38,034 nucleotides of DNA, from the NCBI GenBank assembly GCA_900319635.1, contig ONPF01000007.1:1-38034 (forward strand), read 5' to 3'. Position 1 is the stretch's first letter. Each line of letters opens with the position of its first letter. Shown piece after piece: positions 1-38,034 of this stretch. Source of the stretch: an uncultured Eubacteriales bacterium. GTDB taxonomy: Bacteria; Bacillota; Clostridia; Oscillospirales; Oscillospiraceae. The translations under genes and the position numbers were made by a program. The notes beneath the pieces are model-generated. The model ran no database searches and was not told the origin of the DNA. It saw only the letters and a program-made list of their open reading frames with translations.

Positions 1-75
1 TTTCGCATTTAAAAGTTTGCGTTTTCATGAAGAATGGATACTAATTTGCTTGCTTTCTCACTCGAAAGTTACATC

Positions 76-1704
<1,629 letters not shown>

Positions 1705-1720
1705 TCAAATGCCTCCTTAC

Positions 1721-2005
1721 TTACTCAATAACGGCCAGAATGTCGGACTGGCGGACGATGGTGTACTCCTCATCCTCCAGCTTGACCTTGCTGCCGCTGT
1801 ACTTGCCGACCAGAACCTGCTGTCCGGCCTTCACGATCATCTCGACCTGATTGCCGTCCACCAGTCCGCCGGGGCCGACCTCCATCACGTCATAGATCTC
1901 GGGCTTTTCCTGGGCGGAAGAGGCCAGGAACAGACCGGAGGCGGTGCGCTCTTCGGCGGCGCGCTGCTTCAGCACGACTCTGTCAGCCAAGGGTTTCAGT
2001 TTCAT
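1721..2005 (-). CDS. groS: Co-chaperonin GroES (Hsp10)
   Basis: Heptameric lid of the GroEL folding chamber. The 94-residue length and the opening MKLKPLADRVVLK are typical. The mobile-loop region that touches GroEL is around residues 16-30 (AAEERTASGLFL). An upstream in-frame extension exists, but the ATG at 2005 is chosen because GGAGGTATAG sits directly before it and homology begins there. It is the first gene of the groES-groEL operon and is transcribed from a HrcA/CIRCE-type promoter. Confidence 0.98.
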   Translation of the reverse strand: MKLKPLADRVVLKQRAAEERTASGLFLASSAQEKPEIYDVMEVGPGGLVDGNQVEMIVKAGQQVLVGKYSGSKVKLEDEEYTIVRQSDILAVIE

Positions 2006-2042
2006 TGCTTCTATACCTCCATAAATGTTTTTTACAAAAATC

Positions 2043-2083
2043 AGCACCGTTAGCACTCAAAACCTATGAGTGCTAACGGTGCT
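2043..2083 (-). promoter_or_regulatory. CIRCE operator (HrcA-binding site), extended
   Basis: The core is TTAGCACTC-N9-GAGTGCTAA at 2050-2076, an exact match to the CIRCE consensus bound by the heat-shock repressor HrcA. Complementarity continues outward so that each arm is a perfect 16 bases (AGCACCGTTAGCACTC and its complement) around a 9-base spacer. It lies just downstream of the groES -10 box, in the 5' untranslated region, as expected for repression by HrcA. hrcA itself is not in the window. Confidence 0.97.
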
Positions 2084-2084
2084 T

Positions 2085-2112
2085 ACTATACCACAATTTT
2101 CTATTTTTGCAA
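2085..2112 (-). promoter_or_regulatory. groESL promoter
   Basis: On the minus strand, a TTGCAA -35 (2107-2112) and a TATAGT -10 (2085-2090) are separated by 16 bases. Both are immediately upstream of the CIRCE operator, which would cover the transcription start. Confidence 0.75.
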
Positions 2113-2182
2113 GCCCCTTGCCAAAAGAAGTTTTGAACTTTTTGTGAAAGGAGAGACGAATCCGGCGTTCATTGCGTCCTTG

Positions 2183-2245
2183 CCTCCCCTGAAAGGGGAG
2201 GTGTCGCCCGGCGTCCCCCGCAAGCCGGGTGACGGAAGGGTTTCC
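2183..2245 (+). repeat. Two-hairpin interspersed repeat
   Basis: CCTCCCCT-gaa-AGGGGAGG (2183-2201) is followed by a second hairpin (GTCgCCCGGC pairing with GCCGGGtGAC) and a GGAAGGG tail. The same architecture with different stem sequences recurs at 8743-8794 and, inverted, at about 12510-12562 and 12753-12806. It occupies the gap between the lipid kinase stop and the groES promoter. No gene is visible in this gap. Confidence 0.7.
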
Positions 2246-2259
2246 CCAGGTGCGCTGTA

Positions 2260-3177
2260 TCATTCCCCGAAGAACGTCATCCCCCTGGGTACGATCAGGT
2301 TCAGCGCCTTGGGAACCATGTGGAAGCGAAACTCCGTCGCCCGCAGCGCCTCGCCGTCCAGCTGGGCCACGTCCTCCTTCTCACAGCGGATCACGACCTC
2401 GCCGGAGGAGCGGATGTGCTTGATGAACTTGGGCATCTCGTCCGCCTTGCCCTTGGAGTATTTGCCGATCAGCGCGGCAAACTGCACCAGGTTGACCTTC
2501 TTCACGATGTACACGTCCATGATCCCGTCGTCGGGCATGGCTTCCAGACTGGGGTTGAAGCCGCCGCCGTAGAAGCGGCCGTTGCAGGCGCAGACCAGGG
2601 TGTGCTTGCCGTCGGCGTGAAAATCGCCGCAGGCGATATCCATCTTCGTGGCGATGCCCTTGAACATGTTCACCGCTGCGGAGACCACGTAGCCGGTGGC
2701 GCCGCCGATGAGGGGGATGCCGCTGTATTTATGGATGTCGGTGCCGATGCGGGCGTCCACGCCCACGGAGCAGATGTTGGCGCTATAGCGGCCGTTGCAT
2801 TCCAAAAGGTCGATGGGGCGCTCGCTGCCGTCCAGCAGGGCGTCCAGATCCCGAAACAGATCCTTCTCGTCCCCGAACATGCGGCAGAAGTCGTTGCCCG
2901 TGCCGGTGGGGAAGGGGCAGACGGCCACGTTTCGCTTCAGCGCCGCGCCGCAGACGCACTCGTTGAAGGTGCCGTCCCCGCCGCAGGCGTAGACGCGCAG
3001 ATGCTCGCCCTTCGCGCTCTCCTCCTGGATCTTGCGGGTGGCGTCCAGGGGGGCGGTGGTCACATAGATTTCAAATTCTCCGCCCCGTTTTTGAAAAGCG
3101 GCCTCCACCTTGCCCCGCACCTCTTCGGTCTTGTCCTTGCCGCCGGCGATGGGGTTTACGATAAACAGGTGCTTCAT
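2260..3177 (-). CDS. Diacylglycerol/lipid kinase family protein (YegS/DgkB-like)
   Basis: Predicted to phosphorylate a lipid alcohol, probably diacylglycerol, with ATP at the inner membrane face. The 305-residue length is normal for the DAGK-catalytic family. Visible signatures are NPIAGG at residues 8-13, the nucleotide-binding GGDGT at 66-70 and PTGTGND at 90-96, followed by the beta-sandwich C-terminal domain. The start ATG at 3177 has AGAGGG upstream. It follows the methyltransferase gene by only 16 bases, so the two are probably cotranscribed. Whether it makes phosphatidic acid or acts on another lipid cannot be told from sequence. Confidence 0.93.
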   Translation of the reverse strand: MKHLFIVNPIAGGKDKTEEVRGKVEAAFQKRGGEFEIYVTTAPLDATRKIQEESAKGEHLRVYACGGDGTFNECVCGAALKRNVAVCPFPTGTGNDFCRMFGDEKDLFRDLDALLDGSERPIDLLECNGRYSANICSVGVDARIGTDIHKYSGIPLIGGATGYVVSAAVNMFKGIATKMDIACGDFHADGKHTLVCACNGRFYGGGFNPSLEAMPDDGIMDVYIVKKVNLVQFAALIGKYSKGKADEMPKFIKHIRSSGEVVIRCEKEDVAQLDGEALRATEFRFHMVPKALNLIVPRGMTFFGE

Positions 3178-3193
3178 CTTGTATCCCTCTTTT

Positions 3194-4306
3194 TTATTTA
3201 TAGTACATGAACAGGTCGCACTTGATCATACCGTTATACAGCTTCCGCTTTTTGTCCGCCTCCCGGCCGAAGCAGCGCTCAAACTCTGTGTGGGAGGAGA
3301 GCAGATAGAGCTGCCAGTTTGCAAGGCTCCGGTACGCCTGGCCGAAGGCGCGGTAGAGGTCTTCGGCCTCCTCCTTCTCGCCGATCCGCTCCCCGTAGGG
3401 GGGATTGGTGACGATCACGCCCCGCTCGGTCTTCCGGTCAAAGCTGCGGGCGTCGGCCACCTCGAAGCGGACGATATCGGAAACCCCGGCGCGCTCGGCG
3501 TTGGCCCTTGCGATGGCGATGGCCTTGGGGTCGATGTCCGTGCCAAGGATCCTGTAGTCGCCGTGAAACTCCCGCACGGCGGCGGCCTCCCGCTCCCGCT
3601 GCCAGATCCCCGGATCCAGCGTGCGCCAGTCCATGGCGGCAAAGTGCCGGCTTCGGCCGGGCGCGGCGTTTTTGGCGATCATCGCCGCCTCGATGGGGAT
3701 GGTGCCGCTGCCGCAGAAGGGGTCGCAGAAATCGTCCCGCCCCCGGTAACGGGAGAGATTCACCATGGCGGCGGCCAGAGTCTCCCGCAGGGGCGCGGCG
3801 TTGTGCGCCGGGCGGTAGCCCCGCTTGTGCAGCCCCTCTCCGCTGGTGTCCAGGCACAGGGAGACCTGATCCTTCATGATGGAAAAGCGGATCTGCACCG
3901 TCTCGCCGGTCTCGGCGAACCAGCCCAGATGATAGCGCCCTTTCAGCCGCTCCACCACGGCCTTTTTGATGATCTTCTGGCAGTCGGACACGGAGAAGAG
4001 CTTGGAGTTCAGACTGTGCCCGGTGACGGGGAAGGCGGCGTCCTTGGGGATCCAGCGCTCCCAGGGCAGGGCCTTCGTCCGCTCAAAGAGCTGGTCAAAG
4101 GTCAGAGCCTCGAAGCGGCCCAGCTCCAGCAGCACCCGCTCGCCGGTGCGCAGGCGCAAATTCGCCCGGGCCAGCATCCCCTCGTCGCCGGTGAAGTAGA
4201 CCCGGCCGTTTTCCGCCGAGACGGAGGGTGCGTCCATGCGCCGCAGCTCATCGGCTGCCAGCCCCTCCAGGCCGAACAGACAGGGCACGCAAAATTGAAG
4301 ATCCAT
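3194..4306 (-). CDS. rlmL: Class I SAM-dependent rRNA (guanine-N2)-methyltransferase, RlmL/YpsC-like
   Basis: Probable 23S rRNA m2G methyltransferase. The 370-residue protein has an N-terminal ferredoxin-like/THUMP region (residues about 1-150), then a Rossmann methyltransferase fold with the SAM-binding motif DPFCGSG at 195-201, an acidic GTDID at 255-259 and the catalytic NPPYGER at 301-307. The frame is open further upstream, but the ATG at 4306 is chosen because GAGGT lies eight bases before it and the upstream 54 codons overlap the promoter. It corresponds to the single-domain YpsC-type enzyme of Firmicutes, not the fused RlmKL of E. coli. It is the first gene of an operon with the lipid kinase. 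Confidence 0.92.
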   Translation of the reverse strand: MDLQFCVPCLFGLEGLAADELRRMDAPSVSAENGRVYFTGDEGMLARANLRLRTGERVLLELGRFEALTFDQLFERTKALPWERWIPKDAAFPVTGHSLNSKLFSVSDCQKIIKKAVVERLKGRYHLGWFAETGETVQIRFSIMKDQVSLCLDTSGEGLHKRGYRPAHNAAPLRETLAAAMVNLSRYRGRDDFCDPFCGSGTIPIEAAMIAKNAAPGRSRHFAAMDWRTLDPGIWQREREAAAVREFHGDYRILGTDIDPKAIAIARANAERAGVSDIVRFEVADARSFDRKTERGVIVTNPPYGERIGEKEEAEDLYRAFGQAYRSLANWQLYLLSSHTEFERCFGREADKKRKLYNGMIKCDLFMYYK

Positions 4307-4342
4307 AGTTACCTCGCAAATCGAAAAAATCTTTCCTGCACA

Positions 4343-4371
4343 AATATACAGGAAAAGTCGAAACTTGTAAA
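4343..4371 (-). promoter_or_regulatory. Promoter of the rlmL-lipid kinase operon
   Basis: On the minus strand, TTTACA (4366-4371) and TATATT (4343-4348) are separated by 17 bases, about 36 bases upstream of the methyltransferase start codon. Confidence 0.65.
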
Positions 4372-4452
4372 CGGGATGTGACAAATCTAACAGAAAAACT
4401 TGCAAGAAAACCGCGGCCTTGATCAAATGATAAAAAAGGATGAAAAAAGCTA

Positions 4453-4481
4453 TTGAATTTTTTAGCATTTGGAGGTATAGT
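4453..4481 (+). promoter_or_regulatory. Promoter of the unknown gene-cstA pair
   Basis: TTGAAT (4453-4458) and TATAGT (4476-4481) with a 17-base spacer, about 40 bases before the ATG at 4523. The AT-rich gap to the divergent rlmL promoter holds no gene. Confidence 0.7.
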
Positions 4482-4522
4482 AAGCTATAGTCATAAATTG
4501 TTCATTTTTGGGGGATAGCCAA

Positions 4523-5047
4523 ATGGCCATTGAGCGGTCTTTGTTTCTGGAAATCGTAAAGGACGCCTACAGCGCCTATTATACGATTATCCCCGCGGAG
4601 GAGACGGAGCTGCCCCTGGCTTTCCGGGCGGACTATAATGCCCAGGATGAACGGTATTTTCTCACCAAGAACGCCAGCATCTGGCGAAACGAGAAAAAAG
4701 AGTACGCATTTGTGTTCTCTGCGGCTGCCTTTGACCAGGAGACAGTGAAAAAGTGCATCGACTGGGCGCTGGAGGATATGCTCCCCAAGGTGAAGCCGCA
4801 CAAGGAACATCAGTATACCAACTGCAAGGTGGTCTTCATTGCCGATTCTCTTGATGAGGCAACGATCTCCGCTGTGAAGAAAAGCAAGTTTTCCAAGAGT
4901 TACGGTTTTCTCTCCGCCCAGGGATACACGGAGCTGGTCGCCGCTGCCGTGGATCTGAGTACGGAGAAAACCTATACAAACCGGGTCGGCCACGGCCTGG
5001 AATCCTTCTTTCATAAGCTGTTTGCCCTGCGTCATGAGGAAGCGTAG
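4523..5047 (+). CDS. Conserved-looking protein of unknown function upstream of cstA
   Basis: A 174-residue soluble protein with mixed alpha/beta composition, no signal peptide and no membrane segment. I do not recognise a characterised family. It carries aromatic-rich N-terminal (SAYYTII) and central (KKEYAFVFS) stretches and a Lys-rich patch near residue 130. A TTG at 4508 is in frame, but the ATG at 4523 has GGGGGA eight bases upstream and is preferred. It ends 43 bases before cstA, has the only clear promoter, and so is probably cotranscribed with the transporter. A role linked to CstA is inference from position only. Confidence 0.85.
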   Translation: MAIERSLFLEIVKDAYSAYYTIIPAEETELPLAFRADYNAQDERYFLTKNASIWRNEKKEYAFVFSAAAFDQETVKKCIDWALEDMLPKVKPHKEHQYTNCKVVFIADSLDEATISAVKKSKFSKSYGFLSAQGYTELVAAAVDLSTEKTYTNRVGHGLESFFHKLFALRHEEA

Positions 5048-5090
5048 AGCAAATGGTGATAAAAACTTTTTCATCTAAGGAGTGAAAAGT

Positions 5091-7064
5091 ATGAGCGCAT
5101 TGTTGATCCTCTTGATCGCGATCGTACTGCTGGGCCTGGGCTACGTCTTCTATGGCGGCTGGCTTGCCAAGCAGTGGGGTGTCGACCCCAATCGCGAGAC
5201 CCCGGCTCACACCAGCTACGACGGAAAGGACTTCGTTCCTGCCAACCCCGCCGTGCTGATGGGCCACCACTTCTCTTCCATCGCCGGTGCAGGCCCCATT
5301 AACGGACCTATCCAGGCCGCTGTGTTCGGCTGGGTTCCCGTTTTCCTGTGGTGTGTGCTGGGCGGCATCTTCTTCGGCGCTATGCACGACTTTGGCGCCC
5401 TGTTCGCCTCCATCCGTCACAACGGCGGCTCCATCGGCCAGGTCATGAAGGACTCCATGGGTGTCAAGGCCCAGCGGCTCTTCATCGTCTTCGCCCTCGC
5501 CGTTCTGATCCTGGTCATCGCCTCCTTCACCTCTGTTGTTGCCTCCACCTTTGAGGCCAACTACACCAAGACTGGCGTTGACTTCGAGAAGACCGAGGTC
5601 ACCGCGTTTGAAGATGGCAAGAATGTCTATGCTCTGAACGAGGACGGCAGCTACAAGCTGATCGTCAAGGATGCGGAAGGCAACTATCCCGAGGTCGATC
5701 CCGAGGCCGAGTACTTCGTCCCTGTCGCTGCTGAGGGTGTTACCTACTTCGCCAAGGACGGCGTGAAATACGTAGCCAAGGATCTGGCTGAGACGGACGC
5801 TACCAAGGTGTTTGTCCCCGTGGGTAAGGCCATTACCACCGGCGCCATCCTGCCCAACGCTTCCACCGCTATGACCTCCATGCTGTTCATCCTGATCGCC
5901 ATCGTCTTCGGTTACTTTGTGTACCGCAAGAATGCCAAGGTCGGCCCCGCCACCATCATCGGCATCATCGGTATCATCGCGATCGTTTTCGTCGGCCTTA
6001 AGGTCGGTCTGAACCTGGGTCGTACTTTCTGGGTTCTGTTCATCGCTGTGTACGTCACCATCGCCTCCCTGCTGCCCGTGTGGATCCTGCTGCAGCCTCG
6101 TGACTACCTGAGCTCCTTCCTGCTCTACGGTATGATGATCCTGGCTGTTGTCGCCATCATCGGCGGCACCTTCACCGGCACTGCCAACATGGAAGTTCCC
6201 ATGTTCACCGGTTGGAAGAACGCTGCGGGTCAGCCTCTGTTCCCGTTCCTGTTCATCACCGTTGCCTGCGGCGCCTGCTCCGGCTTCCACTCTCTGATCA
6301 GCTCCGGTACTTCCTCCAAGCAGATCAACAACGAGAAGGACGCCAAGATCATCGGCTACGGCTCCATGATCATCGAGTCCGCTCTGGGCATCATCTCCCT
6401 GATCGCTGTTGGTGTTGTGTACAAGACTGCTGTTGCCGGTGGCGACGGTATGTCCATGTCCTCTCCTCCGACCATCTTCGCCGGTGGTATTGCCACCCTG
6501 TTCTCTTCCTTCGCTCCTGCGACCAAGGGCGTCATCCGCAACCTGTTCACCCTGGCTGTGTCCGTCTTCGCTCTGACCTCTCTGGACTCCGCCACTCGTC
6601 TGTGCCGCTACCTGTTCGCTGAGCTGCTCACTCCGGAAGGAAAGACCCACGAGGATCTGACCGGCGTTGCCAAGTTCCTGACCACGCCTATCGTCTCCAC
6701 CCTCATCATGGTCGTCATCGGCTGCGGCATCGGCTTCCTGAACCTGAACCAGATCTGGGGCGTGTTCGGCGCTGCCAACCAGCTGCTGGCTGCTGTTGCC
6801 ATGCTGGCTGTCTGCACTTGGCTGGGCAAGATCGGCAAGAACAACAAGATGTTCTACTTCCCCATGTGCTTCATGCTGGTTGCTACCATCACCGCTCTGT
6901 GCTACACCATCGTTGGCGGCTTCGGCAAGATCGCCGCTGGCGCTGCCTGGGGCGTGTGGTTCCAGGTTATCTGGAGCATCATCCTGGTTGTTCTGGCTGT
7001 CATCCTGGCCGTCATGTCTCTCAAGACCCTGATCGCCCAGGGCAAGAACAAGCAGAAGGCGTAA
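5091..7064 (+). CDS. cstA: Carbon starvation protein A (CstA-type transporter) with inserted soluble segment
   Basis: Polytopic membrane transporter of the CstA family, whose members import pyruvate or peptides on carbon limitation. The CstA hallmarks GHHFSSIAGAGPI (residues 59-71) and SGFHSLISSGTSSKQ (about 400) are intact, with some fifteen or more hydrophobic segments over 657 residues. Residues about 155-248 form a charged, Asp/Glu/Lys/Tyr-rich soluble segment between two membrane helices that contains two similar stretches (YFVPVAAEGVTYFAKDG, KYVAKDLAETDATKVFVPVG). This looks like an extracytoplasmic insertion. The start ATG at 5091 has TAAGGAG eight bases upstream; a GTG at 5082 overlaps that site and is rejected. 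Substrate cannot be fixed from sequence. Codon use is unusually uniform, suggesting high expression. Confidence 0.96.
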   Translation: MSALLILLIAIVLLGLGYVFYGGWLAKQWGVDPNRETPAHTSYDGKDFVPANPAVLMGHHFSSIAGAGPINGPIQAAVFGWVPVFLWCVLGGIFFGAMHDFGALFASIRHNGGSIGQVMKDSMGVKAQRLFIVFALAVLILVIASFTSVVASTFEANYTKTGVDFEKTEVTAFEDGKNVYALNEDGSYKLIVKDAEGNYPEVDPEAEYFVPVAAEGVTYFAKDGVKYVAKDLAETDATKVFVPVGKAITTGAILPNASTAMTSMLFILIAIVFGYFVYRKNAKVGPATIIGIIGIIAIVFVGLKVGLNLGRTFWVLFIAVYVTIASLLPVWILLQPRDYLSSFLLYGMMILAVVAIIGGTFTGTANMEVPMFTGWKNAAGQPLFPFLFITVACGACSGFHSLISSGTSSKQINNEKDAKIIGYGSMIIESALGIISLIAVGVVYKTAVAGGDGMSMSSPPTIFAGGIATLFSSFAPATKGVIRNLFTLAVSVFALTSLDSATRLCRYLFAELLTPEGKTHEDLTGVAKFLTTPIVSTLIMVVIGCGIGFLNLNQIWGVFGAANQLLAAVAMLAVCTWLGKIGKNNKMFYFPMCFMLVATITALCYTIVGGFGKIAAGAAWGVWFQVIWSIILVVLAVILAVMSLKTLIAQGKNKQKA

Positions 7065-7114
7065 TCGTCCTCTCTTCGTTCAAACGCACATATTCCAATA
7101 GATTCCTCAGTAAG

Positions 7115-7139
7115 AAGGGCTGCTTCGGCAGCCCTTTTT
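7115..7139 (+). terminator. Rho-independent terminator of cstA
   Basis: A perfect 9-bp stem AAGGGCTGC/GCAGCCCTT closed by a TTCG tetraloop, followed by TTTTT. Confidence 0.95.
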
Positions 7140-7162
7140 GCTGTCAATATGAAGCTTCCCCC

Positions 7163-7275
7163 GTCATTGCGAGCCAGTGTCGCAACACTGGTGTGGCAAT
7201 CCGTGTCTCTCTTTTCCGGGGAGTACGGGGGATGGGGACTGCCGCCGGCCATGGACTTTTCCTCCCCGCAATGAC
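7163..7275 (+). repeat. 113-bp palindrome-bounded interspersed repeat
   Basis: The ends are inverted repeats, GTCATTGCG (7163-7171) and CGCAATGAC (7267-7275). Inside is a perfect hairpin CCAGTGT-cgca-ACACTGG (7174-7191) and GTGTGGCAATCCG. It codes for nothing and resembles a REP/MITE-like element. A related, diverged copy enters the window end at 37939. It lies between the cstA terminator and the next promoter. Confidence 0.7.
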
Positions 7276-7293
7276 ATCAGAAGGGAAATACAC

Positions 7294-7322
7294 TTGCCTG
7301 GAACGAATAATCCTGCTATAAT
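7294..7322 (+). promoter_or_regulatory. Promoter of the CoA-transferase gene
   Basis: TTGCCT (7294-7299), 17-base spacer, TATAAT (7317-7322), with TG two bases before the -10 (extended -10). It begins 19 bases after the repeat element ends. Confidence 0.85.
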
Positions 7323-7341
7323 CTTCCAGAGGTGATGCTTC

Positions 7342-8679
7342 ATGAATCTCATGCAGGAATATCGCAGCAAGCTCTGCACCGCCGAAGAGGCGGTGCGCCT
7401 GGTCAAATCCGGTGACTGGGTGGACTACGGCTCCAACAACGGCTATCCCTCCACGCTGGACGCGGCGCTGGCCCGGCGGCGGGACGAGCTGCACCATGTG
7501 AAGGTGCGCGGCAATCTCCTGCGCGGCCCCCTGGCCGTGGTGGAGTGCGACCCCAGCATGGAGCATTTTGTGTATGATTCCTGGCACTGCTCCGGCTATG
7601 AGCGCAAGCTCTGCGACGCGGGCCGCGCCTTCTTTACCCCCATGCTGTTCCGGGATCTGGATCGCTATTATCACCAGTACCTGACCGTAGACGTGGCCAT
7701 GCTCTCGGTTGCGCCCATGGACGAGAACGGCTATTTCAATCTCTCCGGCGCCCTGGGCGCGGAGCGGGGCATTGCGGACACGGCGAAGAAGATCATCGTG
7801 GAGGTCAACGAGAATCTGCCCCGCATCAAGGGCAATCCCGCGGAGGTCGGCATCCCGCTGGAGCGGGTGGACGCCATTGTGGAGGCCGGGCGCATCCCCC
7901 TGTGGGAGATGAAGTCCCCCGAGCCCTCGGAAATCGACCGTCAGATCGCGGGGCATGTGCTGCCCCTGATCCCCGACGGGGCGGTGATCCAGCTGGGCAT
8001 CGGCGGTATGCCCAACGCCCTGGGCGAGCTGCTGGCGGAGTCCGATCTCCAGGATCTGGGCATGCACACCGAGCTCTGCTCCGACGGGTATCTGGCCCTC
8101 TTCAAGGCCGGCAAGCTCACCAACGCGAAAAAGACCCTGCACACCGGCAAGGGCGTGCTGGGCCTCGCCATCGGCTCCCAGGAGCTCTTTGACTGGGTTA
8201 ACGAGAACGACGCCGTGCTTGGCGCCCCGCTGAGCTATGTGAATAACCCCTTCGTCATCGCGCAAAATGACAAGATGATCTCCATCAACGGCTGCCTGAA
8301 CGTGGATCTCTACGGCCAGGTGGCCTCTGAGAGCGCCGGCACCCGGCACATCAGCGGCACCGGCGGCCAGCTGGACTTCGTCACCGGCGCGGCCATGTCC
8401 AAGGGCGGACGGAGCTTTTTGTGCCTCCCCTCCACCTTCACGGATAAGAAGGGCGTGCTCCACTCCCGCATCCTGCCCCAGATGTCGGGCGACATCATCA
8501 CCACGCCCCGCAGCCAGGCGGCCACCATCGTCACCGAGTACGGCGCGGCGGATCTCACCGGCCGCAGCACCTGGGAGCGGGCGGCGCGGCTCATCGACAT
8601 TGCCCACCCCGACTTCCGGGAGGAGCTGATCCGCAAGGCGGAGGAGCAGCGCATCTGGCTGCCGTCCAACAAACGCTGA
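7342..8679 (+). CDS. Acetyl-CoA hydrolase/transferase family CoA-transferase (butyryl-CoA or 4-hydroxybutyryl-CoA:acetate type)
   Basis: Cytosolic CoA-transferase that moves CoA between an acyl-CoA and a carboxylate such as acetate. The 445-residue length and both family domains fit: an N-terminal domain (about 1-185) and a C-terminal domain with the glycine loop GIGGMPNAL (219-227) and HTELCSDG (242-249). Glu244 in that second motif aligns by position with the catalytic glutamate of the 4-hydroxybutyrate/butyrate CoA-transferases. EYGAADLTG is further downstream. The start ATG at 7342 has AGAGGTG upstream. In gut Clostridia such an enzyme is often the terminal step of butyrate formation, but the exact acyl substrate (butyrate, 4-hydroxybutyrate, propionate) is not resolved by these motifs. 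No other butyrate-pathway genes are nearby. Confidence 0.93.
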
Positions 8680-8692
8680 GAGGAGATCCCTT

Positions 8693-8794
8693 CCCCCTAT
8701 CGGCCTCCGGCCACTTCCCCCTGCGGGGGAAGCAAGAGCTCGCCTCCCCCCTGGGGGGGGGAGGTGCCCAGTGCGCACACTGGGCGGAAGGGGG
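8693..8794 (+). repeat. Pair of two-hairpin repeats, back to back
   Basis: The first unit (about 8693-8731), read on the minus strand, is CTTCCCCC-hairpin-GTG, a GGCC/GGCC hairpin and GATAGGGG. It matches the unit at 13918-13959 in opposite orientation. The second unit (about 8743-8794) reads CTCCCCCC/GGGGGGGAG, GTG, a CCCAGTG/CACTGGG hairpin and GGAAGGGG, matching the architecture at 2183-2245. No gene is seen in the 163-base gap they fill. Confidence 0.7.
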
Positions 8795-8842
8795 ATTGAG
8801 CGTCGCGCTGCAAATCGTTCCGGCATACTGAGGAGAAAAACC

Positions 8843-9400
8843 ATGTACATCGACAACACCTTATATCGCGGCCGTCCGGCGGGGGAGCGCATCCCCAAGG
8901 AGACGCGCTGCTACGATTTCCTCGACCGCCTGGGGGTGGAATACTTCCGGGTGGATCACGAGCACGCCGACACAATCCCGGACTGCGAGCTGGTGGAGGG
9001 CCTGCTGGGCTGCAAGATCTGCAAGAACCTCTTTCTCACAAACCGCCAGCAGACGGATTTCTATCTGCTCATCATGCCGGGGGAGAAGCCCTTCAAGACC
9101 AAACTCCTCTCCAAGCAGATCGGCTCCGCTCGCCTGAGCTTTGCCGGGCCCGAGCATATGGAGCAGTATCTGGACATCACCCCCGGCTCCGTCAGCGTCC
9201 TGGGGCTGATGAACGACAGGGAGAAGAAGGTTCGCCTGCTTGTGGATCGGGATCTGCTGGCCGAGGAGAGCTTCGGCTGCCACCCCTGCATCAACACCTC
9301 CAGCCTGCGCTTCAAGACGACGGATCTGTTTGAAAAGATCCTGCCCGCCCTGGAGCACGAGCCCACCTTTGTGGAGCTCCCCTGGACGGTGGAAGAGTGA
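8843..9400 (+). CDS. YbaK-superfamily aminoacyl-tRNA deacylase, ProXp-ala (PrdX)-like
   Basis: Likely trans-editing enzyme that hydrolyses mischarged tRNA(Pro), typically Ala-tRNA(Pro). The 185-residue protein has the prolyl-tRNA-synthetase-associated (INS-like) fold: a K-N-L-F-L motif at 61-65 with the conserved Lys61, and the substrate-loop signature HPCINTSS near residues 145-152. The start ATG at 8843 is chosen because GAGGAG lies nine bases before it and the upstream 24 codons fall in a repeat. A second YbaK-type gene lies at 28982-29452. The ProXp-ala assignment over another deacylase subclass is inference from length and motifs. Confidence 0.87.
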   Translation: MYIDNTLYRGRPAGERIPKETRCYDFLDRLGVEYFRVDHEHADTIPDCELVEGLLGCKICKNLFLTNRQQTDFYLLIMPGEKPFKTKLLSKQIGSARLSFAGPEHMEQYLDITPGSVSVLGLMNDREKKVRLLVDRDLLAEESFGCHPCINTSSLRFKTTDLFEKILPALEHEPTFVELPWTVEE

Positions 9401-9401
9401 T

Positions 9402-9430
9402 TTGTAGGGGCCGACGCCCTCGGCGGCCCG
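9402..9430 (+). repeat. 30-bp GTAGGGGCC repeat, copy 1
   Basis: TTGTAGGGGCCG, then a GGGCCGaCG/CGgCGGCCC imperfect hairpin. The same 30-base sequence with two changes is found at 12291-12320 right after the T-box terminator. Confidence 0.65.
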
Positions 9431-9460
9431 AAAACGAAAAAAAGCGTGAAGGGAGCGCGT

Positions 9461-10123
9461 ATGAAAAAGAGACGGGGAATACTCTTGAGCATGCTGCTGA
9501 TCCTGCTCCTCTGCGTTCTGCTGCTTGTCTTGCCATATGGGCTGTTTTATTTCGCCATGATTCGGGCAACGGCGCTGAACTATACCGATGATTTGACCGA
9601 GGGAAGCTTCAGCTTCTTGACCCGGGAGGAGCGGCCGGGAAGTCTTTTTTACCGAGGAGAGGGGAAGAAAGCCGCCCTTGTCGTCATCACGTTCGACCCG
9701 GACAGCGGCGTATCAGAGTTCACGATCCCAGACGCCTGTGGGGACTACCCTGTGGTGGAGCTGGGCGGCTATGTTGGAAAGGGCGGCCCCTGCCCCTTTG
9801 AGATCGAAGTGAAGGGGCTTCCCTCCACGCTGGGGGTTTTTCCGTCTGGCGGGACCTTCGGGAAAGTCAACGGGAAAAACGTGGATGTCTTCTATCATGA
9901 TGTGACGCTGAACCTCGGCGCAAATATCCGGGAAATCTACGCCTGTCAGGCTGCCGATTACGTGGAAACGGGCGGCGACAGGGGAGAGGTACACGTCGTT
10001 CGGGTCTATTTCAACTGCGACCCGGCAAATCGAAACTTCTATTCCGAAAACGGAAGACTCTATGACAAAAACGGAAAGCTCGTCAAGGGCTTCTTCTATT
10101 GGGACGATAGCTTCCTTTCCTGA
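9461..10123 (+). CDS. Secreted or membrane-anchored protein of unknown function
   Basis: A 220-residue protein with a basic N-terminus (MKKRRG) and one strong hydrophobic segment (residues about 7-34), so it is either a signal peptide or a membrane anchor. The rest looks extracytoplasmic and beta-rich. Phrases such as EFTIPDACGDYPVVELGGY resemble the strand pattern of BspA-type leucine-rich repeats, but not enough repeats are present to call that family. The ATG at 9461 is chosen for the GGGAG upstream; an in-frame GTG at 9446 lacks one. It is followed by a terminator shared with the convergent alr gene. Confidence 0.75.
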   Translation: MKKRRGILLSMLLILLLCVLLLVLPYGLFYFAMIRATALNYTDDLTEGSFSFLTREERPGSLFYRGEGKKAALVVITFDPDSGVSEFTIPDACGDYPVVELGGYVGKGGPCPFEIEVKGLPSTLGVFPSGGTFGKVNGKNVDVFYHDVTLNLGANIREIYACQAADYVETGGDRGEVHVVRVYFNCDPANRNFYSENGRLYDKNGKLVKGFFYWDDSFLS

Positions 10124-10177
10124 AAGGACGGGAGAGCGAAGGGAGCCCTGCCCGCATAGCGCCGCGCGATCGCGCAA

Positions 10178-10214
10178 AAAGAGTGAAGGGAGCGGAAAAC
10201 TCTCTTCACTCTTT
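10178..10214. terminator. Bidirectional terminator between the unknown gene and alr
   Basis: A 15-bp stem AAAGAGTGAAGGGAG/CTCTCTTCACTCTTT (one G-T pair) around a 7-base loop. It is flanked by A-rich sequence on the left and TTTACTTTT on the right, so it can serve both convergent transcripts. Confidence 0.8.
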
Positions 10215-10226
10215 ACTTTTATCTGT

Positions 10227-11357
10227 TCACTTGTTATACACCCGCGGCACCCGCTTGGACACCGCGCACAGCAGCTCGTAGGAGATGGTGCCGGCCTCCC
10301 GCGCCAGGGCGTTGATGTCGTTGTGCTCGCCGAAGATCTCCACCTCGCTGCCCACCTCCACCTGGGGCAGCTCCGTCAGATCCACCATGCACATGTCCAT
10401 GCAGATGCTGCCCCGCTGGGGGGCGAAGCCGCCTTCCACATAAAAGCTGCAGCGGTTGGAGAGGATGCGGGGCAGCCCGTCGGCGTAGCCGATGGCGAGC
10501 ACGCCCATGCGGGTGTGGCGCTCCGTCACAAAGCGCCGCCCGTAGCTGACGCTGGTGCCGGCCTCGTAGTGCTTGATGGTGCTCACGGTGGTCACAAGGC
10601 GCATACAGGGCTTCAGGCCGAGCTTGCCGGTTTCATCCCCGTAGCCGTAGAGCAGCAGCCCGGGCCGCACCATGTCCAGCGCCATCTCCGGATAGTGTAC
10701 CACGGCGCCGGAGTTTGCGCAGTGCCGGATGGCAAAGCGCACCCTGCCCCGCTCCTTTACGGCGGCGATCACATCCGTAAAGAGCTTGAATTGCTGTCGG
10801 GTGTAGGCCTCGTTCTCCTCGCCCTCCTCGTCGGAGACGGCAAAGTGGGTGTAGATCCCCTCCGGCTCCAGGTTCGGAAGATGGCAGGAGGCGATCACGT
10901 TCCCCACGCCGATGTCAAAGTAGTCCCCGGCACAGAGGAAGCCCAGCCGGGACATGCCGGTGTCCAGCTTGATGTGGACCCGGAGCGTCTTTCCCAGCTC
11001 CCGGGCAGCGGCGGAATACTCCTTCGCTTTCGCCAGGGCACTCACGGTTTGGGTCAGATCCTCTTCGATCAACAGCCCCGTGTACTCCGGCGGCGTGTGC
11101 CCCAGGATCAGGATCGGCATGGTGATGCCGCCCCGGCGCAGCTCCAGCGCCTCGTCCAGACAGGAGACGGCCAGGTAGTCCGCCCCGGCTTCCTGCAGCA
11201 GGCGGGAGACGGGCAGCGCGCCGTGCCCGTAGGCGTCGGCCTTCACCACGCCCAGAAAGCGGCAGCCCTTCGGCAGCGCGGCGCGGATGGCCTCATAATT
11301 GTGGCGGATATTGGGCAGGGAGATCTCCGCCCAGCTTCTCTTTTGTAAGTCGTTCAT
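10227..11357 (-). CDS. alr: Alanine racemase
   Basis: PLP-dependent interconversion of L- and D-alanine for peptidoglycan. The 376-residue protein has the PLP-lysine motif VVKADAYGHG with Lys39, an N-terminal TIM barrel and the C-terminal beta domain. The second catalytic base is the Tyr of SVSYGRRF (about residue 265). The ATG at 11357 has GGAG seven bases upstream; the TTG at 11369 is in frame but overlaps that site. It begins two bases after the stop codon of the lipoprotein gene, so translation is probably coupled. Confidence 0.97.
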   Translation of the reverse strand: MNDLQKRSWAEISLPNIRHNYEAIRAALPKGCRFLGVVKADAYGHGALPVSRLLQEAGADYLAVSCLDEALELRRGGITMPILILGHTPPEYTGLLIEEDLTQTVSALAKAKEYSAAARELGKTLRVHIKLDTGMSRLGFLCAGDYFDIGVGNVIASCHLPNLEPEGIYTHFAVSDEEGEENEAYTRQQFKLFTDVIAAVKERGRVRFAIRHCANSGAVVHYPEMALDMVRPGLLLYGYGDETGKLGLKPCMRLVTTVSTIKHYEAGTSVSYGRRFVTERHTRMGVLAIGYADGLPRILSNRCSFYVEGGFAPQRGSICMDMCMVDLTELPQVEVGSEVEIFGEHNDINALAREAGTISYELLCAVSKRVPRVYNK

Positions 11358-11359
11358 GT

Positions 11360-11899
11360 TTAACTCCAATTTTCGATTTCACAGGCGACGGTCACAACGC
11401 CGTCGCATTGCAGTTCCGCCCGGCAGGGGATCCCCCCGTCGAACCAGACCCGCGCCAGGCAGTGGTCGCTGACGGAAAGCTCCACCGCGTCACAGCCGCC
11501 CTCCTCCCAGAAGGCGTCCGGGTGGCCGGTTCGCAGAGCCTCCACCAGCAGCGGCAGGGCGGACATGGGCGTGAGCCCGTAGGCGTCCAGATCCCCGGTA
11601 TCCAGGATCAGCCAGTCATACTCCAGGGCGGTGGCGCCCTTTTCCACCTTGGCCGTGATGCCGGAGATCTCTCCCGGCGAGAGCACCGTGACCCGCTGCA
11701 CGTCCCCCTCCAGCGCGTAGCGCAGGGAGAAGGAAGCCGTGCGATCCGGGTAGGAGGCGGTGAGCGCGGCGGTGAAGCTGAGAGCGTCCTTTTGGGCAAG
11801 TTCCCGGGAAAAAGTCTCAAAGCGCTCCCGGGCGGCGTTGCCGCAGCCGGTGAGCAGCAGACAGAACAGCAGGGGGATCAGGACAAGCGTTTTTTTCAT
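11360..11899 (-). CDS. Lipoprotein of unknown function
   Basis: A 179-residue protein with a type II signal peptide: MKKT, a hydrophobic core and the lipobox LLTGC, so it is anchored to the outer face of the membrane at Cys19. The mature part resembles small lipoproteins with a beta-rich fold but matches no family I can name. The start ATG at 11899 has TGGAGGTACC upstream. It is the promoter-proximal gene of a two-gene operon with alr; the pairing with D-alanine supply hints at a cell-wall role, which is inference only. Confidence 0.85.
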   Translation of the reverse strand: MKKTLVLIPLLFCLLLTGCGNAARERFETFSRELAQKDALSFTAALTASYPDRTASFSLRYALEGDVQRVTVLSPGEISGITAKVEKGATALEYDWLILDTGDLDAYGLTPMSALPLLVEALRTGHPDAFWEEGGCDAVELSVSDHCLARVWFDGGIPCRAELQCDGVVTVACEIENWS

Positions 11900-11959
11900 G
11901 GGTACCTCCAAAGTGTCGTGGTATCCAAGCTTATGCGCCCGCCCCCCGGTTTGATGAAC

Positions 11960-11988
11960 ATTATAATCCCTGCCCGGCACTCCGTCAA
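11960..11988 (-). promoter_or_regulatory. Promoter of the lipoprotein-alr operon
   Basis: On the minus strand, TTGACG (11983-11988), a 17-base spacer and a perfect TATAAT (11960-11965), 60 bases upstream of the start codon. Confidence 0.88.
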
Positions 11989-12035
11989 TTCTTTCTTTCC
12001 GCCCTTGATTTTTGGCAAAAAGGACAAAAACACTC

Positions 12036-12064
12036 TTGAAAACTTGTGCGAACTGTGATACTCT
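12036..12064 (+). promoter_or_regulatory. Promoter of the pheST T-box leader
   Basis: TTGAAA at 12036-12041 followed by a weak -10 (GATACT at 12057-12062 or TACTCT at 12059-12064), just upstream of the T-box stem I at 12079. Confidence 0.55.
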
Positions 12065-12078
12065 ATGCCTGCTGTGAT

Positions 12079-12294
12079 CGGGAAAATAGTGCCTGGACGG
12101 ACGGACAGAGAAAGAGGGTCGGCGGCTGGAAGCCCTCTGCGTCAGGGGCGCTTGGTTCGCCCGGGAGCTCCGGCCAATCCCCGGCGGGCGGCGCCCGTTA
12201 CCGCGTCGAGAGTGCGATTCCTGGAATCGAATGTGGGTGGTACCACGGAAGCGATGCTTTCGTCCCAGTGCGGGACGGAGGCTTATTTTTTTTG
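12079..12294 (+). promoter_or_regulatory. T-box riboswitch, phenylalanine specifier
   Basis: Stem I can be drawn by hand: CGGG (12079-12082) pairs with CCCG (12160-12163). GTGCC (12089-12093) pairs with GGCGC (12147-12151), and a distal AGAGGG/CCCTCT helix follows. Between the two lower helices the 3' side is TTGGTTCG, putting a TTC (Phe) codon at 12156-12158 in the specifier position. The conserved T-box GGGTGGTACCACGG is at 12234-12247; its TGGT bulge can pair with the ACCA end of tRNA(Phe). The terminator follows at 12248-12293. Uncharged tRNA(Phe) should favour antitermination and pheST expression. Confidence 0.93.
12248..12293 (+). terminator. T-box terminator
   Basis: CGTCCC (12261-12266) pairs with GGGACG (12272-12277), and AAGC/GCTT can extend the stem. 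A run of eight T follows at 12286-12293. It competes with the antiterminator built from the T-box sequence. Confidence 0.9.
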
Positions 12295-12320
12295 TAGGGG
12301 CCGGCGCCCTCGACGGCCCG
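12291..12320 (+). repeat. 30-bp GTAGGGGCC repeat, copy 2
   Basis: Same as 9402-9430 with two substitutions, which shift the single mismatch to the opposite side of the hairpin. It starts inside the T-run of the T-box terminator. Confidence 0.65.
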
Positions 12321-12334
12321 CGTGAAAACGGAAT

Positions 12335-12870
12335 ACCCCTCAGTCCGGCTTTGCGGACAGAGCCGCCTTGCGGTGCCCGAAAAACGCTGCGGGCTTACGC
12401 TATTCCTTGCGTTTTTCGACCGCTGCGGAAATTCCGTCTTTGCTTTGTCTGCCACCGGCAGCGCAAAGCCGCAATTCCCCTTGCACAGGGGCGCACACAA
12501 GGAAAGAGAACCCCTCCGCCCCAGTGTGAGCACTGGGGCACCTCCCCTTAGGCAGGGGAGGCAAAGATGAAAGAAACCCCTCAGTCCGGCTTTGCCGGAC
12601 AGCGCCGCCTTGCGGTGCCCGAAAAACGCTGCGGGCTTACGCTATTCCTTGCGTTTTTCGACCGCTGCGGAAATTCCGCCTTTGCTTTATCTGCCACCGG
12701 CAGCGCAAAGCCGCAATTCCCCTTAGACAGGGGAGCACACAAGGAAAGAGAACCCCTCCGCCCCAGTGTGAGCACTGGGGCACCTCCCCTTAGGCAGGGG
12801 AGGCAAAGATGAAAGGAGAACCCCTCAGTCCGGCTTTGCCGGACAGCTCCCCTTAGGCAGGGGAGCCTAT
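12335..12870 (+). repeat. Tandem structured repeat: two ~242-bp copies plus a short third copy
   Basis: Copy 1 spans 12335-12575 and copy 2 spans 12576-12819; they differ at only about seven positions. Copy 3 (12820-about 12870) retains only the first hairpin and the CTCCCC/GGGGAG hairpin. Each long copy contains hairpin A (GTCCGGC/GCCGGAC, imperfect in copy 1), hairpin B (GCGGT-gcc-CGAAAAACGC pairing with GCGTTTTTCG-ACCGC; 12370-12423 and 12612-12665), and hairpin C (CTTTGC..CTGCC/GGCAG.GCAAAG). An inverted two-hairpin unit CCGCCCCAGTG/CACTGGGGC..CTCCCC/GGGGAG comes last. These copies fill the 590 bases between the T-box terminator and pheS; no credible gene is present. Confidence 0.85.
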
Positions 12871-12887
12871 AAGGAAAGGAGATTTAT

Positions 12888-13913
12888 ATGAAAGAACTGA
12901 TGCAGGCGCTTCGGGACAAGGCCATGCAGGCCATCTTCGAGGCGGACGACGTGGAAAAGCTGGAGGAGCTGCGCATCAAGTACCTGGGCAAAAAGGGCGA
13001 GATGACCGCGATCCTGCGGCAGATGGGCAAGCTCTCCCCGGAGGAGCGCCCGGTGATGGGTCAGCTGGCCAACCAGGTCCGCGGCGAGATCGAGGGTCTG
13101 CTGGAGGAGCGGCGGAAGATCGTGACCGAGGCCATGCTGGAGAAGAAGCTGCAGCGGGAGGCCATCGACGTGACCCTGCCCGGCCGGAAGCCCCAGCTGG
13201 GGCACAAGCACCCCATGTACAACGTCCTGGATCAGATCAAGGACATCTTCATCGGCATGGGCTTTGAGATCGTGGACGGCCCCGAGGTGGAGCGGGAGGA
13301 GTATAACTTCACCAAGCTGAACATCGACGAGGGGCACCCCTCCCGGGAGTGGACGGACACCTTCTATTTCACCCCGGACAGCAAGATCCTCCTGCGCACC
13401 CAGACCTCTCCCATGCAGATCCACGCCATGGAGACCCGGCCGCTTCCTATCCGCATCATCGCCCCCGGGCGGGTCTACCGCAAGGACGAGGTGGACGCCA
13501 CCCACAGCCCCATGTTCCACCAGATCGAGGGCATGGTCATCGACAAGGGTGTGACCATGGCGGATCTGAAGGCCACGCTGAACCTGGTGGTGGAGAAGAT
13601 TTACGGCAAGGGCACCGTCACCCGCTTCCGCCCCCATCACTTCCCCTTCACCGAGCCCAGCTGCGAGCTGGACATCCAGTGCCACAAGTGCGGCGGCAAA
13701 GGCTGCTCCACCTGCAAGGGCGAGGGCTGGATCGAGGTGCTTGGCGCCGGCATGGTGCACCCCAAGGTGCTCTCCGGCTGCGGCATCGACCCGGACGTGT
13801 ACTCCGGCTGGGCCTTCGGCATGGGCCTGGAGCGGCTCGCCATGGGCGAATACAAGATCACGGATCTGCGTCTCATTTTTGAGAACGACGTAAGATTTCT
13901 TGAACAGTTCTGA
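12888..13913 (+). CDS. pheS: Phenylalanine--tRNA ligase alpha subunit
   Basis: Catalytic subunit of the (alpha-beta)2 enzyme that charges tRNA(Phe). The 341-residue protein has the N-terminal coiled-coil tRNA arm (about 1-90), class II motif 2 (GRVYRKDEVDATHSPMFHQ, 194-212), FTEPSCE (254-260) and motif 3 GMGLERLAMG (about 315-324). Cys265, Cys268, Cys273 and Cys276 form a compact CxxC-x4-CxxC knuckle that could bind zinc and is seen in part of the bacterial PheS family. The ATG at 12888 is preceded by GGAAAGGAG. It is controlled by the Phe T-box, although about 595 bases of repeats separate the two. Confidence 0.98.
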   Translation: MKELMQALRDKAMQAIFEADDVEKLEELRIKYLGKKGEMTAILRQMGKLSPEERPVMGQLANQVRGEIEGLLEERRKIVTEAMLEKKLQREAIDVTLPGRKPQLGHKHPMYNVLDQIKDIFIGMGFEIVDGPEVEREEYNFTKLNIDEGHPSREWTDTFYFTPDSKILLRTQTSPMQIHAMETRPLPIRIIAPGRVYRKDEVDATHSPMFHQIEGMVIDKGVTMADLKATLNLVVEKIYGKGTVTRFRPHHFPFTEPSCELDIQCHKCGGKGCSTCKGEGWIEVLGAGMVHPKVLSGCGIDPDVYSGWAFGMGLERLAMGEYKITDLRLIFENDVRFLEQF

Positions 13914-13917
13914 CTTG

Positions 13918-13959
13918 CTTCCCCCTTGGGGGGAAGTGCCCCGCAGGGGCGATAGGGGC
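13918..13959 (+). repeat. Two-hairpin repeat downstream of pheS
   Basis: CTTCCCCC-ttg-GGGGGAAG, GTG, GCCCC-gca-GGGGC and GATAGGGG. It has the same order of parts as the inverted unit at 8693-8731, where the second stem is GGCC/GGCC. Confidence 0.65.
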
Positions 13960-13975
13960 TCCCATTTGACAGCCC

Positions 13976-14128
13976 CTTCAGTCGCTTCGCGACAGCTTCC
14001 GCCTTGCGGTGCCCGAAAAATGCTGCGGGCTTTCACAGTTCCTTGCATTTTTCGACCGCTGCGGAAATTCCGGACTCGCTTTTTCTGCCACAGGCAGCGC
14101 GAGTCCGCAATTCCCCCTCAGGGGAGCC
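13976..14128 (+). repeat. Long structured repeat between pheS and pheT
   Basis: Same order of hairpins as the tandem copies upstream of pheS, with compensatory changes: hairpin A is GTCGC-ttc-GCGAC (13981-13993). Hairpin B is GCGGT-gcc-CGAAAAATGC with GCATTTTTCG-ACCGC (14006-14059). Hairpin C is GGACTCGC..CTGCC/GGCAG.GCGAGTCC (14072-14106). It ends in CCCCTcAGGGG before the pheT ribosome-binding site. Confidence 0.85.
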
Positions 14129-14147
14129 AAAAAGGAGGATTATTGAT

Positions 14148-16832
14148 ATGAAAATGCCCAGAAAATGGCTCAATGAGTTTGTAAATCTGCCTCTGGAGGA
14201 GGTGGGCGACAAGGCCTTTGCCGAGGCGATGAGCGTCTCCGGCTCCAAGGTGGAGGTCACCGAGGATCTGACCCAGACCATCCACAACGTCAAGGTGGGG
14301 CGCATCCTGTCCCTGGAGAAGCACCCCAATTCGGATCATATGCTGGTGTGCCAGATCGATGTGGGGGAGGAAGCTCCCGTCCAGATCTGCACCGGCGCCT
14401 GGAACGTGCATGTGGGCGATCTGGTGCCCGCGGCGCTGCACAAGTCCCTGCTGCCGAACGGGACGAAGATCGAGAAGGGCAAGCTCCGGGGCGTGGAGTC
14501 CTGCGGTATGCTCTGCTCCCTCAAGGAGCTGGCGGCGGACGTGCACGACTTCCCCTACGGCCAGATCAAGGCCGCGGCCCTGCTGAACAACTATCACCCC
14601 ATCGACCCGCTGAAGCCCTCCATCTCTCCTCTCATCAAGAGCGGCGACCGGATCTTCGGCAAGGTGGTGGCGGCGGAGGTCACCAAGGTGGAAAACGCCG
14701 GCGTGAACCGGTTCAAATGCAGCCTCGCCACTGGAAACGAGACCATCACCGACTGCCAGAACATCCACGCGGGCGACCTGGTGGCCTACAACACCGAGAA
14801 GGACGCCATCTGCACCCTCCAGGACCTCCACGCCGAGCAGCGGGAGTTTCCCAACTGCATCGAGGACGGCATCCTGATCCTCCACGAGGACTGCAAGCCC
14901 GGCGACGATGTGGGCGTGCTCCTGGGTCGGGACGACCATGTGGTGGAGTATGAGATCACCCCCAACCGGCCGGACTGCCTGTGCATGATCGGCCTGGCGC
15001 GGGAAGTGGCCGTCACCTTCGGCAAGGAGCTGAAGCTCCACGAGCCGGTAGTGCAGGCCAAGGCGGGCGGCAATATCGCGAACATGGCCAGGATCGTCAT
15101 CGAGGATCCGGCGCTCTGCCCCCGCTACACCGCCCGGATGGTGAAAAACGTGAAGATCGCCCCGTCTCCGGCCTGGATGCGGGAGCGGCTGCGCAACGCG
15201 GGCATGCGCCCCATCAACAACCTGGTGGACATCACAAACTACGTCATGCTGGAGTACGGTCAGCCCATGCACGCCTTTGACTTCAGCTGCGTCAAGGACG
15301 GGGAGATCCATGTGCGCTGCGCCCGGGAAGGGGAGAGCATCCGCACCCTGGACGGCAACGACCGCCCCCTCACGCCCAATATGCTCTGCATCTGCGACAC
15401 GGAAAAGCCCGTGGCCGTGGCCGGCGTCATGGGCGGCGAGAACAGCGAGATCGTGGGCGACACCGCCATGGTGCTCTTTGAGAGCGCCTGCTTCAACGGC
15501 CCCTCCGTCCGCCGCACTGCCACCGCGCTGGGCATGCGCACCGACGCCTCCTCCCGCTTTGAGAAGGGGCTGGACGCCGAGGGCACCTGGAAGGCCGTGC
15601 AGCGCGCCTGCGAGCTGGTGGAGCTCCTGGGCTGCGGCGAGGTGGTGGAGGGCGTGATCGACGTCTTCCCCGGCAAGAAGCCCCAGACTACGGTCAAGCT
15701 GGAGCCGGAAAAGATCAACGGCCTTCTCGGCACGGACATCGACGAGCAGACCATGCGCAGGATCCTCAGCGACCTGGGCTTCGGCTTTGACGGCGACACC
15801 ATCCTGGTGCCCTCCTGGCGCGGCGACGTGGAGCACTACTCCGACATTGCCGAGGAGGTGGCCCGCTTCTACGGCTATAACGAGATCCCCACCGCCTTCT
15901 CCGGCGGCATCAGCACCGCCGGCGGCTACACCGAGCTCCAGCAGACGGAGCGGCGCATCGGCGAGGTCTGCCGCAGCATGGGGCTGGACGAGATCATTAC
16001 CTACTCCTTCATCAGCCCCGGCTACTATGACAAGATCCGCATGCCCAAGGACGATCCCCGGCGGGACAGCCTGAAGATCCTGAACCCCCTGGGCGAGGAT
16101 ACCTCCATCATGCGCACCACCATCCTCCCCTCCATGCTGGAGATCCTGACCCGCAACTACAACTACCGCAACAAGTCCGCCGCCCTCTACGAGATCGGCC
16201 GCATCTACCACAAGCGCCCCGACGGTCTGGCCGACGAGCCGAAGATCGTCTCCCTGGGCGCCTACGGCCCAGAGATGGACTTCTTCGTGTTGAAGGGCTG
16301 GGTGGAGAACCTGCTGGCGGATCTGGGCGCTGCAAAGCCTCACTTTGTCCAGGAGCGCCTCAACCCCTCCTATCATCCCGGCCGCTGCGCCCGCGTCTTC
16401 GTGGGCGAGACCGAGATCGGCGTACTGGGGCAGATCCATCCCCAGGTAGCCTCAAACTACGGCGTGGACGCGGAGCTCTACTGCGCCGAGCTGCGCTTTG
16501 ACGCGCTCCTTTCCGTCAAGGGCGGCATCCCCGTCTTCAAGCCTCTGCCCCGCTTCCCCGCGGTGACCCGGGACATCGCCGTGGTCTGCGGCGCGGAGGT
16601 GCCCGTGGGCGACATGACCGAGGCCATCCTCGCAGGCGGCGGCCAGTATCTCAAGGGCTGCACCCTCTTTGACGTGTACACCGGCCACCACATCGCCGAG
16701 GGCATGAAGTCCGTGGCCTTCTCCCTCACTATGCGGGCGGAGGATCAGACGCTGACCGACGAGCACGCCGAGGAGACGGTGAAAAAGGTGCTGCAGCTCC
16801 TGAAGGAGAAATTCAACGCCGTCATGCGGTAA
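14148..16832 (+). CDS. pheT: Phenylalanine--tRNA ligase beta subunit, long form
   Basis: Editing and tRNA-binding subunit of PheRS. In order: an N-terminal segment, an OB-fold tRNA-binding domain (residues about 45-125), B3/B4 editing domain, B5 domain, the catalytic-like domain and the C-terminal FDX-ACB anticodon domain (about 800-894, FPAVTRDIAVV near its start). At 894 residues it is about 90 longer than most bacterial PheT. The extra length is residues about 141-235, between the OB fold and EDGILIL, and resembles a second OB-like unit (VGRILSL..GDLVPAA against FGKVVAA..GDLVAYN). The frame is open upstream into the repeat, but the ATG at 14148 is chosen for AAAGGAGG ten bases before it. 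It is cotranscribed with pheS. Confidence 0.97.
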   Translation: MKMPRKWLNEFVNLPLEEVGDKAFAEAMSVSGSKVEVTEDLTQTIHNVKVGRILSLEKHPNSDHMLVCQIDVGEEAPVQICTGAWNVHVGDLVPAALHKSLLPNGTKIEKGKLRGVESCGMLCSLKELAADVHDFPYGQIKAAALLNNYHPIDPLKPSISPLIKSGDRIFGKVVAAEVTKVENAGVNRFKCSLATGNETITDCQNIHAGDLVAYNTEKDAICTLQDLHAEQREFPNCIEDGILILHEDCKPGDDVGVLLGRDDHVVEYEITPNRPDCLCMIGLAREVAVTFGKELKLHEPVVQAKAGGNIANMARIVIEDPALCPRYTARMVKNVKIAPSPAWMRERLRNAGMRPINNLVDITNYVMLEYGQPMHAFDFSCVKDGEIHVRCAREGESIRTLDGNDRPLTPNMLCICDTEKPVAVAGVMGGENSEIVGDTAMVLFESACFNGPSVRRTATALGMRTDASSRFEKGLDAEGTWKAVQRACELVELLGCGEVVEGVIDVFPGKKPQTTVKLEPEKINGLLGTDIDEQTMRRILSDLGFGFDGDTILVPSWRGDVEHYSDIAEEVARFYGYNEIPTAFSGGISTAGGYTELQQTERRIGEVCRSMGLDEIITYSFISPGYYDKIRMPKDDPRRDSLKILNPLGEDTSIMRTTILPSMLEILTRNYNYRNKSAALYEIGRIYHKRPDGLADEPKIVSLGAYGPEMDFFVLKGWVENLLADLGAAKPHFVQERLNPSYHPGRCARVFVGETEIGVLGQIHPQVASNYGVDAELYCAELRFDALLSVKGGIPVFKPLPRFPAVTRDIAVVCGAEVPVGDMTEAILAGGGQYLKGCTLFDVYTGHHIAEGMKSVAFSLTMRAEDQTLTDEHAEETVKKVLQLLKEKFNAVMR

Positions 16833-16861
16833 AAAATGTGTGATTGCGAGCCTTTTTCGAC

Positions 16862-16889
16862 TTTACTTGGCAGAAATATCTGATATAAT
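16862..16889 (+). promoter_or_regulatory. ireB promoter (extended -10)
   Basis: TATAAT at 16884-16889 with TG one base ahead (TGaTATAAT), and a weak TTTACT at 16862-16867 with a 16-base spacer. Confidence 0.75.
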
Positions 16890-16921
16890 AGGGTCGAGGA
16901 ACCAAGAAAGGAGGGATCGTC

Positions 16922-17164
16922 ATGGAGGATGTTACAAGAAAATTTGCTGCGATGGACAGCAAAGCGGAGATGCGAGAGATCCTGTCGTCCGTGTATAACT
17001 CCCTCATGGTCAAGGGCTATAACCCCATCAATCAGATCGTGGGCTATATCCTTTCCGAGGATCCGACTTACATCACCAACTACAACAACGCCCGCACGCT
17101 GATCTGCCGGATCGACCGGGACGAGCTGCTGCAGGAGATGCTGCGCAGCTATCTGGCCAAATAA
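16922..17164 (+). CDS. ireB: IreB family regulatory phosphoprotein (UPF0297/DUF965)
   Basis: Small cytosolic protein. In Enterococcus faecalis, IreB is a substrate of the PASTA kinase IreK and affects cephalosporin tolerance. The 80-residue length and the block GYNPINQIVGYILSEDPTYI (about 38-57) are characteristic. The phosphorylated threonines of the enterococcal protein are near the N-terminus; here the only nearby one is Thr5. The ATG at 16922 follows AAGGAGGG. The usual neighbours in Firmicutes (ruvX, a DUF1292 gene, alaS) are absent; it sits alone behind its own promoter after pheT. Confidence 0.95.
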   Translation: MEDVTRKFAAMDSKAEMREILSSVYNSLMVKGYNPINQIVGYILSEDPTYITNYNNARTLICRIDRDELLQEMLRSYLAK

Positions 17165-17183
17165 GCGCTGCCGGAACACAGGG

Positions 17184-17215
17184 CAAGGGATGTGGAACTT
17201 TTTCCACATCCCTTG
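17184..17215 (+). terminator. Hairpin terminator after ireB
   Basis: A perfect 14-bp stem CAAGGGATGTGGAA/TTCCACATCCCTTG with a 4-base loop; outer ACACA/TGTGT can add to it. The T-tract is poor, so termination is likely but not certain. Confidence 0.65.
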
Positions 17216-17349
17216 TCTTGTGTCGGGACTTGTTGATAAACTATGTCAATACATGGACTTGTAGATAACTTAACAATGCTTTTTAAGAGTTTCCTTAATT
17301 TTTTTCCTTAAGATTGGTAAACGTAAAAAACTGGCAAGAGGTGTTTTTC

Positions 17350-18936
17350 ATGAATGCAAAACAGATTTTACTCCGCGTTTTCAGCGGCGTGCTGGCGCTG
17401 GTCTGTGTCCTGTGCCTGGTGTTCCAGGGCATCGGACTGAAGCAGGCGCTGGACTGCAAGGCCTACTGGGAGGCTGAGGGCGCCGAGGCAAACGAGAATT
17501 TTGACAAGCTGGAAGACGGCATCAATCAGCTGCGCGAGAACGAGCTGGCCTATCGGGAAGGTGTGGACGCCTACGAAGAGGGGCTGGAGCAGTACGAGCA
17601 GGGCGAAGCCGACCTGGCTGCCGGCGCCGCTCAGCTGAGCGACGGCCAGGCACAGTATGACGACGGGGCCGCCCGTCTTGCCGCGGCCCACCAGCAGTAT
17701 GACGAGAACATGGCAAAGCTGGAGGCTGCCAAGGCGGAGCTGGAGGCTGGCAAGGCTGCTCTGGAGGCCGGCAAGGCCGAGGTCGCCGCGGGCGAGGCGG
17801 AGCTGGCTGCCCATCAGCAGGAGTATGAAGAGGGCAAGGCCAAGCTTGCTGAGGTCACCCCGATCTACCAGGCTGCCATGGCGGCCGTTGCGAAGATCGA
17901 CGATCTGAAGGCGGAGCGCGAGCGCTATGCCGCTATGGGCATCCTGGGCGAGAAGAAGGTGCAGGAGCTGGATCTGGAGATCGCCATGGCGGAGGCCGCG
18001 CTGAACATGCAGCTGGGCGATTACACCGTCAACGGCATCATTGCCGAGTACGAGGCCGGCCAGCAGCAGATCGCTGCCTATGAGGAAGGCCAGCGCCGCG
18101 TGGAAGAGGGCAAACGTCAGATCGCCGAGGGCGTGAAGAAGATCGCGGAGTCTGAGGCGCAGATCGCCGAGGCCGAGCAGAAGCTGGCCGAGGCCAAGGC
18201 CATCCTGGACGAGAAGGATCAGGAGCTTGCAAACGCCGGAAATCAGCTTGCCAACGGCTATGCCGAGTATGAGGCCGGCAAAGACAAGCTGGAGGACGGC
18301 GCCGCGCAGCTGAACGAGGGTCTCGCCAAGCTGGGCGAGTATGAGGGCGGCCAGGATCAGGTCGTGGAAGGTCTGGAGAAGGTCCTGGGAACCGACACCT
18401 ATTATAACCGGGCCAAGCAGCCTCTGGTCACCGCCATCGCCGACCGCCTGGAGAAGAACTTCAACTACTGGATGCTGGCGGAGGACGGCACGCCGCTGCT
18501 TCTGAACGGCCAGAAGTTCCTGGATCTGGGGAAGGCGCTTGAGGTCGTGGAGGCCGGCCGCAGCTTCCTGGACGACACCACCAAGGTGGTCACCAAGGAG
18601 ATCACCGGTCGCCTGATCGTCTGGATCGTGGCAGCCATCGCCGTTGTCACCGGCATTGTGAGCGCCATTCTCGGTCTGTGCGGCCGCCGCTTCGGCGCGC
18701 TGATCCCGGCGATCCTTGCCACCGCTTTCGCCATCACTGCCGTCGTGCTTGCGCTGGTGTTCGGCACGGAGAACCCCATGTCCGTCATCTCCGGCACCGG
18801 CACGGTGGGCATCATCCTGGCCGGCGTGATCGCGCTGGTGGTCGCCGGCGCGGCGGAGATCGTGTTCGCCGCTCTGCCCGGCTCCGGCAGAAGCAAAAAG
18901 GCCGCTCCCGCCAAGGCGGAACCCGCGGAGGCCTGA
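17350..18936 (+). CDS. Membrane-anchored long coiled-coil protein (YhgE/Pip-like heptads), unknown function
   Basis: The 528-residue product has one N-terminal membrane helix (about 8-28), a long Ala/Glu/Gln/Gly-rich helical region (about 35-345), a short globular part, three membrane helices (about 416-515) and a basic tail. The helical region has seven-residue periods such as AELEAGK, AALEAGK, AEVAAGE, the LxxGxxxL pattern found in YhgE/Pip and some MmpL-type proteins. The helical part should lie outside the cell. The ATG at 17350 has AGAGGTG upstream; an earlier in-frame start lacks a site. It is monocistronic, with a terminator at 18994. It could be an envelope spacer or sensor; I see no catalytic motif. 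Confidence 0.85.
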   Translation: MNAKQILLRVFSGVLALVCVLCLVFQGIGLKQALDCKAYWEAEGAEANENFDKLEDGINQLRENELAYREGVDAYEEGLEQYEQGEADLAAGAAQLSDGQAQYDDGAARLAAAHQQYDENMAKLEAAKAELEAGKAALEAGKAEVAAGEAELAAHQQEYEEGKAKLAEVTPIYQAAMAAVAKIDDLKAERERYAAMGILGEKKVQELDLEIAMAEAALNMQLGDYTVNGIIAEYEAGQQQIAAYEEGQRRVEEGKRQIAEGVKKIAESEAQIAEAEQKLAEAKAILDEKDQELANAGNQLANGYAEYEAGKDKLEDGAAQLNEGLAKLGEYEGGQDQVVEGLEKVLGTDTYYNRAKQPLVTAIADRLEKNFNYWMLAEDGTPLLLNGQKFLDLGKALEVVEAGRSFLDDTTKVVTKEITGRLIVWIVAAIAVVTGIVSAILGLCGRRFGALIPAILATAFAITAVVLALVFGTENPMSVISGTGTVGIILAGVIALVVAGAAEIVFAALPGSGRSKKAAPAKAEPAEA

Positions 18937-18993
18937 TGCGGAGGGCGGATGCGTCTTATGCCTGCTCTGGGACAATAAAATAGCAAAACACAG

Positions 18994-19030
18994 TGAGGGA
19001 GGAAGCTTTCGTGTTCCTCCCTCATTTCTG
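18994..19030 (+). terminator. Terminator after the coiled-coil gene
   Basis: An 11-bp stem TGAGGGAGGAA/TTCCTCCCTCA (18994-19004 with 19014-19024) followed by TTTCTGTTTCTT. Confidence 0.85.
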
Positions 19031-19054
19031 TTTCTTAAAAATCACAAAATCTTC

Positions 19055-19083
19055 TTGTCATAAAGAATCGCGTATGATAAGAT
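19055..19083 (+). promoter_or_regulatory. Promoter of the glycan-related operon
   Basis: TTGTCA (19055-19060), a 17-base spacer and TAAGAT (19078-19083), in an AT-rich gap after the preceding terminator. Confidence 0.75.
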
Positions 19084-19138
19084 ATTAGAGATTGAGTGCG
19101 GTCTGATCTGCACAAATATAAATGTGAAGGTGCTTTTT

Positions 19139-20251
19139 GTGAAGAACAACTCGAATAAGACACCCGAGACCACAGGTGTTATAGACGCGAAACTGAACGA
19201 CCCGGAAAAGCGGAAAAGAAAAGGGACCTGGAAAACGGTAAACCAGCTTCTCAACCGGATTTTCGGCGTTTTGTTCGCCACCGGTCTCATGATCGGCATC
19301 GCCGTGATCGGCCTTGGCTTTATCCTTACCAGCAAGGACTATCCCAGCCTGCGGGAGCATTTCGTGATGACGATGGACGAGACCCGGCGCTTTACCTTTG
19401 TGCCGCGGATCTTCCTGGCGACAGACGAATATGAGGAGATCATGTCCCGCAAGCCGACCACTACCGCGGAAGTGACCGATCCCAGTCTGATCCACATTGC
19501 GGCCAACGATCCGCAGCAAACCGAGCCGGAGCAGGGCGAGGAGCCCACTCCCAAGACGGACGATTACGGCATCGTGGACGAAGATGGGGACGGATATATC
19601 CTTGTGCCGGTCAGCGGCCGGGGCTATAACGGCTATATGCTGGTGGTGCTGGATCCCAAACGCTGCTTTGTGGCCCGCGGCGGCGAGGGGCAGACCATCA
19701 ACCTGATCGCCGAGCGCAGCGGCGCCATCGGCGGCATCAACGCCGGCGCCTTCGTGGATCCGGACGGCTCCGGTACCGGCAAGGAGCCGGAGGGTCTCAC
19801 CATCATTGACGGCGCGCTGGTCGAATCCGCCCGTTGGGATCGGCAGAGCTTTGCCGGCTTTGATGCGGACGGAATCCTCCACGTGGGCTACTTCAGCTAT
19901 GCCGACTGTCTGAATCTGGGCATCGTCGGCGGCGTGACCTTCTCCCCCCCGCTGATCATTAACGGCGTCCCCCAGGATCCCGGCCCCAGCGGCGTGAATC
20001 CCCGCACGGCCATCGGCCAGCGGGCGGACGGCGCCGTGCTGATGCTGGTCATCGACGGACGGCAGCTCAGCAGCGCCGGCGCGACCTATGATGACCTGAT
20101 CGAAGTGATGCTGCAGTTCGGCGCGGTGAACGCCATGAATCTGGACGGCGGCTCGTCCACGGTCATGTATCTCAACGGCGAGCTGGTGAATCAGCCCTCC
20201 TCCATGAGCGGCTATTCCCGCGGCCTGCCCGATGCCTTTATGTTCCGCTAA
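19139..20251 (+). CDS. Phosphodiester glycosidase family protein (NAGPA domain), membrane-anchored
   Basis: Predicted extracytoplasmic enzyme of the N-acetylglucosamine-1-phosphodiester alpha-N-acetylglucosaminidase family, members of which cut sugar-phosphodiester bonds in envelope glycans. The 370-residue protein has a basic cytoplasmic N-terminus, one membrane helix (about 40-63), a Thr/Glu/Pro linker and the catalytic domain from about 145. Domain signatures are GGINAGAF, NPRTAIGQ and AMNLDGGSST near the C-terminus. The GTG at 19139 is chosen because GAAGGTG lies six bases upstream; GTG codons at 19124 and 19130 have no site. It starts a four-gene run (spacings 15, 1 and 3 bases) with glycosyltransferase and GtrA genes. 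Confidence 0.9.
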   Translation: MKNNSNKTPETTGVIDAKLNDPEKRKRKGTWKTVNQLLNRIFGVLFATGLMIGIAVIGLGFILTSKDYPSLREHFVMTMDETRRFTFVPRIFLATDEYEEIMSRKPTTTAEVTDPSLIHIAANDPQQTEPEQGEEPTPKTDDYGIVDEDGDGYILVPVSGRGYNGYMLVVLDPKRCFVARGGEGQTINLIAERSGAIGGINAGAFVDPDGSGTGKEPEGLTIIDGALVESARWDRQSFAGFDADGILHVGYFSYADCLNLGIVGGVTFSPPLIINGVPQDPGPSGVNPRTAIGQRADGAVLMLVIDGRQLSSAGATYDDLIEVMLQFGAVNAMNLDGGSSTVMYLNGELVNQPSSMSGYSRGLPDAFMFR

Positions 20252-20266
20252 GAGGAGGTGTCAATC

Positions 20267-21463
20267 ATGAAGCAAGCAAAAAAACGGAAATCCAAGATTG
20301 GCGCCATCGTCTACTGGTCGTTCCTCCTGGTGTGGATCGCGCTGCTCGTCTTTGCAAGCACCTACATCTGGAAGGATGCAAAGCGCTTCGGCGAATACTG
20401 GGAGGCAGCCCAGATCGACCCCAAGCTCAACGCCTATATGGATCGACTCAGTGTGGAGATGTGGCAGGACGGCGAAAACAGCGTCATGAACACCGTCTCC
20501 CAGATGGAGCACCCCTATCAGACGGATGAGGAGTGTCTGGTGGTTCTGCGCGGGATGCTGCAGGATGAGCTGCGCAGCGTTCCCAGCACCGGCCTCGGGC
20601 TCCCCGGGACAAAGACCTACGATCTGCTGTGCGGAAGCTGCAAGCTGGGTCAGGTGACGCTGATCGAGCAGAAGTTCACGCCTGACGAGGATTGGATCCT
20701 GAACGGACTGATCGAGAAATACTACCTCTATCCCTGGGAGGTGGACGAGTCCAGCGTGCAGTTCAGCCTGGACAATCTGGAGGGACTGTACTCGTCCTTT
20801 GAGATCACGGTTCCCGAGAATTACACGGTGATCCTCAACGGCCACACCCTGACGCAGGAGAATATCCTGGAGCGCGACATTCCCTATGATGTTCTGGCGG
20901 ATTTCTATGATGAATTCGATGGCCTGCCCACCAAGGTGACCTATCACGCGGACAAGATTTTCGGCCATGTGGACTATCAGCTGCTGGACGGCAACGGCAA
21001 TCCCACGGAGATCGACCCGGAGCGGGATGATTCCCAGTTTATCCCGCCGGTCTCGGCGGAGCTTGTCGCCCGGTTTGAGGACTTTACGCCCCGCTTTGCG
21101 TACCGGTACCTGGAGTTCAGTGCCGGTACCCGGGATATGTGGACCCTGTGGGTGGAGCTGGAGCCCTATCTGCTGAAGGGCAGCGACCTGCATGACCGCT
21201 GCTACCGGATGATCGACAGCTATATTGGCTGGCAGCACAATTCCGACTTCGTTTTTGACGGCGCTACGCTCAACGGCGTCACGCCCCTGGGCAACGATCT
21301 TTATGTGCTGGACATATCCACGGATTCCAGCTGCCACATGCCCGTGGGCCGGGTGAAGGTCCACCGGGACATGCTGGTCTATGTGAAGTACCGCCCGGAC
21401 ACGGACGAGGTGTTCGCCTTCTCGGCTGAGGACTACAACACGGTAGAGAATAAGGATGGCTGA
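20267..21463 (+). CDS. Membrane-anchored extracytoplasmic protein of unknown function
   Basis: A 398-residue protein: basic N-terminus (MKQAKKRKSK), one membrane helix (about 15-35), then an acidic extracytoplasmic region rich in Asp, Tyr and Trp. No known domain or catalytic motif is recognised. A central stretch (ITVPENYTVILNGHTL) resembles the start of a beta-sandwich. The ATG at 20267 follows GAGGAGGTG. It lies between the phosphodiester glycosidase and the glycosyltransferase, so a part in assembling or binding the same envelope polymer is likely by context only. Confidence 0.8.
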   Translation: MKQAKKRKSKIGAIVYWSFLLVWIALLVFASTYIWKDAKRFGEYWEAAQIDPKLNAYMDRLSVEMWQDGENSVMNTVSQMEHPYQTDEECLVVLRGMLQDELRSVPSTGLGLPGTKTYDLLCGSCKLGQVTLIEQKFTPDEDWILNGLIEKYYLYPWEVDESSVQFSLDNLEGLYSSFEITVPENYTVILNGHTLTQENILERDIPYDVLADFYDEFDGLPTKVTYHADKIFGHVDYQLLDGNGNPTEIDPERDDSQFIPPVSAELVARFEDFTPRFAYRYLEFSAGTRDMWTLWVELEPYLLKGSDLHDRCYRMIDSYIGWQHNSDFVFDGATLNGVTPLGNDLYVLDISTDSSCHMPVGRVKVHRDMLVYVKYRPDTDEVFAFSAEDYNTVENKDG

Positions 21464-21464
21464 T

Positions 21465-22178
21465 ATGAAATCTCCCCTGCACGATCTGGCGATCGTGCTC
21501 CCGTCCCTGGATCCGGACGAGAAATTTGACCGGGTGGTGGAGGGCCTTGTGAACCGGGGCTTTCAGCACCTGGTGATCGTGGACGACGGCAGCGCGCCGG
21601 AAAAACAGAAGCATTTTGAGAAGGCGGCGGCTTACCCCCAGTGCACCGTGCTGCGGCACGAGATCAACAAGGGCAAGGGCCGCGCCCTCAGGGACGCCTT
21701 CGCCTATGTGGCGGAAAAGCTGCCGCAGCTCGCCGGCGTCATCACCATCGACGGAGACGGGCAGCACCTGCTGGAGGACATTGTGGCCTGCGGCGAGCGG
21801 ATGCTGGCCGAGGGGGACAAGGTCGTGCTGGGCTGCCGGGACTTTGACCAGGAAGGCGTCCCGGCCCGCAGCGTGACCGGGAACAAGATCACCTCCCGTA
21901 TGTTCCGCCTCTTTTACGGCGTCCGCCTTTCCGACACCCAGACGGGCCTGCGCGCCATCCCCCGGAAGTATCTGGAGAGCTTTTCCGAGATCCAGGGGGA
22001 GCGCTTTGAGTATGAGATGAACATGCTCCTGAAGATGAAGTACCGGGGCATCCCCTTCCTGGAGCAGCCCATCACCACGGTCTACGACCCGGAGGACTAC
22101 AGCTCCCACTACAACGCGGTCAAGGACTCCTGGCGCATCTTCAAGGTCATGTTCAGGGGCTTGTTTGACAGGAGCTGA
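21465..22178 (+). CDS. Family 2 glycosyltransferase (DPM1/polyprenyl-phosphate type)
   Basis: Predicted to transfer a sugar from a nucleotide donor to a polyprenyl phosphate at the inner membrane face. The 237-residue GT-A fold shows VIVDDGS near the N-terminus, the metal-binding DGDGQH in the middle and the acceptor loop DTQTGLRAIPR near residue 160. There is no membrane segment, as in the soluble DPM1 group. The ATG at 21465 is preferred for AAGGA nine bases upstream; the ATG at 21456 overlaps that site. The gene starts one base after the preceding stop and three bases before gtrA, a pairing typical of GtrA-GtrB systems. Confidence 0.9.
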   Translation: MKSPLHDLAIVLPSLDPDEKFDRVVEGLVNRGFQHLVIVDDGSAPEKQKHFEKAAAYPQCTVLRHEINKGKGRALRDAFAYVAEKLPQLAGVITIDGDGQHLLEDIVACGERMLAEGDKVVLGCRDFDQEGVPARSVTGNKITSRMFRLFYGVRLSDTQTGLRAIPRKYLESFSEIQGERFEYEMNMLLKMKYRGIPFLEQPITTVYDPEDYSSHYNAVKDSWRIFKVMFRGLFDRS

Positions 22179-22181
22179 GGC

Positions 22182-22625
22182 ATGAAAAAGGCAAGGCAAC
22201 CGATCCTGTACGCGCTCTGCTCGATCGCCTCTTTCCTGCTGGAGTATGCGGTGCTGTTCTGCCTGGAGTACTTCTTCGGCTCCTGGCTGAGCGAGGCGCC
22301 ACAGAAGGTGATCGCCCGGGCGATCTCCTCCTTCTTTAACTTCAACATGAACAACTGGCTGGTCTTTCGCGGCAGCGAGACCTACTGGCGGAAGCTTGTC
22401 AAGTATTACTGCCTGGTGATCCCCTCCATGCTGATCTCCGCGGGGCTGCTGTCCCTGGTGGCGAAGTGGACGCGGATCGACGAGATCACAGCCAGCTACA
22501 GCAGGGGCAAGGCCGCGGCGCTCCACACCCTGATCAACGCGCCGGTGGACGTGGCCATGGCCGTCGTCAATTTCCTGGTGCAGAAATACTGGGTCTTTAC
22601 CCGGAAAAAGAAAGCAGAAGAATGA
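22182..22625 (+). CDS. GtrA family membrane protein
   Basis: Small four-helix membrane protein of the GtrA/DPMS family, thought to flip or position a polyprenyl-phosphate sugar. The 147-residue length and the pattern ARAISSFFNFNMNNWLVF with a second hallmark VNFLVQKYWVF near the C-terminus are typical. The ATG at 22182 has GGAG upstream. It is the last gene of the operon and works, by family precedent, with the adjacent GT2. Confidence 0.92.
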   Translation: MKKARQPILYALCSIASFLLEYAVLFCLEYFFGSWLSEAPQKVIARAISSFFNFNMNNWLVFRGSETYWRKLVKYYCLVIPSMLISAGLLSLVAKWTRIDEITASYSRGKAAALHTLINAPVDVAMAVVNFLVQKYWVFTRKKKAEE

Positions 22626-22677
22626 GAAAACGCCGTCTGTCCGGTCGGGCAGGCGGCGTATTTGCGATCTTCCGCTC

Positions 22678-22706
22678 TTGTTTTTGCAGGGGATCTATGG
22701 TAAAAT
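22678..22706 (+). promoter_or_regulatory. uppP promoter
   Basis: TTGTTT (22678-22683), a 17-base spacer and TAAAAT (22701-22706), with TG ahead of the -10. An imperfect GC-rich hairpin at about 22630-22659 upstream may end the gtrA transcript. Confidence 0.7.
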
Positions 22707-22773
22707 AACTTTTACGATTGTTGTTACAAACGCGGAGCCAAAGGCCGGCGTTTCGTATGTTGGAGGTTTGACC

Positions 22774-23607
22774 ATGAGCATCCTGGTTGCCATCCTCCTG
22801 GGCCTGATTCAGGGCATCACGGAGTTTCTTCCCATTTCCAGCTCGGGGCATCTGTCTCTTTTGAATAATCTCTTCGGCCTGAGCACGGAGGGAGAAGGGC
22901 ATGTCTTTTTCGATGTGCTGCTGCACCTGGGCACCCTGGTGTCCATCGCCGTGGTGTACTGGAAGGACATTGTCGCCATGTTCTACGAGGTTCTGGGCTT
23001 TGTGAACCTGGGCCCCGCGGCGGGGGAGAGAAAGAGACGCTATCCCGCGGCGCGCCTGTTTTTCATGATCATCATGGCGACCCTGCCCCTGGTGCTGATC
23101 CTACCCATGAAGGATCAGCTGGAGAGCCTGTACTACCACAGCGTGTTCATCGGCATTTCGCTGATCCTCACAGGCTGCATGCTCTATGTTTCCGATAAGA
23201 TGACGCCGGGCAAGAAGAGCGAGACCAGTATGACGATCCTGGACGCGCTGATCATCGGCCTGTGCCAGTGCGTGGCCACGGTGCCCGGCCTGTCCCGCTC
23301 GGGAACCACGATCACGGCGGGCATCGCCACCGGCCTCAAGCGGGACTTTGCGGTGAAGTTCGCCTTCCTCATGTCCATCCCCGCGGTGCTGGGCGCCAAT
23401 CTCCTGAGCCTCATCGACGCGCTGCAGGAGGGAATCAACTGGTCGCTCATGCCGGCCTATCTGGTGGGTATGGTGGTGGCGGCGGTTTCCGGCATCGCGT
23501 CCATCCGTCTGCTCCACGCCATTGCAAGGAAGGGACGCTTCGGCGGCTTTGCCTACTATTGCTGGGTGATGGGCGTACTGGCCATCATTCTGACGATGAT
23601 TTTCTGA
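22774..23607 (+). CDS. uppP: Undecaprenyl-diphosphatase (BacA family)
   Basis: Integral membrane phosphatase that recycles undecaprenyl pyrophosphate to the lipid carrier used for cell-wall synthesis; it also confers bacitracin tolerance. The 277-residue length fits. Both conserved motifs are present: QGITEFLPISSSGHL (13-27, with Glu17 and His26) and PGLSRSGTT in the second half. The ATG at 22774 has TGGAGG upstream; in-frame codons before it overlap the promoter. ftsK follows after 15 bases. Confidence 0.97.
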   Translation: MSILVAILLGLIQGITEFLPISSSGHLSLLNNLFGLSTEGEGHVFFDVLLHLGTLVSIAVVYWKDIVAMFYEVLGFVNLGPAAGERKRRYPAARLFFMIIMATLPLVLILPMKDQLESLYYHSVFIGISLILTGCMLYVSDKMTPGKKSETSMTILDALIIGLCQCVATVPGLSRSGTTITAGIATGLKRDFAVKFAFLMSIPAVLGANLLSLIDALQEGINWSLMPAYLVGMVVAAVSGIASIRLLHAIARKGRFGGFAYYCWVMGVLAIILTMIF

Positions 23608-23622
23608 AAAAGGAACGGTATC

Positions 23623-26325
23623 ATGGCAGAGAAAAAGACGAGCAAGAAAAAAACAACACGCTCTTCCGGGAGCAAGGACAGCGCAAAGGCCAAAAAGCCC
23701 GCCCCCAAGGCCAGCAGCAAGCCCGCCAAAAGCGAAGAGGAGAGCATAGCCTCCTCCGGCGACGGCCGGGTGCTGCTGGGGCTGATCCTGCTGGCGCTGG
23801 GCATCATCCTGCTCATCAGCTATTTCAGCACGGACGGGAAATTTGTCGCGTTTTTCGCGGACATCTTCAAGGGCCTGCTGGGCCGGGGCTTCTGGCTGAC
23901 GGTGCCGGCGCTGCTCTTTGCCGGCGGCCTGCTGCTGCTCCGGCGGAAGGAGCCGGTCACCCTGCGGGTCAGCGCGACGCTGCTGCTGCCCCTGCTTCTC
24001 GGCGCGCTGACGGAGCTTTTGGCGCGGCCCGCCGGGCTGGAGGGACTTGGCCTGCAGGCTCTCGCGGAGAAGCTCTATGTCACCGGAAAACGGCTGGAAT
24101 CCGGCGGCGCCCTGGGCGGCCTGCTGGGCGAGGGGCTGGACTCCGCCTTCAGCATTTACGGCGCCTTCCCGCTGCTGCTGGTGGGCTTTCTGCTTCTTGC
24201 GGTCCTGGCTGTCCGCGGGAGACTGTCCGGCCTCTTCACCGGTATGAAGCAGGCCGCGGCTGAGCGCAGGGAAGAGCTGCGTCAGCGCCGCGAGCAGGAG
24301 CAGGAAGAGGAAGAAGAGGAGGAGCCGGAGGAGCCGGTGCAGCGCGTGAAGACGCCGGAGCGGCGGAGCGCGGCCAAAACGCGGCGACCCAGCTATACGG
24401 TGGATCTGCCTCTGGGTGCGGAGGAAGAGGAGCTGAGCCTGAAGGGCCCCAGCGCCTCCTTCATCCCCACGCCGCCGGAGCGGGATCCGGCTGCCAAGCG
24501 CGCCACCGTGCGCCGCAAGACGGAGTCCGCCCCGAAGGTGGAGACCTTCCGCTTCCCGGAGGACGAGCCGTCCCCGTTTGAGGAGCAGCCGGAGAGCCGG
24601 CGGAAGCTGCCTGTCTCGCCGGTGCCCAAGACGCCGAAGGTGCCGGCGGCGCCGGTTGCCATGACTGCGGAGATCAAGGATCCCCCCGGGGATCCCCCCA
24701 AGCCCAAGCGGATGGGGAAGAAGGAGCTGGAGAAGGAGACCCAGGCCGTGGCGGCGGAGATCTCCAACGCGGAGGACAAGCCCGTCTATGAGTTCCCACC
24801 CCTGGAGCTGCTGCGCAGCAGCACCGGCGGCAAGGTGGACGCACGGGACGAGATCCAGCTCAACGGGGAGCGCCTGCAGGGCGCCCTCAACAGCTTCGGC
24901 ATCAACGCGGCCATCGTGGGCGTGACCCACGGCCCCACCGTCACCCGCTACGATATTGAGCTGGAGCAGGGCGTGAAGCTCTCCCGGGTCACGAACCTGG
25001 CGGGCGACCTGGCCCTGGCTCTGGGCGTTGTGAATGTGCGCATCGCGCCCATCCCCGATAAAATTTCCACCGTGGGCATCGAGGTGCCCAACAAGATCGT
25101 GAGCACCGTCTATCTGCGGGAGATCATCGAGTCTCCCCGCTTCCAGAGCGCCAAGTCCAAGCTGAGCTTCGCCCTGGGCAAGGACATCGGCGGCGACTGC
25201 ATCGTGGGCAATATCGCAAAGCTGCCCCACATGCTCATTGCCGGCACCACCGGCTCCGGCAAATCCGTCTGCATGAACTCGCTGATCCTGAGCCTGCTGT
25301 ACAAGGCCCGGCCGGATGAGGTGCGGCTCATCATGATCGACCCGAAGATGGTGGAGCTGGGCGTGTATAACGGCATCCCCCACCTCTACGTCCCGGTGGT
25401 GACCGATCCCAAGAAGGCCGCCGGCGCGCTGCAGTGGTCGGCGGTGGAGATGCTCAAGCGCTACCGCCTCTTCTCCGAGATCGGCGTGCGGGATCTGGAG
25501 AGCTACAACAAGCATGCCCAGGTCGCCGGGGAGGATACCCTGCCCCAGGTGGTCATCGTCATCGACGAGCTGGCCGATTTGATGTTGGTGGCCTCCAAGG
25601 AAGTGGAGGAGAGCATCTGCCGCGTGGCCCAGATGGGCCGCGCCGCCGGCATGCACCTGGTGATCGCCACCCAGCGCCCGTCTGCGGATGTGATCACCGG
25701 CCTCATGAAGGCCAATATCCCCAGCCGCATCGCCTTTGCGGTCTCCTCCGCCATGGAGAGCCGGATCATTCTGGACCAGGGCGGGGCGGAGAAGCTGGTG
25801 GGCATGGGCGACATGCTCTTCTCTCCCGTGGGCAGCGGCAAGCCCACCCGCATCCAGGGCGCCTTCGTGTCCGACGAGGAGCGGGAGGAGGTCATCCAGT
25901 TCATCAAGGACAGCGCCGGCGAGGTTCAGAAGAACAGCGAGATCGAGGAGTTTATGAACAAGGCCACCGAGGACAAGACCGCCGCCGAAGGCGCCAAGGG
26001 CGCCAAGGACGAGGGCAGCTCTGCCTCGGGCTATGACGAGATGCTGCCCCAGGCGGTAGAGGCGGTGATCGAGGCGGGCTCCTGCTCGGTCTCCATGCTG
26101 CAGCGGCGGGTGAAGCTGGGCTACTCCCGCGCCGCCCGCATCGTGGATCAGATGGAGGAGCTGGGCGTGGTCGGCCCCTACGAGGGCGCCAAGCCCCGGG
26201 CCGTGACCATGGATCGGGCCGGCTGGCACGATCTGCAGGTGCAGCTGGGCATGATCCAGGACGACGACATGGCCTTGGCCGCGGAGATGAGCGAGAACGC
26301 GGACTTCGCCGCCTACGACGAATGA
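23623..26325 (+). CDS. ftsK: DNA translocase FtsK/SpoIIIE
   Basis: Hexameric ATP-driven DNA pump that clears chromosome from the division or sporulation septum. The 900 residues are: a Lys/Ser-rich basic tail (1-45), four membrane helices (about 48-197), a long charged and Pro-rich linker (about 205-385), the alpha/beta motor with Walker A AGTTGSGKS (540-548) and Walker B VVIVIDELADL (about 642-652), and a C-terminal winged-helix gamma domain (about 805-870) that reads KOPS/SRS sequences. It is the only such gene here; FtsK versus SpoIIIE cannot be separated by these motifs. Confidence 0.97.
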   Translation: MAEKKTSKKKTTRSSGSKDSAKAKKPAPKASSKPAKSEEESIASSGDGRVLLGLILLALGIILLISYFSTDGKFVAFFADIFKGLLGRGFWLTVPALLFAGGLLLLRRKEPVTLRVSATLLLPLLLGALTELLARPAGLEGLGLQALAEKLYVTGKRLESGGALGGLLGEGLDSAFSIYGAFPLLLVGFLLLAVLAVRGRLSGLFTGMKQAAAERREELRQRREQEQEEEEEEEPEEPVQRVKTPERRSAAKTRRPSYTVDLPLGAEEEELSLKGPSASFIPTPPERDPAAKRATVRRKTESAPKVETFRFPEDEPSPFEEQPESRRKLPVSPVPKTPKVPAAPVAMTAEIKDPPGDPPKPKRMGKKELEKETQAVAAEISNAEDKPVYEFPPLELLRSSTGGKVDARDEIQLNGERLQGALNSFGINAAIVGVTHGPTVTRYDIELEQGVKLSRVTNLAGDLALALGVVNVRIAPIPDKISTVGIEVPNKIVSTVYLREIIESPRFQSAKSKLSFALGKDIGGDCIVGNIAKLPHMLIAGTTGSGKSVCMNSLILSLLYKARPDEVRLIMIDPKMVELGVYNGIPHLYVPVVTDPKKAAGALQWSAVEMLKRYRLFSEIGVRDLESYNKHAQVAGEDTLPQVVIVIDELADLMLVASKEVEESICRVAQMGRAAGMHLVIATQRPSADVITGLMKANIPSRIAFAVSSAMESRIILDQGGAEKLVGMGDMLFSPVGSGKPTRIQGAFVSDEEREEVIQFIKDSAGEVQKNSEIEEFMNKATEDKTAAEGAKGAKDEGSSASGYDEMLPQAVEAVIEAGSCSVSMLQRRVKLGYSRAARIVDQMEELGVVGPYEGAKPRAVTMDRAGWHDLQVQLGMIQDDDMALAAEMSENADFAAYDE

Positions 26326-26336
26326 GACAGAAAGGG

Positions 26337-26358
26337 AAGGGGCGCATCTGCGCCCCTT
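26337..26358 (+). terminator. Hairpin after ftsK
   Basis: A 10-bp stem AAGGGGCGCA/TGCGCCCCTT with a tiny loop, followed only by TC. It could attenuate or process the message before mrnC; the lack of a T-run makes full termination doubtful. Confidence 0.5.
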
Positions 26359-26370
26359 TCGGGTAAACAG

Positions 26371-26781
26371 ATGAGTTTTTTGAAACCGGAAATGAGCCTG
26401 CAGGAGGTCAAGAGCATCAGCATGCTGGGCCTGGCCCATGTGGGCGATGGGGTGTATGAGCTTCTAAACCGCAGCCAGCTCTGCCGGGAGGGACACACCG
26501 ACGTGCAGACCCTGCACCGGCTCACCGTGGCGCGGGTGCGGGCGGAGGCCCAGGCGAAAGCCGCCGCGCACATCCTCCCCCTGCTGACGGAGGAGGAGCT
26601 CTCGATCTATCGCCGGGGGCGCAACACCCATGTGAACTCGGTGCCCCACCACGCCCAGCTTGCGGACTATCACGCGGCCACGGGGCTGGAGGCGCTCTTC
26701 GGCTGGCTCTATTTGCTGGGGCGGTTGGAGCGTATCGACGCCCTCTTTGCCGCCATTATGGAGGAAGAACATGCCACTTGA
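26371..26781 (+). CDS. mrnC: Mini-ribonuclease III
   Basis: Double-strand-specific endonuclease that matures 23S rRNA in Firmicutes; it has the RNase III catalytic domain but no dsRNA-binding domain. The 136-residue length is typical and LAHVGDGVYELLNR near residues 21-34 is the catalytic signature with its Asp. The ribosome-binding site is weak; an internal ATG at 26392 is the alternative start. Its 3' end overlaps rqcH by 11 bases, so the two are translationally coupled. Confidence 0.92.
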   Translation: MSFLKPEMSLQEVKSISMLGLAHVGDGVYELLNRSQLCREGHTDVQTLHRLTVARVRAEAQAKAAAHILPLLTEEELSIYRRGRNTHVNSVPHHAQLADYHAATGLEALFGWLYLLGRLERIDALFAAIMEEEHAT

Positions 26782-28492
26782 CGCTGTCTGTATTCACGCC
26801 TTGGCGGCGGAGCTGCAGGAGCGCATCGCCGAGGGGCGGATCGACAAGGTGCAGCAGCCCGAGCGGGATCTGCTGCTGCTCTCCCTGCGGGCAAAGGGGG
26901 AGAATCTGCGGCTGCTGCTGGCCGCCGGGACGGGGAATGCCCGGGTCCATGTGACCAGAGCCGGCTTTGAAAATCCCCCGGAGGCGCCCATGTTCTGCAT
27001 GCTGCTGCGCAAGCACCTGGTGGGCGCCCGCATCACCGCCGTGACCCAGCCGGACTGGGAGCGGATGCTGATCCTGGAGCTGGACGCCCGGGACGAACTG
27101 GGCGTGGCCTCCCACAAGCGCCTGGTGGTGGAGCTGATCGGCCGCAGCGCCAATGTGATCCTGGTGGGCGAGGATGGGCGCATCATCGACTGTATGCGCC
27201 GGGTGGAGTTCGGGGGCGACGCCCTGCGCCATCTGCTGCCCGGGAGCTTTTACCGCATGCCCCCCGCCCAGGAGAAGCGCCCCTTCTTTGAGACGCCGGC
27301 GGAGGAATATCGGAGCCTGGTCGCCCGGGCGGATCGGAGCCGCCCGGCGGACAAGTGGCTGCTGGACAGCTTCTCCGGCCTCTCGCCGCTTCTATGCCGG
27401 GAGCTGGCCGCCCGCTGCGGCGGGGACTACGACACCCTGCCGGAGCAGATGGAGGCCCTGCGGGAGAGCGTGGACGCCGGGGACTATAGCCCCTGCCTGC
27501 TGCTGCGGGACGGGAAAGCCCAGGATTTCAGCTTCCTGCCTATCACCCAGTACGGGAAAGACACGCAAAACGAGAGCTATGACAGCTTTTCCGAGCTGCT
27601 GGACGCCTTTTATGCCCGCCGGGATCAGGCGGAGCAGCGGCGCCGCCGCAGCCATGAGCTGATGAAGACCATCCGCACCGGGCGGGATCGCCTGGCCCGG
27701 AAGCTCGCAAACCAGCGGGAGGAGCTGAAGCGCACCGAGACCCGGGAAGACGTGCGCCGCAGGGCGGAGCTGATCACCGCGAACCTCTACCGCATGAAAA
27801 AGGGCGATAGCAGCCTGAGCTGCCAGGACTACTATCAGGAGGACTGCCCGGAGATCACCATTCCGCTGGATGCTCTGAAAACGCCCCAGCAGAACGCTGC
27901 GGCGCTGTTCAAGGAGTATAACAAGCTCAAGGGCGCCGAGCTGCATCTGACAGAGCTCATCGCAAAGGGCGAAAGGGAGCTGGACTATCTGGACAGCGTT
28001 CTGGCGGAGCTGGAGCAGGCGGAGAGCGAGCGGGATCTGGCGGATATTCGCCGGGAGCTTGCGGATACCGGCTATCTGAAAAAAGGCCGGGGCGGCAAAA
28101 ACGAGAAGGGCAGGGCCCAGGCGCCCTGGCGCTTCGTCACCGACGACGGCTTTGAGATCCTGGTGGGGCGCAGCAACGTGCAGAATGACGAGCTGACCAC
28201 CAAAATTGCCCGCCGCAGCGACTGGTGGCTGCACACCCAGAAGGTGCACGGCAGCCATGTGATCCTCCGCTGCGAAGGGGAGGAGCCCAGTTCCCTCGCC
28301 CTGGAGCAGGCGGCGTCCATCGCGGCCTATTACTCCCAGGGACGGGAGGGCGGCAAGATCCCGGTGGACTACACCATGGTGCGCCATGTGCGCAAGCCCT
28401 CCGGCGCCATGCCGGGCAAGGTGATCTACACCGAGTACAAGACCCTGCTGACCCAGGCGGACGAAGCCCTGGTCGCACGCCTCAAGAGGTAG
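26771..28492 (+). CDS. rqcH: Ribosome quality-control protein RqcH (NFACT family)
   Basis: Binds stalled 50S-peptidyl-tRNA complexes and directs C-terminal alanine tailing so that the nascent chain is degraded. The 573-residue protein contains NFACT-N (about 1-200), a long coiled-coil middle (about 280-440) and the C-terminal NFACT-R RNA-binding domain (about 455-560) with DWWLHTQKVHGSHVIL and SGAMPGKVIYTEYKTL. Older annotations call this FbpA, a fibronectin-binding protein. The ATG at 26771 has GAGGAAG upstream and lies inside the end of mrnC. Confidence 0.95.
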   Translation: MPLDAVCIHALAAELQERIAEGRIDKVQQPERDLLLLSLRAKGENLRLLLAAGTGNARVHVTRAGFENPPEAPMFCMLLRKHLVGARITAVTQPDWERMLILELDARDELGVASHKRLVVELIGRSANVILVGEDGRIIDCMRRVEFGGDALRHLLPGSFYRMPPAQEKRPFFETPAEEYRSLVARADRSRPADKWLLDSFSGLSPLLCRELAARCGGDYDTLPEQMEALRESVDAGDYSPCLLLRDGKAQDFSFLPITQYGKDTQNESYDSFSELLDAFYARRDQAEQRRRRSHELMKTIRTGRDRLARKLANQREELKRTETREDVRRRAELITANLYRMKKGDSSLSCQDYYQEDCPEITIPLDALKTPQQNAAALFKEYNKLKGAELHLTELIAKGERELDYLDSVLAELEQAESERDLADIRRELADTGYLKKGRGGKNEKGRAQAPWRFVTDDGFEILVGRSNVQNDELTTKIARRSDWWLHTQKVHGSHVILRCEGEEPSSLALEQAASIAAYYSQGREGGKIPVDYTMVRHVRKPSGAMPGKVIYTEYKTLLTQADEALVARLKR

Positions 28493-28495
28493 GCA

Positions 28496-28951
28496 ATGAA
28501 GGAAAAACGAATCAAAATCACGGTCGCTGTGCTGTTCGCGGTCTATGTAGCCGGAATGCTGCTGCTCTTGTTTTACCGGCAGCCCCGGGCGGGGCATGAG
28601 TACAATCTTGCCCCCTTCGCCACCATCCGGGACTATTTTCTGGTGATGCGGATGCGAAATCCCTGGGAGGCGGGTCTGCGGGCTTACGGCTGGGTCAATT
28701 TTCTGGGCAACATTCTGGCTTTTTTGCCTTTGGGCGTGTTTCTTCCGCTCCTGTTCCGGCGGCAGGGAAACTTTTGGATTTTCCTCACGACGGTGGTGTT
28801 TGCCGTCTGCGCGGTGGAGCTGCTGCAGCTCTGGACGCGGCGGGGCTCCCTGGATGTGGACGATCTGATCCTGAACGTCCCCGGCGCCTGTCTGGGCTGG
28901 ACAGCCTGGCGGCTCTGGCCGAAAAAGGAAAATCACGGGAACGCTTCCTGA
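28496..28951 (+). CDS. VanZ family membrane protein
   Basis: A 151-residue protein with four membrane helices and the VanZ-like signature: NFLGNILAFLPLG in the second helix region and ELLQL...SLDVDDLILN near the end. VanZ raises teicoplanin tolerance in enterococci; for stand-alone homologues like this the function is unknown. It starts three bases after rqcH, and its stop codon is inside the terminator hairpin. Confidence 0.88.
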   Translation: MKEKRIKITVAVLFAVYVAGMLLLLFYRQPRAGHEYNLAPFATIRDYFLVMRMRNPWEAGLRAYGWVNFLGNILAFLPLGVFLPLLFRRQGNFWIFLTTVVFAVCAVELLQLWTRRGSLDVDDLILNVPGACLGWTAWRLWPKKENHGNAS

Positions 28952-28971
28952 GAAGCGAACCCGTGATTTTT
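28931..28971. terminator. Bidirectional terminator between vanZ-like and ybaK-like
   Basis: AATCACGGG (28931-28939) pairs with CCCGTGATT (28960-28968). An inner CGCTTC-ctga-GAAGCG stem extends the hairpin; T-runs flank both sides, serving the convergent genes. Confidence 0.92.
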
Positions 28972-28981
28972 CTTTGTGCTT

Positions 28982-29452
28982 TTATTCCGGCAGCTTGCAG
29001 ACGTCGATCCATTCCAACGCCCGGGAGACGCAAAACAGCTCCTCCAGATTCAGCTCGATGGCGCTGCTGGGGCTGCCCACGGCGGGGAAGACGGTGGTGA
29101 AGCGCTTCAGACTCTCGTCCAGATACACCGGGATCCCCTCCTTGCAGCCGAAGGGACACACGCCGCCCACCGGGTGGCCGGTGAGCTCCGGCACCTCCTC
29201 GGCGGAGAGCATCCGCGCCTTGAAGTGAAACTTCTCCCGGAACTTCCTGTTGTCGATCCGCGCGTCTCCGGCGGCCAGGATCAGCATACAGCCATCCTCG
29301 GTTTTGAAGGAGAGGGTCTTGGCGATCCGGGCGCCCTCCACCCCCAGGGCCAGGGCGGCCAACTCCACCGTGGCGGAGGAGACGGTGAATTCCCGCACCC
29401 GATCCTCCATGCCCAGGGCGCGGAAATACGCCCGGCCTTTTTCAATGGACAT
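28982..29452 (-). CDS. YbaK/EbsC family aminoacyl-tRNA deacylase
   Basis: Likely clears mischarged tRNA, by family precedent Cys-tRNA(Pro) or a related species. The 156-residue domain has the conserved lysine in ARIAKTLSF (Lys45) and the GHPVGGVCPFG substrate loop. It is the last gene of the xpaC-telA-lemA-like operon and overlaps the preceding stop codon by one base (TGATG). Substrate specificity is not fixed by sequence. Confidence 0.92.
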   Translation of the reverse strand: MSIEKGRAYFRALGMEDRVREFTVSSATVELAALALGVEGARIAKTLSFKTEDGCMLILAAGDARIDNRKFREKFHFKARMLSAEEVPELTGHPVGGVCPFGCKEGIPVYLDESLKRFTTVFPAVGSPSSAIELNLEELFCVSRALEWIDVCKLPE

Positions 29453-29988
29453 CAGGCAAACTCCTCCGGCATGGAAACTTCGGCCAGGTCTGCCAGAATA
29501 CTGGTGGGAAAGCGGTCGTATTTCTGCAGGAATTCCCGCACGTTGTCGTTATAAGGCGAGGCGGCGATCTTGGCCTGCGCAGTGTGGATCTGCGTCAGGC
29601 AGAGACTTACAGCTTCTGCGTCTTCTTCGCTGAGCGCCGTACTCAAAAGACTCTGTTCCATGGCGGACAGCTCTTGGCAGAGCGCATTGTAGGAGGCATA
29701 AAACCGTTTGGCGCCGACGTCGCCCCGGATCATACAGCGCTGAAGATCCTCCGCCGCAGCGCTCAGGTCTGCCGTGTCGAGTCCGTTCTTTTCTGCCACG
29801 GCGGCCAGTCGAACGGCCTCTGCCTGCAGCGCCCGCAGCTGTTGGTAGATCTCACCGTCATCAAAGAAGGTGTTCGTCATATCCCGGCAGAGCGCGCCGA
29901 ACTTCACATGGGTGTTCAGAAGCGTTGCGCCCACGACGATCAGCACACAGAGGATCAGCGCGACGGCGCGGTTTTTGAAAAACTTCAT
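29452..29988 (-). CDS. LemA-like membrane-anchored protein
   Basis: A 178-residue protein: one N-terminal membrane helix (about 7-25) and a helical extracytoplasmic domain. The C-terminal block PYNDNVREFLQKYDRFPT resembles the YNxxVxxYNxxxxxFP motif of LemA proteins, so I call it LemA-like; the rest is diverged. The ATG at 29988 has TAGGAG upstream. It sits between telA and ybaK in a minus-strand operon. Confidence 0.78.
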   Translation of the reverse strand: MKFFKNRAVALILCVLIVVGATLLNTHVKFGALCRDMTNTFFDDGEIYQQLRALQAEAVRLAAVAEKNGLDTADLSAAAEDLQRCMIRGDVGAKRFYASYNALCQELSAMEQSLLSTALSEEDAEAVSLCLTQIHTAQAKIAASPYNDNVREFLQKYDRFPTSILADLAEVSMPEEFA

Positions 29989-30009
29989 ACAAAACTCCTA
30001 CAGGGGGAA

Positions 30010-31167
30010 TCAGCCCTGCATCTCCAGCAGCTTCTGCTTGAGGGCGCCCTCGATGCGGCCCAGCTCTTCCTCGGCCTGGGCACGGCGGATGCGGCCCTGA
30101 TCCTGGATCTCCCGCACCTCGTTCAGGGTGGCGATCAACTCCTCGTTGGTCTTGCGCAGGGTCTCCATATCCACGATGCCGCGCTCGGACTCCTTGGCGA
30201 TGGCGACGCTGCCCTGGTGCAGGGTCTGGGCGTTCTTCTGCAGGAGGGCGTTGGTCACGTCGGTGACCTCCCGCTGGGCCTTCATGGCCTGCTCGGAGTG
30301 GTACAGGGACAGGGCCATGACCATCTGGTTCTTCCAGAGAGGGATGGTGTTCACGATGGAGGTGCGGATCTTCTCCACCATCAGACTGTCGTTATTCTGC
30401 ACCATGCGGATCTGGGGCGCCATCTGCACGGAGATCATGCGGGTCAGCTCCAGGTCGTGGATCTTCTTCTCGAAGCGGCCGATCATGTTGGCAAAGTCGT
30501 TGGCGGCCTGGGCGTCCTCCGGCTGGCCGGACTCGTTGGCCTTCTTCACCAGCTCCGGCAGCTCCACCTGGCGCAGATGCTCGATCTTCAGCTTGCCGGC
30601 CAGGATGTACATGGTCAGCTCCTTCATGTACTCCTCGTTCTTCTCGTACATCTTGTCCATCATGCTGATGTCCTTGAGCAGAACGACTTCGTGCTTTTCC
30701 AGAGAGTCCACGATCTTGTCCACATTGACCTCGGCCTTGTCATACTGCGCCTTCAGAGAGGCCAGGCTCTGCTGCCCCTTCTTGAACAGGCCCAGGAAGC
30801 CCTTTTTCTCCTCAGCGTCGAAGTTGAAGCCCTTCAGCTCCACCACCAGGTCGCCCAGCATACCGCCCACCTCGCCCAGATCCTTGGTGCGCACGGTGGC
30901 CAGCGCGGCGTCGGAGAACTCGGAGATGTTCTTCTGGGCGGCGCCACCGTAGTTCATGACCTGCTCGGTGTTGAGCACGTCGATCTTCTCGGAAAACTCG
31001 CGGACGGCGGCCTGCTCCGCCTCGGACAGGTTGCTGAGATCCAGCTTTTCCACGGGAGCCTTTTCCTCGACCTTTTCTTCCTCGGGGGCGGGCGCTTCCT
31101 CCACAGCGGCAGCCGTCGCTGCGTTGGGATCCAGTGTCAGGAAGGGGATCTTCGTTTCTTCGCTCAT
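30010..31167 (-). CDS. telA: Toxic anion resistance protein TelA
   Basis: Cytosolic, mostly helical protein of the TelA/KlaA family, linked to tellurite and to envelope-stress (nisin, cephalosporin) tolerance; the molecular role is not settled. The 385 residues carry an acidic, Ala/Pro-rich N-terminus and the family core with FLGLFKKG, TMYILAGKLKI and WKNQMVMALSLYHSEQA. The ATG at 31167 has AAAGGAA upstream. It follows xpaC by 61 bases, the usual Firmicutes pair. Confidence 0.95.
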   Translation of the reverse strand: MSEETKIPFLTLDPNAATAAAVEEAPAPEEEKVEEKAPVEKLDLSNLSEAEQAAVREFSEKIDVLNTEQVMNYGGAAQKNISEFSDAALATVRTKDLGEVGGMLGDLVVELKGFNFDAEEKKGFLGLFKKGQQSLASLKAQYDKAEVNVDKIVDSLEKHEVVLLKDISMMDKMYEKNEEYMKELTMYILAGKLKIEHLRQVELPELVKKANESGQPEDAQAANDFANMIGRFEKKIHDLELTRMISVQMAPQIRMVQNNDSLMVEKIRTSIVNTIPLWKNQMVMALSLYHSEQAMKAQREVTDVTNALLQKNAQTLHQGSVAIAKESERGIVDMETLRKTNEELIATLNEVREIQDQGRIRRAQAEEELGRIEGALKQKLLEMQG

Positions 31168-31228
31168 GTCACATGTTCCTTTCTTTTACAGATTGTATGG
31201 CAAACGGTTTTAACCTTGGAAAACAGAA

Positions 31229-32068
31229 TCAGAAATGGAGGTTGATGCCGCCGGAGCCCGCCGCAACGCTGCCCTCCGCATTCCCTTGGGCGGGAGCGGC
31301 CGCGGGCTTGATGTCAAAATCCTTGTTGCCGGTGAGCCCCTCTCTGGCCAGCATGGTGTTCATCACCTGAATGTCGGTCTCAATATCCAGGGCCTGGTTG
31401 GCAAAGAGAGAGTCCAGCATCTTCTTGTAGGCCGCAATGGCGTCGTCCAGCATGGTGTCGATGCTCTTCATGGTCTTGTCCAGGTTCTCCCCCTCGATGC
31501 CCTGGGCGCTCATCCGGTCGTAGGCGTTCAGGAGCTTGATGGTGGTGGGGAGGTAGTAGTTCATGAACTTCTTGATCTGGGGGATGTCCGAGGGATCGGC
31601 GATGGCGTCCTGGGTGATCTTGTCCGTCACGCGCATCAGCTCGTTGATCTTCACCCGGATGGCGGGATCCTTGATGGACATATAGAGCCGCCCCATCTCG
31701 CTGAGAGCCCGGTTGCCCTCCTCCACAATGGGGTCGATCTCCGGGCCGTAGCTCTTCTTCTCCGGCTGGGCGTTCTGCACCCGCTGAGAGGTGTACTGGG
31801 GCTTCGCCTGCTGCTGCACCCGCTGGGAGGTGTACTGGGGCTTCACCTGGGCGGCCTCCACCTGCGCCTTGCGGGCGGCCTCCTCCGCCTTCTTCTCCTG
31901 CCGGCCGCGGGAGCGGCCCAGGAAATAGGAGAGCACACCGCAGAGCCCCGCGCTGAGAACAAGCGTGGAGAGGCGGAACATGGGCAGGAAGGCCGACAGA
32001 AAGAGCCAGGAGAGGGCAAAGGTATAAAACGGCTTTACGCCGGAGCGTCTGTTGTTGCGTCTGGCCAT
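31229..32068 (-). CDS. xpaC: XpaC family protein (5-bromo-4-chloroindolyl phosphate hydrolysis)
   Basis: A 279-residue protein with an N-terminal hydrophobic hairpin of two membrane helices (about 14-50), a linker and a helical C-terminal domain like XpaC of Bacillus. The linker has a ten-residue direct repeat, KPQYTSQRVQ, at about 76 and 88. The phosphatase activity in the family name rests on an old phenotype; no phosphatase motif is visible here. It is the first gene of the operon with telA, the LemA-like gene and ybaK. The ATG at 32068 has GGAGGAG upstream. Confidence 0.9.
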   Translation of the reverse strand: MARRNNRRSGVKPFYTFALSWLFLSAFLPMFRLSTLVLSAGLCGVLSYFLGRSRGRQEKKAEEAARKAQVEAAQVKPQYTSQRVQQQAKPQYTSQRVQNAQPEKKSYGPEIDPIVEEGNRALSEMGRLYMSIKDPAIRVKINELMRVTDKITQDAIADPSDIPQIKKFMNYYLPTTIKLLNAYDRMSAQGIEGENLDKTMKSIDTMLDDAIAAYKKMLDSLFANQALDIETDIQVMNTMLAREGLTGNKDFDIKPAAAPAQGNAEGSVAAGSGGINLHF

Positions 32069-32097
32069 AGCTTGTCTCCTCCAAATTTTATCATACC

Positions 32098-32126
32098 ATT
32101 TTATATCGAAATCTTCTTACCGTCAA
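32098..32126 (-). promoter_or_regulatory. Promoter of the xpaC-telA operon
   Basis: On the minus strand, TTGACG (32121-32126), a 17-base spacer and TAAAAT (32098-32103). Confidence 0.85.
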
Positions 32127-32131
32127 GAGTA

Positions 32132-32161
32132 TTGCATTTTAAATGCAAAGTGTAGTATAAT
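32132..32161 (+). promoter_or_regulatory. rpe promoter overlapping a palindrome
   Basis: TTGCAT (32132-32137), an 18-base spacer and TATAAT (32156-32161). The palindrome TTGCATTT-t-AAATGCAA (32132-32148) covers the -35 and lies just outside the -35 of the divergent xpaC promoter. Confidence 0.8.
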
Positions 32162-32215
32162 AACCCGTCATCAAACAGCGCGCTCCGCCGCGCAGATTAA
32201 GAGGAGGCGTCCCCC

Positions 32216-32872
32216 ATGATCAAAGTTGCTCCTTCGATCCTTTCGGCCGACCTTGCCAATCTTGCCCGGGATGTGGAAGAAATACGCGCAGCCTGTGCGG
32301 ATTACGTGCATTTTGACGTGATGGACGGCGCTTTTGTTCCCAATATTTCCATGGGCGTGCCGGTGCTGGCCTCTCTCCGGAAGGCGACGGACATGTTCCT
32401 GGACGCCCATCTGATGGTGGATCGCCCCGTCCGCTATGTGGAGCAGTTCTGCAAGGCGGGGGCGGATCTGGTGAACGTGCATGTGGAGGCGGACACGCCG
32501 GAGAATATTTCCGCCGCGCTGGAAAAGATCCGCGCCTGCGGGAAGAAGACCGGCGTCACGCTCAAGCCCGGCACCCCGGCCGAGGCGGTGCTGCCCTGGC
32601 TGGAACAGGTGGATCTGGTGCTGGTGATGACGGTGGAGCCCGGCTTCGGCGGCCAGCGCTTCATGGCGGATATGCTGCCCAAGATCCGCGCCATCCGCGG
32701 CTGGATCGAGGAGCGTGGCCTTGCCTGCGAGCTGGAGGTGGACGGCGGCGTGGACGCTGAGACCGCCCCCCTCTGCATCCAGGCCGGCGCCAATGTGCTG
32801 GTAGCCGGCAGCGCCGTCTTCGGAAAACCCGACCGCGCTGCGGCGATCCGCGCCATCCGCGGCGCAGAATGA
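32216..32872 (+). CDS. rpe: Ribulose-phosphate 3-epimerase
   Basis: Interconverts ribulose 5-phosphate and xylulose 5-phosphate in the pentose phosphate pathway. The 218-residue TIM barrel has HFDVMDG...VPN (about 34-46), DAHLMV (about 64-69), MTVEPGFGGQ (about 139-148) and EVDGGV (about 176-181), which carry the metal and catalytic residues. GAGGAGG precedes the ATG. recR follows after 21 bases. Confidence 0.97.
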   Translation: MIKVAPSILSADLANLARDVEEIRAACADYVHFDVMDGAFVPNISMGVPVLASLRKATDMFLDAHLMVDRPVRYVEQFCKAGADLVNVHVEADTPENISAALEKIRACGKKTGVTLKPGTPAEAVLPWLEQVDLVLVMTVEPGFGGQRFMADMLPKIRAIRGWIEERGLACELEVDGGVDAETAPLCIQAGANVLVAGSAVFGKPDRAAAIRAIRGAE

Positions 32873-32893
32873 CAGAATAAGGGAGAGACGACC

Positions 32894-33493
32894 ATGTCCT
32901 TTTTTCCTGCTTCCCTGGAAAATTTGATCGACAAATTTGCAGCCCTGCCCGGCATCGGCCGCAAGAGCGCCCAGCGCCTGGCCTTTCACGTCCTGTCCCT
33001 GCCGGAGGCGGAGGCGCTCTCCTTTGCCGACGCGATCACCGAGGCAAAGCGCAGCGTGCACACCTGCCGGATCTGCCAGAATCTGACGGAAGGGGAGATC
33101 TGCTCCATCTGCGCCAGCGACAGACGGGATCACAGCACCATCTGCGTGGTGTCGGAGCCCCGGGATGTGCTGAGCATCGAGCGGGGACATGAGTATAACG
33201 GCAGCTACCATGTGCTGCACGGGGTGCTGTCCCCCATGAGCCACGTGGGGCCGGAGGATATCCGCATCAAGGAGCTGCTGCACCGGGTGGCGGAGGAGGA
33301 TGTGAGCGAGGTCATCATGGCTACCAACCCCGACACGGAGGGGGAGGCCACCGCCATGTACATCTCCCGCCTGCTCAAGCCCTTCCAGGTTCGGGTCACC
33401 CGCCTGGCCTACGGCATCCCCGTGGGCTCCAACCTGGAGTTTGCCGATGACGCGACCCTCAACCGCGCCATCGAAGGCCGGACGGAGATGTGA
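32894..33493 (+). CDS. recR: Recombination mediator RecR
   Basis: Works with RecF/RecO to load RecA at gaps. The 199 residues contain the helix-hairpin-helix (LPGIGRKSAQRLAFH, about 18-32), a four-cysteine zinc finger (CRICQ...CSIC, about 58-73), and a Toprim domain with TNPDTEGEATAMY. The length is typical. It is unusual only in following rpe, with the usual dnaX and ybaB absent. Confidence 0.97.
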   Translation: MSFFPASLENLIDKFAALPGIGRKSAQRLAFHVLSLPEAEALSFADAITEAKRSVHTCRICQNLTEGEICSICASDRRDHSTICVVSEPRDVLSIERGHEYNGSYHVLHGVLSPMSHVGPEDIRIKELLHRVAEEDVSEVIMATNPDTEGEATAMYISRLLKPFQVRVTRLAYGIPVGSNLEFADDATLNRAIEGRTEM

Positions 33494-33573
33494 TTAGCAT
33501 CGGCGGACTTCGGCTATACTATCTGTAAGAACATAAGAAAAGCATACATACGATCTCAGCATAGCAAATATTT

Positions 33574-33607
33574 TAGGCAATTGCGAAACGAGTTTCGCAA
33601 TTGCCTA
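33574..33607. repeat. Perfect 16-bp palindrome before RNase J
   Basis: TAGGCAATTGCGAAAC (33574-33589), GA, and its complement (33592-33607). There is no T-run on either side. It lies in the untranslated region 28 bases before the RNase J start and could be a REP-like unit or an RNA element. Confidence 0.8.
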
Positions 33608-33635
33608 CAGCAAAAACCTTAAGAATGGAGTTACA

Positions 33636-35297
33636 ATGGTACAAAAACTGAAAATCATCCCCCTGGGCGGTCTTGGCGAGATCGGCAAGAACATGACCGT
33701 CTTTGAATATGGAAACGACAGCATCGTGGTGGACTGCGGCATGGGCTTTCCCGACGAGGACATGTACGGCATCGACGTGGTGCTGCCGGACATCAGCTAC
33801 CTCAAGTCCAAGGCCTCCCACGTCCGCGGCATCATCCTGACCCACGGACACGAGGATCACATCGGCGCGGTGCCCTATGTGCTCAAGGAGCTGGACGTGC
33901 CCATCTACACCACGCCCCTCACCGCGGCGCTGGTGGAGCTGAAGCTGGAGGAGCACGACCTCCTGCGCAATTCCCAGATCTTCACCAAAAAGGCCGGGGA
34001 CGTGTTCCGCCTGGGCAATTTTACGATCGAATTCATCCACGTCAATCATTCCATCCCCGACTCGGTGGCCCTGGCCATCAAGACGCCCCTCGGCACAGTG
34101 ATCCACACCGGCGACTTCAAGATCGACGTGACCCCCATCTCCGGCGGCATGATCGACCTGGTGCGCTTCGGCGAGCTGGGCAATGAGGGCGTGCTGGCCC
34201 TGCTGATGGACTCCACCAATGTGGAAAAGCCCGGCCATTCCGATTCCGAGCGGAAGGTGGGCGCCAGCTTTGAAAAGCTCTTCATAGGCTGCAAAAAGCG
34301 CATCATCATCACCACCTTTGCCTCCAACGTCCACCGCCTGCAGCAGATCATCAACGTGGCTGCCAAGTTCAAGCGCAAGGTGGCCATCACCGGGCGCAGC
34401 ATGGAGAACGTGCTGCGGGTGTCCACGGAGCTGGGCTACATGGACATTCCTCAGAACGTGATGGTGGATCTGGATCAGGTCAACAAGCTCCCCCGGGATC
34501 AGGTGGTCATCATCTCCACCGGCAGCCAGGGCGAGGCCATGTCCGCTCTGTACCGGATGGCCTTTTCCGAGCATAAGCAGATCCGCGTGGATGGAGGAGA
34601 CCGGATCATTATCTCCGCCTCCGCCATCCCCGGCAATGAGAACACCATCAGCCGCGTCATCGACGAGCTGTTCCACAAGGGCGCCGAGGTGATCTATGAC
34701 CGGCACACCGACCTGCACGTCTCCGGCCACGCCTCCCAGGAGGAGCAGAAGATGATGCTGGCCCTGATCCGCCCCAAGTTTTTCATCCCCGTCCACGGGG
34801 AATACCGGATGCTGGTCAAGCACGCCGAGATCGGCAAGGAGATGGGCGTGGCGCCCAAAAACGTGCTGATCGCGGAAAACGGCAGCGTGATCGAGATCAC
34901 CAAGAAGGGAATCAAGAGCGAGACCAGCGTGCCCACAGGCGCTGTGCTGCTGGACGGCAGCGGCGGAATCGGCGAGGTTGGCAGCGTGGTCATGCGGGAT
35001 CGGCACAAGCTGGCCGAGGACGGCATGATCGTGGTCGTTCTGCCCTTCTCCTCCTATGACCACCGCCTGATGGCGGATCCGGAAATCGTCACCCGGGGCT
35101 TCGTCTACGTCAAGGAGGCGGAGGAGATGATGGAGGAGCTCAAGCGTGTGGCGATGGAATCGGTGGACGCCTGCCAGTCCCGCCGCATCAACGATTGGAC
35201 GACGATCAAGAGCCGGGTGAAGAGCGATCTCTCCGGCTATCTGTACAAAACCACCCGGCGCAGCCCCATGATCCTGCCGGTGATTTCCGAGATTTGA
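33636..35297 (+). CDS. rnj: Ribonuclease J
   Basis: Metallo-beta-lactamase/beta-CASP ribonuclease with 5'-3' exonuclease and endonuclease activity, a main mRNA-decay enzyme of Firmicutes. The 553-residue length matches. The zinc motif HGHEDH is at 70-75, HTGDFK near residue 155, and the beta-CASP and C-terminal domains are complete. GGAG precedes the ATG at 33636. Its leader carries the 16-bp palindrome. Confidence 0.97.
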   Translation: MVQKLKIIPLGGLGEIGKNMTVFEYGNDSIVVDCGMGFPDEDMYGIDVVLPDISYLKSKASHVRGIILTHGHEDHIGAVPYVLKELDVPIYTTPLTAALVELKLEEHDLLRNSQIFTKKAGDVFRLGNFTIEFIHVNHSIPDSVALAIKTPLGTVIHTGDFKIDVTPISGGMIDLVRFGELGNEGVLALLMDSTNVEKPGHSDSERKVGASFEKLFIGCKKRIIITTFASNVHRLQQIINVAAKFKRKVAITGRSMENVLRVSTELGYMDIPQNVMVDLDQVNKLPRDQVVIISTGSQGEAMSALYRMAFSEHKQIRVDGGDRIIISASAIPGNENTISRVIDELFHKGAEVIYDRHTDLHVSGHASQEEQKMMLALIRPKFFIPVHGEYRMLVKHAEIGKEMGVAPKNVLIAENGSVIEITKKGIKSETSVPTGAVLLDGSGGIGEVGSVVMRDRHKLAEDGMIVVVLPFSSYDHRLMADPEIVTRGFVYVKEAEEMMEELKRVAMESVDACQSRRINDWTTIKSRVKSDLSGYLYKTTRRSPMILPVISEI

Positions 35298-35307
35298 GGA
35301 TAGAGAG

Positions 35308-35640
35308 ATGAACATCCAGATTTTCGGCAAAAGCAAATGCTTCGACACCAAGAAGGCCGAGCGCTGGTTCAAGGAGCGCCGGATCAAATATCAGTACATC
35401 GACCTTGTGCGCATCGGCATGAGCAGGGGAGAGCTGAACGCGGTGAAAAACGCGGTGGGGCTGGAAAATCTGGTGAACAAGAACGACCGGGACTATCCGA
35501 TGTTCCAGTATCTGGCCAGCACGGAGGCGAAGCTGGAAAAGCTCTTTGAAATTCCGGAGCTGATCCAGAGCCCCGTGGTGCGCAACGGCAAGCAGGCCAC
35601 CGTGGGCTATTGCCCGGAGATCTGGAAAACCTGGGAATAA
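35308..35640 (+). CDS. ArsC/Spx-family thioredoxin-fold protein
   Basis: A 110-residue thioredoxin-fold protein. The N-terminal active-site region is GKSKCFDTKKAERW with a single Cys10, not the CxxC of Spx; a second Cys is at about residue 102. It resembles the arsenate-reductase-like group whose substrate is unknown; the usual Arg residues of ArsC are not clearly placed. It starts 10 bases after RNase J and is probably cotranscribed. Confidence 0.85.
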   Translation: MNIQIFGKSKCFDTKKAERWFKERRIKYQYIDLVRIGMSRGELNAVKNAVGLENLVNKNDRDYPMFQYLASTEAKLEKLFEIPELIQSPVVRNGKQATVGYCPEIWKTWE

Positions 35641-35641
35641 G

Positions 35642-35672
35642 AAAAGCGGCTGCCCCAAGGGCAGCCGCTTTT
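35642..35672 (+). terminator. Terminator after the ArsC-like gene
   Basis: A perfect 14-bp stem AAAAGCGGCTGCCC/GGGCAGCCGCTTTT with a 3-base loop. Confidence 0.95.
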
Positions 35673-35684
35673 GCTTGATAGAAA

Positions 35685-35714
35685 AATCCAGCCGCGATCC
35701 CTCGCGGCTGGATT
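35685..35714 (-). terminator. secG terminator
   Basis: A 12-bp stem AATCCAGCCGCG/CGCGGCTGGATT; read on the minus strand it is followed by TTTTTC. Confidence 0.9.
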
Positions 35715-35730
35715 CCATGTGCTGATAAAA

Positions 35731-36102
35731 TTACTCGTTCGCTTCGTTCTCGTCGGTGTCGGTCTCGGTGTTCTCGGTCTCAGGAACTTCCTCGTCCTGC
35801 TGCTCGGCCTCGGTGGAGACGACGTCAGCGGGATCGATGAGCTGCTTGTCCTCGTCAGAGGAGCTGGCGGTACCGGCCATCAGGTTCAGCACCAGGGTCA
35901 GCACCACGAAGCCCAGCGCAAACCACTTGGTGAGCTTGGCGAGCTTGGCGTCCAGAGACTTGGCCTTGCCCTTGGACATAAAGGTGTCAGCGCCGCCGGA
36001 AATGGTACCGGACAGGCCCGCGCTCTTGCCGCTCTGGGCCAGAACGATGACGGTAACGGTCAAACCGGCCAGAACCTGCAGAATGGTAATGAAAATAGAC
36101 AT
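35731..36102 (-). CDS. secG: Preprotein translocase subunit SecG with acidic tail
   Basis: Auxiliary subunit of the SecYEG channel. Two membrane helices (about 3-23 and 60-78) flank the cytosolic loop LAQSGKSAGLSGTISGGADTF, the family signature. The 123-residue length exceeds the usual 75-80 because of a C-terminal tail of about 40 residues rich in Glu, Asp and Thr. The ATG at 36102 has AAAGGA nine bases upstream; the TTG at 36111 is too close to it. Confidence 0.95.
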   Translation of the reverse strand: MSIFITILQVLAGLTVTVIVLAQSGKSAGLSGTISGGADTFMSKGKAKSLDAKLAKLTKWFALGFVVLTLVLNLMAGTASSSDEDKQLIDPADVVSTEAEQQDEEVPETENTETDTDENEANE

Positions 36103-36146
36103 GTATTTCAATCCTTTCGACGATGTACATTTTTGTCAGCCCGAAA

Positions 36147-36175
36147 AGTATAACACAAGGATTCGGGCAATTCAA
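36147..36175 (-). promoter_or_regulatory. secG promoter
   Basis: On the minus strand, TTGAAT (36170-36175), a 17-base spacer and TATACT (36147-36152). Confidence 0.82.
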
Positions 36176-36281
36176 GCCCTTTTTTGCCATCCGAAAAAGA
36201 TTTTTTCAGATTCTTCCGGGCGCAGAGGGACTCGCCGGAGCATGCGCCGGAGAGAAATATTGTCAAGATTGAAAAAATGTC

Positions 36282-36310
36282 TTTGCAAATGCACACAGGG
36301 AATGCTATAA
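36282..36310 (+). promoter_or_regulatory. Promoter of the TetR-like gene
   Basis: TTTGCA (36282-36287), a 17-base spacer and TATAAT (36305-36310), with TG upstream of the -10. Confidence 0.75.
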
Positions 36311-36338
36311 TGTATCAAAATTGTGAATGGAGGGTACT

Positions 36339-36899
36339 ATGTCGACGAGTACGAAGGAAGCGCTTGCCGGAGCGCTGAAGCAGCTGATGAACGTCAAGCC
36401 CATCGGTAAAATCACGGTGAAGGATCTGGTGGAGATCTGCGGAGTCAACCGGCAGACCTTCTATTATCATTTTGATGATGTGTACGACCTGCTGGAGTGG
36501 GTCTTTGAGGAGGACGCCAACCGGGTGCTGCCCCATAAGGTGGTCTATGAGCACTGGCGGGAAGACGTGATGGTGTTCATGGAGTATCTGAAGGAGAACA
36601 GCGCCTTCACCCTGAACGTTTACAACTCCAACAGCCGCCTGTATATGCTGCGCTACCTGGAGGAGAAGATGGAGGCCTGTATCCGCAGCTTTGCGGTGAT
36701 CGTCTCCGAGGGGCAGAATATCGACCGGCAGGACTTCGAGTTCGTGGTCAAGTTCTATGCCAAGTGCGCCATCGGCTTTATCGCCCAGTGGATGGATCTG
36801 GGGATGCAGATGCCGCAGGAGATCACCACCGACCGGATCCTGACCCTGATGGAGAACAGCGTGGAAAACCTGATCGCCCGTTTCCGCATCGAGAAATAA
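36339..36899 (+). CDS. TetR/AcrR family transcriptional regulator
   Basis: A 186-residue helical DNA-binding regulator. The N-terminal helix-turn-helix is at about 23-46 (ITVKDLVEICGVNRQTFYYHF), a TetR signature close to the DhaS-like group; the C-terminal half is a ligand or dimer domain. The ATG at 36339 is chosen for GGAGGGTACT immediately upstream; the ATG at 36327 overlaps that site. The thioredoxin-reductase-like gene 130 bases downstream has its own promoter, so regulation of it is possible but unproven. Confidence 0.9.
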   Translation: MSTSTKEALAGALKQLMNVKPIGKITVKDLVEICGVNRQTFYYHFDDVYDLLEWVFEEDANRVLPHKVVYEHWREDVMVFMEYLKENSAFTLNVYNSNSRLYMLRYLEEKMEACIRSFAVIVSEGQNIDRQDFEFVVKFYAKCAIGFIAQWMDLGMQMPQEITTDRILTLMENSVENLIARFRIEK

Positions 36900-36905
36900 A
36901 CGAAC

Positions 36906-36940
36906 ATACCGCCATGGCCTTTCCACGGCGGTATTTTTTT
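36906..36940 (+). terminator. Terminator after the TetR-like gene
   Basis: ATACCGCC (36906-36913) pairs with GGCGGTAT (36927-36934), with TGG/CCA inside and seven T after it. Confidence 0.9.
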
Positions 36941-36949
36941 CAAATAAGC

Positions 36950-36978
36950 TTGCAATCGGCACGGAAAACGAATATAAT
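36950..36978 (+). promoter_or_regulatory. Promoter of the flavin reductase gene
   Basis: TTGCAA (36950-36955), a 17-base spacer and TATAAT (36973-36978). Confidence 0.9.
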
Positions 36979-37029
36979 GGAATAAATTAAATTGCAAACA
37001 ACCTAAAATGCACAAAGGAGCATACTACC

Positions 37030-37848
37030 ATGTCTGATACTTTTGATGTGATCGTGATCGGCGGCGGCGCGGCTGCCACCTCTGCAACACTGACCCTGCT
37101 GAACCGGGGCAAGACCGTGGGCGTCGTCACCAACAAGGCGGAGACCAGCAGTCTCTACAAGGCCGAGAAAGTGACCAATTATCCGGGACTGCCTCCCATG
37201 ACCGGCGCGGAGCTGACAGCCCTCTTCCGCCGGCAGATCGAGGAGAGCCCGGCGGAGATCATTTCCGGCCGCGCCCTCTCCGTCATGCCCATGGGCGACA
37301 CCTTCGGCGTGGCGGTGGGCAGCGATTTCTATATGGCCAAGGCGCTGATCATCGCCGCCGGCATCACCCGGGAGAAGCTCTACCCCGGCGAGGGGGAGTT
37401 TTTGGGCCGCGGCGTCAGCTACTGCGCCACCTGCGACGGGATGCTCTACCGGGGCAAGACCGTGGCCGTCGTGGGCGGCGGGGAGGAAGCCCGGCACGAC
37501 GGAGATTTTCTGGAGAGCATCGGCTGCAAGGTGCTGCGCTTTGAGCAGAACGGGAGATACGAGATCCGCGGCGGTCTGAAGGCGGACACCCTGGTCTATG
37601 CCGGGGAGGAGCACAAGGTGGACGGGATCTTCATCATCAAGGACACTGTCTCCGTCACCCGGTTGGTGCCGGGGCTGGAGTATGAGAGCGGCGCCATCGT
37701 GGTGAACCGGCAGATGGCCACCAGCGTCCCCGGCGTCTTCGCGGCAGGGGACTGCACCGGCAAGCCCTATCAGCTGGCCAAGGCCGCCGGCGAGGGCAAT
37801 GTGGCCGCCCTCTCCGCCTGCGACTATATCGCGGGGAAGAAGATTTGA
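37030..37848 (+). CDS. Thioredoxin reductase-like flavoprotein with a shortened NAD(P) domain
   Basis: Predicted FAD disulfide reductase. The 272-residue protein has the FAD-binding GGGAAAT (11-17), the redox pair CATC (Cys132, Cys135) and the FAD C-terminal motif FAAGDCTGKPYQLAKAAGEG (starting at about 237). A second GGGEEA (149-154) marks the start of the pyridine-nucleotide domain. The HRR-type basic motif that grips the NADPH phosphate in TrxB is missing, and this domain is about 40 residues shorter than usual (TrxB is about 310). It may be a diverged reductase using another donor such as ferredoxin. The ATG at 37030 has AAAGGAG upstream. Confidence 0.9.
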   Translation: MSDTFDVIVIGGGAAATSATLTLLNRGKTVGVVTNKAETSSLYKAEKVTNYPGLPPMTGAELTALFRRQIEESPAEIISGRALSVMPMGDTFGVAVGSDFYMAKALIIAAGITREKLYPGEGEFLGRGVSYCATCDGMLYRGKTVAVVGGGEEARHDGDFLESIGCKVLRFEQNGRYEIRGGLKADTLVYAGEEHKVDGIFIIKDTVSVTRLVPGLEYESGAIVVNRQMATSVPGVFAAGDCTGKPYQLAKAAGEGNVAALSACDYIAGKKI

Positions 37849-37885
37849 GTTTTGAGATTTGAGTTAGTAGAAGGAACCTGAAACG

Positions 37886-37914
37886 GAGCCGGGGGAAGTT
37901 GAATCCCCCGGCTC
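37886..37914 (+). terminator. Hairpin after the flavin reductase gene
   Basis: An 11-bp stem GAGCCGGGGGA/TCCCCCGGCTC with a 7-base loop but no T-run; a plausible terminator or RNA 3' end. Confidence 0.55.
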
Positions 37915-37938
37915 AAGCTGTCGACAAAGTTGGTTTTC

Positions 37939-38034
37939 TGTCATTCCGAACCTGCCAAAGGCACGCACAAGTTCTAAGGCTCCTTCGTCGCCAAGAACTT
38001 GTAGTGAGTGACCGACGTCACTGGTGTGGGAATC
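37939..38034 (+). repeat. Interspersed repeat, truncated by the window end
   Basis: It starts GTCATTCCGA and ends at the window edge with CACTGGTGTGGGAATC, a diverged relative of the 7163-7275 element (GTCATTGCGA..CACTGGTGTGGCAATC). It contains a hairpin ACAAGTTCT/AGAACTTGT (37967-38002). Confidence 0.6.

Follow-up and report, generated by a model that had tools for sequence, protein, structure and literature searches.

Integron attC sites keep their fold while their letters vary, and the bcr1 repeats show compensatory changes. REPINs, as described in excerpts of PMC3116915, are non-autonomous, extragenic, hairpin-forming elements with compensatory changes in the spacer hairpin. REPs are palindromes of 20-40 bp according to the abstract of PMC3733652, and passages of the same paper link the GTAG REPs to RAYTs and the CGTC repeats to no transposase. 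TnpA-REP requires the REP structure in vitro (excerpt of PMC8266576). The bcr1-bcr3 repeats of B. cereus are MITE-like and often lie in untranslated regions or operon gaps (PMC3446304, in part), and the stem-loop sequence families are based on 40 genomes (PMC2267715, in part).

Here we analyze a two-hairpin repeat, the core, from the pheS-pheT region of the window, i.e. of the whole 38,034-nt stretch of DNA that was analyzed. Like the REPINs and REPs, the core is dispersed, extragenic, palindromic and non-coding, with conserved ends, a variable hairpin of fixed length and compensatory changes (compared with excerpts of PMC3116915); the extragenic dispersal is evident from 26 matches in its own genome and from the fact that 10 of 110 copies lie inside ORFs, as called by a rough ORF rule. 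The element works like the REPIN/REP, CGTC and bcr repeats, yet it differs from REPs in two diagnostic features, since it has neither the GTAG tag nor a linked RAYT; furthermore, it contains two different hairpins and is nested in other hairpin units. With bcr1 of the Bacillus cereus group it shares an intergenic, dispersed and MITE-like character and a frequent location in untranslated regions or between the genes of operons (PMC3446304, in part). Going by descriptions, it differs in its hypervariable arms and in a range that extends over several genera and families. As for the CGTC-tagged palindromic repeats (PMC3733652, in part), no dedicated transposase was found for the core; the text of that paper does not contain the terms Clostridi-, Firmicutes, Faecalibacterium, Oscillibacter or Ruminococc-. 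The core copies also resemble the stem-loop sequence families in sharing a predicted fold and in being mostly intergenic (PMC2267715, in part). A literature search gave no description of this repeat; the papers returned for five sequence strings were unrelated by title.

The repeat block at pheS and pheT

The features of the block are listed in Table 1. The hairpin repeats occupy about 590 nt between the T-box terminator and pheS and 234 nt more between pheS and pheT. Two successive pairs, each an S1 with core and then an S2, lie upstream of pheS and are followed by an S1 without core, while a single S1 with core precedes pheT. The T-box score is below the gathering score of 93, and the leader is unlisted at that threshold. 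The GTAG-type REP is of the same kind as the REPs that flank a Y1-type transposase ORF elsewhere in the own genome. Judging from the sequence, AAAGGAG at the 3' end of the third S1 unit is likely the Shine-Dalgarno of pheS, and AAGGAGG at the 3' end of the S1 unit in the pheS-pheT gap is likely that of pheT.

Table 1. Features of the repeat block; positions refer to the window.
Feature	Position	Strand	Evidence
Probable T-box leader, 5' of the repeats and uninterrupted by them	12065..12270	+	Rfam RF00230, 70.9 bits, E 8.5e-15
GTAG-type REP (TGTAGGGGCCGGCGCCCTCGACGGCCCG), distinct from core repeat	12293..12321	+	sequence
S1 host unit 1, core nested inside	12336..12509	+	sequence, repeats
Two-hairpin core copy 1 (hairpin B, then C)	12361..12480	+	covariance model R1, 131.3 bits
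S2 unit (hairpin GCCCCAGTGTGAGCACTGGGGC, then CTCCCC..GGGGAGGC)	12511..12574	+	sequence, repeats
S1 host unit 2, core nested inside	12577..12751	+	sequence, repeats
Two-hairpin core copy 2	12603..12722	+	R1, 131.3 bits
Second S2 unit	12753..12816	+	sequence, repeats
S1 unit 3, without core	12821..12881	+	sequence; placement of S1 units across the loci read
pheS	12888..13913	+	NCBIfam TIGR00468, 325.8 bits
S1 host unit with nested core, pheS-pheT gap	13973..14138	+	sequence; pheS/pheT locus reading
Two-hairpin core copy 3 (pheT leader)	13997..14116	+	R1, 135.7 bits
pheT	14148..16832	+	NCBIfam TIGR00472, 668.1 bits (scan covered first 791 of 894 codons); frame open to 16832

The original prediction placed two direct copies of about 242 bases before pheS and a divergent copy before pheT. 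This arrangement is correct: the two copies are spaced by 242 nt, and the third, with 87% identity over 118 nt, is a true relative of them. However, 242 nt is the period and not the length of one element, because one period consists of a ~60-nt hairpin unit with a nested core of 118-120 nt plus a second ~60-nt unit. The arms that had been quoted for hairpins B and C are exact (for C, CTTTGC/GCAAAG against ACTCGC/GCGAGT), so that the stems indeed differ and still pair. Hairpin A was also seen as quoted, but it is imperfect in the first copy (GTCCGGCTTTGCGGAC); since the core sits between the two hairpins of S1, it belongs to the host unit and not to the core.

The core is mostly 118 nt long (range 118-120) and contains hairpin B followed by hairpin C, of about 68 and 47 nt respectively; its length and its internal loops are fixed. 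Hairpin B has an outer stem TCCGC..GCGGA, an inner stem GCGGT..ACCGC and then CGAAAAANNN..NNNTTTTTCG; it has a fixed frame GCGGT-GCC-CG..CG-A-CCGC and a hypervariable tip. It is bounded by CCGCCTTGCGG and CCGCTGCGG, whereas hairpin C has no such frame; two CCGC..GCGG palindromes of the core surround a variable hairpin of fixed length. Hairpin C consists of two hypervariable 14-nt arms (14 bp), a 5-nt linker and a CYGCC..GGCRG cap. No conserved tetranucleotide of the GTAG type occurs at the core ends in an alignment of 70 cores. The short units of ~60 nt are of two types: S1 reads CCCCTCAGTC-hairpin-GACAGC, CTCCCC..GGGGAGCC, TATAAGGAAAGGAG, with the unit tail AAGGAAAGGAG, and S2 reads CCGTC or CGCCCC-hairpin-CACC, CTCCCC..GGGGAGGC.

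All three repeat stretches of the window fold better than 200 of 200 shuffled sequences (z -3.05, -3.40 and -5.96). Rfam gave no match at the gathering score over the window; at E≤1 the region 11880-14200 returned, besides the T-box, three weak matches that fall well short of the gathering scores of their families.

Spread of the core and its surroundings

A BLAST search of the own genome detected 59 matches to a first 271-nt query (E≤0.001), 34 to the pheT copy (E≤0.01) and 40 to the short unit. The covariance-model search across relatives that the original prediction proposed was done with a model (R1) built from 70 copies. It gave the 26 own-genome matches at E≤1e-5 and found the core in 28 of 37 genomes of the same genus, with 0-30 matches per genome. 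Nine of 23 genomes from other families of the order also matched, which amounts to 37 of 60 genomes together with the genus; in this count 60 candidates were scored per genome, and many matches outside the own genome are weak or partial. No R1 match occurs in G009, a genome of the same genus that is 97% complete. In a wider draw of the order, in which 12 candidates were scored per genome so that the counts are lower bounds, at least 36 of 295 genomes (own included) and at least 21 of 149 genera matched at E≤1e-10. No match came from any of the 20 genomes that this draw, with its 12 candidates per genome, listed for other genera of the own family, which is odd for a free spreader. Eleven of the more distant matches were read; apart from small variations they preserve TTGCGGTGCCCG..CGACCGCTGCG, the pairing of the hairpin-B tip and the two arms of hairpin C.

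An exact 19-base pattern occurs in at least 111 stretches of named genomes. R1 was run on 100 loci: 98 Clostridia-type records, the viral-contig locus L219 and one record whose title reads Spirochaetaceae. It matched 94 of them, with 105 matches in total. Six loci (L127, L144, L160, L178, L186 and L212) have no match at E≤1e-6; the Spirochaetaceae locus is among those without a match. By title, the records belong to Oscillospiraceae, Ruminococcaceae, Clostridia, Clostridiales and Eubacteriales, with rumen or gut samples as a frequent source. Twelve pattern hits outside the Clostridia (Streptomyces, Amycolatopsis and others) were discarded because they fail R1 at E<0.05. Carriage on phages or plasmids was also considered and rejected: with a 177-nt query of the first copy, BLAST (E≤1e-5) matched none of 50,697 phage and 72,556 plasmid records, and viral contigs gave one stretch.

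The core is dispersed within genomes. Near-identical cores (98-100%) occur in one genome with unrelated flanks (L093/L094, 0.983; L166/L192, 0.992; L179/L161), as judged by ungapped comparison of the flanks; a separate comparison gave no long flank match for these pairs. The copies of one genome also cluster on the core tree, with 42 label changes versus 52-62 in 200 shuffles, although this FastTree phylogeny of a short alignment is a weak tree. The core has no bias in its orientation to genes. Among 110 copies, which were not deduplicated and for which genes were called by a rough home-made ORF rule, those between codirectional genes number 24 on the same strand and 19 antisense, those in divergent gaps 16 and those in convergent gaps 12, while a further 10 are inside ORFs and 29 at edges; this placement is close to that of the background gaps (180 codirectional, 69 divergent and 56 convergent). 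A function of the core as a terminator or leader was considered and is unsupported, since its orientation is random.

The core is nested in a variety of hosts. After removal of 12 short-flank copies and 5 duplicates, 93 copies were assigned to S1 (18), S2 (25), a tRNA-fMet fragment (7) or other surroundings (43); some S1-like flanks escape the motif rule and are counted among the other surroundings. Insertions read by eye include one in the D-loop of a tRNA-Phe and others in tRNA-fMet fragments (several in the region of the anticodon loop, and in another fragment in that of the T-loop), which hints at hairpin loops as insertion targets; one more lies in a resolvase-like gene. The ends of these insertions are ambiguous by a few nt, and neither a target duplication nor a clean empty site could be demonstrated. 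Snap-back tRNA-fMet fragments adjoin several core copies. A tRNA-Phe intron in L207 was considered and rejected. The interrupted gene is the only tRNA-Phe found in that assembly, but its cluster holds second-copy tRNAs and no tRNA-Asn was found in the assembly, so that missing contigs are the likelier reason for the lone tRNA-Phe.

The repeat had been presented as a feature of the pheS and pheT leaders. This does not apply to the core, which is not tied to these genes; only the S1 units are tied to gene starts. A search for pheS in 61 genomes gave 54 with a match, and the best 30 of these 54 loci were read. The core is present in the pheS-pheT gap of 3 of the 30 (own genome, G022 and G037) and absent from 27, and among the same 30 loci only the own genome has it before pheS. 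Its presence at pheS/pheT is lineage-specific. In the remaining 27 loci the pheS-pheT gap measures 12-22 nt in 20 and the distance from the T-box to the ATG 58-113 nt in 22. The species nearest in pheS differ in the number and kind of short units before this gene.

Covariation and change of the stems

The stems of the core covary. Pairing holds in 94.9% of the 2940 base-pair cells from 70 aligned copies, compared with 82.0% after shuffling, and both-sided changes occur in 339 cells versus 96.8 shuffled, distributed over 21 of 42 pairs. None of 500 shuffles reached the observed value on any of five covariation measures. The covariation score was 0.335 for the actual structure, which was derived from the same sequences, and 0.044-0.073 for slid structures; sliding the 3' partners reduces pairing to 37-49%. 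A de novo prediction by RNAalifold recovers both hairpins but lacks the outermost stem; it has 37 pairs, of which 18 have both-sided changes.

Most copies were found via the exact pattern and a regular expression, which fix much of lower hairpin B, so that no conclusion can be drawn from the invariance of helix 2 and of the lower part of helix 3. Neither the hairpin-B tip nor hairpin C was constrained by the search. Complementarity of the tip is 98.6% within copies and 44.6% between copies; for hairpin C (13 pairs, 74/112 left out) the values are 92.1% and 61.7%. Pair 25/51 is C-G in 36 of the 70 copies, T-A in 19, A-T in 13 and a wobble in two, and pair 26/50 is G-C in 39, C-G in 13, T-A in 10, A-T in 7 and a wobble in one. 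The exceptions are pairs 74/112, 77/109, 5/66 and 2/69, which are unpaired in 27, 20, 19 and 32 copies respectively.

Orthologous sites were compared in six groups of copies whose flanks are shared between genomes. There, 13 of 504 stem positions and 18 of 216 loop positions differ (Fisher p 0.001); when positions 6-24, which the pattern fixes, are left out, the values are 13 of 426 and 17 of 180 (p 0.002). For these groups L284 was placed by pheS/pheT, and L150/L216 as well as two same-genome pairs were excluded as non-orthologous. Two-sided changes within one group occur at pairs 27/49 and 82/104 between L121 and L125/L219; in addition pair 25/51 is T-A, T.G or C-G in this group, with the T.G intermediate in L125, and two pairs (73/113 and 78/108) are broken. 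Among three species, hairpin A of the pheT-leader host unit has changed from GTCGC/GCGAC to GGCGC/GCGCC. Other sites speak against a simple drift in place and differ by whole hairpins: L070 and L139 share the downstream flank, yet their hairpins A, B and C all differ, and in L097/L156 hairpin C differs and a 50-nt insertion is present while the letters of the hairpin-B stem agree. The in-place two-sided changes and the hairpin swaps together indicate that both compensation and replacement occur, and the sequences suggest that the swaps may reflect gene conversion or recombination besides transposition.

Together, the counts of contexts and covarying pairs bear out the view that paired changes reflect a constraint on the fold: a strong excess of paired substitutions was found, and the relationship of the pheT copy extends along the core. 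The fold, more than the stem letters, seems to be what is copied or selected.

Possible modes of spread and a possible role of S1

Next to the core, no linked transposase was found in 30 Y1 loci, at the own-genome Y1 ORFs or in L147. A search with PF01797 gave a match in 31 of 60 genomes (own included). Of the two Y1_Tnp ORFs of the own genome, that of L095 is flanked on either side by GTAG-type REPs, and upstream of that of L107 lies a GTAG-like palindrome. No core lies within 350 nt of either, and the best-scoring core of this genome is ~1.1 kb from the Y1 ORF of L095. Among 30 Y1 loci (one per genome, ~1.5 kb on each side) one holds a core, namely the own-genome locus. Ten genomes of the genus have ≥10 core matches; Y1 gave no match in four of these (G014, G028, G036 and G037; 80-95% complete) and is present in 5 of 9 same-genus genomes without core. 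In G034 a canonical Y1 ORF is 1.6 kb from two cores, with another ORF in between. The 3.3-kb contig L147, which has cores at both ends, was considered as a candidate autonomous parent, but its ORFs, read by eye, include no transposase.

These data bear on the explanation that the core is a true REPIN, moved by a Y1 transposase (RAYT) of the same genome. Conserved ends and compensatory changes in a spacer hairpin are features of REPINs (PMC3116915, in part), and the core has two palindromes around a length-fixed variable hairpin, in a genome with two Y1_Tnp ORFs and a core at some distance from one. But these ORFs are flanked by GTAG-type repeats, such a tag is missing from the core ends, only one Y1 locus holds a core, Y1 gave no match in some core-rich genomes of the genus and is present in some without a core, and an ORF intervenes in G034; we consider this origin improbable. 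The alternative that the core is a structured RNA, with a fold kept since the transcript functions in cis in untranslated regions or in trans, is a little less so, but still unlikely. The strong covariation, the two-sided changes in L121 versus L125/L219 and the fixed length and internal loops would suit it, as would pair 33/44, RNA-like on the strand drawn with G.T in 53 of the 70 copies, G-C in 14 and A-T in 3, and the coupled non-Watson-Crick pair 29/48 (T-C in 44 and G-T in 24 of 70). However, wobbles are few besides 33/44: the six pairs of hairpin B have 4 G.T among 420 cells, and the 13 pairs of hairpin C have 9 G.T versus 29 A.C cells (9 versus 23 with clusters collapsed). This A.C excess would weakly fit the opposite strand, and wobble polarity was dropped as a strand signal since the excess is weak. 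The lack of orientation preference, of a match in the nearly complete G009 and of an Rfam match at gathering also speak against an RNA.

The complementarity of the arms could in principle be an artefact of copying, in which template switching or gene conversion keeps them complementary with neither selection nor transposition. The hairpin replacements at L070/L139, that of hairpin C at L097/L156 and the snap-back fragments beside several copies are in its favor. On the other hand, the C.C mismatch at 74/112 persists in 25 of 70 copies while the neighboring pairs covary, which means that whole arms are not routinely corrected, and loops change about 3 times as often as stems at orthologous sites; the artefact is to our minds as improbable as the REPIN origin. 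Finally, a regulatory leader specific to the phenylalanyl-tRNA synthetase genes would explain why copies precede both pheS and pheT, but with the core in so few of the orthologous loci and the family at many unrelated places it is hardly credible.

Of the two natures originally proposed, a mobile hairpin element or a structured RNA, the former is favored by the dispersal, the absence of orientation bias, the patchiness and the unrelated flanks. We conclude, with a probability of about 0.7, that the family is modular, small, non-coding and non-autonomous mobile hairpin DNA. The core would spread within a genome as a unit and nest in S1, S2, the loops of tRNA genes or fragments, and genes. A candidate enzyme supplied in trans would act on the folded strand and recognize the fold and a few fixed bases; with such recognition the letters of the stems could drift, provided that the two arms remain complementary. 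We infer that the element moves as folded single-stranded DNA and that copying requires folding, which would be why the pairing is kept. The family comprises more than 100 copies, with the hairpin-C arms and the hairpin-B tip rewritten at most positions and yet paired. It amounts to a natural mutagenesis experiment on the requirements of a mobile hairpin, and fold-based recognition of single-stranded DNA (or RNA) would become directly testable if the mobiliser were found.

In the window the units are situated between the T-box terminator and the ribosome-binding sites, and S1 itself probably supplies the Shine-Dalgarno, so that the genes can presumably remain expressed. More speculatively, and as a possibility we rate well below the simpler reading, the units may form a two-layer mobile leader system, in which S1 units would be mobile ribosome-binding-site cassettes that settle at the Shine-Dalgarno of genes and replace it. 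The core would be a second element, identified almost only by its shape and moved by a new kind of enzyme into hairpin-rich targets such as tRNA loops, with stems that drift paired across the order.

The S1 units raise the idea that the repeat may survive by supplying ribosome-binding sites. They are tied to such sites, and the tie could arise through insertion preference, through selection or because the unit brings the site along. In the loci examined, counting ORFs of ≥90 aa, a start codon on the same strand follows the 3' end of S1 at 5-45 nt in 12 of 29 units of the own genome and 13 of 27 units of other genomes; in the mirror test at the other end the counts are 0 of 29 and 1 of 27 (total 25 of 56 versus 1 of 56). 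In these 25 of 56 units S1 lies just upstream of the start codon, with a Shine-Dalgarno, and in a further 15 of 56 another unit comes next. The same test for S2 gave 9 of 49 versus 3 of 49 in the mirror direction.

Cores within and beside genes

The core is a 118-120-nt two-hairpin repeat (hairpin B followed by hairpin C). In one assembly it interrupts a tRNA-Phe(GAA) gene, which is the sole tRNA-Phe found in that assembly; tRNA-Asn was likewise not found there. The gene split by a core in the bacterium's own genome reads like a serine resolvase. At 11 further loci the core is adjoined, on one side or both, by tRNA-fMet fragments that are rearranged and snap back. An intact tRNA-Met was close by at seven of the nine such loci that were scanned. 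The arrangement is tandem in L130 and L211, and L365 carries two cores.

Locations of cores and of elements around pheS
Feature	Location	Remarks
Core in tRNA-Phe(GAA) D-loop	L207 933-1052 (= L342 about 9435-9551)	tRNA cluster
Core within serine-resolvase-like gene	L095 5099-5672	own genome; reading by eye
Core with tRNA-fMet fragments	L109, L130, L133, L142, L188, L199, L211, L357, L361, L364, L365	
T-box	window 12065-12270	upstream of pheS; clear Rfam match, below gathering score
GTAG-type REP	window 12293-12321; L095 3515-4201	resembles REPs flanking own-genome Y1 transposase ORF
S1 unit (example)	window 12821-12881	

Elements around pheS and pheT

The T-box ahead of pheS may escape automatic annotation because its score falls short of the Rfam gathering score; from its position, the specifier would be UUC. 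The GTAG-type REP is a repeat distinct from the core, and the equivalent position before pheS also holds one in three other genomes (G037, G022 and G068).

The S1 units, of about 60 nt, are short hairpins with the 3' end AAGGAAAGGAG. A start codon was present just beyond this end in 25 of 56 units in the loci compared, compared with 1/56 in the mirror test. It is possible that S1 units are mobile ribosome-binding sites.

Variation in hairpin B

Core positions 29 and 48 (numbered on window 12361-12480) sit in an internal loop of hairpin B and are coupled in a non-Watson-Crick manner: T occurs with C in 44 of the 70 aligned copies and G with T in 24. In four loci (L137, L175, L191 and L209) hairpin B is replaced, ahead of hairpin C, by a different hairpin, CCTTGCCGCA..GGGCCTGCTTCGC..GCGCGGCTGCGG.
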